Source: an uncultured Anaerolineae bacterium (GTDB lineage: Bacteria > Chloroflexota > Anaerolineae > Anaerolineales > Villigracilaceae). Taken from it: a stretch of 52,958 bases of DNA. The DNA lies in contig CAIJPN010000093.1 of assembly GCA_903822545.1 (NCBI GenBank), forward strand, positions 1-52,958. The letters run 5' to 3'. Below, in pieces: positions 1 to 52,958 of this stretch; within the stretch, counting starts at the first letter, position 1, and each line of letters starts with the position of its first letter. Under the pieces are notes generated by a model. It was not told the origin of the DNA. It made no database searches and saw nothing but the letters and a program-made list of their open reading frames with translations. Position numbers and translations under genes: made by a program.

Positions 1-117
1 ATTGCAGGCATTAAGCGTTTCAACGTTTTGGTGCATGCTTTCCGCAACCGCAAGGCCAACATGGAAGATGATGTCATTGCTCTTTGCGCTGGCCTCTGGA
101 ATTTACTCTTACTTTGA
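1..117 (+). CDS. C-terminal fragment of a probable DDE transposase (cut by window edge)
   Basis: The first 38 codons are open from base 1 to a TGA at 115-117. The peptide contains HAFRNRK, then DDVIALCAGLWNL. An F/YRNR block followed by a hydrophobic AGLWN ending is, from memory, typical of the extreme C-terminus of IS-encoded DDE endonucleases. Only the tail is visible, so neither the family nor the integrity of the element can be judged. It could equally be a decayed remnant. No terminal inverted repeat was identified between it and the next gene. Confidence 0.4.
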   Translation: MAGIKRFNVLVHAFRNRKANMEDDVIALCAGLWNLLLL

Positions 118-247
118 CCCTATTCGGGAACAACCCTAATATCGTTAGATGAGGCTCATTAGTGCTTTCCCTGATTGACGCAGTTAATTGGTCATGCTAT
201 TATGGCTGTGTAATTATTTTCTCTTATCATTTTATGGAGGTATTATT

Positions 248-1309
248 ATGAGCGCAGATTTTATTGCTCGTGTTATTGGCTTGGGTTTGTTCCTGTTCAT
301 GGGTGGGTATCTTGGATTTAGTTTCAGCCGTGCAATCCAGGGAGATGTATATGCTATCACAGTCAGCTTTGGGTTGATCGGAGGTGTGTTTGGCGCGGTA
401 TTCAGCCCATACATTTCCACAAAACCGATGAAAGCTTTACGCGCACGCCTGAGCCGTATCTCAGCAGAATCGCTTTTTGCCGGGCTGGTGGGGTTGGTCG
501 TTGGGCTGGTGGTTGCTGCCCTTTTGACCTTCCCGTTATCGCTGCTGCCCGACCCGTTGGGGAACATCCTGCCGGTCATTATGGTGGTTTTGTTTGGATA
601 TTTTGGCGTTGCCCTGTTTGTGATGCGCCAAACCGATATGATGAACGTTTTCTCATCGATTATGGGACGCGGCGGCAGCGGTGACGCAAGTACAGCCGGA
701 ACCTGGGGCCAGATTGCCCGCAACGTGCTGCTGGATACCAGTGTCATCATCGATGGGCGCGTAGCTGACATTGCCAAGACCGGGTTCCTGCCGGGCACGC
801 TGCTCATCCCGCGCTTTGTCTTGAACGAGTTGCAATATATCGCCGATTCTTCTGACAGCTTGCGCCGCCAGCGTGGCCGCCGTGGCATGGAAGTGCTGGC
901 CGAACTGCAAAAGCTGACAAATATCACCGTGCGCATCAGCGATATCGATGTGGATGGCATGCGCGAGGTAGATGATAAACTGGTCATCCTGGCCCGCCAG
1001 TTAAAATGCCCAATCCTGACCAATGACTACAACCTGAACCGTGTCGCTGAATTGCAGGGTGTCACCATTCTCAACATCAACGAACTTGCCAATGCCGTCA
1101 AATCGGTGGTGCTGCCGGGTGAATCAATGGAAATCAACATCATCCAGGAAGGCAAAGAAATGAACCAGGGTGTTGGCTATATGGATGATGGAACCATGGT
1201 TGTGGTCGAAAATGGCAACCGCTACATTGGCCGTATCAAACATGTGTCGGTTACCAAAGTGCTCCAGACTGCTGCCGGACGCATGATTTTTGCCAAACCG
1301 GAAGATTAA
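248..1309 (+). CDS. YacL-type membrane protein with PIN and TRAM domains
   Basis: A 353-residue protein. The ATG at 248 is preceded by GGAGG at 236-240 with 7-base spacing, which is why the upstream TTG at 188 was rejected. The N-terminal third carries about four hydrophobic segments (IARVIGLGLFLFMGGYL, ITVSFGLIGGVFGAV, LFAGLVGLVVGLVVAALL and one more). It is followed by a PIN nuclease-like domain beginning LLDTSVIIDGR, with acidic residues in ILTNDYNLNRVA, and a C-terminal TRAM-like segment (GVGYMDDGTMVVVENGNRYIG). This is the architecture of Bacillus YacL and Chloroflexota homologues. PIN domains are usually Mg-dependent RNases, but no substrate is established for this family. It appears monocistronic, with a terminator about 270 bases downstream. 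Confidence 0.85.
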   Translation: MSADFIARVIGLGLFLFMGGYLGFSFSRAIQGDVYAITVSFGLIGGVFGAVFSPYISTKPMKALRARLSRISAESLFAGLVGLVVGLVVAALLTFPLSLLPDPLGNILPVIMVVLFGYFGVALFVMRQTDMMNVFSSIMGRGGSGDASTAGTWGQIARNVLLDTSVIIDGRVADIAKTGFLPGTLLIPRFVLNELQYIADSSDSLRRQRGRRGMEVLAELQKLTNITVRISDIDVDGMREVDDKLVILARQLKCPILTNDYNLNRVAELQGVTILNINELANAVKSVVLPGESMEINIIQEGKEMNQGVGYMDDGTMVVVENGNRYIGRIKHVSVTKVLQTAAGRMIFAKPED

Positions 1310-1348
1310 TAAGGCAGTTTGGTGACTTTGCTGCACAAAGATTATTTT

Positions 1349-1457
1349 CACCACGGAGAACACGGAGTTTTTGAGTTTTTCCTGGCGGAAAATTCGCGTT
1401 TTTGACAACAAACTGGCGTTTTTCTCTCCGTGAACTCTTTGCCTCCGTTTCTCGGTG
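1349..1457. repeat. Mirrored CACGGAG-type intergenic repeat
   Basis: CACCACGGAGAACACGGAG at 1349-1367 is answered by CTCTCCGTGAACTCTTTG, CCTCCGTTTCTCGGTG at 1424-1457, which on the other strand reads CACCGAGAAACGGAGG. The two arms are imperfect inverted copies about 56 bases apart. Degenerate CACGGAG/CGCAGAG repeats are common between genes in environmental bacterial genomes. Related motifs occur here at 22910-22940 and 50961-51026. Confidence 0.5.
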
Positions 1458-1581
1458 ATTTGCTGGGTTTTCCAGGCCGGTTTTGTGACCAATAAATCAT
1501 TGCGTCCCAGCAACTTTGCGTTAAGCATCGCCCCGAAATTTTGAGAAGATGCGTAGTTTGTAACCAATAAAGAGTGACAAG

Positions 1582-1611
1582 AAGGCGCGGCCCAAACCGC
1601 GCCTTTTCTTT
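1582..1611 (+). terminator. Intrinsic terminator after the PIN-TRAM gene
   Basis: AAGGCGCGG (1582-1590), a six-base loop and CCGCGCCTT (1597-1605) form a perfect 9-bp stem followed by TTCTTTC. It lies about 270 bases past the stop codon. Confidence 0.65.
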
Positions 1612-1792
1612 CCCGCCGATCAATTGCCAGTCTGGATCGTGATAAAAATCGGTATCCAACCGCCAGTTTCCATAAACGGAACAATAACGCTAACCGCGAA
1701 ACACCCAATCCTGCCAAGGCCGTCAAGTTTTTATAATTCCATGGCGATTGGCGCTCGGACTAAAAAAGCATTGGGTGAGGTTGGGTTCGTAC

Positions 1793-1822
1793 TTGAGTTA
1801 AGGGTTCAACGGTGGGTATAAT
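1793..1822 (+). promoter_or_regulatory. Promoter of the NarX-like kinase gene
   Basis: TTGAGT (1793-1798) and TATAAT (1817-1822) are separated by 18 bases, about 35 bases upstream of the ATG at 1858. This is the best sigma-70-type match in the intergenic region. Confidence 0.5.
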
Positions 1823-1857
1823 GAATAAGACTATATTGGCCGAATCAAGCAGGATTC

Positions 1858-3783
1858 ATGTTAAACACCCTTGAAAACAGGTTAATTGCCCTTTTCTCCG
1901 CTTTTGCACTGCTGGTGCTAATTTCGGTTGGCGCAACCACCTGGGGATTAGAAACCCAGCGGCAGGATGCCGTGCTGATCAACCTGTCTGGACGCCAGCG
2001 CATGTTGGCGCAGCAAATGGCCCGGCTGGCCTTTGAAGCAGGCGCAAGCGGAGCCATCAACAATGCCGCGCTGCAAGAATCGGAGCAAATATTTGGGCAG
2101 ACTCTTTCCGCGCTGAAAGATGGTGGATCCGTTCCCTACCTGCCGCAAAGCCCCATCTCGATTCCGGGCACACAAGACCCACAGCTGCGCTCCGCGTTGG
2201 GAGATGTGGAGCAAACCTGGGGGGAGTATCAAATCCTGCTCGACAGGCTGCAACAACCCCCCGGCGATGATCCTGCTTTCGCCCTGACGCTGGCCGCCGT
2301 TGAACAGACCTCCTCCACACTGGTGCAGCAAGCCGACGTGGTTGTGCGGCTCTACGAGGCCGCTTCCACTGCCAAAGTCAACCGGTTGCGCGCCATCCAG
2401 ATCAGTTTCCTGGCCTGTGCGCTGGCCCTGCTGGCGGCAGGAGCCTGGATCACGCGCCAATCTGTGCTTTTACCGCTCCGGCAGCTTTCACGGGCGGCGA
2501 AGCGTCTTGGGGAGAACGATCTCGATACGGTGGTGGCGGTTGAAGGGCCGGTGGAACTGCGCGAACTGTCCAAATCCTTCGATGCTACCCGGCTCAGCTT
2601 GCGTTCATCCCGCCAGGAATTGCTGCAACTAAACACCAGCCTGGAAGAGCGCGTGGCCCGGCGTACCCGTGAGTTGGAAACCCTCAACGAAGTCAGCCGC
2701 GACATCTCATCGCGGCTGGATATCCAGCAGGTGTTGAACTCGGTGACCGAAAAAGCGCGTAGTTTGCTGGGCAGCGAGGTGGCTTCGCTCTGCCTGGTGG
2801 ATGAGAGCCAGCACTGGATGAAACTGCAAGCCGTCAGTGGGCCGGAAAGTGCGGTTGCCGGGCACACCGTCTGCGCAGATGAAGACCTGGCGGGGGCCGT
2901 GTTGAAAAGCGAACAGGCCCTGGTCTGCGGGTTGGGCGCGTGCCGGGGTGGCTGCCGCATGATGGCTGACCCCTATAAGGTCAGTCACCTGGCCGCGCCG
3001 CTGCGCATCGGCGAGCGGGTGATTGGGGCGCTGTGTGTGGGCAGTGTTTCACAGGATCGTTTTGCCGTCGAATCGGCCGAAATGCTGACCAAACTTGCCA
3101 ACGCTGCCGCCATCGCATTGGAAAATGCCCGGTTGTACGCGCAGGCTGAAAAAGTCGCCACGCTGGAAGAGCGCCGGCGCGTGGCTGCCGACATGCACGA
3201 TGGCCTGGGGCAAACGCTCAGCTACCTCGGCCTGATGACTGACCAGGTGGTGGAGTTTTTATCGGCCGGGCGGGATGGGGCTGCGCTGGAACATCTCCAG
3301 AAAACCCGCCAGACAATCCAATCTGCCACAGCCGAGGTGCGCCGCGCCATCAACAACCTGATGAGCGACAGCCCCTCCGCGCTGGATTTATGCACCCGGC
3401 TGCATAACATTGCGGATGAGTTTGCCGCGGAACACAATTTGCCCGTTTCCTGGTATGAAGATTCGGCTTTTGCGCCCAGGCCTGAGCGCAAAGTCGCGGA
3501 CCAGGTGCTGAACATCACCCGCGAGGCGCTCACCAACGTGGCGCGGCATGCCGAGGCGCACAAAGCCACGCTCCAGGTGGGAAATACTGCAGGGCATTAC
3601 TATGTTTCGGTTCAGGATGATGGCCACGGGTTCGATGCCACTCAGCCCGGGCCGAGCGGCCATTTTGGGTTGCAGATCATGAAGTCGCGCGCCATGCTGG
3701 TCGGTGGTCAGCTTGAGGTTGAATCTGCGCCAGGGCGCGGAACACGCGTTACATTGATCTGGCCCATGGGGAAGGACGGATAA
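1858..3783 (+). CDS. NarX/NarQ-like sensor histidine kinase
   Basis: A 641-residue membrane sensor that probably detects nitrate or nitrite outside the cell and phosphorylates the NarL-like regulator encoded 3 bases downstream. In order: TM1 about 9-31; a periplasmic helical domain opening with NLSGRQRMLAQQ (42-53), matching the nitrate-binding P-box of NarX and PilJ/NarX domains; TM2 about 181-200; HAMP about 200-255; a coiled coil; a GAF module about 283-425; HisKA_3 with phospho-acceptor His447 in ADMHDGLGQ; and a HATPase domain with N-box NITREALTNVARHA and DDGHGFD. The GAF module carries a cysteine cluster (Cys357, Cys362, Cys366) that might sense redox state. Only a weak AGGA precedes the ATG. 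The position next to the nar operon supports the role. The exact ligand is inferred from the P-box. Confidence 0.88.
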   Translation: MLNTLENRLIALFSAFALLVLISVGATTWGLETQRQDAVLINLSGRQRMLAQQMARLAFEAGASGAINNAALQESEQIFGQTLSALKDGGSVPYLPQSPISIPGTQDPQLRSALGDVEQTWGEYQILLDRLQQPPGDDPAFALTLAAVEQTSSTLVQQADVVVRLYEAASTAKVNRLRAIQISFLACALALLAAGAWITRQSVLLPLRQLSRAAKRLGENDLDTVVAVEGPVELRELSKSFDATRLSLRSSRQELLQLNTSLEERVARRTRELETLNEVSRDISSRLDIQQVLNSVTEKARSLLGSEVASLCLVDESQHWMKLQAVSGPESAVAGHTVCADEDLAGAVLKSEQALVCGLGACRGGCRMMADPYKVSHLAAPLRIGERVIGALCVGSVSQDRFAVESAEMLTKLANAAAIALENARLYAQAEKVATLEERRRVAADMHDGLGQTLSYLGLMTDQVVEFLSAGRDGAALEHLQKTRQTIQSATAEVRRAINNLMSDSPSALDLCTRLHNIADEFAAEHNLPVSWYEDSAFAPRPERKVADQVLNITREALTNVARHAEAHKATLQVGNTAGHYYVSVQDDGHGFDATQPGPSGHFGLQIMKSRAMLVGGQLEVESAPGRGTRVTLIWPMGKDG

Positions 3784-3786
3784 CCC

Positions 3787-4440
3787 ATGCCACGAGTGCG
3801 CGTTTTACTGGCCGATGACCATGCCCTGTTCCGCGAGGGGCTGGCAGGAATTGTCAACAACCAGCCGGATATGGAAGTGGTCGGCGAAGCGAACGATGGG
3901 CTGGAGGCGCTGGTGAAAGCCCGCGAGCTTAAACCTGACCTGATCTTGATGGATGTGCAGATGCCAGGCATGGATGGCCTGGAAGCCACCCGCCAGATCA
4001 AACAGGCCTTGCCAGCCACCACAATTGTGGTGCTGACCGTCCGCGATGATGACGAGAAGTTATTCGAAGCGTTGAAGAATGGCGCGCAGGGCTACCTGCT
4101 CAAAGACATCCGCTCGGCAGAGATGCTGGCGCTGTTGCGCGGGGCGCTGCACGGCGAGGCGGCGCTCTCGCCCGGCATGGCAGGCCATGTGCTGGCCGAA
4201 TTCCGCCGCCTGAGCAAGTTTGCCGGTGAACCTGATCGGGAGGAAAACACCGGTTTAACGGAACGCGAGCAACAGGTATTGTTGCAGGCATCGCTGGGAT
4301 CCACGGATAAGGAGATCGCCGAGGTGTTGAGCATCAGCCTGAATACGGTCAAAACACACATTCGCAACATCCTGGCCAAGCTGCAAGTTTCCACACGCCG
4401 CGAGGCGGCCAGGGTGGCGCGCGGCCGCGGGCTGATGTAG
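3787..4440 (+). CDS. NarL/FixJ-family response regulator, partner of the NarX-like kinase
   Basis: A 217-residue regulator. The receiver domain has the acidic pair Asp10/Asp11, phospho-acceptor Asp56 in LILMDVQMPG, and a conserved Lys in GYLLKD. A linker leads to a LuxR-type helix-turn-helix starting LTEREQQVL and containing SLNTVKTHIRNIL. It starts 3 bases after the kinase stop and must be cotranscribed. Phosphorylation by the upstream kinase should let it activate the nar operon that begins about 110 bases further on. A clear NarL heptamer pair was not identified there, so the target is inferred from context. A strong terminator follows. Confidence 0.9.
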   Translation: MPRVRVLLADDHALFREGLAGIVNNQPDMEVVGEANDGLEALVKARELKPDLILMDVQMPGMDGLEATRQIKQALPATTIVVLTVRDDDEKLFEALKNGAQGYLLKDIRSAEMLALLRGALHGEAALSPGMAGHVLAEFRRLSKFAGEPDREENTGLTEREQQVLLQASLGSTDKEIAEVLSISLNTVKTHIRNILAKLQVSTRREAARVARGRGLM

Positions 4441-4462
4441 CTAAAAAGAAGTAATTCTTTCT

Positions 4463-4493
4463 AAAAAAGAGTGGTGCTAAATCACTCTTTTTT
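4463..4493 (+). terminator. Intrinsic terminator between narXL-like pair and nar operon
   Basis: AAAAAAGAGTG (4463-4473) pairs perfectly with CACTCTTTTTT (4483-4493) around a 9-base loop, giving an 11-bp stem ending in a T-run. The A- and T-tracts make it bidirectional in principle. It separates the regulator transcript from the nar operon. Confidence 0.85.
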
Positions 4494-4541
4494 CGTTCCT
4501 GTTGCGGGATGGGGAGGGATACGGCCGCACAGCTTTTTCAG

Positions 4542-4547
4542 TATCCT
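4542..4547 (+). promoter_or_regulatory. Candidate -10 box for a leaderless nar operon transcript
   Basis: TATCCT at 4542-4547 ends six bases before the ATG at 4554, which has no Shine-Dalgarno sequence. With normal spacing the transcript would begin at the A of the ATG. No good -35 hexamer is present, which fits an activator-dependent promoter. This is inference from spacing only. Confidence 0.4.
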
Positions 4548-4553
4548 GTAGTT

Positions 4554-4934
4554 ATGCAAAAACAACGTGTCCTGCTGGTCTGCTCCCAACACCTGTTCGG
4601 TGAAAGCCTGGATGCTGTCTTGCGCGCTGCTCAGGATATGGAAATCCTCGGCCCGTGGGAAATTAACGAGGAGGTCTGCCAGCGCCTTGAAACGGTCAGC
4701 CCCGATGTGGTTGTCATTGCCAGCGAAAACCCGCACAACCGACCTGTCACCCGGCTGATCGCCTCGATTATCGAGCGCTACCCCGAGCTTTCAGTCATTC
4801 GCGCTGGGCTGACCGATAAGACCCTGCGCGTTTTCTCCACCCACAGCCTGCCAGCCCGGGGCGCGGACCTGGTCGAGGCCATCCGCAGCATCCACCGGCC
4901 TGATTTGTCATCCCATCCACTTGACGAGGTGTAA
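4554..4934 (+). CDS. Degenerate receiver-like protein heading the nar operon
   Basis: A 126-residue protein whose start (MQKQRVLLVCSQHLFGESL) aligns with the first strand and helix of CheY-like receivers. The central strand reads PDVVVIASENP where receivers normally have PDVVLLDxxMP, so the phospho-acceptor Asp is missing (Ala/Ser instead). The acidic pair after the first strand is also absent (CSQ). There is no DNA-binding domain. This is the signature of a pseudo-receiver that could bind another regulator, a ligand or the reductase machinery. It lies 3 bases upstream of the cytochrome gene, so it is the first gene of the nar operon. An upstream in-frame ATG at 4509 was rejected because it adds non-conserved residues and has no better start signal. 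Function is unknown. Confidence 0.7.
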   Translation: MQKQRVLLVCSQHLFGESLDAVLRAAQDMEILGPWEINEEVCQRLETVSPDVVVIASENPHNRPVTRLIASIIERYPELSVIRAGLTDKTLRVFSTHSLPARGADLVEAIRSIHRPDLSSHPLDEV

Positions 4935-4937
4935 TTT

Positions 4938-5828
4938 ATGAAGAAGAAAACTCCGGCCCAACGTTTGCTTTTGCTCGGCTTGATTGCTTTCCTGCTGGCT
5001 GGCACAGCCACGCTGGCGCAGGCTGCCCCATCCCGGGCAGATGCAGCCAATGGCGAAGCTGTTTTTAGCGCCAGGTGCGCGGCCTGCCATACTATTGGCA
5101 AAGGCAAACTGGTCGGGCCTGATTTGTTGGGAATCACCACCCGACGTGATACGGCCTGGCTGACGGCCTGGATCAAAGAACCGGAGAAAGTCCTGGCTGC
5201 GGGCGACCCAATCGCCACCCAATTGCTGGCCGAATACAACAACATTCCCATGTCAAACCAGGGATTAAGCGATGCGGAAGTTGCGGATTTACTGGCCTAC
5301 TTCACCAGTGTGGATAGCCCGCCAGCCGACCCTGCGCAGACGGTTGCCCCCCTGCCCGAACCCCTCACCGGCGCAGCGAAAATCCTGGCCCTAAATGGTG
5401 ATTCCGATTACGGGGAAAAACTCTTCACTGGCGAAGCCCCCCTCCTCAACGGCGGAACACCCTGCATGGCCTGTCACTCCATCGAAGGCGTAGGGTTGAT
5501 TGGCGGCGGGACGCTGGGGCCAGACCAGACCCACCTCTACACTAAATATGGGCGCGAGGGCCTGGCGGCCACGCTCGGAACCCTGCCCTTCCCCACCATG
5601 CAGGGCATCTTTGCCGCCCAGCCGCTGACGATCTCCGAACAGGCCGATTTGCTGGCCTTTTTCGCCCGCGCCGACAAACAAGGCCAGCCGCGGACACCGC
5701 TTAATCTCGCCCTGGCGCTTGGGGCAGGCTCGGCATTCAGCCTGGCCTGTTTGTTGGGCATGTTCTTTTTCTGGCCGCGCCAGCGCATGAGCCTGGCGCA
5801 GCGATTGCGCAAGAACGGCAAACTGTAA
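4938..5828 (+). CDS. narC: Membrane-anchored diheme cytochrome c, NarC-like
   Basis: A 296-residue secreted cytochrome. It has a Sec signal peptide (KKK followed by a leucine-rich core, about residues 1-30, ending AQA), a first class-I cytochrome domain with CAACH and a candidate axial Met in [11 protein letters not shown], and a second heme motif CMACH with Met in PFPTMQGIF. It ends with a C-terminal membrane helix ([21 protein letters not shown]) and a short basic cytoplasmic tail. A diheme cytochrome gene immediately upstream of narG is the arrangement known from the Thermus thermophilus nar operon, where NarC works with NarGHI. Here it may carry electrons between quinol oxidation and periplasmic acceptors. 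The symbol is by synteny, not by close sequence identity. The ATG follows a GAGGTG ribosome-binding site. Confidence 0.75.
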
Positions 5829-5850
5829 TAGACAATCGGAGGAAATTATC

Positions 5851-8800
5851 ATGGCAAAGTGGACGAAAGAAACTATTGAACCAGCCGAGCGCAAGTGGGA
5901 AGAGTTTTATCGCAATCGCTTCGCGCACGACAAGCGCGTGCGTACCACGCACGGCGTCAACTGCACCGGCTCGTGCTCGTGGGAAGTGTTCGTCAAAGAT
6001 GGCATTGTCACCTGGGAACTCCAGGCCACAGATTATCCCCTGCTGGAGGAAGGCCTGCCGCCCTACGAGCCGCGCGGCTGCCAGCGTGGAATTTCGTATT
6101 CCTGGTATCTCTACAGCCCGATCCGCGTCAAATTCCCCTACGGGCGCGGCGTGCTGCTGGGATTATGGCGCCAGGCGCGCAAAGAACACGCCGACCCGGT
6201 GGAAGCCTGGGCTTCCATCGTCGACAACCCCGAAAAACGCGCCCTCTACCAGCAGGCGCGCGGCAAAGGCGGCTTCCGGCGCATCAAATGGGACGAAGCC
6301 ACCGAAATGATCTCCGCCTCCATCATTCACACCATCAAAAAATATGGCCCCGACCGCATCAACGGTTTTTCGCCCATCCCGGCCATGTCACAGATCTCCT
6401 ACGCGGCCGGCTCGCGCCTGATGACACTGATGGGCGGCGTTGCCATGTCTTTCTACGACTGGTACTGCGACCTGCCCCCCGCCAGCCCCGAAATCTGGGG
6501 CGAACAAACCGATGTGCACGAATCGGCCGACTGGTACAACGCCCGCTTCGTCGCCCTGATCGGTTCAAACATCAACATGACCCGCACTCCCGATACGCAC
6601 TTCATCTCGGAAGTGCGCCACGCCGGGGCCAAACTGACCGTTTTTGCGCCGGATTTTTCTCAGGCCGCCAAATATGCCGATTATTGGATGCCGCTCCACC
6701 CCGGCCAGGATACCGCTTTCTGGATGGCGGTCAACCACGTTATCCTGAAGGAATTCTACGTCGAGCGGCAGGTGCCCTATTTCGTGGATTATGTCCAAAA
6801 GTATACCGACCTGCCCTTCCTCGTCGAGATTTCTCCTCTCCCTGTGGGAGAGGGGGCAGGGGTGAGGGCTCGCCCCGGCAAATACCTGCGCGCCGGAAGA
6901 CTGGCATCTTACCAGGCCCAGGAAAATGGCGACTGGAAACTGCTCCTTTGGGACAAAACTTCGGGCCGCGCGCGCATGCCCAAAGGCACCATCGGCTACC
7001 GCTGGCAGACCCAAAAAGGCAAGTGGAATCTCGAGATGAAGGATGGCGCCACAGACGAAGACCTCGACCCGGAACTGTCCTTCATCGACCAGCACGAGGC
7101 CATTCTCCAGGTGGAATTTGATGATTTCGCCGGGGGCGGCGTGCAGCTGCGCGGCATCCCGGTGCGGACGATTGAAACTGCCGATGGGCAGGAAATCACC
7201 GTCGCCACCGTTTTCGACCTGACTATGGCGCAGTTCGGCGTCGGGCGCGGGCTGGAAGGCGACTATCCCCAATCTTACGATGATGAAAAATGCTACACCC
7301 CGGCCTGGCAAGAAAAATTCACCGGAATTCACCGCGATACCTGCCTGCGCTACGCCCGCGAGTGGGCGGTCAACGCTGAGAAGACCAATGGTAAAAACCT
7401 GGTCATCATTGGCGCGGGGGCCAATCACTGGTACCACAATAACCTGCTCTATCGCTCCGCCATCGTGGCCCTGATGCTGACCGGCTCGGTGGGCGTCAAT
7501 GGCGGCGGACTGGCGCACTATGTCGGGCAAGAAAAACTCGCCAACCAGGCCTCCTGGGGCGCAATCGCCTTCGCCGCCGATTGGAAACTGCCCAATCGCC
7601 AGCAAAATACGCCCTCGTTCCACTACGTCCACACCGACCAATGGCGCTACGAGCGCGGATTCACCGCTTACGACAGCCTGCCGGGTGACAAGAAAAAAGA
7701 ACACACCATCGACTACCAGGTGCGCGCCGTTCGCCAGGGTTGGCTGCCGTTTTTCCCGCAGTTCAACAAAAGTTCGCTGGAAATCGTCAGCGAGGCCGAA
7801 GCAGCCGGGGCCAAGTCTGAAGCCGAAGTCATCCAATACACCCTGGCGCAGTTGAAAAGCGGCGGGTTGAAATTCTCGGTCGAAGACCCCGATGCGCCCG
7901 AAAACTGGCCGCGGTTGTGGTTCATCTGGCGCGGCAACGCCATCGGCACCAGCATGAAGGGCCACGAATTCATGATGAAACACTACCTGGGCACGCACAC
8001 CAACATGAATGCCAGGGAAATGGCCGAAGGCTACGTCAACGAGGTCAACTACCGCTCCGAAGCGCCCACCGGCAAACTGGACCTGGTGGTGGATTTGAAC
8101 TTCCGCATGGATACCTCGGCGCTGTATTCGGATCTTGTCCTCCCGGCTGCCACCTGGTACGAAAAAACCGACATCAACTCCACCGACATGCACACCTTTG
8201 TCAACCCGATGCAGGCCGCCGTACCCCCGGCCTGGGAATCCAAAAACGATTGGGATATCTACAAAGCCATCGCCAAGAAAGTCAGCGAAATGGCGCAAAC
8301 CCACCTGCCCAAACCGGTGCGCGACCTGGTGGCCATCCCGCTCCAGCACGATACCCCCGACGAAGTGTCCCAGGCCCATGTGCTGGATTGGACAAAGGGC
8401 GAGGCCGAGCCGGTTCCAGGCAAAACCATGCCCAAATATCGCGTTGTGGAGCGCGATTACACCCAACTGTACAACCAGATGGTCAGCCTGGGTTCGGGTG
8501 TGGAAGAAAACGGCGTGGCCATGCACGGCCTGAAAATCCCGGTGGCCGATTATTACAAAGCGCTGACCGCCGAACAGCCTTACACCTTCAACGGCAAAAC
8601 CTACCCCAGCCTGGAAGAATCGCTGGAAGTAGTGGAGGCCATCCTGCGCCTCGACCCGGTCACCAACGGTGAACTGGCCTATCGCGCTTTCGAGGAAGAA
8701 GAACACAAGACCGGGCGTTCGCTCACCCACCTGGCTGAGGGTACGCGCTCGGTGAAATATTCCTTTGCCGACCTGGTGGCCCAGCCGCGCCGCGAGTTTA

Positions 8801-9474
8801 CCTCCCCGACCTGGTCAGCCAATATCAACAAGGGCCGCGCCTATTCGCCTTTCACCATCAACGTGGAAGAACTGATTCCCTGGCGCACGCTGACAGGCCG
8901 CCAGCATTTCTATCTCGACCACGAGAATTACCTGCAATGGGGCGAGCACCTGCCCACCTACAAGCCGCGTCCCGACCATACCATGCTGGATGAAACCCAG
9001 GTTACCCAGGCGCTGGCGCAGGGCAAACTGATGAATTACATCACGCCACATGGCAAGTGGAGCATTCATTCCACCTACTCGGACAATCACCGCATGATGA
9101 CGCTCTCACGGGGCGGATATCCCATCTGGTTAAATGATAAGGATGCGGCGGGGTTGGGTATCGCAGATAACGATTGGGTGGAGTTATTCAACGATAACGG
9201 GGTTTTTGTCCAGCGCTGCTGTGTCTCCTCCCGCATCCCCAGCGGTACGGTGTTTGTCTATCACGCTACCGAGCGCACCATCGGCATCCCGATCTCGCCG
9301 CTGACTGGCAAACGGGCGGGCATGAACAACTCCATCACCCGCGCCCGTCTCAAACCGGTGCTGATGGCAGGCGGCTACGCCCAGTTCACCTATGCCTTCA
9401 ATTACTGGGGCCCGACGGGTGTCAACCGCGATACGAATGTCTTCGTCCGCAAAGTGGAAAATGTAGAGTTTTAA
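5851..9474 (+). CDS. narG: Respiratory nitrate reductase, alpha (molybdopterin) subunit
   Basis: A 1207-residue catalytic subunit reducing nitrate to nitrite at a Mo-bisMGD centre; E. coli NarG has 1247 residues. There is no twin-arginine signal, so the active site should face the cytoplasm. The FS0 cluster ligands are His34, Cys38, Cys42 and Cys77, with the same 35-residue last spacing as E. coli. The Mo ligand equivalent to E. coli Asp222 is Asp207 in YDWYCDLPP. Long blocks match NarG throughout, for example [25 protein letters not shown] and [21 protein letters not shown] site precedes the ATG. Oddly, residues about 327-341 ([15 protein letters not shown]) are encoded by an intergenic-type palindromic repeat inserted in frame; the enzyme otherwise looks intact. 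Confidence 0.96.
6835..6868 (+). repeat. Palindromic repeat inserted in frame within narG
   Basis: CCTCTCCC (6835-6842), loop TGT and GGGAGAGG (6846-6853), then GGCAGGGGTGAGGG. This is the widespread intergenic hairpin whose read-through gives [12 protein letters not shown]. It lies inside narG, adds about 13 to 15 residues relative to E. coli NarG, and keeps the frame. Confidence 0.8.
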
Positions 9475-9480
9475 CCATCG

Positions 9481-9527
9481 CCATCATCCCTGGCCCTTCC
9501 CCAACGGGAGTGGGCCGGGGATGATGG
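9481..9527 (+). repeat. Long hairpin between narG and narH
   Basis: CCATCATCCC (9481-9490) pairs with GGGATGATGG (9518-9527). GGCCC (9492-9496) pairs with GGGCC (9512-9516) inside it, with one T-G wobble between. There is no T-run, so it is not an intrinsic terminator. It may stabilise or process the operon mRNA, or be a repeat related in layout to the one inside narG. Confidence 0.65.
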
Positions 9528-9544
9528 GAAAAGGAGACCCAATC

Positions 9545-11068
9545 ATGAACGTCCGTGTACACATGAGCATGCTCTTTCACCTGGATAAATGTATCGGCTG
9601 TCACACCTGCTCGATTGCCTGCAAAAACCTGTGGACAGATCGCAAAGGCGCCGAATATATGTGGTGGAACAACGTCGAAACCCGCCCCGGCACCGGTTAC
9701 CCGACCCAATGGGAGAACCAGGAGCACTTCAAGGGCGGCTGGAAATTTGAAAAAGGCTATGGCGAACCGGATGCCATCAGCCTGCGCCTGCACTCGCGCG
9801 CCGGGGCGCTGGCAAAGTTGTATTACAACCCCGACCTGCCCAGCCTGGAAGATTACTACGAACCTTTCACCTTTCGCTACGCCGACCTGTTCAACGCCCC
9901 CGAAAACACCCAGCAGCCGACCGCGATTCCCATCTCGATGGTGACGGGCAAGCCCCTGCACATCGAGTCTGGCCCCAACTGGGATGACGACCTGGGCGGC
10001 TCGAACCTGTATGCCCGCAACGACCCCAACCACGCAGGGCTTTCAGACGAAGTCAAAGCCGCGCTGGAAGAGGTGGATCGGGTGGTGTTCAATTACATGC
10101 CGCGCATCTGCAACCACTGCCTGAACCCGGCCTGCGTGGCGGCCTGCCCATCGGGCGCCATCTACAAACGCGCCGAGGATGGCGTGGTGCTGGTTAACGA
10201 GAACAACTGCCGCGCCTGGCGCATGTGTGTGGCCGCCTGCCCGTATAAAAAGGTGTATTACAACTGGAATACTGGCAAATCTGAGAAGTGCATTTTATGC
10301 TTCCCGCGCCTCGAAACCGGGCAGTCCCCGGCCTGCGCCCACTCCTGCGTCGGGCGCATCCGCTACATGGGCGTGCTGCTCTATGATGCCGACCGGATTC
10401 CCTCCGCGGCGGCAGTGCCGGATGAAAAACTGGTGGCTGCCTTTATGGATACCCTCCTCGACCCCAGCGACCCGGCAGTGGTTGCCGCTGCCCGGGCCAA
10501 TGGCATCGACGCTGGCTGGATCAAGGCTGCGCAGGATTCGCCCATCTACAAGTTTGCCAAAGTCTGGAAGATTGCCCTGCCGCTGCATCTTGAATACCGC
10601 ACCATGGCAATGATGTTCTACATCCCGCCGCTCTCGCCGGTGATGAGCGCCATGAAAGATGGCCGTGTGCGCCTGGAACTGGATGACCCCGACCAGGATT
10701 TTGAACTGTTCAATCACCTCCACAAAGCCCGGCTGCCGCTTAAATATCTTGCAAACCTGTTCAGCGTCGGCAATGAAGACACCATCCGCCGCATCTTGCG
10801 CAAGATTTATGCGGTGCGAATCTACATGCGCCGCAAAACGGTGGATAAGAACATCGACGCGGCCACCCTGCAAGCCCTGGCCGAAGCCGGTACCAGCCCC
10901 GAGGAAGCGGAAGCCATTTACAGGCTGACCACCCTGCCGACGGTTCCCGAACGCTTTGTCCTGCCGCCTTACCACCGCGAGATGGCGATCGAAACCCTGC
11001 GAGACCCGCTCAGCCACAAAGGCGAAGCCGGGTTTGGCTACAACCAGCCACCCAGACGAGGTGAATAA
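9545..11068 (+). CDS. narH: Respiratory nitrate reductase, beta (iron-sulfur) subunit
   Basis: A 507-residue electron-transfer subunit passing electrons from NarI hemes to NarG. Four cluster motifs are visible: CIGCHTCSIACKN (Cys16, 19, 22, 26), CNHCLNPACVAACP, CRAWRMCVAACPYKK and CILCF with CAHSC. In the third motif a Trp replaces one cysteine, as in the [3Fe-4S] site of E. coli NarH (CRGWRMC). The ATG at 9545 was chosen because AAGGAG lies at 9531-9536 with 8-base spacing; the upstream ATG at 9521 is inside the hairpin. The stop overlaps the narJ start as TAATG. Identity is secure by alignment over the whole length. Confidence 0.96.
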   Translation: MNVRVHMSMLFHLDKCIGCHTCSIACKNLWTDRKGAEYMWWNNVETRPGTGYPTQWENQEHFKGGWKFEKGYGEPDAISLRLHSRAGALAKLYYNPDLPSLEDYYEPFTFRYADLFNAPENTQQPTAIPISMVTGKPLHIESGPNWDDDLGGSNLYARNDPNHAGLSDEVKAALEEVDRVVFNYMPRICNHCLNPACVAACPSGAIYKRAEDGVVLVNENNCRAWRMCVAACPYKKVYYNWNTGKSEKCILCFPRLETGQSPACAHSCVGRIRYMGVLLYDADRIPSAAAVPDEKLVAAFMDTLLDPSDPAVVAAARANGIDAGWIKAAQDSPIYKFAKVWKIALPLHLEYRTMAMMFYIPPLSPVMSAMKDGRVRLELDDPDQDFELFNHLHKARLPLKYLANLFSVGNEDTIRRILRKIYAVRIYMRRKTVDKNIDAATLQALAEAGTSPEEAEAIYRLTTLPTVPERFVLPPYHREMAIETLRDPLSHKGEAGFGYNQPPRRGE

Positions 11069-11577
11069 TGGATATTCACATCCTGCTGGCAGAAGCGTTT
11101 CGTTACCCCGAGCCGGGCCTGCTCGAGCAACTGGAAACCGGTTTAACGGAAGCAAGCTCCCACCCGGCAAAAAAGGGGCTGGCGGCCTTCGTGCGGCATA
11201 TCGGCCAGGTTTCGCTATCCGACTGGGAAGAACTGTACACCCGTACCCTTGACCTGAGCCCCGCGGTCGCCCCCTATATCGGCCTCCAGGTGTGGGGCGA
11301 GAGTTACCAGCGCGGCGAATTCATGGCAAAACTGAACCGCGCCATGGCCGATCTGGATATCAACCCGGAAGGTGAACTGCCCGACCATATCGTGCCGGTC
11401 TTGCGCTACCTGTCCGCCGCCCGCCGGCCTCTGCCAGAGTTGCTGGAACAGTTTGAACCGTCGCTCAGGCGCATGGCGAGTGTCTTGCGCGAAAAGGATA
11501 AAGCCAACCCATACCTGCACTTATTCGATGCGGCGCTTGGGCTGGCCGCGCAATTGAAAAAGGAAGAAAAAGCATGA
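11068..11577 (+). CDS. narJ: Nitrate reductase assembly chaperone (NarJ/TorD family)
   Basis: A 169-residue soluble, mostly helical protein. NarJ chaperones bind apo-NarG and allow insertion of the Mo cofactor and membrane attachment. Visible features fit the family: LLAEAFRYPEPGLLEQLE at the start, YTRTLDLSPAVAPYIGLQVWGE in the middle (the family's D-x-x-P-x-x-x-P-Y block) and PDHIVPVLRYLS. It is somewhat shorter than E. coli NarJ (236 residues), in line with the short NarJ of other Gram-positive-type clusters. The start overlaps the narH stop by one base and the stop overlaps the next gene by 4 bases, showing tight translational coupling. Confidence 0.9.
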   Translation: MDIHILLAEAFRYPEPGLLEQLETGLTEASSHPAKKGLAAFVRHIGQVSLSDWEELYTRTLDLSPAVAPYIGLQVWGESYQRGEFMAKLNRAMADLDINPEGELPDHIVPVLRYLSAARRPLPELLEQFEPSLRRMASVLREKDKANPYLHLFDAALGLAAQLKKEEKA

Positions 11578-12134
11578 AAGCCACCGATATTTTGATGTCT
11601 GAGCATCGTGTGATTGAGCAAGTCATTGCGGCGTTGGAAATGGCCGCCAACGGTCTGGAACATGGTGTGGATGTGCGCCCCGGATTCTTTGGCGATGTCG
11701 CCGATTTCATCAAGGGTTTCGCCGATGGCTGTCACCACAAAAAGGAAGAGGGCGTTTTGTTCGTGGCGATGTCGGAAAGCGGCGTGCCCGTTCAGGGCGG
11801 GCCAATCGGCATGATGCTTTATGAGCACGAGCAGGGGCGATTGTACACGCGCAGGATGCGCGAGGCCGCCGCAAACCTGTCCGATGACCCATCGGCGCGC
11901 GAAGCGGTGTTGGAAAATGCTTTTGGCTATGCCAGCTTGCTCAAACAGCACATCCTGAAGGAAGACCGCATCCTGTTCCCCATGGCCGACCGCTTTATCC
12001 CGCCCGCCGAGCAGGAGGCCGTGGCCGAGGGCTTTGAGCGCCTCGAGCATGATGAGACCGGCGCTGGCGTCCATGAGAAATATCTCGCGTTGGCCGCGGC
12101 CCTGACGCAGGAATCTGCCCGCTATACCGTATAG
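11574..12134 (+). CDS. Hemerythrin-like (HHE) protein within the nar operon
   Basis: A 186-residue all-helical protein with the diiron ligand pattern of hemerythrin HHE domains: His11 in SEHRVIE, His54/His55 with Glu58/Glu59 in CHHKKEE, His85 in LYEHE, and His126 with Glu130/Asp131 in KQHILKEDRILFP. Such domains bind oxygen, NO or iron. Inserted between narJ and narI, with ATGA overlap to narJ and 10 bases before narI, it must be made together with the reductase. Plausible roles are scavenging NO formed from nitrite, sensing oxygen, or helping metal centre assembly or repair as in YtfE/RIC proteins. The sequence does not decide between these. Confidence 0.85.
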   Translation: MKATDILMSEHRVIEQVIAALEMAANGLEHGVDVRPGFFGDVADFIKGFADGCHHKKEEGVLFVAMSESGVPVQGGPIGMMLYEHEQGRLYTRRMREAAANLSDDPSAREAVLENAFGYASLLKQHILKEDRILFPMADRFIPPAEQEAVAEGFERLEHDETGAGVHEKYLALAAALTQESARYTV

Positions 12135-12144
12135 GAGGCCTGAC

Positions 12145-12831
12145 ATGGATTGGAATACCCTGCTGTTTGCGATTTTCCCTTACGTGGCGCTGTTCACGGC
12201 CACCATCGTGACCATCTACCGCTCAATTTATCGCCCCTTTAGCATTTCGAGCCTGTCCTCGCAGCTGCTGGAACGCCGCTGGCTGTACTGGGGCTCGATA
12301 TCCTTTCATTGGGGTGTTACCATCATCCTGGCCGGGCACCTGACCGCTATCTTCCTGCCGCAAAGCATCCTGCTCTGGAACCAGGCTCCCCTGCGCCTGT
12401 ACCTGCTGGAAATCACCGGCATCGGGCTGGGAATATGGGCCACGCTGGGGATGTTCCTCCTGCTCTGGCGGCGGGTCAGCGTGGACCGCATCCGCGCCGT
12501 CAGCACGCCGATGGATTTTGTGGTGCTGGTTTTGACCCTGGTCTCAATGGTAACGGGTATCATCATCTCGAGCTACTACCGCTGGGGCTCCACCTGGTTT
12601 ACGGGCATTTTCACCCCCTATGTCTGGTCGATCCTGACCTTCCGCCCGAATGCCGCGCCGCTCTTGCCACTGCCTTTCATCATCAAACTGCATGTTTTCA
12701 ACTTTTACCTGATGGCGATGGCCTTCGCCTTCTCGCGCCTGGTACACATCATCACCTGGCCGCTCGGCTACCTGCTGCGCCCCTGGCAAATAGTGATCGC
12801 GCTGCGCAAGACCCGCACAGATGCGCCCTGA
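12145..12831 (+). CDS. narI: Respiratory nitrate reductase, gamma (cytochrome b) subunit
   Basis: A 228-residue five-helix membrane protein that oxidises quinol and anchors NarGH. Heme ligands correspond to those of E. coli NarI: His55 and His65 in SFHWGVTIILAGH, then His183 and His201 in KLHVFNFYLMAMAFAFSRLVH-type context, with the same 18-residue spacing as E. coli His187/His205. A GGAGG site lies just before the ATG. The hemerythrin gene sits between narJ and narI instead of direct adjacency. A 92-base gap then leads to the first porter. Confidence 0.94.
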   Translation: MDWNTLLFAIFPYVALFTATIVTIYRSIYRPFSISSLSSQLLERRWLYWGSISFHWGVTIILAGHLTAIFLPQSILLWNQAPLRLYLLEITGIGLGIWATLGMFLLLWRRVSVDRIRAVSTPMDFVVLVLTLVSMVTGIIISSYYRWGSTWFTGIFTPYVWSILTFRPNAAPLLPLPFIIKLHVFNFYLMAMAFAFSRLVHIITWPLGYLLRPWQIVIALRKTRTDAP

Positions 12832-12923
12832 CCCCGCAACCCAAAGTCCCTCGACTGTGGGCAGGCACGCCGACATCAGGAGATGTTGGATCCGCTCAAA
12901 AATCCTGCCTTAAGGAGCCAAAA

Positions 12924-14267
12924 ATGACACAAAACGGCACAAAAGTTGGACAACTGGTCCTGGCCGCAAGCGGTTTTTTGATGAGTTTTGCCATGTGGTT
13001 TGCCACGGCAGCCTTCTCGGTAGCGATTATGAAAGAGTATGGGCTGGAAAAAGCCCAACTGGCGATCCTGGCCAGTTCGGCCATGTGGTTGCAGCCCTTC
13101 TTCCGTCAGCTTACCGGCGTGCTGGCCGACCGCTTCGGCGCACCCAGGACCGCCGCGATAGCGCTGCTCTACACCGGGCTTTTCTCCATCCTCTCTGCTT
13201 TTTCACGAAACTATACCGAGTTGTTCATCACCCGGCTGGTGGTGGCGACAGCCGGGATATTCTTTGTGATCGGCATCCAGCATGTCACCCAGTGGTTCGA
13301 AAAAAATGAGATTGGCCTGGCCCAGGGCATTTACGCCGGGACCGGCAACGTTGGCGCCGGGTTGGGCGCACTGCTCCTGCCCCGCCTCTACGGCCTGGAT
13401 TATCGCTCCGCCTTCCTGCACATGGGCATCCTCGCGCTGGCGCTGGCAGTAATCTACTGGCGCTTTGGTGTGGCCGGCATCACCGCCGAGCGCGTGGCGC
13501 AAACCCGCACATCCGCCACCGCCCGAGACACAGTGTACGTGATCACGCGCTTTGCCGCCATCGCCCTGATGTTCCAATATGCGATGACCTTTGGCCTGGA
13601 AGTTGGCATGAATGCCTGGCTGCCCGGTTACTACCGGCTGGCCTTCCAGCCGCAATTTGAAGCCCTCGGCTACAAATCGCTCGAAGCGCTGGCCATCGTC
13701 GCCGGGAGCCTGGCGGCGGTGCAGTCTTTCAACGCCTCGCTCTGGCGGCCATTTTCAGGCTTCATCTCTGACCTGTTCCTGAGAAACCGCTGGACGCCCT
13801 GGCCCTTCCTGAATCGTACCGACCCGATTGCCCCGCGCCTGCACTGGGTCTTCACCTCCATGCTGGCGGTCACGATCATGATGCTCGTCTTCACCTGGGC
13901 GGGCCTGACCGGCAACCTGCCTTTTTCCATCATCGCGCTGGCGTTCCTGGGCTTTGCCACCGCCTTTGGCACCGGCAGCAACTTTGGCGTCACCCCGGTC
14001 TTGTTCCGCAAAAACCCTGGCATCGCCACCGGCTTTATCGGCGGGATGGCCACCATCGGCGGAGTGATTTACCCGCTGATCTATGGCAGCGTACCCAACC
14101 TCCATACCGGCTACGCCCTGGTCGCCGCGGTCATCTTCATCCCCTTTATGCTGATCTTCGCCCTGGCCTTTCGCCCCGGCAAACGCATCGAAGTTGATTC
14201 CGGCCTGGGAAGCTGGCAGGCCATCGGCCTTTCCAGCCCGCTGGCAGAACCATCCCAAGGAGATTGA
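12924..14267 (+). CDS. narK: NarK-family nitrate/nitrite transporter 1
   Basis: A 447-residue major facilitator protein with about 12 helices. The two nitrate-signature motifs of the NNP family are visible: GTGNVGAGLG after helix 4, and FGTGSNFGVTPVLF with GFIGGMATIGG in the second half. A substrate-binding Arg is likely in MWLQPFFRQLTGVLADRFG. The start at 12924 is supported by AAGGAG at 12912-12917; longer readings of this frame upstream overlap narI. It probably imports nitrate, either with protons or in exchange for nitrite; the sequence alone does not fix the mode. Confidence 0.9.
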   Translation: MTQNGTKVGQLVLAASGFLMSFAMWFATAAFSVAIMKEYGLEKAQLAILASSAMWLQPFFRQLTGVLADRFGAPRTAAIALLYTGLFSILSAFSRNYTELFITRLVVATAGIFFVIGIQHVTQWFEKNEIGLAQGIYAGTGNVGAGLGALLLPRLYGLDYRSAFLHMGILALALAVIYWRFGVAGITAERVAQTRTSATARDTVYVITRFAAIALMFQYAMTFGLEVGMNAWLPGYYRLAFQPQFEALGYKSLEALAIVAGSLAAVQSFNASLWRPFSGFISDLFLRNRWTPWPFLNRTDPIAPRLHWVFTSMLAVTIMMLVFTWAGLTGNLPFSIIALAFLGFATAFGTGSNFGVTPVLFRKNPGIATGFIGGMATIGGVIYPLIYGSVPNLHTGYALVAAVIFIPFMLIFALAFRPGKRIEVDSGLGSWQAIGLSSPLAEPSQGD

Positions 14268-14270
14268 CCC

Positions 14271-14423
14271 ATGAACCAGGCCACTGAATCTTCCCACAAC
14301 AGCGGTTGGTATCGCTACGGCATTATTTTTATCGCCATCGAAGCGGGGATCGCCATCTTGCAAACGATCTTTGCTCTCTACATGGTACTTTCTGGCGCTG
14401 GCGGCATCGGCGGCGGGCACTAA
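14271..14423 (+). CDS. Small single-span membrane protein between two nitrate porters
   Basis: A 50-residue open frame beginning MNQATESSHNSGWYRYG, then one hydrophobic helix (about residues 17-40, IIFIAIEAGIAILQTIFALY), and ending GAGGIGGGH. It has a good AAGGAG ribosome-binding site (14258-14263), lies 3 bases after the first porter, and is followed after 18 bases by the second, which has its own AGGAG. Tight packing and a proper start make it a real gene despite its size. It may be an accessory subunit of a porter or of NarI. I recognise no family. Confidence 0.75.
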   Translation: MNQATESSHNSGWYRYGIIFIAIEAGIAILQTIFALYMVLSGAGGIGGGH

Positions 14424-14441
14424 AAACAAGGAGCGCGACCA

Positions 14442-15776
14442 ATGGACACCTGGCTGACCCAATGGGAGCCGGAAAACCCCGAATTCTGGCAAAAAACCGG
14501 CCGCAAAATTGCCTGGCAAACGCTGGCCGTCACCACCTTTGCCCTGATGCTATCCTTCGCCACCTGGTACATGATGAGCGCCATCGTGGTGCGCATCCCG
14601 CAGATCGGCTTCAAGTTTGACACGATGCAGTTATTCTGGCTGGCGGCCATGCCCGGCCTGGCAGGCGGCACTTTCCGCATCCTGCACATGTTCCTGACGC
14701 CCATCTACGGCACGCGGCATGTCATCACCATCACCACCTTCCTGAAACTCATCCCCTGCATCGGCATCGGCCTGGCCGTAATGAACCCCAACACCCCCTT
14801 CTGGCTCTTCATGCTGCTGGCATTCTCAGCCGGCTTCGGCGGCGGGGATTTTTCCTCCTACATGCCCAGCACACGCTTTTTCTTCCCCAAAAAACTACAG
14901 GGAACGGCGCTCGGCCTGCAGGCTGGCATCGGCAATTTCGGCGTCAGCCTGACCCAATTCATCACCCCCTGGATCATCGGCCTGGCCGTCTTTGGCACAC
15001 TGACCGGCAGCGCGCAAACCATGACCGTCAAAGAAGTGACCCGGCCCATCTGGCTCCAGAGCGCCGCCTTAATCTACGTGCCCTTTTTAATCTTCACCGG
15101 CATTATCGCCTGGGCCACCCTGCGCAGCGTCCCAATTAAGGCCTCCTTCAAAGAGCAGTTGGACATTTTTGGGATGAAGCACACCTGGTTTTGCACCATA
15201 ACCTACGTGATGACCTTTGGCTCTTTCTCCGGGCTTTCGGCAGCCTTCCCGCTGCTGATTAAATCGCTATACGGCTCCTTCCCCGGCGCACCCGACCCGC
15301 TCCAATACGCCTTCCTCGGCCCGCTGGTCGGTTCATTGGCGCGCATCGCCTTTGGCCCGCTGGCTGATAAATATGGCGGCGCCATCCTGACGCACATCAC
15401 CGGCATCGTATTGATCATCTGCACCCTGGGCATGGCCGGGCTGGGGCTGTTGACGCCCGTCTCGCTCGACCAGTTCCCGGCGTTTGTGGCAGTCATGCTG
15501 CTCCTGTTTTTCTTCACAGGGATTGGGAATGCCGCCACCTTCCGCCAGTATCCCATCATCTTTGCCGATTCGCCCCGCCAGAGCGCCGGCGTCATCGGAT
15601 GGACCGCCGCCATCGCCGCCTACGGCCCCTTTCTCTACTCCACGCTGATTGGCTCCGCCATCACCAACACCGGCTCACCGCTGGTCTTTTTCTATGGCAC
15701 AGTTGCCTTCTACGCAGCCGCCACTGCCATCAACTGGTGGTACTACACCCGCAAAGGCTGCGAAAAACCATCCTAA
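14442..15776 (+). CDS. NarK-family nitrate/nitrite transporter 2
   Basis: A 444-residue major facilitator protein, a distinct paralogue of the first porter rather than a recent copy. It has the NNP signature [15 protein letters not shown] after helix 4, an approximate second signature [15 protein letters not shown], and a C-terminal helix ending WWYYTRKG. Two porters in series after narI recall the narK1/narT pair of Thermus. One may work as a nitrate/proton symporter and the other as a nitrate/nitrite antiporter. AGGAG precedes the ATG. No intrinsic terminator was found directly downstream. Confidence 0.88.
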
Positions 15777-15885
15777 CAGTATCCGTTACCGCCAGGCACA
15801 ATATACTGGCCCCCCGCATAGCGAAAAATGCCCTTCACCGGATGGAATTCATGGGTTACCCCTGGAAATCAAAACGAGTGAGAGA

Positions 15886-15894
15886 TGCTATACT
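15886..15894 (+). promoter_or_regulatory. Extended -10 promoter of the DUF1801 gene
   Basis: TGC followed by TATACT (15889-15894) is an extended -10 element 49 bases upstream of the ATG at 15944. No -35 is needed for this class. Confidence 0.4.
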
Positions 15895-15943
15895 CAAGCT
15901 GCATTTGTTTCAAGACCAATTGATCATCACACAGGAGATTTCC

Positions 15944-16423
15944 ATGACCCCCAAAAAGGATGTGCAACAGCCCAGGCAGGGCGCAACTGCGGTTGATAAG
16001 AATCCCAAAGGATTTACGGCTGAAGAACGGGCCGCCATGAAGGAGCGTGCCCAAGAGTTGAAGGCTGCCGAACGCGCGGACAAGGATAAAACAGAGGGAG
16101 AAAACGCCGTGCTCGCAAAGATTGCCGAGATGCAGGAACCAGATCGGGCCATGGCCACACGGCTCCATGCAATCATTAAAGCCTGCGCGCCAACCCTTTC
16201 GCCAAAAACCTGGTATGGGATGCCTGCCTATGCCAGGGATGGCAAGGTCGTCTGCTTCTTCCAAAGCGGGCAGAAGTTTAATACGAGGTACGCAACCCTC
16301 GGCTTCAGCGACACGGCAAAACTCGACGAAAATGCCCTGTGGCCGGTGGCTTTTGCGCTAAAAGAGTTGACTGAAACCGAAGAAACAATGATTATTGCGC
16401 TTGTGAAGAAAGCCGTGGGTTAA
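15944..16423 (+). CDS. DUF1801 (YdhG-like) protein with charged N-terminal extension
   Basis: A 159-residue cytoplasmic protein. Residues about 1-55 are highly charged and Lys/Glu/Ala-rich (probably a helix or disordered). The rest matches DUF1801: a helix with [36 protein letters not shown], seen as [12 protein letters not shown] and [10 protein letters not shown], then [15 protein letters not shown]. The family has been linked loosely to iron handling by frataxin-like fold similarity, but its function is unestablished. AGGAG at 15933-15937 fixes the start. It is separated from the nar operon by 167 bases with its own promoter candidate and converges on cydDC. Confidence 0.75.
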
Positions 16424-16483
16424 GGCCTGCCCGCAAATGAAAACCGCGCGGCGCACCCTGCGGCTTGAAGAATGCCGCAAAGA

Positions 16484-19400
16484 CTACTCCCGAGCGGAGG
16501 GCAAAGTGGCTTCAAGGATGCGGTTCTGGTACACCCACAAGCGTTGGTACAGACCACCTTGTTGAATTAACGCTGCGTGCGCGCCGCGCTCGATGATTTG
16601 CCCCTGATCCATCACCAGAATCGCATCCAGGTTTTCCATCCCCACCAGCCGGTGCGTAATGAGCAGGCTGGTTTTATTTTTCATCAGCGCGAACAACGTT
16701 TCCAGCACCCGCGCTTCCGTCAGCGGGTCAAGGTTGGCGGTGGGTTCATCCAAAATCAAGATGGGGGCATCTTTGATGATCGCGCGCGCAATAGCCAGCC
16801 GCTGGCGTTCGCCGCCCGAAAGCCGCAGACCCTGCTCGCCGATCATGGTGTCGTAGCCATTGGGCAGTCCCAAAATAAACTCGTGGATTTGCGCCGCCCT
16901 GGCTGCTGCTTCCACTTCATCCCGCGTGACCCTGCGGCGGGCAAAGCGCAGATTCTCATAGATGGTGGTGTTGAAAAAATAGGTATTTTGGGAAACCAGG
17001 GCGATTTTTTCCCGCACCTGGTCTTGATCCAACACCTTGAGCGATTCGCCCCCGAGCATAATCTGCCCCGACTTATAATCCCAGAACCGCAGCAGCAGGT
17101 TGGCGAGGGATGATTTTCCCGCCCCGCTCGGCCCCACAATGGCGATAGATTCGCCTGGCTGAAGCTCAAAGGTCACATCCTGCAAAGCGGGGGCGGACTG
17201 GTTGGGGTAGGTGAATGAAAGCTGAGAGAATTCGAGTTTGGCGTGCCAGTTGTCATCCAGGGAACGCGTAGGAGCGTCTTTCACCGCGGGTTCGGTATCC
17301 ACCACCTCGAATAAGCGGCGGGCGGCAGACTGGGATGCATTCCACAGTTGGGCCGCCAGCGAGAGCGGGGTAACGGCCTCGAAGGCGGCCAGGGTGAGCA
17401 GGCTGAGGGCGGCCAGCATTGGCCCGGCAAGCTGGCCGGATGTGACCAGGGGAATACAAAGGAACAGCACCATCCACATGCCGAGGTTGCTCAGCAGCGT
17501 GGATAAAGTGCTGTGGAAACCTGTCACGCTGGCCATGCGGCCTTGAGCCTTGCCATACGCCAGCCCGCAGGCTGAGATTTGCGCAAGACATTCTTGCGCG
17601 TGGCCGTATGCCAGCAGGTCGGCCATACCCTGGATGCCATCCACCAGGCGGGTAGATAAATCGGCACGCAGGTTGATGATTTGTTCGGCAGGCCTGATAC
17701 TCATTTTCTGCGCGATGATGGGCAGGAGCAGGCCAAGGCTAAGAAAAAATAGCAGGAAAACCGAGCCAAGAGCAGGGTAGAAAGATGCCAGGAAGAGCGC
17801 GGTGAAAATGCCGACGATGGCGGCAGTCAAAGGCGGGGAGACGATTCGAACGTAGAAATTTTCCAGCGTTTCCACATCCCCGATAATACGGGCAAGCAGG
17901 TCACCGGCGCGGAATTCCATCAGCCGGGCGGGAGCCAGGGGTTCAAGTTTTTCGTAGAACCAGGTGCGCAGGCGCGACAGCAAACGGAAGGTAACATCGT
18001 GCGAGGCAAGGCGCTCAAAGTAGCGGGAAACGCCACGTGTGATCCCGAAGAGGCGTGTGGCAACCACTGAGACGCCGAGATCGGCAACGGAGGTTGCGAT
18101 GGCGGCGGTGGAGATGAGCCAGGCGGAGGTGCCCATCAGCGCAATGCTGGAGCCGATAGTGATGGAACTCAGCAGTACCGAGAGCGCGATGCGCTGCCAG
18201 TTTCCTTTCAGGAAAGCGAGCAGACGGGGCAGGGTTGGGGTTTGTGCAGTTCCAATCGGGCGGGTGGATGCGACTTGCGCAGCTATTGTTTGACTGGCAG
18301 GTGTACGATGCTGATCTGTCGGTTTTCCTGGTGTTTGAGTCTGGCTTTGAAGGTGGGATTTCACCAGGCCCGCGTATAGCCTATTGTTTTGGATCAGTTC
18401 GGCGTGTGTGCCCTGTTCGACAATGCGGCCTGCATCCAGGACAATGATCTGGTCAGATTGGAAGATAGTGTTGAGACGATGCGCGATGGTTAGGGACGTT
18501 CGACCCTGCATGATGGCGCGCATGGATTCTTCGAGGAGCGCTTCTGTTTCCGGGTCGAGGCTCGAGGTGGGTTCATCCAGGATCAGGATGGGGGCATTTT
18601 TGAGAAAGGCCCGCGCCAGGGCAACACGCTGGGCCTGTCCGCTGGAGAGGCGGGCTCCGCTTTCGCCAATGATGGTTTCATATTTTTGTGGCAGTGATTG
18701 GATGAAGTCGTGCAGGTGCGCGGCCTGTGCAGCTGAGATAATCTCGGCCTGGGTGGCATCCGCTTTGCCAATGCGGATATTGGCGGCGATGGTGTCGTGG
18801 AAAAGGTAGGGGCGCTGCGGAATCCACGCGATGACGCGCTGCAGGCTGTGAGTGGAGGGAGAAAGTTCTCCCGCAGTGGGTTGGATAAACCCAAGCAGGA
18901 GTTGAACCAGGGTGGATTTGCCTGCGCCTGTTTTTCCCACCAGGGCGATGTGTTGACCAGGTGGGATTTTCAGGTGGATGTTTTGCAACGCCGGGGCAGT
19001 TTCACCTGCATAGGTAAACGAAACATCCTTGAATTCTATGGAACAGAGGTCGCGCGGCTGTTCAGCGGTGATGGAGATGTGCTCTTCGGGTGCGGGCGTT
19101 TCCAAAATTTCATAAATCCGCCTGGCGGCGGTTGTGCCAGATATGCCGGCATGGAAGCGCGCACCGAGGGCGCGCAACGGCAGATAGAATTCCGGCGCCA
19201 GCACCAGCAAAAAGAGCGCGGGCTGGTAGTCCAGGTGACCATAGAGCAGGCGGAAACCAATCTCAACTGCAATGATGGCGGTGCTGAGGGTGGCAAGCAG
19301 TTCAAGCGCCAGCGCCGAGAGGAAGGTGATGCGCAGCACCCCCAGTGTGGTATCGCGGAATTTTTCGCTGACCTGGGCGATGGTGCCCGCCTGCGCTTTG

Positions 19401-20038
19401 GACTGGCCAAAGAGTTTCAGGGTGGTCAGCCCTTGCAGGCTGTCGAGAAAATGGGCGCTCAGCAGCCGCAGGGTTTCATACTGGCGTTTGGTGATCAGCT
19501 CTGCCCCCCTGCCAATCATGATCATGAAGAACGGAATCAGCGGCGCAGTAACGAGAAGAATAAAGCCTGAGAGCAGGTCAATGGGGAAAACACAAATGAG
19601 GATGGAGAGCGGAACGAGGGTGGTGATGACCAATTGCGGCAGATATTGGCTAAAATAGGCGTCGAGAGCTTCCACCCCTTCGATTGCAGCAGCTGTGAGT
19701 TCGCCGGTGCGTTGTCTGCGCGCATAGGATGGGCCAAGTTTGAGCATGTGCGCAAAGAGACGATTGCGTACATCCGTTTTGATTTTGACAGCAACAGCGT
19801 TGGCGGAAATTTCAGTCAGCCCGGCCAGGAGTGCGCGTCCGCTGATGGTGAGCAGGATGAGGCTGAGGGGAAACGTGACCTGCGCGAGGGCTTGTTTCTC
19901 AAGGAAAACGGAGTTGATCACGCTGCTAAAGAGCCAGGCCTGCCCAATGGTCAGTAAACCGGCTAAAAATCCAGAAAACACGGTTAGCAGGAGAGCGAGG
20001 CGGGTGTCGCGGGTGAGAGTCAGCAGTCTACGGTGCAT
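16484..20038 (-). CDS. cydDC: Fused CydD-CydC heterodimeric ABC exporter in one polypeptide
   Basis: An 1184-residue protein with two complete ABC exporter halves. The first half resembles CydD (GRALLAGLTEI, RTGELTAAAIEGVEALD, TAPLIPFFMIMIG; Walker A GKTGAGKSTL near 370; variant signature LSSGQAQR near 463). The second resembles CydC (GTSAWLISTAA, RLFGITRGVSRYFERLASH; Walker A GPSGAGKSSL near 975; signature LSGGERQR near 1070). CydDC exports cysteine/glutathione or handles heme and is needed for cytochrome bd assembly. It lies downstream of cydAB but past a strong terminator, so it is either read through at low level or has its own promoter. Fusions of this kind are known elsewhere, for example in Actinobacteria. 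Confidence 0.92.
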   Translation of the reverse strand: MHRRLLTLTRDTRLALLLTVFSGFLAGLLTIGQAWLFSSVINSVFLEKQALAQVTFPLSLILLTISGRALLAGLTEISANAVAVKIKTDVRNRLFAHMLKLGPSYARRQRTGELTAAAIEGVEALDAYFSQYLPQLVITTLVPLSILICVFPIDLLSGFILLVTAPLIPFFMIMIGRGAELITKRQYETLRLLSAHFLDSLQGLTTLKLFGQSKAQAGTIAQVSEKFRDTTLGVLRITFLSALALELLATLSTAIIAVEIGFRLLYGHLDYQPALFLLVLAPEFYLPLRALGARFHAGISGTTAARRIYEILETPAPEEHISITAEQPRDLCSIEFKDVSFTYAGETAPALQNIHLKIPPGQHIALVGKTGAGKSTLVQLLLGFIQPTAGELSPSTHSLQRVIAWIPQRPYLFHDTIAANIRIGKADATQAEIISAAQAAHLHDFIQSLPQKYETIIGESGARLSSGQAQRVALARAFLKNAPILILDEPTSSLDPETEALLEESMRAIMQGRTSLTIAHRLNTIFQSDQIIVLDAGRIVEQGTHAELIQNNRLYAGLVKSHLQSQTQTPGKPTDQHRTPASQTIAAQVASTRPIGTAQTPTLPRLLAFLKGNWQRIALSVLLSSITIGSSIALMGTSAWLISTAAIATSVADLGVSVVATRLFGITRGVSRYFERLASHDVTFRLLSRLRTWFYEKLEPLAPARLMEFRAGDLLARIIGDVETLENFYVRIVSPPLTAAIVGIFTALFLASFYPALGSVFLLFFLSLGLLLPIIAQKMSIRPAEQIINLRADLSTRLVDGIQGMADLLAYGHAQECLAQISACGLAYGKAQGRMASVTGFHSTLSTLLSNLGMWMVLFLCIPLVTSGQLAGPMLAALSLLTLAAFEAVTPLSLAAQLWNASQSAARRLFEVVDTEPAVKDAPTRSLDDNWHAKLEFSQLSFTYPNQSAPALQDVTFELQPGESIAIVGPSGAGKSSLANLLLRFWDYKSGQIMLGGESLKVLDQDQVREKIALVSQNTYFFNTTIYENLRFARRRVTRDEVEAAARAAQIHEFILGLPNGYDTMIGEQGLRLSGGERQRLAIARAIIKDAPILILDEPTANLDPLTEARVLETLFALMKNKTSLLITHRLVGMENLDAILVMDQGQIIERGAHAALIQQGGLYQRLWVYQNRILEATLPSARE

Positions 20039-20063
20039 GATTCAGCCTGGGAGTTGTACCGTT

Positions 20064-20112
20064 AAAAAAATAATTGGAAGGTTGACGAGAATATCTTCAA
20101 CCTTCCAATTAT
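20064..20112 (-). terminator. Strong intrinsic terminator between cydB and cydDC
   Basis: ATAATTGGAAGGTTGA (20070-20085) and TCAACCTTCCAATTAT (20097-20112) form a perfect 16-bp stem with an 11-base loop. On the minus strand it is followed by a run of seven T. It begins 19 bases after the cydB stop. Confidence 0.88.
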
Positions 20113-20130
20113 ACGGATCATTTGGGGTTA

Positions 20131-21153
20131 TTAGTACACCAGTGTCTTTTTATCGGTACTGATGCGTTGGCGGAACATATAGTAGGTCCATCCCTGGTAA
20201 GCGAGGATGAGCGGAATGAAGATGAGCGCAGAAATGGAGGTTACACCAAGGGCGTATTGCGATGCGGAGGCATTGTAGATGGTGAGTGAATAGGCGGGAT
20301 CGGTGGTGGAAAGCATCAGGTTGGGGAAAGTCATTGAGAAAAAGGTGGCCTGGGTTAATACGATATTGAGCGCAACCAGGATGAAGGCCCACCCTTCCAT
20401 TTTTTTGTTGATGAAAATCCCGGCTACTAGCAGGGCGGCCACCGCCGAGATCGGAACAATCCCTGGATCGATGATGCCGCGCGCCCAAAACCCGGAGGCA
20501 TAGGTGAACCCGCCGAGGATGAGATAAAGGGCGCTGGCGCCAAGCCATAGTTTTTTGGCGAAGAGGTTGACGCGTTCGCGCAGTTCACCTTCCAGTTTGA
20601 GTGCGAGGAAATTTGCGCCATGCAGCAGGAAGACGGCCACAGTGGTGAAACCACCGAGCAAACCATAGGGGTTAAACAGCGTGAAAAGATTGCCGGTGAA
20701 CATCATATTTTCGTTAATCGGCACACCGCGCGCCAGGTTGGCAAAGATGGCTCCCAGAAGCAGCGCAGAAATAAATGAGCCAATGGCGATCATCCAGTCA
20801 AAGCGCTGGCGCCAGGCCGGGGCGGCATCTTTGGAGCGATATTCGAACGAAATTCCACGCATGATCAGCCCGATCAGTAGCAGGAACATGGCCAGGTAGA
20901 AGCCGCTGAACATGGAGGCGTACCAGTGCGGAAAAGCCGCGAAGGTCGCGCCACCGGCCGTTAGAAGCCAGACTTCATTCCCATCCCAAACCGGCCCGAT
21001 GGTGTTGATGATGGCGCGGCGTTCTTCGTCTTTTTTCCCCAGGAAGGGCAGGAGCATGCCCACGCCGAAATCAAAACCTTCGAGGAAGTAGAAGCCGATC
21101 CACAGGACGGCGATGAGAACAAACCAAAGGATTTGTAAAGATTCGTATGACAT
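20131..21153 (-). CDS. cydB: Cytochrome bd quinol oxidase subunit II
   Basis: A 340-residue protein of about eight or nine helices, the structural partner of CydA. It opens with MSYESLQILWFVLIAVLWIG and the conserved FYFLEGFDFGVGML, then GPVWDGNEVWLL, both hallmarks of CydB. The ATG at 21153 is preceded by GTGGAG with 8-base spacing; an upstream extension would overlap cydA. It follows cydA after 16 bases in the same operon. Length is close to the 379 residues of E. coli CydB. Confidence 0.94.
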   Translation of the reverse strand: MSYESLQILWFVLIAVLWIGFYFLEGFDFGVGMLLPFLGKKDEERRAIINTIGPVWDGNEVWLLTAGGATFAAFPHWYASMFSGFYLAMFLLLIGLIMRGISFEYRSKDAAPAWRQRFDWMIAIGSFISALLLGAIFANLARGVPINENMMFTGNLFTLFNPYGLLGGFTTVAVFLLHGANFLALKLEGELRERVNLFAKKLWLGASALYLILGGFTYASGFWARGIIDPGIVPISAVAALLVAGIFINKKMEGWAFILVALNIVLTQATFFSMTFPNLMLSTTDPAYSLTIYNASASQYALGVTSISALIFIPLILAYQGWTYYMFRQRISTDKKTLVY

Positions 21154-21169
21154 GTTGTTTTCTCCACGA

Positions 21170-22564
21170 TTAGTCTTGAGAACCAACGATGGCAGGCGCC
21201 ACATCCACGGATTCGTGCATGGCGGCATCGGGGCCGGCGATGGCGTATTTCTTCATCAAGTACACCATCGAACCTGCCAGTGCGCTATAGATGACGATAT
21301 ACCCGATCAGCGAGATGAGCAGGTCAGTGGGGGTGAGATTTGGGGAGACAGCGTCTTCCACCCGAAGCAAACCGTAAATGATCCAGGGTTGGCGTCCCAT
21401 TTCGGTCAGTATCCAGCCGCTGGCGTTGGCAAGATATGGAAGCGCCAGCAGCCAGGGAACCCACTTCATCCACCAGGCTTTGGTGATGTCTCCACGCATA
21501 ATGGTCCACACGAAAAAGGCTGTGATAAGGATCATCACCATACCAAAAGTCATCATGATGCGGAACGTCCAGTAGGTGACCACCATCAGCGGGATGTAGT
21601 CACCCAGCCCGAATTGCTGTTCATATTTGGCCTGAAGCTCGTTCACGCCTTTGACTTCACACGTGAAGTTGTTGCAGGCCAGGAAACTCATAGCATAGGG
21701 GATGCGGAATGACCAGATTTCCTGTTTCCCGGTTAAATCGCCGATGGTGAGCAGGGAGAAAGAAGCGGGTTGTTCGGTCTCCCAAATGGCTTCAATTGCA
21801 GCTAATTTCATGGGCTGGGCCTCGGCCATGTACTGGCCCATGGTGTGCCCGCCCAAGAAAATCATTCCGCCAGCCACGAGTCCGCTGACAGCGGCAACGT
21901 TGAAGGAGAGTTTGAAAAACTCCAGGTTTTGTTTGCGGGCAAGGTGGTAAGCGCTGACAGCCAGGATCAGGAAAGCGGCCATTGCCACGCCATCAGAAAT
22001 GGTGTGCCAGAAGAAGATCCAGCCTTTGAGATTCCCGATCAGTGCGAAGAAATTTACCAGTTCCAGGCGGCCATTGTCTGGATTGAATATAAAAGAATTG
22101 GCTGGTGGGGCTTGCATAAACCCATTTGCAAGTAATATCCACAAAGCCGAAAATGTCGAACCGATGGCTGCCAGCCAGATTGAAACAAGATGAACCTTTG
22201 GGGATACCCGCCCTTCCCCGAAAATCCAGATACCCAGGAAGGTCGATTCCAGGAAAAACGCCATCAATGTTTCAATGGCCAAAGGAGCGCCAATAATGTC
22301 GCCAACATAACGGGAATATTCAGACCAGTTCATGCCAAACTGGAATTCCTGGATGATACCCGTTACAACGCCAATGGCGAAATTGATCAAGAACAGTTTG
22401 CCCCAAAACTTTGTCATCTTGCGCCAGGTCTCATCCCCGGTCTGGTAATAACGGGTCTGGAAAAACGCCACATACCATACCAGGCCGAGGGTGAGCGGAA
22501 CGAACATCCAGTGATAGATGGTTGTGAAACCAAATTGCAGCCTTGAGAGAAGAATTGGATCCAT
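21170..22564 (-). CDS. cydA: Cytochrome bd quinol oxidase subunit I
   Basis: A 464-residue heme-binding subunit reducing oxygen to water with quinol, typical of low-oxygen respiration. His18 in TTIYHWMFVPL is the high-spin heme ligand. ETLMAFFLESTFLG carries the proton-path glutamates. FFWHTISDG carries the b558 His, and the Met in GWILTEMGRQPWIIYG is the other b558 ligand. The Q-loop is the short form: the stretch after GRQ is not extended as in E. coli, and overall length is below the E. coli 522. A structured leader with a TATAAT box precedes it. The start has an AAAGGAG ribosome-binding site. Confidence 0.95.
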   Translation of the reverse strand: MDPILLSRLQFGFTTIYHWMFVPLTLGLVWYVAFFQTRYYQTGDETWRKMTKFWGKLFLINFAIGVVTGIIQEFQFGMNWSEYSRYVGDIIGAPLAIETLMAFFLESTFLGIWIFGEGRVSPKVHLVSIWLAAIGSTFSALWILLANGFMQAPPANSFIFNPDNGRLELVNFFALIGNLKGWIFFWHTISDGVAMAAFLILAVSAYHLARKQNLEFFKLSFNVAAVSGLVAGGMIFLGGHTMGQYMAEAQPMKLAAIEAIWETEQPASFSLLTIGDLTGKQEIWSFRIPYAMSFLACNNFTCEVKGVNELQAKYEQQFGLGDYIPLMVVTYWTFRIMMTFGMVMILITAFFVWTIMRGDITKAWWMKWVPWLLALPYLANASGWILTEMGRQPWIIYGLLRVEDAVSPNLTPTDLLISLIGYIVIYSALAGSMVYLMKKYAIAGPDAAMHESVDVAPAIVGSQD

Positions 22565-22584
22565 AGAGTCTCCTTTGAAGATCT

Positions 22585-22655
22585 ATGCCCATTGCAGGTG
22601 AGAATTGCGATTTTTTCTTTAGGCGGAAAGCGCACTTCTCACCGTGGGCATTATA
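22585..22655 (-). promoter_or_regulatory. cydA promoter and palindromic leader or operator
   Basis: TATAAT on the minus strand (22650-22655) lies about 86 bases before the cydA start. From it onward the sequence is a large imperfect palindrome: TGGGCAT (22645-22651) with ATGCCCA (22585-22591), and TTCTCACC (22636-22643) with GGTGAGAA (22597-22604). One arm overlaps the -10 box, so this could be either a folded 5' leader or an operator for a repressor. No -35 consensus is seen. Confidence 0.5.
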
Positions 22656-22778
22656 TAAATGGGCAACAAATTGATTGAAGCGTTACCCGATATTTTGAAG
22701 TGTTTACCTGCCCCTCTTCTTGCCAAATACCTGTTCGGACATAAAAAGCCAAATAGGATTATAAAGACAAATTACCAT

Positions 22779-22827
22779 AAAATAAGTGACAAACTGCGCT
22801 TGTTTGCCAGGAATTGTCACTTATTTT
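22779..22827. repeat. Perfect 14-bp inverted repeat with 21-base loop
   Basis: AAAATAAGTGACAA (22779-22792) and TTGTCACTTATTTT (22814-22827) are exact inverse complements. A second small palindrome, GGTCACC then GGTGACT, follows at 22830-22849. It lacks a GC-rich stem and a T-run typical of terminators. Confidence 0.6.
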
Positions 22828-23030
22828 GCGGTCACCCTGCCAGGTGACTCCATAGAAGGGGTTCTGAATATGATCATATTGGAACCCTGGCTTCACTGCA
22901 AAAACCATTAACCGCTGAGAACGCGGAGCGCGCAGGGATAAAAAATGCGAAATCGGCTTGGGAACAAAAGAGCACGGGATCACTGATTAATACCTTCGCC
23001 AAAAGAAATAACGGTTAAGGTGGTGATGGG

Positions 23031-23122
23031 TAGGGGCGACCCGCCTGGCGCGAAAAATCATGGCTTTATGCCGGGATTTTCTGCAAAATTGCATCCGCTT
23101 ACACCCTGACGGGTTGCCCCGA
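23031..23122. repeat. MITE-like element with GGGGCGACCCG ends
   Basis: TAGGGGCGACCCGCCTGG (23031-23048) and CCTGACGGGTTGCCCCGA (23105-23122) are imperfect inverse complements bounding 92 bases. GTAGGGGCGACCCG-type palindromes are widespread intergenic repeats in environmental bacteria. No gene is encoded. Confidence 0.55.
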
Positions 23123-23159
23123 TAAGTTTTCATGCCAAAAAGGTAGAACCGAATTAACA

Positions 23160-23195
23160 AATCAAAAAAGGACTCAGTTGAGTCCTTTTTTGATT
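23160..23195 (-). terminator. Terminator of the GGDEF gene (symmetric)
   Basis: AATCAAAAAAGGACTCA (23160-23176) and TGAGTCCTTTTTTGATT (23179-23195) form a perfect 17-bp palindrome with A and T tracts on both sides. It lies 37 bases past the minus-strand stop at 23232 and could act in both directions. Confidence 0.85.
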
Positions 23196-23231
23196 CCCAG
23201 TGCGTCAACCCAGATGGATGATGCGCAACAA

Positions 23232-25727
23232 TCAGGTAACGGTCGATGATGGGAATTCATACACCCTGACACAGTTTCGCCCAGCTTCTTTGGCTGCATA
23301 AAGTGCCTTATCTGCCAGTTGGACAGCACTATCAAAATTCAACGAAGGTACATTCGACGCGCTGGTTATGCAAGCCAACCCAAGGCTGATGGAACATTGC
23401 AGCACTTGATCCCCACTTTGGATACTGTGTTTTTCAACTTTTAGCCGAATACGCTCTGCAATTTGCCTGGCTGCCAAAAGGTTCGTTTCAGGCAGGATGA
23501 TCACAAATTCGTCCCCGCCATAACGCCCGAGATAATCGATACTGCGCAAATTTTCCAGCAAGATACGCGCTGTATGCTGGATGGCACGATCGCCGGTTGA
23601 ATGGCCGTAGCGATCATTGATTTTCTTGAAGTTATCAATATCCAGCATGATGATGGATGTTGGATGGCCGTACCGCTGTGCGCGTTCGAACTCACGATCG
23701 GCAAGTGAGGTAAGTTGCCGGCGATTCAATGCGCCTGTCAGGGAATCTGTGGTTGCCAACCGCTCAAGATTGTCCTCCATTTGTTTGCGCTCTGTGACAT
23801 CTGCCTTGATCGCAATATAGTTTGTAATCTGCCCGGCATCATCCTGCACAGGCGCGATGGTGGCAGATTCCCAATACAGGGTGCCATCTTTTCGGCGATT
23901 ATGAAATTCACCCCGCCAGATACGACCATTCGAGATGGTGCTCCACAGATCCTGATAAAAATCCTGGTCTTGATGCCCCGATTTTAAGATGCGCGGATTC
24001 GCACCTTTTACATCGCGCAAAAGGTAACCGCTGGATTGTTCAAAACTAGGGTTGGCATATTGGATTGATCCCTGGGCATCTGTAATCACAACCGTATTGC
24101 CGCTTTGTTCAATCGCCAGCGAAAGCTTGCGGAGTTCCAGGTTTTGTGCTTCCAACTGACCCTGGTAAACCCGCAGCTGAGCTTCTGTGCGCTTGCGCTC
24201 AATAATTCCCCAAATGACATCTGCTACATAAGAGACCAGGGCCAGATCGTTTTCATCATAATCTGAAGATTTGTTGCCAATTCCAAGGATGGAAACAACC
24301 TGTCCATCAATAATGGTTGGGACGATCAGTTCGCGGATAACCTCTGCGCGGCCGGGCGGCAACCCTTTGCGATGGGGCCGGGTCTCATAATCATTGTGAA
24401 TAACTGCTTCCTGTTTGTAAATGCAATCTACCCAAACGCCAGCCAGGTCAAGATCGTAATGCGTCCCGGAACCTTCCGTTTTGCAAAACTCTTGGACTGT
24501 GCGTGTGGACCAGGCCAGGAGTGAGAGGGTTTTCTGGTCAATATCTACAAAGTGGTAAAAACCTATCGGGCTGTCGGTCACATTGCCAATTTCATCCAAA
24601 GCCCGTTGCATCAAGTCTTCCAGGGAATGTTCGGTTGCAAATTCGAGGAGTTTTAAGCGCAGTTGCAAGACAGCCTCGGCCCGTTTGCGTTCGGTGATAT
24701 CACGCACGATTGATTGTAAAGCGGACTGTCCATGATATTCAAGCGGGGCAGTGGTGACCTCAACATCAATCGTGGAGCCATCCAGGCGGATAAATTTCTC
24801 CTCGATCAGGGGCGCGGTTTGTTTTGAAGTGAGAACGCTCTCAATCCTTTTGCTCACAATGGTACGATAATCGGGATGGATAAAATCCATAACAGTTCTG
24901 CCAAGAAGCTGGTCCGGGTGATTTGCCCGCATCAGGCTCAGCGCAGCAGAATTAACCAGGTCAAACCTGCCATCATGGAAAACGAAGAGCGCATTTGGGG
25001 AAAATTCGATCAACTGCCGGTAACGGGCTTCACTTTTTTGCAGGGCCATTTGTTGGGTATGTAATTCCCAAAACAGGCGCTGGTTAACCATCAGGAACAG
25101 GCCAAATGCGATGGAGAAGAAAAGAATTTGGTAGGAAAGGATCAATATGGTGTCAATTGTGCCATTTGCCTTCAACAAGTCATTCCCGGCGGTTTCTGTT
25201 AGATTAACGAAAATACGAATGCTGCTGAGCAGGGAAAAAGCGACGAATACCCATCCAATCCTTCCCGCTGTTGGGCGCAACTCCTGCCCCGCCTGGCGCA
25301 ACAGCAACCAGGCGATTTGCATATATATCAATATCGCACAAAAAGAAAAATTGATGTTGCGCGCGGCCAGGCTTGGTTGGATAAAGGCAAAATAAGCATG
25401 AATGGACATTGAAATGAGCAGCATCGCAAGATTGTGGATTTGCTTGCCGGGTCGCCCGACAAACCGTTCCAGCCCAATATATAGCAGGATCGTTCCCCCA
25501 ATTGGCAAAGCATTTCCCCCGATAACAATAGACAACCAATCTGGGATGGCGCCGCGTAGGGCGATCAACAAAATTGAGATGGATTGCATGGCAAAACAAA
25601 CCAGCCAAAAGCCCAAACCTGGAAAACGCCGCCGATTTTGTTGCCATAGTAAACCGGCTACTACCGTGCAGATCAGGTAGGTCAGGGTCTGGTTTATTAT
25701 CAGCGTTTTCATGTCAATAAAATTCAT
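23232..25727 (-). CDS. Membrane PAS-GAF-PAS-GGDEF diguanylate cyclase
   Basis: An 831-residue sensor enzyme that should make cyclic di-GMP. Residues about 10-215 form a multi-helix membrane region. PAS1 follows (about 230-350, SPNALFVFHDGRFDLVN to IVRDITERKRAE), then GAF (about 355-520), a short coiled coil, PAS2 (about 540-665, VVITDAQGSIQYANPSFEQ to ADVTERKQMED) and GGDEF (about 670-825). The catalytic motif RYGGDEFVII near residue 738 is intact, as is the DIDNFKKINDRYGHSTGD metal/GTP segment. No EAL domain is present. The ATG at 25727 has AAGGGC upstream; a second ATG five codons in has no ribosome-binding site. It is monocistronic, with a strong terminator. The signal sensed is unknown. 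Confidence 0.9.
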   Translation of the reverse strand: MNFIDMKTLIINQTLTYLICTVVAGLLWQQNRRRFPGLGFWLVCFAMQSISILLIALRGAIPDWLSIVIGGNALPIGGTILLYIGLERFVGRPGKQIHNLAMLLISMSIHAYFAFIQPSLAARNINFSFCAILIYMQIAWLLLRQAGQELRPTAGRIGWVFVAFSLLSSIRIFVNLTETAGNDLLKANGTIDTILILSYQILFFSIAFGLFLMVNQRLFWELHTQQMALQKSEARYRQLIEFSPNALFVFHDGRFDLVNSAALSLMRANHPDQLLGRTVMDFIHPDYRTIVSKRIESVLTSKQTAPLIEEKFIRLDGSTIDVEVTTAPLEYHGQSALQSIVRDITERKRAEAVLQLRLKLLEFATEHSLEDLMQRALDEIGNVTDSPIGFYHFVDIDQKTLSLLAWSTRTVQEFCKTEGSGTHYDLDLAGVWVDCIYKQEAVIHNDYETRPHRKGLPPGRAEVIRELIVPTIIDGQVVSILGIGNKSSDYDENDLALVSYVADVIWGIIERKRTEAQLRVYQGQLEAQNLELRKLSLAIEQSGNTVVITDAQGSIQYANPSFEQSSGYLLRDVKGANPRILKSGHQDQDFYQDLWSTISNGRIWRGEFHNRRKDGTLYWESATIAPVQDDAGQITNYIAIKADVTERKQMEDNLERLATTDSLTGALNRRQLTSLADREFERAQRYGHPTSIIMLDIDNFKKINDRYGHSTGDRAIQHTARILLENLRSIDYLGRYGGDEFVIILPETNLLAARQIAERIRLKVEKHSIQSGDQVLQCSISLGLACITSASNVPSLNFDSAVQLADKALYAAKEAGRNCVRVYEFPSSTVT

Positions 25728-26110
25728 AGTTTATAGCCCTTTTGAGACACGCAGGTTTGATTTGCCCTGATCCACCAAACTACGCTGATTGAGATCGAAC
25801 AGATGCAGGTGCCATCATTCCAATGATGAAAGAACCGTTTCGTTCGTCACCGGGTTGTTTGGGGTTGCCAGCATGATGTTGTCATTTGCGCTGGCAATAT
25901 TTTGCTTACACTTTTGGGGATTTTTGCAAAGCAATTGGGGGAGGTTTTTCTGGATCTTCTTTAATATTATAAGCCTATCTACCAGTCATTCGGGTAGCTG
26001 AGTTATAAATTCAGGGCTAAAAAGCCCGGTTTCAGTTGGTCTTCATCCGCGCAGGGTGGGATGTGGCGATGAATAAATTTAATGGGGATGGGAAACGGGT
26101 AGACAGGGAA
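25728..26110. other. Gene-free region upstream of the GGDEF gene
   Basis: No supported gene. There are small palindromes: CATCATT-CC-AATGATG at 25813-25828, CTACC with GGGTAG around 25979-25997, and GGGCT/AGCCC at 26014-26027. A TATAAT box on the minus strand (25966-25971) could start a long leader for the GGDEF gene, but it has no -35 partner. Confidence 0.5.
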
Positions 26111-26156
26111 ATAAAAGATTGGGTCGGAGCTCTTGAAATCCAACCCAATCTTTTAT
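26111..26156 (-). terminator. Terminator of the DUF805 gene
   Basis: ATAAAAGATTGGGT (26111-26124) and ACCCAATCTTTTAT (26143-26156) are exact inverse complements with an 18-base loop, starting 27 bases after the minus-strand stop. The T-tract is inside the stem rather than after it, so efficiency is uncertain. Confidence 0.6.
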
Positions 26157-26182
26157 CTAAACAGCATCAACTCAAAATTACT

Positions 26183-26734
26183 TCACAAGCCAGAGTTAAT
26201 GGTATTAAATACATCATTGATAGTTGATCCCAAAAGGCTCACAACAGCGATCACTATAATTGGAAGTACGCATAAAACAACTCCAACCACAATACCAATG
26301 ATGACAGGGGTAGATAGCCCGCCCTTCTGTAGCGTTTGAGAATATACTCCATTTGTCCGATAGTTATCGTTAAATTCTTTCGATTGTGTGGGGTCATCGC
26401 CATACTGGTTGGGACCAATCGTTCCTTGCATAAAACCGCATTGAACAAAAAGAATGATCCCTCCGACAAAAGGGATCAAAACGATCAAATAATACCAGCC
26501 GGATTTGTCCAGGTCATGTAACCGTTTTACTGAGACCACAATTGAGAGTGCTACGAATGCCAACTCAATTGGCAGTATGCATAATCCCATCAAACCTGAA
26601 TCATCATAGGATGTCAGCAAAGATACAAAAAAGGCTGCGATGAAGAGTATCACGTTGAGCACGACTTGGGCAATCCACCAGGTTTGGCGTCCAACGCGGC
26701 CGCTTGCAGATGTGTACACACTTAAGTCGAACAT
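26183..26734 (-). CDS. DUF805 (YhaH-like) inner-membrane protein
   Basis: A 183-residue membrane protein. It opens with MFDLSVYTSASGRVGRQTWW, where SGRxxRxxWW is the DUF805 entry motif. Three hydrophobic helices follow, with the signature VKRLHDLDKSGWYYL between them and GPNQYGDDP after the last. A C-terminal extension adds a fourth helix (VIIGIVVGVVLCVLPIIVIAV) that is not in the basic family. The ATG at 26734 has AAGGAG (26742-26747); an upstream in-frame ATG was rejected. A TATAAT box lies only 15 bases upstream of the start, so the leader is very short. Function is unknown; the family is a general membrane protein without an assigned reaction. Confidence 0.8.
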   Translation of the reverse strand: MFDLSVYTSASGRVGRQTWWIAQVVLNVILFIAAFFVSLLTSYDDSGLMGLCILPIELAFVALSIVVSVKRLHDLDKSGWYYLIVLIPFVGGIILFVQCGFMQGTIGPNQYGDDPTQSKEFNDNYRTNGVYSQTLQKGGLSTPVIIGIVVGVVLCVLPIIVIAVVSLLGSTINDVFNTINSGL

Positions 26735-26749
26735 GTTTTCTCTCCTTGC

Positions 26750-26755
26750 ATTATA
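26750..26755 (-). promoter_or_regulatory. -10 box of the DUF805 gene
   Basis: TATAAT on the minus strand, in the context TTTATATAATGC, which is identical to the context of the cydA -10 box. It sits 15 bases before the ATG, so transcription would begin next to the ribosome-binding site. Confidence 0.45.
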
Positions 26756-27061
26756 TAAATTGTTGAAACCAGGCATCCGACGGTTGACAGATTACAGGTT
26801 TCTGGCATTATCAGAGCTGGCTTGTTTAAGTGGTAATTTTGGAATAGCTAGCTGTTGACTTAGCACATAAGTTATCCTTTTACATAAGCAAGCCTACCTT
26901 TCCCTGGTGTGATACCTTTGTTGTAACGCAAGCAAACGTGATCACCAAACATCTGCGGAACTGTTCCCCGCGTAAGTTTTTGCAGTATCTAAATCTTATA
27001 GAAAATAAATAGTTCCAGTCAAGTAATAAAAGTCATAATTTTTGCAGTATCGTTGAGAGAG
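26756..27061. other. Gene-free region that may encode a small RNA
   Basis: No protein gene is supported. A 13-base direct repeat TTTTTGCAGTATC occurs at 26977-26989 and 27039-27051. The region ends at a plus-strand terminator, although no plus-strand gene lies nearby. A TTGACT at 26855-26860 has no convincing -10 partner. Confidence 0.4.
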
Positions 27062-27094
27062 AAGCCCTCCGAGTTTTGCTCGGAGAGCTTTTTT
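27062..27094 (+). terminator. Orphan plus-strand intrinsic terminator
   Basis: CTCCGAG (27067-27073), loop TTTTG and CTCGGAG (27079-27085), flanked by AAGC/GCTT and followed by TTTTTT. The T-run is on the plus strand only; on the minus strand the hairpin is followed by CTTCTCTC. It therefore best fits a plus-strand transcript, yet no plus-strand gene precedes it. Confidence 0.75.
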
Positions 27095-27126
27095 ATCTCC
27101 CAGTGCCTGGACGAACACGCAAATAA

Positions 27127-27147
27127 TCGTATCGTCTTGCGATACGA
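27127..27147. repeat. Small palindrome after the glycosyltransferase gene
   Basis: TCGTATCG (27127-27134), loop TCTTG, CGATACGA (27140-27147). An 8-bp perfect stem without a T-run, 15 bases past the minus-strand stop. Confidence 0.5.
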
Positions 27148-27161
27148 AATCTGCCGTGCTC

Positions 27162-28256
27162 CTATGATGGGATGGCGGCGGATAGGGCCTGGATAAACAC
27201 ACTGATCATTTTCTCCAGGTTAATCTCTTCTGAAACAATCCGATATGATTCTTTACCCATTGCGCGCAAACGCGTGAAATTGCCCAGGGCTTCGGCCAGG
27301 GCGGCTGCCAGGGCGGTATCATCATCTGGCGGGATTTGCCAGCCGTTGCCAGCGCGCACCAAATCGTCCTGCGTGCCGTCCCCTTTGGCGACGATGACGG
27401 GCAGGGCGTAGGTCATGGCTTCCTGCACAGCCAATCCACCCGTGCCGGGTAGGACGAACAGGTCGGCGGAGATGAAATAGGGGGCGAGTTCCTGTCCGTG
27501 TTTCGCGCCGGGGAATTCAGCGGCGGGATAGATTTCGATGGCCAGGTTCTTCAGGGTTTCCAGTTCCGGCCCATCGCCGACGATAACGAGTCGGGGCTGG
27601 ATCTGCCGGGGCAGCAGCGAGCAGGCTTTGAGCAGGGACGGAATCCGCTTGCGGGCCTGCAACCGCCCGACGAACAGGGCCACAGGCGCTCGATCTGGGT
27701 TTTGCTCGCGCTCGGGCATGGGGAAAGCCGGGGCGGGGGCAACCGCATTGGGAGCGACGAAAATTTTATCCACAGGAATTCCACAGGCGGCATATTGCTC
27801 GGCGCCCCGGGCGGAATAGGCAATCATCGCATCAAATTGGGCCAGGAAGCGTTTTCGCAACCCCGAAAGCAGCCCCCGGTCAAGCGGCGCGCCCAACCCC
27901 CAGCCGATGACCGGCCTGCCGCGCTTTTTCATCCACTGGATGGCGGCGGGCGAGGAAAGATAGCGGAAGTTGGCCTCCACGATCAGCGCATTGGGGTTGA
28001 TGGCGGCAAGGTCGAGTCTGCGCTGGTAGCAGAAGTAAAAAGGCGATTGCGGGTTCAGAAAATGAAGGTTGTGAACGGGTTGGTAATTGGCGTTTTGCAA
28101 TTGGCGGGCGGTGGCAATGGATTCCTGGGGAAGCGGCTGCCCGGCGAAGAGAGTCAGGCCGCCCACGCAGGCCCCGGCCAGCGCATCAAAAAACGGGGCG
28201 CGATAAGATGGCAGCACGCGCTGGATGATGGCAAGGCGTCCGGGGAAATCGGGCAT
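27162..28256 (-). CDS. Glycosyltransferase family 4 protein
   Basis: About 364 residues with the two-domain GT-B layout. The N-terminal half begins RLAIIQRVLPSYRAPFFDAL, the acceptor-side entry typical of GT4 enzymes. The C-terminal half has VALFVGRLQARKRI, LVIVGDGPELETL, and the donor-binding segment LFVLPGTGGLAVQEAMTYALPVI with the glutamate of the EX7E-like motif. It should transfer a nucleotide-activated sugar to a lipid or polysaccharide acceptor; the specific sugar cannot be read. Start choice is uncertain: ATG at 28256 or a TTG at 28301, neither with a ribosome-binding site. A TATAAT box lies at 28359-28364. No other surface-polysaccharide genes are adjacent. Confidence 0.82.
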   Translation of the reverse strand: MPDFPGRLAIIQRVLPSYRAPFFDALAGACVGGLTLFAGQPLPQESIATARQLQNANYQPVHNLHFLNPQSPFYFCYQRRLDLAAINPNALIVEANFRYLSSPAAIQWMKKRGRPVIGWGLGAPLDRGLLSGLRKRFLAQFDAMIAYSARGAEQYAACGIPVDKIFVAPNAVAPAPAFPMPEREQNPDRAPVALFVGRLQARKRIPSLLKACSLLPRQIQPRLVIVGDGPELETLKNLAIEIYPAAEFPGAKHGQELAPYFISADLFVLPGTGGLAVQEAMTYALPVIVAKGDGTQDDLVRAGNGWQIPPDDDTALAAALAEALGNFTRLRAMGKESYRIVSEEINLEKMISVFIQALSAAIPS

Positions 28257-28358
28257 GCTGGGAGAAATCTCAAGGGGATGCTGGGTGCGTGTTTGGATCA
28301 AAAATGTGCCATCCGAGCCTGGCGCAGGTGCTTTGCAAAAGTTGCGCTGGCGATAAAC

Positions 28359-28364
28359 ATTATA
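28359..28364 (-). promoter_or_regulatory. -10 box of the glycosyltransferase gene
   Basis: TATAAT on the minus strand in the context TTTGGGTATAATG, which resembles the NarX-like gene promoter (GGTGGGTATAATG). It gives a leader of roughly 50 to 95 bases, depending on the start codon used. Confidence 0.4.
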
Positions 28365-28473
28365 CCCAAAGGAGCCATATCCGCTGCCATCATCAGGAAT
28401 GGGGTCCTGTAGTTACTGGCGGGCAATATTTTTCTTGTAAGCTGAGAAACGCTTTTCGTAATCATCAAATAAT

Positions 28474-28508
28474 AAAAACCCCCGGATGATAATCCATCCG
28501 AGGGCTTT
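28474..28508 (-). terminator. Terminator of the Rrf2 gene
   Basis: CCCCCGGATG (28479-28488) pairs with CATCCGAGGG (28495-28504) with one mismatch. On the minus strand the stem is followed by TTTTTATT. It starts 27 bases after the stop codon. Confidence 0.75.
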
Positions 28509-28534
28509 GGATATACGCGACCAGCACAAAAAAG

Positions 28535-28939
28535 CTAACTTTCAGTGATGAAACGGGCAAAACTTGTGCCTTTCAGACGCTGAACCAGGTCTTCCTGCGC
28601 ATCGCACCAGATGGAGCGCAAGCGGCACTCATCGCCAAAATGGCAGGCGCCTTCATCGTTGACACATTCATTCAACGCAATCGGCCCATCAATCGCTTCA
28701 ACCACATCCAACAGTGTGATCTCTTCTGGCGATTTTGCCAGGGTGACGCCGCCGCGTGCGCCGCGCGAAGTCTGGAGCAGCCCGGCAATTGAAAGCTGGG
28801 AAATGATTTTTGCCAGGAATGATGGCGGAATATGCTGTTCCTGCGCAATCTGGCTGGTGGCAGCGCGTTCATTGGGGCTTAATTTGGATATATACATGAC
28901 TGCGCGGATGGCATAATCGGCCTGTCTCGTGATCTGCAT
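28535..28939 (-). CDS. Rrf2-family Fe-S transcription regulator (IscR/NsrR type)
   Basis: A 134-residue repressor-type protein. An N-terminal winged helix (MQITRQADYAIRAVMYISKL, then PPSFLAKIISQLSIAGLLQTSRG and ARGGVTLAK) is the Rrf2 DNA-binding module. A dimer helix follows, then three cysteines in NECVNDEGACHFGDECRL with spacing C-x6-C-x5-C, near the C-x5-C-x5-C of IscR and NsrR that holds a [2Fe-2S] or [4Fe-4S] cluster. It may sense NO, redox state or cluster supply. With a nitrate-respiration operon nearby an NsrR-like NO role is attractive, but the spacing does not separate the subfamilies. GAGG precedes the ATG. Likely autoregulated; small palindromes lie just upstream. Confidence 0.85.
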   Translation of the reverse strand: MQITRQADYAIRAVMYISKLSPNERAATSQIAQEQHIPPSFLAKIISQLSIAGLLQTSRGARGGVTLAKSPEEITLLDVVEAIDGPIALNECVNDEGACHFGDECRLRSIWCDAQEDLVQRLKGTSFARFITES

Positions 28940-28968
28940 AACTGACCTCGCTCAATGTGTCAATAAAG

Positions 28969-29048
28969 GGTATTTTTACCTGATAATGCCAATTCTATTG
29001 GAGGTTCCCCACACTCACAAGTGACGGGTGTCACACATACAATGTGAC
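28969..29048. promoter_or_regulatory. Candidate operator palindromes upstream of the Rrf2 gene
   Basis: GGTA-TTTT-TACC at 28969-28980 lies 30 bases upstream of the Rrf2 start. GTGAC-GGGT-GTCAC (29021-29034) overlaps GTCACA-N7-TGTGAC (29030-29048). These are plausible binding sites for the Rrf2 protein or another regulator. They do not match the CRP/FNR orientation. Confidence 0.3.
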
Positions 29049-29094
29049 CTTTTACCCTAAAAATAGTCCGAAAAGCATCCCCGGTTCCCACACA

Positions 29095-30069
29095 TTATAA
29101 ACGCAGGTAAGCAAAGGCAAACATAAGGCCCAGGCTGACCAGGATAACCAGGGTGATGATGATATTGGCCCATTTCCTTTGACGCCGCTGCCGGTCAATG
29201 GCGGCCAGCGCTACATCCAGCTTTTCGGATGAGAAGGCCGGCGGGAAAGCACGTCTTTTTTGCGGCTGTGGGGGCATTTCCACCAACGGCGGCAGCGCAT
29301 CGGGGGGCAGTTTGGCGATTTCATCGAGGATGGAGTAGGAACTGCGGGCTGATTCCGGGTCCAGGGCAGATTCTTCACTGGGGCGGTTTTCTGGGGCGGG
29401 AGACTGGGCAGGTTGCTCGCTCTGGGAATTTTCTTCCACCGGGGCAGGCTCGGGCTGCGACTCACCCTCGGTAACGGGGGGTTCATCAAACCTGGGGAAC
29501 CAGGATGGTCGCTCTTCGGGTTCATCTTCAACAGGTTCGCCGAAGTTGGGGAACCAGTCGGGGCGATCTTGCGATGATTCTTCGATGGGAGCCGGTGAAG
29601 CTTGTTCCGGCTGTGAGTCTTCTGGCTCGTCGCGCCGGGAAGCTGTCTCGGCAGGCTCCGACTCTGTTTCGGGGGCGCTCTCCAGGGCGGGCGGCACCGC
29701 TTCTGGCTGCAGGTCACTTTCGGCTGGCGGCAATTCATCGGCCTGGGGTGGGAGACTGGCCAGGGTGGCATTCTGTTCGGGTTCCGGCGGCAACGGCAAG
29801 GGCGGGCTCAGCTCGGGATCAGCCTGTTTTGGGGTGACATCCAGTTCTTCCAATCCCTGCAATGCGAAGGGATTGGCCGGGTCGATTTCCAGCGCTTTTT
29901 GGTAGCAGTATTCTTTTTGGGCGGATTCTGGGACGAGGCTGGCTATGCCCAACCAGCCGCCGGGGTTATGTGGTTCTTCGACGATGGCTTTTTTGAAGTA
30001 TTCGAGGGCCTGGGCGTTGTGCCCGGTGCGCATGGCTTCGATTCCATTGTTCAGGGATGTGTTTTCCAT
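29095..30069 (-). CDS. TPR protein with long acidic proline-rich linker and C-terminal membrane anchor
   Basis: A 324-residue protein of unknown function. Residues about 1-80 contain two TPR units (GIEAMRTGHNAQALEYFKKAI and KEYCYQKALEIDPANPFALQ). Residues about 80-250 are rich in Pro, Glu and Ser and surely disordered. Within them a WFP motif is repeated: DRPDWFPNFGEP then ERPSWFPRFDEP. A basic segment (DRQRRQRKW) precedes one C-terminal helix (ANIIITLVILVSLGLMFAFAYL), placing the TPR and linker in the cytoplasm as a tail-anchored scaffold. The start is an ATG six bases after a TATAAT box with no ribosome-binding site, so the mRNA is probably leaderless. Confidence 0.75.
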   Translation of the reverse strand: MENTSLNNGIEAMRTGHNAQALEYFKKAIVEEPHNPGGWLGIASLVPESAQKEYCYQKALEIDPANPFALQGLEELDVTPKQADPELSPPLPLPPEPEQNATLASLPPQADELPPAESDLQPEAVPPALESAPETESEPAETASRRDEPEDSQPEQASPAPIEESSQDRPDWFPNFGEPVEDEPEERPSWFPRFDEPPVTEGESQPEPAPVEENSQSEQPAQSPAPENRPSEESALDPESARSSYSILDEIAKLPPDALPPLVEMPPQPQKRRAFPPAFSSEKLDVALAAIDRQRRQRKWANIIITLVILVSLGLMFAFAYLRL

Positions 30070-30075
30070 GTTTTA

Positions 30076-30081
30076 ATTATA
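30076..30081 (-). promoter_or_regulatory. TATAAT box placing transcription start at the TPR gene ATG
   Basis: TATAAT on the minus strand at 30076-30081, then exactly six bases, then ATG (30069-30067). No Shine-Dalgarno sequence is present. This is the clearest leaderless arrangement in the window. Confidence 0.6.
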
Positions 30082-30189
30082 GAGGAATTTCAACGAGAAG
30101 AGTCACCCTATAGGCAGCGATTTCTTAAAGTCCAAGCATCGAAATTGCCAAAGGGCCAAGATTCGTCAAGAGTATTTTGGGAGGTTATT

Positions 30190-30391
30190 ATGGATTTTTC
30201 ATCACTGGCCGGGATGCTGGCCGAAAACACGGCGCGAATCTGCCTGGGGTGGTGAGATTCGCGCCGGGGATATGTTCGCGGCCTGGGTGGCGCATGACCT
30301 GTTGCACATGCGCCAGTTGGTGGAGCTGCATTATGTGTATGTGGCGCAGCAGGCCGATCCATTTGGAACGGGATATGCGGGGGAGTGGTAA
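30190..30391 (+). pseudogene. DinB-like protein gene with internal deletion and frameshift
   Basis: The plus strand encodes MDFSSLAGMLAENTARI from 30190, which looks like the start of a DinB/DUF664-type protein, then hits a stop at 30253-30255. In another frame from 30254 comes EIRAGDMFAAWVAHDLLHMR and a C-terminus ending DPFGTGYAGEW with a stop at 30389-30391. This matches the end of the same family, including a metal-binding HDLLHMRQ helix. About 100 central residues are missing. GGCGCGAATCT (30231-30241) and AGATTCGCGCC (30255-30265) form a perfect 11-bp inverted repeat exactly at the junction. The gene is a decayed remnant with no working product. Confidence 0.7.
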
Positions 30392-30443
30392 GCCGCTTCC
30401 CTATTTTCAAAACCAAAAAATGGAAAAGTAGGGGTGAGGGTTG

Positions 30444-31010
30444 TTACAAATTCCCTGCCAGCCCCAGTTCAGGCGCGATGCGGCGCATGGCAGCAATGAT
30501 GTTGCCGACATGCTCACCCCACAAGTCGATGCCAAAATCAGCGGCGGCTTTTTCCATCTCTTCGCGGTTGGTTCCGGCTGCAAAGGCTTTGTCTTTCCAC
30601 TTTTTCTTAACGGATGACGGTTCAAGATCGTGCAGTGATTTCGATGGGCGCACCAGGGCAACGGCTGTGATCAGGCCAGTGATTTCATCACAAGCGTTGA
30701 GGGCTTTTTCCATGAGAGAAAGGCGCGGGATGCCGGTATTGTCACCGTGGCTGAGGATGGCGCGCACGATGACTTCGTCCAGTCCGTGCTGGCGCAGGAT
30801 GGGTGCGCCCTGGGCAGGATGCTGTTCGGCTGTGGGGTGGATTTCCCAGTCAAAGTCATGCAGCAGGCCGGTGATGCCCCATAATTCGACATCTTCGCCA
30901 AACTTTTCGGCATAGTAGCGCATGGCGGCTTCCACACACAACATATGTTTAACCAGGCCTTCGTTTTTGACATATTCACGGACGAGGGAAAGGGCTTCTT
31001 CGCGGGTCAT
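30444..31010 (-). CDS. HD-domain phosphohydrolase-like protein
   Basis: A 188-residue helical protein with HD-domain residues: KHMLCVEAAMRYYAEKFG supplies the first His, GLLHDFDWE the HD pair, and later AILSHGDNTGIPR and ALNACDEITGLITAVALVRP complete the set of metal ligands. This layout is shared by predicted HDIG hydrolases that are often annotated as putative hydrolases. They cleave phosphate esters of nucleotides or other small molecules; the substrate is not apparent. GGAG precedes the ATG. It runs in the same direction as the SanA-like gene upstream, 52 bases away. Confidence 0.85.
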   Translation of the reverse strand: MTREEALSLVREYVKNEGLVKHMLCVEAAMRYYAEKFGEDVELWGITGLLHDFDWEIHPTAEQHPAQGAPILRQHGLDEVIVRAILSHGDNTGIPRLSLMEKALNACDEITGLITAVALVRPSKSLHDLEPSSVKKKWKDKAFAAGTNREEMEKAAADFGIDLWGEHVGNIIAAMRRIAPELGLAGNL

Positions 31011-31062
31011 TGTTTCTCCAGGTTGGTGAGGTGTGGGCCGGGTTGGGTGGGGGAAATTACGG

Positions 31063-31710
31063 TTATTGTTGCGAGGTGAGGATGGGTTCTGGTTCGCCCA
31101 AAACGGGCAGCGGGTGGGTAATGTGAACTTCCACCAGGGCGCTCAATGTGGCGGGAAGTTCGCGCAGGTTCCAGAAGAAGCGGGCGCGTTTGAGATAATA
31201 TTGCAAATCGGATTCGACGCCAACTCCATCGACGCCGAGCATGTTGCACAGATAGATGGCGCGCGGCAGGTGGAAGGCCTGGGTCACAAGGATGGCTTCG
31301 CTGATGCCGAAAATGGCCCTGGCGCGGTAGCAAGTATCGTATGTGCGACGTCCGGCATAATCGAGCACGATGTCTTGATCGGGAACACCGAGTTCAATGG
31401 CGTATTTGCGCATCGCTTCGGGTTCGTTGTATTCCACGAAGCGATTGTCACCGCTCATCAGCAATTTTTGGACTTTTCCCGCAAAATAAAGATTCGCGCC
31501 AACCTGGACTCTGTCGCGCAAAACGGCGGTGGGGTAGCCTTCACGGGTCAGGCCGGCCCCGAAAACGATGGCCACGCTGCGGGTGGGGACGGTTTCTTCG
31601 GTGTAGGTGTGCCCCATCGCGTAGATTCCTGTAATTAAGCGGGGGACGGCCAGGACGATTGTTCCGGCAATTCCAAGGTAAAAGGCGGCTTTCAGGATGA
31701 AGATTAGCAT
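31063..31710 (-). CDS. SanA-like DUF218 membrane protein
   Basis: About 215 residues. One N-terminal helix (MLIFILKAAFYLGIAGTIVLAV) anchors an extracytoplasmic DUF218 domain: SVAIVFGAGLTREGYPTAVLRDRV, LLMSGDNR, YNEPEAMRKYAIELGVPDQDIVLD and ILVTQAFHLPRAIYL. E. coli SanA of this family affects cell-envelope permeability to vancomycin; the reaction is unknown. Start choice is open. ATG 31710 has no ribosome-binding site. A GTG at 31722 lies seven bases after a minus-strand TACAAT (31730-31735), which would make a leaderless mRNA and add four residues. A perfect long palindrome lies just upstream. Confidence 0.82.
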   Translation of the reverse strand: MLIFILKAAFYLGIAGTIVLAVPRLITGIYAMGHTYTEETVPTRSVAIVFGAGLTREGYPTAVLRDRVQVGANLYFAGKVQKLLMSGDNRFVEYNEPEAMRKYAIELGVPDQDIVLDYAGRRTYDTCYRARAIFGISEAILVTQAFHLPRAIYLCNMLGVDGVGVESDLQYYLKRARFFWNLRELPATLSALVEVHITHPLPVLGEPEPILTSQQ

Positions 31711-31749
31711 TTTTCGTATCACGGGGATGATTGTACCAAAAAACAAAGT

Positions 31750-31801
31750 GGGATTAACATCGTAGGGATGCAGCTTGCTGCATCCCTACGATGTTAATCC
31801 C
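31750..31801. repeat. Perfect 25-bp palindrome
   Basis: 31750-31774 and 31777-31801 are exact inverse complements separated by TT. The inner part is GTAGGGATGCAGC and the outer end GGGATTAAC. There is no T-run. It is a REP-like intergenic element between the inositol-phosphatase-like gene and the SanA-like gene. The GGGATTAA end recurs in a short palindrome at 51045-51058. Confidence 0.75.
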
Positions 31802-31816
31802 TGTGCAACCAGCTCA

Positions 31817-32593
31817 CTACTGTTTCAGGTGCTCCAGCATCAGCGGGTGGAGGTTGGGGTTGGCGGCGAGGATGGATTGGGGTGGCTGGATAAAGCCCGG
31901 GTGGCCATCCACATTTGTGACCAGCGCGCCAGCTTCCAGGGCGATCAGCCCACCGGCAGCAACGTCCCATGGTTTGAGGGAAAGCTCCCAGTAACCATCA
32001 AAACGCCCGGCGGCCACATAGCACAGGTCAATCGCCGCCGAACCAAGACGGCGCACGCCCTGGGTCATACGCGCAAACTTGACAAAGTAATCGAAGTTGT
32101 TGCGCTTGGCATACCAGGTGTCATACGGGAAGCCCGTTACCAGCAGGCTTTTTTCTAGCGAGGTGGCCTGCGAAACTTGCAGCCTGCGCCCATTGCACCA
32201 GGCGCCCTGCCCACGTTCTCCCAGGAACAGCTCATCGCGCATGGGGTCATAGATTGCGCCCAAGACAAGCTGCCCGCGCCGGGCATAGGCAATGGAAACG
32301 CAAAATAGTGGCACGCCGTGGGCATAATTCACTGTACCGTCCAATGGGTCGATGTACCATTGGTGTTCGCCGTAATCGGCTCCGCCGCTTTCCTCAGACA
32401 TCACTTGATGATCGGGGAACTGGCGGGCTATTTCGCCCAGCAGGAAATCTTCTGAAAGATGGTCAACATGCGTCACCAGGTCAATGACGCCTTTGTATTC
32501 CACTTGCAGGTCTTTTTCGTAATTATCACGTAAAATTTGCCCGGCCTGGCGGGCAAGTCGCTCCAGGTCGGGCAAATTGGGGGAAAAGTTCAT
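31817..32593 (-). CDS. Inositol monophosphatase family protein
   Basis: A 258-residue Mg-dependent phosphatase of the IMPase/SuhB/CysQ superfamily. Metal-site motifs are intact: QVMSEESGGADYG (Glu), WYIDPLDGTVNYAHGVP (Asp, Asp-Gly-Thr) and KPWDVAAGGLIALEAGA (Asp). It may hydrolyse inositol phosphate, 3'-phosphoadenosine phosphate or a sugar phosphate. The family cannot be divided further from the sequence alone, though the GTVNYAHG motif is closest to true inositol monophosphatases. The ATG at 32593 was preferred over 32623 because it lies just after the stop of the upstream response regulator (4-base gap). Confidence 0.88.
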   Translation of the reverse strand: MNFSPNLPDLERLARQAGQILRDNYEKDLQVEYKGVIDLVTHVDHLSEDFLLGEIARQFPDHQVMSEESGGADYGEHQWYIDPLDGTVNYAHGVPLFCVSIAYARRGQLVLGAIYDPMRDELFLGERGQGAWCNGRRLQVSQATSLEKSLLVTGFPYDTWYAKRNNFDYFVKFARMTQGVRRLGSAAIDLCYVAAGRFDGYWELSLKPWDVAAGGLIALEAGALVTNVDGHPGFIQPPQSILAANPNLHPLMLEHLKQ

Positions 32594-32597
32594 AAGT

Positions 32598-33230
32598 TTA
32601 ATGTCCGTTCGTGTGGAATTCATCCAGTGCGCGTTGAATTTCCTTCAACTCGGCTTTGATATTTTCTCGGTCGTTCCTGGCATCACTCAACATTGATTCA
32701 AAGGCTTTTTTCTGGTCTGGTCCCAGGGTGGGGATCAGGCGTTCGGTGCGTGTGATTTGGGTGTTTTTGTGGCGCAGTTTTTGTTCCAGGCGCTCTTTGT
32801 AACCGGTGTAAAAATCAACCGTATTGAGCGGGGTGGGGATGGGCTCAGTAGGCTCATCTTGCGCCATCATCTCTGCCACCGTCAACAAGAAATCTTCGGT
32901 GTCGATGGGTTTTTCGAGAAAGCGGTTGGCTCCCAGGCTGAGCGCAAATTTGCGGTCTTCGGGCGTCACATAGGTGGCCGAGAGGAAAATAACCGGCAGG
33001 CTGCGCGTGGCCGGGTTGAGGCGCAGCGCCTGCACAAAAGCGTACCCGTCCATGACTGGCATCAAAATATCGGTGATGATGATGGCCGGTTTTTCGCTTT
33101 CTACCTTTGCAAGGCCATCTTTGCCGTTGGTGGCACTCACCACTGGATAGCCCTTGAATCGCAGGGTTACTTCGAGCAATTCGCGCACATTCGGCACATC
33201 TTCTACAATCAGGATGGGACCTTTTCTCAT
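32598..33230 (-). CDS. CheY-like response regulator with coiled-coil tail
   Basis: A 210-residue protein. The receiver domain starts MRKGPILIVEDVPNVRELLE, with the phospho-acceptor Asp in IIITDILMPVMDG and the conserved Lys in RFLEKPIDTEDF. After the receiver, residues about 135-210 are charged and helical (YKERLEQKLRHKNTQITRTE, then ENIKAELKEIQRALDEF), suggesting a dimerising coiled coil rather than a DNA-binding domain. The partner kinase is not next to it. No ribosome-binding site is seen; a TACAAT box at 33237-33242 ends six bases before the ATG, so a leaderless mRNA is likely. Cotranscribed with the inositol-phosphatase-like gene. Confidence 0.85.
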   Translation of the reverse strand: MRKGPILIVEDVPNVRELLEVTLRFKGYPVVSATNGKDGLAKVESEKPAIIITDILMPVMDGYAFVQALRLNPATRSLPVIFLSATYVTPEDRKFALSLGANRFLEKPIDTEDFLLTVAEMMAQDEPTEPIPTPLNTVDFYTGYKERLEQKLRHKNTQITRTERLIPTLGPDQKKAFESMLSDARNDRENIKAELKEIQRALDEFHTNGH

Positions 33231-33236
33231 AAAAGT

Positions 33237-33242
33237 ATTGTA
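33237..33242 (-). promoter_or_regulatory. TACAAT box of a leaderless response-regulator transcript
   Basis: TACAAT on the minus strand, six bases (ACTTTT) before the ATG at 33230. No Shine-Dalgarno sequence lies between. Confidence 0.5.
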
Positions 33243-33320
33243 CCCTTTTCGAAGATGTGAGTCTACTGCCAAAATGTGACCTGCTTAAAATCGAGGTTTT
33301 TTATCTGCGAAAACGCTCCG

Positions 33321-34235
33321 TTAAGCCAGCATTTCATCATCATCCCAGATCCGGCGGCCCAGGGCAGAAAGCGCCAGTTCTACGGCCAGGTGGGCGGTCT
33401 GGTTTTGGACATCCAAAATCGGGTTGACTTCCACTATATCCATGCCGACCAGTTTGCCGGTTTCGGCTACCAGCTCACAGGCCAGGTGCGCTTCACGGTA
33501 GGTGAGGCCGCCAGAAACAGGCGTACCCACCCCGGCGGCGTGGCGCGGGTCAAGCACATCCATATCAAAGGACAGGTACAATCCATCCACACCCGTGCCA
33601 ATGTGCGCCAGGGCTTTTTCGAGTGTGGCGCTCATGCCCAGGCGGTCGATCTGTTCCATGCCCAGCACCAAAACCCCGGCTTCGCGCAGGTTTTTCTTCT
33701 CGCCCGCGTCCAAATCTCTCGCGCCGATGATTACCACTTTGGCGGGATCCACCACCGGGGTGGTTTCATCCCAAAGCTGCACCAGGCGCCGGTCACCCAA
33801 TCCACACAGTGCCGCCAGCGGCATCCCGTGGATGTTGCCGGATGGGGTGGTTTCGGGCGTATTGAAATCGGCGTGGGCATCCACCCAGATGACGCCGAGC
33901 TTTTTATGTTTTGCTGCCCCGCGAATCGAACCGAGCGCGATGCTGTGATCGCCTCCCAGCACCAGCGGGAGATTCCCAGCCTGTGTGGAAGTCGCCACTG
34001 CCCCGGCCACACGCCGCGCCATTGGCACGATGCAGTCGATGTATTTTAAGTTCGGCTCTGTGATGCTGCACATCTCAGCGATGGGCACATCCACGTTGCC
34101 TTTGTCTTCCACCTGGTACCCAAGCGTCAACAATTCCTGGCGCAGGTGGGCGTAACGGATGGCGCTGGGGCCCATATCCACGCCGCGGCGGTCAGCGCCC
34201 AGGTCGAGCGGTACACCAATAATGTCAATTTTCAT
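33321..34235 (-). CDS. rocF: Arginase
   Basis: A 304-residue binuclear manganese hydrolase converting arginine to ornithine and urea. All metal-site motifs are present: VLGGDHSIALG (His), VIWVDAHADFNTP (Asp, His, Asp) and LSFDMDVLDP (Asp, Asp). The start GVPLDLGADRRGVDMGPSAIR is the arginase rather than agmatinase pattern, as are SGNIHGMPLA and HAAGVGTPVSGGL. GGAG precedes the ATG. It starts 12 bases after the stop of the diguanylate cyclase gene, so the two are likely cotranscribed. Together with imidazolonepropionase nearby it points to amino-acid breakdown toward glutamate. Confidence 0.93.
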   Translation of the reverse strand: MKIDIIGVPLDLGADRRGVDMGPSAIRYAHLRQELLTLGYQVEDKGNVDVPIAEMCSITEPNLKYIDCIVPMARRVAGAVATSTQAGNLPLVLGGDHSIALGSIRGAAKHKKLGVIWVDAHADFNTPETTPSGNIHGMPLAALCGLGDRRLVQLWDETTPVVDPAKVVIIGARDLDAGEKKNLREAGVLVLGMEQIDRLGMSATLEKALAHIGTGVDGLYLSFDMDVLDPRHAAGVGTPVSGGLTYREAHLACELVAETGKLVGMDIVEVNPILDVQNQTAHLAVELALSALGRRIWDDDEMLA

Positions 34236-34247
34236 GAAAACTCCAGA

Positions 34248-35846
34248 TCAGCTAAAGATCGTGATGCGGTTGCGCCCGTTCTCTTTGGAGAGATAGAGCG
34301 CCTGATCGGCCGCGGAGAGCAGCCGTTCGCCATCGCAACCATGGGTGGGGAAGGCGGAAATCCCGGCAGAGATGGTGGCCATGGGTATTTTTTGTCCCTG
34401 GAAGTCGATTTTTGTGGTTTCGAGGATTTTGCGCCACTCTTCCACGCGCTCGTGGGCTGCTTCGAGTGTTGCGCCAGGCATCAGCACGATAAATTCTTCG
34501 CCGCCATAACGGCAGGAGATGTCACTGCGGCGGGTGTGCGCCGCGAGCATTTTGGACATTTCGATCAGCACATGGTCACCGCATTTGTGCCCATAGGTGT
34601 CGTTGTATTTCTTGAAATGATCAAGATCCATGGCGACCACGCAAAGCATGTCGTTTTCACGTTCGGCGCGGGCCAATTCCCGGTCGATAACATCGGCCAG
34701 GTAGCGGCGATTGTACAGGCCTGTCAGCGGGTCGTGGATGGCCTGTTCTTGCAATTGGGCACGCAACGCTTCCACCTGGCGGATCTGCTCGGTGAGGGCC
34801 TGGTTGGCGTGTTTCAACTCGATTTCCATGCGTTTGCGCAGTGAAATATCGCGCGCCACAATAACGCGGCCTTCCAGCAGGCCCTGGCGGTTGTACAGCG
34901 GCGAGACGATCAGTTCCAGCGTGCGCGAAGGCTCGTTGGGGATGCTGATCTCATGCAGCGTACCCTGGGTCCCTTGCATGAGATGTGACCCCAGGCCGCT
35001 CCACAGTTTGAAAACGGACATGATATCTTGCCCGATAATCTCTTTTTCGGGCTTCTTGGCCCAGTTCATGGTGGCGCGGTTGATATCCAAAACGCGATTG
35101 TAGGCGTCCACAACAATAACCATTTCGGGGATGTTTTCGAGTACCACGTTGCGCGCAATCGGGATCAGGTCGAACATGCGCAGGCCGATGACGCCGATGC
35201 TCATCAGGGCGGCAGTGACCAGGAAAGAGATGGGAGCCACATCCACGGTGATGATGTGCAACTGGTAGATGATGTTGGTCACCAGCGGGACCAAGAGCCC
35301 CAGCAGCACAAAGGTGATCTGGCGGCGGTAGATGTCGCGCAGGCGGATCATGTGCCAGAGCATCAACACGAAACCGGCCAGCAGCAGCCCATAGGTTTGC
35401 ACCAACTGGAAGGTGTACCAGTACCCGCCCTTGACTGCCAGCGGGCCGCCGTTTTGGGGCACGGCAGAAGTGTAGTAATAGCCAAACCAAACCCCTGAAA
35501 ATAACAGCACCAGCGTAACAGTGGGAATGATAAAGAACAACAGCCGCACCGGGCGCGTAAGCCACTTATCGTTATGGGTGTATTCACAAGTGAAGAAGAA
35601 CCAGAAGATGGCGGTGGTGGTGATGCCAATATTCTCAATTTTGAGCCAGAGTATCTTGCCATCCAGTTCTGGCGAAATCACGATCATGGCATAGCCAAAT
35701 GTCCAGATGGTGAGAGCCAGGAACATCATGACCATGGAATGGCTGCCTGGGGCGTAACGCTTCATGGCGACCATCAAGGCCAGCACCAGGGCAACCAGGC
35801 CGTTGATGATGAGGATTGCGGCAAAAACCATCCATTGCATGCTCAT
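34248..35846 (-). CDS. 7TM-PAS-GGDEF diguanylate cyclase
   Basis: A 532-residue membrane enzyme predicted to make cyclic di-GMP. Residues about 1-225 form the seven-helix sensor seen in HisKA_7TM-type proteins (LALTIWTFGYAMIV, WLKIENIGITTTAIFWFFF). A PAS domain follows (about 235-345, PEMVIVVDAYNRVLDINRA to VARDISLRKRME), then a coiled coil and GGDEF domain (about 365-530) with DPLTGLYNRRYL and active-site RYGGEEFIVL near residue 449. GGEEF is a competent variant. A GATAAT box (35855-35860) lies eight bases before the ATG, and AAGGA lies 13 bases away, so initiation may be leaderless. Its pairing with arginase in one operon is unexplained. Confidence 0.9.
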   Translation of the reverse strand: MSMQWMVFAAILIINGLVALVLALMVAMKRYAPGSHSMVMMFLALTIWTFGYAMIVISPELDGKILWLKIENIGITTTAIFWFFFTCEYTHNDKWLTRPVRLLFFIIPTVTLVLLFSGVWFGYYYTSAVPQNGGPLAVKGGYWYTFQLVQTYGLLLAGFVLMLWHMIRLRDIYRRQITFVLLGLLVPLVTNIIYQLHIITVDVAPISFLVTAALMSIGVIGLRMFDLIPIARNVVLENIPEMVIVVDAYNRVLDINRATMNWAKKPEKEIIGQDIMSVFKLWSGLGSHLMQGTQGTLHEISIPNEPSRTLELIVSPLYNRQGLLEGRVIVARDISLRKRMEIELKHANQALTEQIRQVEALRAQLQEQAIHDPLTGLYNRRYLADVIDRELARAERENDMLCVVAMDLDHFKKYNDTYGHKCGDHVLIEMSKMLAAHTRRSDISCRYGGEEFIVLMPGATLEAAHERVEEWRKILETTKIDFQGQKIPMATISAGISAFPTHGCDGERLLSAADQALYLSKENGRNRITIFS

Positions 35847-35893
35847 ATTTGGGGATTATCCTTGGCGGAATGAATTGGAACAGGCATATTTTT

Positions 35894-35929
35894 TGACCCG
35901 CTCAACACCAGGGATGTGTTTGCGGGTCA
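35894..35929. repeat. Hairpin between imidazolonepropionase and diguanylate cyclase genes
   Basis: TGACCCGC (35894-35901) and GCGGGTCA (35922-35929), with inner AACAC/GTGTT pairing. The T-run is on the 5' side for the plus strand, so it does not act as an intrinsic terminator for hutI. It could be an operator upstream of the cyclase gene. Confidence 0.5.
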
Positions 35930-35965
35930 TATTTATATTTAGTCGGGAAATTCGGCGATTAAGGG

Positions 35966-37240
35966 TTACGCAGTCCGGTAATAGCCAACATCTACAGAGT
36001 AGACGCGGCCTTTTTTGACGACCTGTTTGACCAGGTTGGTGCCGAAGCGATAGCCCAACTGGCGGTAGTCACCGACCGACAGGATGAGCAGGTCGGCCTG
36101 TTTGCCGGGTTCGAGCGAGCCGACTTTATCGGCGCGGCGGATGGCGTGGGCGCTGTTGATGGTGGCGGCGGCGATGGCCTGGGCGGGGGTCAACTTCATA
36201 TAACGGCAGGCCAGCGCCAGGGCGAATTGCATCGATTCGTTCCAGGCGGTGCCTGGGTTGCAGTCAGTTGCCAGGGCCAGGATTCCATCCGCATCCAGTA
36301 TCTTTGCGGCGGGAGTGTAGTCGCGTTCAGCCAATCCGAACGGAGTGCAAGGTAACGCCACTGCGACCGTATCAGATTTGCCCAGCGCGGCGATGTCGGC
36401 ATCGGAGGTTCTGACCAGGTGGTCAGCCGAGGCTGCGCCTAACTCGACGGCCAGGCTGGCCCCGCCGAGATTGTCAAATTCATCGGCGTGGATTTTGAGC
36501 GGGAAACCAAGTTCGCGGGCTTTTTGGAGGATCTGGCGCGATTGGGCCAGGTCGAAGGCTTTGGTCTCGCAGAAGACATCCACAAAAGGTGGGGGCTGGT
36601 GCGGGGCGTGGGTTTCCCACCACTGGCGCAGGATGGGCAGCATGGTTTCGCTGACCAATTCGGTGTAGCCCTGCGGGTTGTCTTTAAATTCGGGGGCGAT
36701 GGCGTGCGCGCCCAGGAAGGTGAACGCCAGTTCGAGCGGGCCTTCACTGTCGAGCGCCAGCAGGGCTTTGAGCAGGCGCAGCTCGGTGGCAGTTTGCAGG
36801 CCATAGCCGGTTTTGGCTTCAGCGGTGGTGGTGCCGTGGGCGAACATGCGCAGCAGGCGCGGGCGGGTCTGCGAGATGAGTGTCTCAATGCTGGCGGTGC
36901 GTGTTTGCCGAACGGTGGAGATGATACCGCCACCGGCTGCCAGGATTTCGAGATATGGAATACCCGTTAGTTTTTTCTCGAATTCGCCTGCCCGGTCGCC
37001 GCCCCAGACGACGTGTGTGTGCGGGTCGACAAACCCGGGCAGGATGACATTGCCAGTGACATCGATGCCGGGTTCGTGGGGGTAGGCGGCGCGCAGATCG
37101 GCAGTTTTGCCTACAGCGACGATTTTTTCATCGCGGATGAGCACTGCGCCGTTTTCGATGATGCCGAGCGTGCCAAGGGCGCGCCCGCGCTGGGGCCCGC
37201 CGCTGAGCGTCAGCAGTTGGGATGCGGAATGGATGAGCAT
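35966..37240 (-). CDS. hutI: Imidazolonepropionase
   Basis: A 424-residue amidohydrolase that opens the imidazolone ring in the third step of histidine degradation. Zn ligands are visible in LPGFVDPHTHVVWGGDR, then LGAHAIAPEF, IHADEFDNLGGA and ALATDCNPGTAW. KTGYGLQTATELRLLKALL is also characteristic of HutI. AGGAAAA precedes the ATG. The usual neighbours hutH and hutU are not in the window, so the pathway is split across the genome or incomplete. Length and motifs are normal. Confidence 0.93.
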   Translation of the reverse strand: MLIHSASQLLTLSGGPQRGRALGTLGIIENGAVLIRDEKIVAVGKTADLRAAYPHEPGIDVTGNVILPGFVDPHTHVVWGGDRAGEFEKKLTGIPYLEILAAGGGIISTVRQTRTASIETLISQTRPRLLRMFAHGTTTAEAKTGYGLQTATELRLLKALLALDSEGPLELAFTFLGAHAIAPEFKDNPQGYTELVSETMLPILRQWWETHAPHQPPPFVDVFCETKAFDLAQSRQILQKARELGFPLKIHADEFDNLGGASLAVELGAASADHLVRTSDADIAALGKSDTVAVALPCTPFGLAERDYTPAAKILDADGILALATDCNPGTAWNESMQFALALACRYMKLTPAQAIAAATINSAHAIRRADKVGSLEPGKQADLLILSVGDYRQLGYRFGTNLVKQVVKKGRVYSVDVGYYRTA

Positions 37241-37294
37241 GGGGATTTTCCTGTCTATTCAAATTATACAGGACACAGGTGGTGTTTTTGTGGC

Positions 37295-37434
37295 AGGTTC
37301 AGGGCTTTCTCAAAGTTTAAGCCAGCGAAGCCGCCCAGAAGACAAGGGGCCAAGATTCGCCAGGTTTTTTTGTTTTTATTGGCATCCGGGCTATCTTGGC
37401 AGACAAAAACTTATTTTATGAAAGCCCTGAACCT
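37295..37434. repeat. MITE-like element with 15-bp terminal inverted repeats
   Basis: AGGTTCAGGGCTTTC (37295-37309) and GAAAGCCCTGAACCT (37420-37434) are exact inverse complements bounding 140 bases. A nested pair GCCAAGAT (37349-37356) and ATCTTGGC (37393-37400) lies inside. No coding capacity. The inner GGGGCCAAGATTCGCCA also occurs in diverged form near 30148 (GGGCCAAGATTCGTCA). Confidence 0.65.
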
Positions 37435-37640
37435 TTGTGCCGGCTGTCACATTTCGCAGGTTCGATGTGCTAAGATATTAAAGAGCGCTATGCACTGCCA
37501 GGTTGAATGTTGAATAATCTGGAAGACACCAATAGAGCCAAAATTGTGAACGTTGGGAGCAGCCTGGAAAATTCTATGCTGTTGCTCAACCCCAGGGTTT
37601 ATGCCCGCACCTCCCAGGGTTGCGGCCAGTGAGGAGATTT
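37435..37640 (+). other. Leader region of the adenylate cyclase unit
   Basis: No gene and no recognised riboswitch. A TAAGAT about 37471 could be a -10 box, but no -35 pairs with it. The region ends with GAGGAG (37631-37636), the ribosome-binding site of the cyclase gene. Confidence 0.4.
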
Positions 37641-39323
37641 ATGAACCAGCTTCCCGCAAAATCAATCCAGGCGCGCCTGGCATTTTTGATCGGCGCACTG
37701 GTACTGACGGCGGCAATCACCGCGCTGATTGGTATCGTCAACGCCGCCAAGTTCCAGCAGCAGCTTGCCCAGGTGGAAAATTATGCCGCCACCTTGCAGC
37801 AAAACGCCGATGCGCGTTCTGACCTGCTCAAGGCGCAGATCGCGCTCAAAAATACATTCATCACCGAAGAATACCGCGCGCAGGATTATGGTGATTATGC
37901 CTGGTACTCACAGCGATTCGATGAGTACCTGTACATGCAGTCGTTGCGCGGGAAACCTGTGGCAGATTTGAAAACGCAAAATGATCTGTATAAAACCCAG
38001 AGCAACGACTTTTTCACTGAAATAGATGCCGTGCAGTCAGGTGAATCCACGCTGGAAGATGATGAAGTAAATGCCATCCTGGCGCAGATGAATCTCGACG
38101 AGATCGACCCGAACGCGCAGCAGATGGAAAAGGGAATGCAGCAGCTCTACACCCTGGATTTACAGTCCATGCGCGCAGAGATTGCCGCAATCGAGGAACG
38201 CACCCGCCTGAACCTGTTCGTTGGGCAGCTTGCGATGCTGGCGCTGGCCGCCCTGATCATCTGGAGCGCTTACGAGATGATGCACATCTCCAGACCATTG
38301 GAAAACCTGACCGGGGCAATTGTGGCCTTTGAAAACAAAACCTACCAACCCGAGCTGCTATCCAGCGATGAAAAACGCCCCGATGAGCTGGGTGAACTGG
38401 CCCGCGCTGTGGGTGGGATGGCGGTATCGATAACAGAATCGAACCGGCTGAAGGAACAATTCTTGCAGGCGGCCCAACGCTTCGTGCCATCGCAATACCT
38501 CGAATTTCTCGAAAAAGACAGCATTACCAGCGTAAAACTCGGAGATCACGTCAGCGCCGAGATGGCGGTGATGTTCTCCGATATTCGCGGCTTCACCAGC
38601 ATGTCTGAAAAAATGACCGCCAAAGAAAACTTTGATTTTGTCAACGAATATCTCAAGCTGGTCAGCCCAATCATCCAAAAACACGATGGGTTCATCGTCA
38701 AATTCCTGGGAGATGGCATGATGGCGATCTTCCCCTACGGTGTCAACGATGCGGTACAGGCGGGCATCGAAAAATCCCAACTGGTGCAGCAATTCAACCA
38801 GACACTCAAAACACGCGGATTACCGCCCATCAGCGTTGGTATCGGCGTCCACACCGGGCCGATGATGGTTGGCATGATCGGCGAAGAAATGCGCATGCAG
38901 GGCGATGCCTTCTCAGATAATGTTAATCTGACCTCGCGCATCGAGGGGCTGAACAAATTCTATGGCACATCCATGATCATCAGCGAGGACACATTGCGCC
39001 AGCTGCCACAGACGCTCAAAATGCGCTCGCTCGGGAAAGCTGTTGTTAAAGGCCGCGCTGGGCCGCTGGGGATGTATGAAGTTTATGAGGGCTTGCCAGC
39101 CGAAATGGTGGCCCTGAAAGAATCCACCCGCCCAGGCTTTGAGCGCGGCATCCAGCTTTTCGCCGCCGGGAAATTCGCCGAAGCCGGGAGCCTGTTCAGC
39201 AAAGTGCTGGAACAGGATCACACTGACAAAACCGCCAAAGTCTACATCGAATATTGCGCCGAGATGCTCGATCGCCCGCTGCCCGCAGGCTGGGATGGCG
39301 CCATTGTGATGGACAGCAAATAG
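37641..39323 (+). CDS. Membrane class III adenylate cyclase with HAMP domain
   Basis: A 560-residue receptor cyclase. TM1 is about 16-36 and an extracytoplasmic helical sensor about 37-194 (coiled, MCP-like). TM2 is about 195-215, HAMP about 215-270, and the cyclase domain about 300-480. Metal ligands Asp314 (MFSDIRGFTS) and Asp358 (KFLGDG), adenine-selecting Lys354 and Asp426, and transition-state residues Asn429 and Arg433 (DNVNLTSR) are all present. The complete set predicts cAMP synthesis rather than cGMP. The C-terminal about 70 residues form a TPR-like helix pair (GIQLFAAGKFAEAGSLFSKV). The ATG at 37641 follows GAGGAG. It is the first gene of a unit with two receptor-like proteins that have no enzyme domain. 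Confidence 0.92.
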   Translation: MNQLPAKSIQARLAFLIGALVLTAAITALIGIVNAAKFQQQLAQVENYAATLQQNADARSDLLKAQIALKNTFITEEYRAQDYGDYAWYSQRFDEYLYMQSLRGKPVADLKTQNDLYKTQSNDFFTEIDAVQSGESTLEDDEVNAILAQMNLDEIDPNAQQMEKGMQQLYTLDLQSMRAEIAAIEERTRLNLFVGQLAMLALAALIIWSAYEMMHISRPLENLTGAIVAFENKTYQPELLSSDEKRPDELGELARAVGGMAVSITESNRLKEQFLQAAQRFVPSQYLEFLEKDSITSVKLGDHVSAEMAVMFSDIRGFTSMSEKMTAKENFDFVNEYLKLVSPIIQKHDGFIVKFLGDGMMAIFPYGVNDAVQAGIEKSQLVQQFNQTLKTRGLPPISVGIGVHTGPMMVGMIGEEMRMQGDAFSDNVNLTSRIEGLNKFYGTSMIISEDTLRQLPQTLKMRSLGKAVVKGRAGPLGMYEVYEGLPAEMVALKESTRPGFERGIQLFAAGKFAEAGSLFSKVLEQDHTDKTAKVYIEYCAEMLDRPLPAGWDGAIVMDSK

Positions 39324-39340
39324 CCGCGCAGGAGAAACCC

Positions 39341-40249
39341 ATGAAGAAAATCTTTACCTACATCAAAGCGTTTTTCTCGCTCGGTCAGCTGGGGGTTGTA
39401 ATTGCCCTGCTGGCAGCCACCATCCTGTTTGCGGCGGCCAGCCAGTTTTTAAGCTCTTTCGATGCCGCTTTTGCGCACATGGAGGTGCTGAACGCCATAG
39501 AAGGCAACGTAGCCAGCAGCCTGGCCGATATGCAACTTAACGAGGCCCGCGCACTGTTTACCAGCAATTACGAACTTGAAGAAGATGGCAGCGCCGCAAA
39601 AGCCCGTGAAGCAGATCAAGCCATCGGGGCAGAATTTTCCAGGCTGGCAGCGGAAGGTAGATTCAGCCCCGAAAATCTCTATTCCAGCGACATCAATGAC
39701 AAAGTGGACACCTTCAACACCGCCCGCAAAAAACACAGCGGGCTTGTGGATGAGCGCATCGCCGCCGTGGCAGAGGTTGACGATGAAATCACCGCCGAGG
39801 TAGAAGCCGCCCAGGAATCCGATTTCGAGAACCTGAACAAATCCCTGCGCGAAATGATCATCGAGATAGAACACAACCGGCTGGATGCGCTGCAAACCTT
39901 CCCCGGACAGGTCAACACATCCATCCTGATCCTCGCCGTGGCCTTTGGGCTGTGCCTGGCGCTGGCCCTGATGGGCTACCAGGGCATCGCAGCCACCGTG
40001 CGGCCCCTGCGCCGCCTGCGCAACGCCATCACCGCCCTCAGCGGCGACCTGTACCAGCCCCAAAACAACCGGATGAGCGGTTCGGCAGGCAGCCTGGCGC
40101 GCGCATTGGATGAGTTGGCGCGGGCTGAACAGCAACGCAACCAGGCCAGCAAAGTTGAAATCGAAAAACTGCGCCGGGAATTGTATGAATCGCGCCGCAG
40201 GCGGCTGAAAATATCACGCGATACCACCCGCCAGGAGGTGCAGCCATGA
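39341..40249 (+). CDS. Receptor-like two-span protein lacking an output domain (1)
   Basis: A 302-residue protein. TM1 is about 15-38 (LGQLGVVIALLAATILFAAA) and the extracytoplasmic helical domain about 39-210, rich in Glu and Asp. TM2 is about 212-232 (ILILAVAFGLCLALALMGY), followed by a HAMP-like segment (GIAATVRPLRRLRNAITALS) and a basic coiled coil (KVEIEKLRRELYESRRRRLK). No kinase, cyclase, methyl-accepting or DNA-binding module follows. The topology matches that of the upstream cyclase without its catalytic part. AGGAG lies at 39329-39333. The stop overlaps the next start as ATGA. It probably forms mixed bundles with the cyclase; this is inference from topology and operon. I recognise no family. 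Confidence 0.75.
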   Translation: MKKIFTYIKAFFSLGQLGVVIALLAATILFAAASQFLSSFDAAFAHMEVLNAIEGNVASSLADMQLNEARALFTSNYELEEDGSAAKAREADQAIGAEFSRLAAEGRFSPENLYSSDINDKVDTFNTARKKHSGLVDERIAAVAEVDDEITAEVEAAQESDFENLNKSLREMIIEIEHNRLDALQTFPGQVNTSILILAVAFGLCLALALMGYQGIAATVRPLRRLRNAITALSGDLYQPQNNRMSGSAGSLARALDELARAEQQRNQASKVEIEKLRRELYESRRRRLKISRDTTRQEVQP

Positions 40250-41100
40250 AAACCCCAAAAACACCTTCCAACGTGCAGGCCCGGCTGGTTTCCGTTTTTT
40301 CCATCTTTTTTGCTTTTTGTGTGCTCATCCTGAGCTTTTTCCTGTACAGTGTGGTCAGCATGGTAGATTACAACCGCCAGGCCAGTGCCACCTTCGAGGC
40401 CAACCGGCAGGTTTACCAGCTCGAAGCGCAGTTTAAGCAATATGAACTTGGCCTGAAACATTACGAAATCAGCGCATCATATCAATCTGAGGAAGAACTC
40501 TCGGCGCTGGATCGCCGCATCGATGAGAACCTGGCTGCCCTGGCGCTGACCCTGCCCGAAGACAGCCAACCCGCCCTGGAAACTGTTTCCGCCACCAAAG
40601 CCGACCTGACCCGCCTGGTGGATGACATCCTCGCAACCGTTGACGATCAAGACGAGTTGGATGCTGATGAGCAAGACTGGGATGCAGTGGCCGAACTGGA
40701 TGCCCAAACCACCGGGCCATTCACCAAAATCTATGCCAGCATCGCCGAAATCCGCAGCGCTGGCGTATCACAACTGGAAGATATTCGCTTTGGCGCATCG
40801 GTGCTTGGACAGCTGGCATTTTTTAGCATGATCGCGGCAATATTTGGGTTCGTGGTGCTGGCTTTTACCGTTTCACTAATCGTCTCGGCACAGATCAACC
40901 TGCCGATGGAACAGCTTGCCAGCGCTGCGCGTGACCTGCAAGCGCGCAAATTCAACCCGGCAGAAGTACAAAACCTGGCACCTCGCAACGATGAAGTTGG
41001 CGCAATGGCGCGCGATTTCCTATCGATGGCCGCATCTGTCGAGCAGCGCACAGCGCAACTCCAGCAGGAAGCGGATGAAATCCGGGCAAAAATTCGTTAG
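40246..41100 (+). CDS. Receptor-like two-span HAMP protein lacking an output domain (2)
   Basis: A 284-residue protein with the same plan as its neighbour: TM1 about 13-37 (LVSVFSIFFAFCVLILSFFL), an acidic helical extracytoplasmic domain about 38-185 (including DDQDELDADEQDWD), and TM2 about 188-212 (GQLAFFSMIAAIFGFVVLAF). A recognisable HAMP follows (NLPMEQLASAARDLQARKF to PRNDEVGAMARDF), then a short coiled coil and the end. NVQARLVSVFS resembles IQARLAFLIG at the start of the cyclase. The 4-base overlap with the preceding gene shows coupling. It has no output domain and no clear family; a modulator of the cyclase is the simplest reading. Confidence 0.75.
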   Translation: MKTPKTPSNVQARLVSVFSIFFAFCVLILSFFLYSVVSMVDYNRQASATFEANRQVYQLEAQFKQYELGLKHYEISASYQSEEELSALDRRIDENLAALALTLPEDSQPALETVSATKADLTRLVDDILATVDDQDELDADEQDWDAVAELDAQTTGPFTKIYASIAEIRSAGVSQLEDIRFGASVLGQLAFFSMIAAIFGFVVLAFTVSLIVSAQINLPMEQLASAARDLQARKFNPAEVQNLAPRNDEVGAMARDFLSMAASVEQRTAQLQQEADEIRAKIR

Positions 41101-41115
41101 CAAAGGAGAGCAAAT

Positions 41116-41802
41116 ATGACATCCCAATTAACCTGGCACGGACATGCCACCCTGGGGCTGGAGACCGGCGGTTACAGGCTGGTCATCGACCCGTTTTTCA
41201 ACGGCAACCCCGCCGCCACACTCCCGGCAGAAAAAGTCGAGGCAGATTTCCTGCTCGTCAGCCACGGGCACGGTGATCATGTCGGCGACGCCGTCCATAT
41301 TGCACAACGCACCGGAGCAACCATCATCAGCAACTTTGAGATCGCCTCGTGGTTTGCAAAACAAGGCGTGGAAAAAACACACGGCCAGCACATCGGCGGC
41401 GGGTTCAAACACCCGTTTGGCTATCTCAAGCTGACGCAGGCGCTGCACGGCTCGTCACTGCCCGATGGCTCCAATGGCGGCAACCCCTGCGGCTTCCTTC
41501 TGACCACCCAGGATGGCAAAAAACTCTATTTCGCTCAAGATACCGGCCTGTTTGGCGATATGAAATTGATCGGCGAGGAAGGACTCAACCTGGCAGTCAT
41601 CCCCATTGGTGACAACTACACCATGGGGCCAGATGATGCCCTCCGCGCGGTGAAATTGCTGGCCCCCAAAGTAGTCATCCCGATCCACTACAACACATGG
41701 GGACTGATCGCCCAGGATGGGCAGGCCTGGGCCGCGCGAGTAGCACAGGAAACCGGCACAAAAGCAGTCATCCTGAAGCCAGGCGACAGCTTCAGCTTGT
41801 AA
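41116..41802 (+). CDS. UPF0173-type metallo-beta-lactamase-fold hydrolase
   Basis: A 228-residue MBL-fold protein. Metal motifs are SHGHGDHVGDA (the HxHxDH core), HIGGGFKHPFG, YFAQDTGLFGDM and VIPIHYNTW. Start TWHGHATLGLE and end ILKPGDSF are typical of UPF0173 (YtkL) proteins. The family has no proven reaction. Its position 15 bases after the cyclase unit raises the idea of a cyclic-nucleotide phosphodiesterase, since class II phosphodiesterases share the fold, but the motif set is that of UPF0173, not of class II enzymes. AAAGGAG precedes the ATG. Confidence 0.88.
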   Translation: MTSQLTWHGHATLGLETGGYRLVIDPFFNGNPAATLPAEKVEADFLLVSHGHGDHVGDAVHIAQRTGATIISNFEIASWFAKQGVEKTHGQHIGGGFKHPFGYLKLTQALHGSSLPDGSNGGNPCGFLLTTQDGKKLYFAQDTGLFGDMKLIGEEGLNLAVIPIGDNYTMGPDDALRAVKLLAPKVVIPIHYNTWGLIAQDGQAWAARVAQETGTKAVILKPGDSFSL

Positions 41803-41806
41803 CACC

Positions 41807-42394
41807 ATGCCCAATCCGCTGGCCTACCTGCTCGAAAACATCTCCTGGTACGCGCCCATCTACAACATTGCCTGGGCCTTGTTCATGCTCTACACCCTGG
41901 CGCTGCCCCCACTACTATTATGGATTTTTAAACTACCAGTGTTACGCCAGGTGCAGCCCTCACGCCCATGGAGCTATCAGCGCCAAAGCTACGGCTACCT
42001 GCTCGGCGCGATGCTGGTGGTTTTTTCCTTCCGGCTGATCCCCTACTGGATATTTGACGACAAAATCCTGCACTTTCTCGGCGGGGGGATGGCGATTGCG
42101 CTGGTCTACCAATATTTTGTATTGAATTTCTGCCTCGACGATGGGCTGGGGCTGGTCAGCCTGCGGCATGTACGCAGCAACCGCCCGGCCCATCTTGCCG
42201 CCAACTTGATCCTGTTGATATTGTTTACCTCGTTCTTCAGCGTCTTCTCCGAACTGTACGAGTTCATCTCGAAATATGTGATGGGCTACCAGTTTGACAG
42301 CAGCGGCCTCGATACCTGGCTGGATATCCTGGCCAACCTGGCCGGGGCGCTGTTGGGATATTTGGGCCTGTGGCTGTTGCGCCGCGACAAATAA
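41807..42394 (+). CDS. Multi-span membrane protein of unknown function
   Basis: A 195-residue integral membrane protein with about five helices. Conserved-looking polar residues sit at helix ends: FDDKILHFLGGG, SELYEFISKYVMGYQFDSSG and DTWLDILANLAGALLG. The pattern of Asp-x-x-x-His, Glu-x-x-Glu and Asp-x-x-x-Asn in membrane helices recalls DUF2238/VanZ-like proteins, but I cannot assign it firmly. It starts 4 bases after the hydrolase and so shares its transcript. Confidence 0.65.
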   Translation: MPNPLAYLLENISWYAPIYNIAWALFMLYTLALPPLLLWIFKLPVLRQVQPSRPWSYQRQSYGYLLGAMLVVFSFRLIPYWIFDDKILHFLGGGMAIALVYQYFVLNFCLDDGLGLVSLRHVRSNRPAHLAANLILLILFTSFFSVFSELYEFISKYVMGYQFDSSGLDTWLDILANLAGALLGYLGLWLLRRDK

Positions 42395-42459
42395 ACTGGC
42401 GCAATCGAACTTCCAGGCACTGGCACAAACAAAACACAAACCTGAGACCGCGCACAGTA

Positions 42460-42465
42460 TATAAT
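42460..42465 (+). promoter_or_regulatory. TATAAT box of a near-leaderless methyltransferase transcript
   Basis: TATAAT at 42460-42465, then seven bases, then ATG at 42473. There is no Shine-Dalgarno sequence. Transcription would start within one base of the initiation codon. Confidence 0.5.
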
Positions 42466-42472
42466 AGCGTCC

Positions 42473-43210
42473 ATGACCAACCGAAACTTGGAAAAGGCCG
42501 CCCTGCGCGGCGAACCATCTTATATCTGGCGAGCAGGGCAGCAGCGCCGCCTGGAAATGATCACCCAATGGGCCGGGGAACGCATCCGAGGCAACATTCT
42601 CGAAGATGGCTGCGGCGTGGGCATGTACATCGAACATCTCGCGCCCTTTGGCGGGAAAATCTACGGGCTGGAATATGACTTTGAACGCGCCGCCGAAGCC
42701 GGGTCGCGCAACCCGGGCGTGATCAACGCTGCGGGTGAATCCCTGCCATACCCCGCCGCCACCTTTGACCTGATCTTGAGCCACGAGGTGCTCGAACACG
42801 TCGCTGATGACCGCCAGGCCGCCCATGAGATTGTGCGCGTGCTAAAGCCAGGTGGCCGCGCTGTAATTTTTGTCCCAAACCTGGGCTACCCCTTCGAAAC
42901 CCACGGCATTTACTGGCGCGGAAAGTATCATTTCGGCAACAAGCCCTTCGTCAACTACCTGCCACGCTCACTGCGAGACAAACTGGCCCCCCATGTGCGA
43001 ATCTACACATCACACGACCTGGCGCAGTTGTTCGCAGGCCAACCCGTGACCATCGTCGAAAAAACGATTGTTTTTGGCGCATACGATAACATCATCGCCC
43101 GTTTTGGAGCGTTTGGCAAACTCTTGCGCCAAACCCTGCAACTCCTCGAAAAAACCCCGCTTAAATGGTTTGGACTATCACACCTGTGGATCATTGAAAA
43201 AACCAGGTAA
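42473..43210 (+). CDS. SAM-dependent methyltransferase (class I)
   Basis: A 245-residue Rossmann-fold methyltransferase. Motif I is LEDGCGVGMYIEHL, the acidic motif II residue is in IYGLEYD, and motif IV is LILSHEVLEHVAD, followed by VLKPGGRAVIFVPN. This is the Methyltransf_11 pattern, common in small-molecule, lipid and polysaccharide methylation. The N-terminal segment (SYIWRAGQQRRLEMI) and the later YWRGKYHFGNKPFVNYLP are not diagnostic. The substrate is unknown. It has its own promoter. Confidence 0.85.
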   Translation: MTNRNLEKAALRGEPSYIWRAGQQRRLEMITQWAGERIRGNILEDGCGVGMYIEHLAPFGGKIYGLEYDFERAAEAGSRNPGVINAAGESLPYPAATFDLILSHEVLEHVADDRQAAHEIVRVLKPGGRAVIFVPNLGYPFETHGIYWRGKYHFGNKPFVNYLPRSLRDKLAPHVRIYTSHDLAQLFAGQPVTIVEKTIVFGAYDNIIARFGAFGKLLRQTLQLLEKTPLKWFGLSHLWIIEKTR

Positions 43211-43296
43211 GCTTATAGCATTCAATGTCCGTTTTACCAGCCCCTATCCAGCACACCAACGCACAAAACGGCCATACGCAACAACGGAGCATTGCC

Positions 43297-44496
43297 ATGA
43301 CATCCGAAAAAACCATATCCCCACGCTGGAACGCCACCACCAAACTGATCGTAACCCTGATCCTGGTAATACTCATCGGCGCGCTGCTGGTTGAATTCCA
43401 ATCGCTCATCCCGCCGCTGGTGATGTCGTTCATCATCGTCTACCTGCTCTACCCGGTGGCCGATTTTATCCGCAAGCGCACCCGCCTGGGCTGGGGCTGG
43501 GCAGTATCACTGATCTATCTTGCCTTACTGGTGATCTTCCTGGCGCTGGCCGGGATTGGCGGCGTGGAATTATTCTTCCAGTTGGAAAGCGTTATCACCC
43601 AGGCCGAAACCGGCCTCGACAGCCTGAACAGCTTCATCCAGCAAATCTCCAGCCAGGTTATCAACATTGGCCCATTCAGCTACAACCTGGCCGCACTCGA
43701 CCTGAGCTCCATCAGCCAGCAGCTGCTCTCGTCGCTGCAACCCATTCTCAGCCAGACCGGTTCCGTAGTCGGCACAATTGCCAGCGGCGCAGCCAGCTTT
43801 GTTGGTTGGTTATTCTTCGTGCTGTTTATCTCCTATTTCATCCTGGTAGAAAGCGGCGGCCTGCGCGAGGGCATCTTGCGCATCGAAATCCCCAACTACG
43901 CCGAAGATATTCGCCGCCTGGGTGACGGCCTGGCAAGCACCTGGAACGCCTTTTTGCGAGGGCAATTCATCATCGTTGGCATTACGCTGATTGTGTATAC
44001 ACTGGTGTTGGGCATCTTTGGGGTGCGTTATGCCATAGGCCTGGCGCTGCTGGGCGGCCTGTCCAAGTTCCTGCCCTACATCGGCCCGGCGATCTTGTGG
44101 GTGCTGCTCGGATTCATCGCATTCTTCCAGGATTATAAACTGGGCGATCTATCTCCGCTGGCTTATGCAGCACTGGTCGTCATCGTCCTGATGGCTGCCG
44201 ACCAGGTCATCGACAGCATCATCGCGCCGCGCATCCTGGCCCAGGCGCTTAAAGTCCACCCTGCCGCAGTGGTTGTTTCCACACTCATCGCCGCCAGCCT
44301 GCTGGGATTGCTGGGTATGGTCATCGCCGCGCCCATGCTCGCCACTATCCAGTTGATCGGGCGATACATCTCGCGGAAGCTGTTTGATCTCGACCCATGG
44401 TCAGATGATGGGAAGCCGCTTCCTGCACTGGATGCCCAGCCCCGGAAGGCGGTCACGCCCCAGCCTGCCCTAAAAAAGCAGCGTCCTGGCAAGTAA
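43297..44496 (+). CDS. AI-2E family (YdjX/TqsA/PerM-like) membrane permease
   Basis: A 399-residue permease with about seven or eight helices and an extracytoplasmic amphipathic middle domain (LESVITQAETGLDSLNSF onward). Family marks include LIPPLVMSFIIVYLLYPV near the start, FVLFISYFILVESGGLREG, FLRGQFIIVGITLIVYTLVLG, and LSKFLPYIGPAILWVLLG with DSIIAPRILAQALKVHPAAV. Members include TqsA (autoinducer-2 export) and sodium/proton antiporters, so the substrate is open. The start at 43297 is chosen for ACGGAG (43284-43289); the frame extends 24 codons upstream without a start signal. A strong terminator follows. Confidence 0.88.
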   Translation: MTSEKTISPRWNATTKLIVTLILVILIGALLVEFQSLIPPLVMSFIIVYLLYPVADFIRKRTRLGWGWAVSLIYLALLVIFLALAGIGGVELFFQLESVITQAETGLDSLNSFIQQISSQVINIGPFSYNLAALDLSSISQQLLSSLQPILSQTGSVVGTIASGAASFVGWLFFVLFISYFILVESGGLREGILRIEIPNYAEDIRRLGDGLASTWNAFLRGQFIIVGITLIVYTLVLGIFGVRYAIGLALLGGLSKFLPYIGPAILWVLLGFIAFFQDYKLGDLSPLAYAALVVIVLMAADQVIDSIIAPRILAQALKVHPAAVVVSTLIAASLLGLLGMVIAAPMLATIQLIGRYISRKLFDLDPWSDDGKPLPALDAQPRKAVTPQPALKKQRPGK

Positions 44497-44510
44497 CCCC
44501 CGTTAAATCC

Positions 44511-44543
44511 AGGAGGGGCGTGTTCAACAAACACGCCCCTCCT
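44511..44543. terminator. Convergent terminator after the AI-2E permease
   Basis: AGGAGGGGCGTGTT (44511-44524), loop CAACA, AACACGCCCCTCCT (44530-44543): a perfect GC-rich 14-bp stem between two converging genes. The T-run is short (GTTGGTTTC), but the stem is very stable and can serve both directions. Confidence 0.75.
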
Positions 44544-44559
44544 GTTGGTTTCAGGCGCA

Positions 44560-45474
44560 TCAATTCAATACTTCCAAATTCGGTTCGAGCGGAATACGCT
44601 CAATCAGATCAAGGAAATCGGCATCAGTGACGGACGATTGGGGCTTGTCCATCAGCGCCAGCAGGGTGGCTTCCATCACATTGGTGCCAAAGCTGCGGCC
44701 TTCCAGCCGGGGCGTGACCGTCACCAGGATGTGCAGGTTGCGCTTGCGCAGTTCTTCCACGTTTTTGGCGGTGGTGGTGTTGGTGACGATGATCTTGCCG
44801 CTCAAATCATCGGGCATGTACTGGCGGATCTGCAAAAAATCCCCGGCGATGACCTGCGCTCGCTGGTAGTATTCCTGCCAGCGTTTTTGCGGATCTTTGT
44901 CTTGTTCGGAGCCGAGCGGATACAGCCAGGAAAAAGGCAGTTGGGTCACAACCGGCAGCAGGGCGGAGGCCAGCATCCGCACAGTGGAAAGCTTTTTTAC
45001 CGGGAGCGGAATCCCCAGGGCAAACATAAAATCCCCAAAGGTGACATCCAGCCCAGAATCAACCATCGCCACGCCCATGCCATAGCGCTCAACCGCGGTG
45101 GTTTGCAGCGCCGGCAGCCCGCGCAGGGTTTTGCCCTGCGTGTTGAGATGTTTTTCCAGCGCGAGGAAAGCCCGGCGTTCGAGCAGGCCTTTGACGCCGT
45201 TGCCATCCCCGGCTTTGCTGATTTTGATGGCGTTGCGAATACGTTTGACATCGCGCATGTAATAGCGTTTGTCGGCTACTTTGATGAAGAATTCAACACC
45301 GCCAATGCCAAAAGCATCCACCTTGCCATCCATATCACGATAACGCTGGACTGCTTTTTCAAAATCCCCGTCGGTGCCCTGGCGAGAGAGTTCACATTCT
45401 TGTCCGAGGAAAACATGCCGCGTGGTATGGTCACGTGCCGAAGAACCCACACTGATGGATAAGATTTTCTTCAT
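44560..45474 (-). CDS. Conserved protein often labelled quinate 5-dehydrogenase, function uncertain
   Basis: A 304-residue cytoplasmic protein. It opens ILSISVGSSARDHTTRHVFLG and continues RQGTDGDFEKAVQRYRD and VDAFGIGGVEFFI, a pattern I recall from a Firmicutes/Chloroflexota family annotated as quinate 5-dehydrogenase. Later segments are MVDSGLDVTFGDFMFALGIPLPV and IIVTNTTTAKNVEELRKRNLHILVT. I see no classic GxGxxG dinucleotide motif where a shikimate/quinate dehydrogenase should have it, so that label should not be trusted. AGAGG precedes the ATG. It is transcribed divergently from secA. Confidence 0.6.
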   Translation of the reverse strand: MKKILSISVGSSARDHTTRHVFLGQECELSRQGTDGDFEKAVQRYRDMDGKVDAFGIGGVEFFIKVADKRYYMRDVKRIRNAIKISKAGDGNGVKGLLERRAFLALEKHLNTQGKTLRGLPALQTTAVERYGMGVAMVDSGLDVTFGDFMFALGIPLPVKKLSTVRMLASALLPVVTQLPFSWLYPLGSEQDKDPQKRWQEYYQRAQVIAGDFLQIRQYMPDDLSGKIIVTNTTTAKNVEELRKRNLHILVTVTPRLEGRSFGTNVMEATLLALMDKPQSSVTDADFLDLIERIPLEPNLEVLN

Positions 45475-45560
45475 TTTGGCCTCTTTGTGATGGGATTACC
45501 TGTAACAACACCGCGCCAGCCTTTGAAGTTACCATTTCTAACATTGCTCCAATGCCGCTA

Positions 45561-45569
45561 TGCTATAAT
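45561..45569 (+). promoter_or_regulatory. Extended -10 promoter of secA
   Basis: TGC followed by TATAAT (45564-45569) forms an extended -10 element 20 bases upstream of the secA ATG. A weak ACATTG at 45541 lies at -35 distance. Confidence 0.55.
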
Positions 45570-45589
45570 TTCGTCGCGAAAGGCTGATT

Positions 45590-49630
<4,041 letters not shown>

Positions 49631-49635
49631 ACCTT

Positions 49636-49659
49636 GCAGTTTTCCCGGATGAAAACTGC
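49636..49659 (+). terminator. Hairpin after secA, weak terminator candidate
   Basis: GCAGTTTTC (49636-49644), loop CCGGAT, GAAAACTGC (49651-49659), five bases past the stop. It is not followed by a T-run, so it may protect the mRNA 3' end rather than terminate. Confidence 0.45.
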
Positions 49660-49782
49660 GCGAAACAGCGTAGAATATATTTAATGTGAATCATCGGCGG
49701 TTTTGAAATTGACAATATCACATAAACATAGCTCCGCTAACGCCTATTTCACACGGTGCAGGCAGGGCTGCAAGTTTTAATC

Positions 49783-49791
49783 TGGTATTAT
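49783..49791 (+). promoter_or_regulatory. Extended -10 promoter of adenosine deaminase gene
   Basis: TGG followed by TATTAT (49786-49791), 55 bases upstream of the ATG. No -35 hexamer is needed or seen. Confidence 0.4.
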
Positions 49792-49846
49792 CAAGCAAAA
49801 CATTATTCACCTAAACACAGTCCTTTCAACCAACCAGCGAGACAGA

Positions 49847-50890
49847 ATGACCAATCTGGCTTTCAATACGTCCGGCGAATACCATGATTTTCCCAAGGTG
49901 GAACTTCACCGCCACCTTGAAGGTTCACTGCGCCTGCAAACCATGCTCGATGTGGCCCGCAAACACGGCATGACCCTGCCAGCCAACATGGTGCGGCTCT
50001 CACGCCTGGTGCAGGTTCAGGATGAAGAACCACTAACCTTTGAGAATTTCCTGGGAAAATTCAACACCCTGCGCATGTTTTATCGCTCCCCAGAAGTGAT
50101 CGAACGTATCACACGCGAAGCCGTTGAAGATGCCGCCAAAGACAATGTTCGTTATGTTGAGTTGCGCTTTACACCGGTAGCGCTCAGCCGGGCCGAACGT
50201 TTCCCGTTGAATGAAGTAATGGATTGGGTTTGCGAAGCTGCCAAAAATGCCGCCAAAAAATATAGTATTGGTGTGCGCCTGATCGCATCCGTCAACCGCC
50301 ACGAATCTGTGGAACTGGCCGAGCAAGTCATCTGGCTGGCAGCTGACCGGCTAAGTAAAGGCCTGGTGGGTGTAGATTTGGCCGGGAACGAGGCCCAATT
50401 CCCGGCCCGGCCCTTCTTGCCTCTATTCCGCGAAGCACGCCAGGCCGGGATGTACATCACCATCCACGCCGGGGAGTGGGGCGGGCCACTAAATGTGCGT
50501 GAGGCCATTGAAAACTTCGATGCCCAACGCATCGGCCACGGCGTCCGCGTGCTGGAAGATGACTTTTCCACGGCGCTGGCCCGCGAGCATAAAACCACCT
50601 TCGAGGTGTGCGTTACCAGCAACTACCAGACCGGTGTAGTCAAAACACTGACAGCGCATCCGGCCTCCAAGATGATCGCCGCCGGGCTGAATGTGACCTT
50701 CAACACGGATGATCCGTCCATCTCGAACATTACCCTGAGCAACGAATACAAAGTTGCCTGCGAAGACCTGAAAATCAGCCGTGATGTAGTCAAGCAGCGC
50801 ATTACCGCTGCCGCCTATGCTGCATTCCTGCCAGAGAGTGACCGCAAAAAGCTGGCCGATTCGCTGCAAAAAGATCTGGGCAGGGTGTAA
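49847..50890 (+). CDS. add: Adenosine deaminase family protein
   Basis: A 347-residue zinc hydrolase converting adenosine to inosine. Motifs: KVELHRHLEGSLR (two zinc His), TIHAGEWGGP (zinc His and catalytic Glu), RIGHGVRVLED (catalytic His), CVTSNYQTGVV, and TFNTDDPSIS (zinc Asp). The ending LSNEYKVACEDLKIS is also characteristic. Related enzymes act on adenine or on aminodeoxyfutalosine in menaquinone synthesis. The SNYQTG and GEWGGP details fit adenosine deaminase best but do not exclude the latter. GAGACAGA is a weak ribosome-binding site. It may feed purine salvage. Confidence 0.86.
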   Translation: MTNLAFNTSGEYHDFPKVELHRHLEGSLRLQTMLDVARKHGMTLPANMVRLSRLVQVQDEEPLTFENFLGKFNTLRMFYRSPEVIERITREAVEDAAKDNVRYVELRFTPVALSRAERFPLNEVMDWVCEAAKNAAKKYSIGVRLIASVNRHESVELAEQVIWLAADRLSKGLVGVDLAGNEAQFPARPFLPLFREARQAGMYITIHAGEWGGPLNVREAIENFDAQRIGHGVRVLEDDFSTALAREHKTTFEVCVTSNYQTGVVKTLTAHPASKMIAAGLNVTFNTDDPSISNITLSNEYKVACEDLKISRDVVKQRITAAAYAAFLPESDRKKLADSLQKDLGRV

Positions 50891-50892
50891 AC

Positions 50893-50901
50893 TGGTATAA
50901 T
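50893..50901 (+). promoter_or_regulatory. Extended -10 promoter upstream of aconitase
   Basis: TGG followed by TATAAT (50896-50901), just after the adenosine deaminase stop and about 185 bases before the aconitase ATG. It would give a long leader that includes the palindromic repeat at 50961-51026. Confidence 0.4.
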
Positions 50902-50960
50902 TGCGCCTGTTTACATCTAATTTCACCTAATTTTTGTTTTGACAGAGGACGACAAAGGCG

Positions 50961-51026
50961 CACCTTTGAGTTCTTTGTGACGTTGAATGTTATTTAATTT
51001 CACACGATCACAAAGCACCAAAGGTG
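50961..51026. repeat. Imperfect inverted repeat upstream of aconitase
   Basis: CACCTTTGAGTTCTTTGTGA (50961-50980) is answered by TCACAAAGCACCAAAGGTG (51008-51026). The arms match except for a 3-4 base central difference. It belongs by style to the CACGGAG/CAAAGG intergenic repeats. A short palindrome CGGGATTAATCCCG follows at 51045-51058. Confidence 0.6.
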
Positions 51027-51086
51027 TTTTGTTGTACTGTAACGCGGGATTAATCCCGAGCTACTTATGCCAAAGAAGGAGTTTTC

Positions 51087-52958
51087 ATGAAAGATTTCTT
51101 TAATTCCCGTGACACGCTCAAAGTCGGCGACAAAGAGTATGTCTACTATCGTCTCGATGTACTGGAGAAGGCCGGGCTGGTGAAACTGGCCAAACTGCCG
51201 TTCTCGATCCGCGTGGTGCTCGAAGCCGCGCTGCGCCAGTGCAACGACAACGAAATCACCCAGGAAGATGTCAAAAACATCGCCGCATGGACGCCGACCG
51301 GCGCCCGCCCTGGCATCCCCTTCCTGCCAGCCCGCGTGGTGATGCAGGACTTTACTGGTGTTCCGGCGGTGGTCGATCTGGCCGCAATGCGCGCCGCTGT
51401 CGCTCGGCTGGGCGGCGACCCGAAACAGATCAACCCGCTCGTGCCGGTCGACCTCGTTATCGACCACTCGGTACAGGTCGATTTCTTCGCCACTGCCGAT
51501 GCCCTGACCCGCAACACCGAAATGGAATTCCTGCGCAACAAGGAACGTTATGAGTTCCTGAAATGGGGCCAGCAAGCCTTCAAAAACTTCCGCGTTGTCC
51601 CGCCGATGACCGGTATCATCCACCAGGTCAACCTGGAATATCTCTCGGAATGCGTTTTCACCAAGACCGAGAACGGCGAAACCCTGGCCTTCCCCGATAC
51701 GCTGGTCGGCACCGACTCGCACACGACCATGATCAACGGCCTGGGCGTGGTGGGCTGGGGCGTGGGCGGCATCGAAGCCGAAGCGGTCATGCTCGGCCAG
51801 CCGATGGACATGCTCCTGCCAGACGTGATCGGCTTCAAGCTCTCGGGCAAGCTCAAAGATGGCGTGACCGCCACCGACCTGGTGCTGACCGTCACCCAGA
51901 TGCTGCGCAAAAAGGGCGTGGTGGATAAGTTCGTGGAATTCTTTGGCCCCGGCCTGGCCTCCATGTCGCTGACCGACCGCGCCACAATCGCCAACATGGC
52001 CCCAGAATATGGCGCGACGATGGGCTTTTTCCCGGTCGATGCCGAGACGCTGCGCTACATGCAATTGACTGGCCGCCCTGCGGATGTGATCGCCCGCACC
52101 GAGGCCTACTGCCGCGCCCAGGGCTTGTTCCGCGACGAGAACACCCCTGACCCCGAATTTACCGACACCCTGGAACTTGACCTGGGCTCCGTTGTCCCGT
52201 CCCTCGCCGGCCCCAAGCGTCCGCAAGACCGCGTGGCCCTGGCTGATATGAAAGCGGCATTCCAGAAGGCGCTGACCGCTCCGGTAAAGGAACGCGGCTA
52301 CGAGCTGGGCGGCGATGCCCTGAAGCGCGAATCTGCCTTCGGCGCGGAGAAAATGTCGCATGGCGCGGTCGTCATCGCCGCGATCACCTCCTGCACCAAC
52401 ACCAGCAACCCCTCGGTGCTGATCGGCGCGGGGCTGGTGGCCAAAAAGGCGGTCGAGAAGGGGCTGAAAGTCAAGCCCTATGTCAAGACCAGCCTGGCCC
52501 CCGGCTCGCGCGTCGTGACCGAATATCTCAACTCTGCCGGGCTGATTGATCCGCTGGCGAAACTGGGCTTTAACGTGACCGGTTACGGGTGCACGACCTG
52601 CATCGGTAACAGCGGCCCGCTGCCGGGTGAGGTAGCAAAGGCCGTCACCGGCGGCGACCTGGTCGCGGCGGCGGTCATCTCGGGCAACCGCAACTTCGAA
52701 GGGCGCGTTCATCCGCTGGTGAAGGCCAACTTCCTGGCCTCGCCGCCCCTGGTCGTGGCCTACGCCCTGGCCGGGACAGTCGATATCGACCTGAACAACG
52801 AGCCGCTCGGCGAAGGTGCGAACGGTCCGGTTTACCTGCGCGACATCTGGCCGAGCAGCGCGGAAATTGCCGAGGCGGTGGCCGCGCACGTGCGGGTGGA
52901 AATGTTTAACGATAAGTATTCCAGCGTCTTCGAGGGCACGGAAGCCTGGCAGGAGATC
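51087..52958 (+). CDS. acnA: Aconitate hydratase, AcnA/IRP1 type (3' end outside window)
   Basis: 624 codons are open to the window edge; the family usually has about 900 residues, so roughly the last third is missing. The enzyme interconverts citrate and isocitrate in the TCA cycle. Fe-S ligands are Cys436 ([14 protein letters not shown]) and Cys502/Cys505 ([15 protein letters not shown]), almost the same numbering as in animal IRP1. Other marks are [32 protein letters not shown] and [13 protein letters not shown]. The start [23 protein letters not shown] is typical of AcnA, and AAGGAG (51076-51081) fixes it. Confidence 0.95.

Follow-up and report, generated by a model that had tools for sequence, protein, structure and literature searches.

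A predicted receptor adenylate cyclase encoded with two related, output-less receptor chains in Chloroflexota: a candidate multi-chain receptor

In the 52,958-nt stretch of DNA analysed here (the window), the gene for a predicted receptor class III adenylate cyclase (AC) is followed by two genes whose products, R1 and R2, belong to the same receptor family and end before any enzyme domain. The best reading of this arrangement is that separate sensor chains bundle with one catalytic chain, a reading strengthened by a four-gene variant at another locus (L046). On balance, we favour the view that AC, R1 and R2 form a dedicated heteromeric receptor adenylate cyclase, in which the non-catalytic chains would bundle with and tune a catalytic dimer.

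The layout of the locus is given in Table 1. AC and R1 are separated by 17 bases, R1 and R2 overlap by 4 bases (ATGA), and a Shine-Dalgarno-like sequence is visible by eye ahead of each of the three genes, which are probably co-transcribed. AC has an alternative in-frame TTG start 21 bases upstream of its ATG. The first-pass annotation had described a complete receptor cyclase followed by two tightly coupled genes with an ATGA overlap, and the open frames agree with this description; the common topology that it proposed for the three products, with both small proteins stopping before an enzyme domain, is likewise borne out by the Pfam scan and by the AlphaFold2 helices. A downstream metallo-beta-lactamase-fold gene at 41116-41802 was considered as a fourth member but is not supported, as it has no counterpart among the compared flanks.

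Table 1. Features of the AC-R1-R2 locus, in positions of the window
Feature	Coordinates	Strand	Basis
AC, receptor class III adenylate cyclase (predicted), 560 aa	37641..39323	+	open frame, ATG 37641 to stop 39323
AC catalytic cyclase domain	38559..39071	+	78.3 bits
R1, output-less receptor chain, 302 aa	39341..40249	+	open frame from ATG 39341
R1 divergent HAMP-like region, residues ~216-263	39986..40129	+	hhalign to R2 and AC
R2, output-less receptor chain, 284 aa	40246..41100	+	open frame from ATG 40246
R2 HAMP	40885..41043	+	25.5 bits, E 9.7e-5 (genome search); 21.9 bits (hmmscan)

AC consists of a first transmembrane (TM) helix, a helical sensor, a second TM helix, a HAMP domain (residues 215-264), a short coil, the cyclase domain (residues 307-476) and a C-terminal tail. 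In Pfam, Guanylate_cyc scored 75.2 bits against a cut-off of 21.9, which identifies a class III nucleotide cyclase domain, and HAMP scored 25.8 bits, over its cut-off of 25. The sensor stayed below the Pfam cut-offs (TarH, 15.6 bits, cut-off 25.2; 4HB_MCP, 12.2 bits, cut-off 27), and no family was found for AC in NCBIfam. Residues D314, K354, D358, D422, N429 and R433 are invariant in a six-row AC alignment that includes the window, and all six align with solved cyclases, a Thr standing opposite D422 in CyaB 3r5g. We take D314 and D358 to be the two metal Asp residues, K354 and D422 the adenine-selecting pair, and N429 and R433 the Asn and Arg. As judged from these alignments, the catalytic residues of AC are intact. 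A weak TPR match was also observed in the C-terminal tail.

The Pfam matches at E<=1 include no MCP signalling domain for any of the three proteins and no output domain for the two small ones; NCBIfam gave weak matches to R1 and R2 only far below cut-off. The HAMP match of R2 lies under the cut-off of 25 in hmmscan and reaches 25.5 bits in the genome search (Table 1), and a NarQ match covers R2 at profile positions 180-269. The HAMP match of R1 reached 13.7 bits, under the Pfam cut-off; because its L078 orthologue reaches 23.5 bits, this domain appears to be HAMP-derived but divergent. At the HAMP junction R2 carries DEVG, and R1 has GSAG where DExG is expected. The Glu of this motif is kept in all nine R2 sequences and in 6 of 7 AC sequences, and is missing from all eight R1 sequences (in two of the alignments, the R1 row of L042 starts without its Met, and that of L043 is longer by 6 residues at the N terminus). 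The R1 tail reads LYESRRRRLK, with RRR kept in 8/8 sequences and RRRRLK in 7, and the R2 tail reads EIRAKI, with a similar end in 8/9. Of 33 HAMP matches in the window's own genome, the R2 open frame is the shortest (303 aa), followed by one of 351 aa; together with the recurrence of the gene order in eight loci, this speaks against a chance arrangement.

The AlphaFold2 models of R2 (mean pLDDT 88) and R1 (mean pLDDT 75, below 50 in the connector) both consist of long helices, predicted to fit the order TM, helical sensor, TM, HAMP-like hairpin and coil, and the R2 sensor is modelled as a helical bundle. The R2 model matched 5iji, a sensor-TM-HAMP fragment of NarQ (E 5.7e-5), and a chemoreceptor chain in 8c5v (266 residues, Z 13.8), and thus resembles chemoreceptor and NarQ-type receptors, whereas R1 and R2 stop after a short coil, without the MCP signalling or kinase domain of those proteins. 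Foldseek gave no match for the R1 model at E<=0.001.

Profile comparison related the three receptor halves to one another (R2 with AC, 99.1%, E 8.8e-19; R1 with R2, 98.9%, E 3.5e-17; R1 with AC, 96.7%, E 3.2e-10). In a 25-row tree, built without the cut AC rows G120 and G035, four solitary receptors and Ra (a partner chain of L046), and with AC_G019 trimmed a few residues later than the other AC rows, AC, R1 and R2 are each separated from all other rows by a single branch (98/96, 96/94 and 95/91), and the order of genomes inside the three groups is similar, not identical. Together, the profiles and the tree identify the AC receptor half, R1 and R2 as three old, jointly inherited sister families.

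The order AC-R1-R2, whose conservation across genomes the first-pass annotation had proposed to check, recurs in eight loci (the window and seven others) from bacteria of Chloroflexota, with gaps of 9-38 bases between AC and R1 and of -4 to 21 bases between R1 and R2; the 4-base overlap is identical in three of the eight. At least six distinct downstream flanks are represented (the window; the genus-g17 trio L042, L043 and L044; L045; L060; L063; L078), and their comparison revealed no constant additional partner gene. According to the record titles, the seven other loci are all metagenome assemblies, and contig ends truncate AC in L043, L044 and L078 (the last also with a run of N). Of the 400 order genomes searched, with up to three candidates scored in each, at least six have partner genes behind the cyclase. 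Among cyclases with the same catalytic domain (31 of 49 loci examined), an R1/R2-like pair, defined by two TM helices and about 270-330 aa, lies behind those of L058-L063 and L078 only, the remaining loci being judged by length and TM count.

The lack of any output domain in R1 and R2 might suggest decaying or truncated cyclases, produced by a frameshift, a deletion or an assembly error; the first-pass annotation had named a frameshift or assembly error as fatal to its proposal. We regard this as scarcely credible, given that the orthologues of both proteins share their stop position and conserve their tails, that each protein forms one clade and that the genes are tightly spaced. Since the order recurs in eight loci with varied flanks and both small proteins have conserved tails, AC-R1-R2 is not an artefact. 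Gene order, co-inheritance, paralogy, the intact catalytic residues and the complete, conserved ends of the chains are established.

In the explanation that we favour, an ancestral sensor-TM-HAMP receptor half would have been duplicated twice, one copy being found with the cyclase in AC and two enzyme-less copies, R1 and R2, becoming its permanent partners. The three chains would be co-produced and would assemble in the membrane through their sensor bundles, TM helices, HAMP domains and coils. Two AC chains would make up the catalytic pair, with R1 and R2 beside it, probably as a pair that combines a canonical HAMP (R2) with a divergent one (R1); on a signal received outside the cytoplasm, these would shift the HAMP and coil of AC in favour of the active dimer or against it. 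Contact and assembly of the chains, their stoichiometry, the ligand and the sign of regulation are what we infer. More tentatively, one catalytic chain may be permanently accompanied by two non-catalytic sister chains (three in one lineage) that contribute helices for sensor and HAMP in trans, the canonical R2 and the DExG-less R1 taking different roles; together with an arrangement in genome G802, this may reflect a wider habit of the phylum of placing receptor and cyclase on separate chains. In favour of a heteromeric receptor we counted the recurrent gene order with its tight spacing and varied flanks, the relatedness of the receptor halves, the tree, the conserved tails, the distribution of the DExG Glu, the L046 variant and the cNMP-binding neighbours of AC in L046 and L075. 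In an engineered chemoreceptor, addition of DELG restored the ligand response and Glu alone did not (PMC3570549). Counted on the opposite side were the rarity of the arrangement, the metagenomic origin of all other loci, the R1 HAMP score below cut-off, the single genome behind the split-R1 reading and the existence of output-less HAMP receptors of another type with no cyclase nearby; paralogy and an operon also fit separate receptors in one regulon.

R1, R2 or both could also act as inhibitory decoys, pairing 1:1 with AC through HAMP and coil, splitting the catalytic dimer and setting a basal output until a ligand releases them. R1 and R2 end about where the catalytic module of AC begins, the DExG Glu is absent from the R1 HAMP, RetS/GacS would provide a kinase analogue, and HAMP-linked class III cyclases require a homodimer for catalysis (PMC4821796). 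We nevertheless consider decoys clearly unlikely: a second, different decoy would be redundant, the HAMP motif of R2 is canonical, and the tight gene spacing suggests no obvious excess of inhibitor.

Relatives of R1 and R2 were sought in 61 relatives, 152 family genomes, 400 order genomes (R1) and 400 phylum genomes (R2), scoring up to 16 (family), 5 (order, R1) and 6 (phylum, R2) candidates per genome, so that misses are possible. All five full-length R1 matches listed from the order and all five close R2 matches listed from the family sit behind a cyclase, and no full-length R1 or close R2 was found away from one among the matches in the 61 relatives, 152 family and 400 order genomes. Short frames in G021 and G028, from the search of 61 relatives, proved to be histidine kinases, and that of G035:C92 an AC receptor half at a contig end, which fits the AC cut in L044. 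The phylum search with R2 listed 12 matches outside the window (50.8-66.2 bits), with a cyclase at one of the 12 short loci scanned (G802). Longer stretches were taken for five of them (G974, G802, G097:C73, G097:C1 and G816): the G974 match is a CHASE3-HAMP chemoreceptor, and that of G097:C73 is a 334-aa HAMP protein, likewise output-less, with no cyclase in 13 kb. Enzyme-less HAMP receptors with a different sensor and tail also exist without a cyclase neighbour: none lies within 19 kb around those of G006, G071 and G025, or on the 5.9 kb contig carrying that of G151. The objection anticipated in the initial annotation, that the small genes might occur widely without a cyclase, finds no support in the full-length R1 and close R2 matches listed, all of them behind one; of the wider type, other members do occur without a cyclase neighbour. 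Such a protein, therefore, need not serve a cyclase.

This bears on the explanation that R1 and R2 form a receptor of their own, as homo- or heterodimers, whose tails signal to another protein, AC being an operon-mate through related conditions and without contact. The conserved basic R1 tail (RRRRLK) would suit a soluble partner or the membrane surface, the enzyme-less receptors of G006, G071, G025 and G151 manage without a nearby cyclase, and in G802 an output-less HAMP receptor lies 54 bases ahead of a separate soluble cyclase-AAA-TPR gene, which fits talk to a soluble partner. We hold such an independent receptor to be rather improbable, considering that full-length R1 and close R2 were not found away from a cyclase, that the three chains are one co-inherited family and that the flanks lack a constant extra partner gene. 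Relatives of the G802 receptor gave three matches within G802, the only genome of its class searched; of these, the C273 copy alone has a cyclase next to it. Because G802 supports both the heteromeric and the separate receptor, it left our weighing of the two unchanged.

Among known systems, mycobacterial Rv3645, a HAMP-linked class III cyclase, resembles AC in its TM anchor, HAMP and cyclase domain, but its anchor has six TM helices, whereas AC has two and a helical sensor. We know of no HAMP-linked class III cyclase with partners drawn from its own receptor family. Work on HAMP receptors usually treats them as homodimers, with sensor and output on one chain. As in RetS-GacS, a sister membrane receptor would modulate the output of another by hetero-association. 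RetS retains a kinase-type cytoplasmic part, whereas R1 and R2 lack one, are two in number, and have their genes next to that of the enzyme. Soluble guanylate cyclase is likewise a class III cyclase of non-identical chains, but with a catalytic domain on each subunit, compared with one of three chains here (PMC2828450). Among the matches listed in a literature search, which covered subscription journals thinly, no such arrangement was described.

If AC, R1 and R2 do act together, this natural, co-inherited set, with one catalytic chain and two that lack an output, would make it possible to study how HAMP signals sum across non-identical chains, and would bear on whether receptors are assembled combinatorially in bacteria. 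Subunit regulation of class III cyclases would then take a form that we did not find described, and R2 and R1, as a natural DExG-plus/DExG-minus pair, would offer an inbuilt means of testing how membrane signals are taken up by HAMP.

In the four-gene variant at L046, AC is followed by three partner genes, for Ra, for Rb and for a chain resembling R2. Ra was matched by the R1 profile at 1-72 alone, Rb mainly at 132-296, so that R1 is apparently split over two chains, as if two chains can supply its helices; this reading comes from one genome, as the contig of the second such locus, L075, ends within AC. If correct, this lineage would show the helices of one receptor spread over several chains. 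In both L046 and L075, AC lies downstream of two proteins with cNMP-binding domains, which fits a cAMP output, and the residue pattern of AC and these neighbours together suggest cAMP as its putative product.

The first-pass annotation had described a complete receptor adenylate cyclase followed by two tightly coupled genes whose products stop without an enzyme domain, and this description holds. Three frames, here AC (the class III cyclase) and the receptor chains R1 and R2, lie on the plus strand of contig C93 of a 5.53 Mb genome in 237 contigs, and a domain scan of R1 and R2 gave no output domain in either. AC scored 25.8 bits for HAMP and 75.2 bits for the class III cyclase domain, and the HAMP scores of R2 and R1 were 21.9 and 13.7 bits. 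Close to the cluster lies a diguanylate cyclase gene, separated from it by an imidazolonepropionase-like gene; a hydrolase gene downstream may be transcribed with the triad in this genome.

Coordinates of the cyclase locus and of related features (L numbers denote compared loci)
Feature	Location	Strand	Description
Cyclase locus	window 37641-41100	+	AC, R1, R2
AC	window 37641-39323	+	560 aa; HAMP and class III cyclase domain
R1	window 39341-40249	+	302 aa; barely detectable HAMP
R2	window 40246-41100	+	284 aa; ATGA overlap with R1; sub-threshold HAMP
Hydrolase	window 41116-41802	+	metallo-beta-lactamase fold; starts 15 bases past R2
Diguanylate cyclase	window 34248-35846	-	HisKA_7TM and PAS
Zinc-ribbon cyclase	L078:2732-4312		3' of AC-R1-R2; Guanylate_cyc 51.9 bits; cut by contig end
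Cyclase operon	L046:8468-18615	-	headed by cNMP-binding proteins; ends with three partner genes
Ra	L046:10424-11326	-	R1-like N-terminus; four Cys-rich repeats (C....P...GC type); acidic Pro/Gly-rich tail
Cyclase operon	L075:2-6654		AC cut off; same two head genes as L046
TLC family gene	L042:13031-14380		ATP/ADP transporter family (scanned in L042)
TLC family gene	L045:11756-13096		
Receptor and soluble cyclase	L167:1559-6046	-	genome G802
Solitary receptor	L048:9050-10027	-	
Solitary receptor	L050:4573-5550	+	
Solitary receptor	L049:8983-9987	+	
Solitary receptor	L047:9220-10125	+	

The AC-R1-R2 order, whose conservation the annotation had proposed to check, recurs in eight loci: the window, L042 (genome G118), L043 (G120), L044 (G035), L045 (G019), L060, L063 (G354) and L078, the seven besides the window being metagenome assemblies labelled Chloroflexi, Anaerolineae, Anaerolineales or Anaerolineaceae. 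AC is complete in five; in the other three the contig starts inside AC, L078 also having a run of N, and in G035 an AC receptor half was found at the end of a different contig. Gaps are 9-38 bases between AC and R1 and -4 to 21 bases between R1 and R2, with a 4-base overlap in three of the eight triads. Flanking genes were compared at E<=1e-8, those of the window being taken from 30-49 kb. L042, L043 and L044 have a downstream block in common, L042 and L045 an upstream block, and one kinase gene of L063 matches a member of the former trio's genes with 41-43% identity across about 275 residues. At this threshold L060 and L078 had no flanking genes in common with other triads, and the window gave a single match of 104 residues to L044; with the whole window at E<=1e-4, gene 3787-4440 also matches two L044 genes. 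The triad order is constant while its surroundings vary.

Profile comparisons relate R2 to AC from TM1 through HAMP (99.1% probability, E 8.8e-19), R1 to R2 (98.9%, E 3.5e-17), and R1 to AC between roughly R1 residue 120 and the end of the HAMP (96.7%, E 3.2e-10). A maximum-likelihood tree built from 25 rows, where the long branches of Rb and R2 from G043 are unsure, sets AC, R1 and R2 each apart by a single branch (98/96, 96/94 and 95/91), and genome branching orders within the groups are similar, not identical. The simplest history would be that of two early duplications, after which the three genes were inherited jointly. A frameshift or assembly error, which the annotation had named as telling against its proposal, did not truncate the chains: R1 carries RRRRLK near its end in 7/8 cases (RRRKFK in L078), and R2 ends in EIRAKI or a close variant in 8/9, the exception being the L046 chain, with further residues past this tail in L078. 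Since these ends are conserved among orthologues, R1 and R2 are complete, and that they are products of decay is extremely improbable. Both predicted structures are helical throughout. The R2 model (mean pLDDT 88; helices 10-76, 79-102, 105-136, 146-232 and 250-283) is similar to the NarQ sensor-TM-HAMP fragment (E 5.7e-5, TM 0.46/0.56). It also resembles the helical sensors of chemoreceptors (McpS, with Z 17.4 across 121 residues, such Z values being only moderately informative for helical bundles). The R1 model (mean pLDDT 75, HAMP connector <50) gave no structural match at E<=0.001.

Residues D314, D358, K354, D422, N429 and R433 of AC, which we take to be the catalytic set, are invariant in all six aligned AC rows, window included. 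ATP-selecting class III cyclases carry a Lys/Asp pair; aligned to Pseudomonas aeruginosa CyaB (3r5g), K354 stands opposite Lys and D422 opposite Thr. Since the window's own genome gave 22 cyclase-family matches and 27 matches to the cyclic-nucleotide-binding domain, cAMP signalling there is plausible.

Every part of the triad is of a known kind. We lean towards a reading in which R1 and R2 physically assemble with AC, in a regulatory sense, as a heteromeric receptor cyclase. Catalysis would be performed by an AC homodimer, as PMC4821796 states that a class III cyclase of this kind needs dimerisation; R1 and R2 would pack beside this dimer through sensor, TM, HAMP and coil helices, and the signals sensed by every chain would be summed at the AC coil. 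Among the papers listed by literature searches that missed most subscription journals, none described one catalytic chain co-inherited with two or three sister chains lacking an output domain.

The DExG motif sits at the junction of HAMP connector and AS2. Its Glu is absent from R1 in 8/8 cases and from Rb of L046, and present in R2 in 9/9 and in AC in 6/7 (DDLG in Z414); R1 keeps the junction glycine in 8/8. According to PMC3570549, canonical HAMPs need the motif for coupling to membrane signals and divergent ones keep just a glycine; in an engineered chemoreceptor, DELG added to the HAMP restored the ligand response and Glu alone did not. Together these data suggest unequal roles, with R2 taking up the signal and R1 serving a structural or biasing function. 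That R1 and/or R2 act as inhibitory decoys seems improbable. In L046 (G043, a different family of the order), three genes come after AC, encoding Ra (300 aa), Rb (353 aa) and an R2-like chain. The match to the R1 profile is confined to positions 1-72 for Ra (hhalign 94.1%, E 1.2e-7) and lies chiefly at 132-296 for Rb, and Ra had no Pfam match at E<=0.01. In this one genome R1 looks divided between two chains, with extra parts added, and the R1 helices would need to come together in trans.

On the same strand 5' of the L046 AC lie genes for a patatin/NTE-like protein, which has a patatin domain besides two cNMP-binding domains, and for a second protein with transporter-like (MFS-like), HEAT and cNMP-binding parts; L075 has the same two, 85% and 79% identical. 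On the divergent side of the L042 and L045 triads, the gene in second place, beside a ParA/MinD-like ATPase, belongs to the TLC family; it shares 21-24% identity with the L046 transporter-like protein across about 320 residues. Such neighbours would fit cAMP output but are not constant.

Among 400 genomes of the order, nine matched the AC alignment at E<=1e-100, seven extending into the receptor half and two (G041, G257) matching from position 264 on only. Six of the seven have partners behind (G000, G035, G118, G120, G043, G354); in the seventh, G236, the sequence ends inside AC. In the corresponding search of the class (396 genomes), a match from the start came from the window only; the other 22 matches start no earlier than position 242. 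R1 gave five full-length matches in the 400 order genomes, all in triads, and a sixth (G307) at positions 203-274 only; R2 gave five close matches in 152 family genomes, all in triads, and three weak ones (G071, G151, G006). The proteins of these three and G025 (301-334 aa) have a HAMP, no output domain and a different sensor and tail, one with sub-threshold Cache matches. No cyclase domain was found within the surrounding 19 kb in G071, G006 and G025, or within 5.9 kb in G151. The annotation had named wide occurrence of the small genes without a cyclase as telling against it: output-less HAMP receptors in general can indeed stand alone; searches that scored only a few candidates in each genome found no lone member of the R1 or R2 families.

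A genome from elsewhere in the phylum, G802, encodes a solitary-type HAMP receptor of 332 aa that has no output domain; it is followed after 54 bases, on the same strand, by a soluble cyclase-AAA-TPR gene (1144 aa), and two more receptor copies there have no cyclase within 1.5 kb on either side. The pair is possibly another split receptor cyclase, built on a different receptor family, and supports the idea that an output-less receptor may serve a cyclase on a separate chain. It equally supports output-less receptors talking to soluble partners, as in the reading of R1 and R2 as receptors separate from AC, which we regard as rather unlikely. The solitary receptors of L047, L048, L049, L050, L173 and L174 share a C-terminal motif, approximately (S/T)(E/D)(Y/F)F..L, then a basic end; that of L047 stops just past TEYF.
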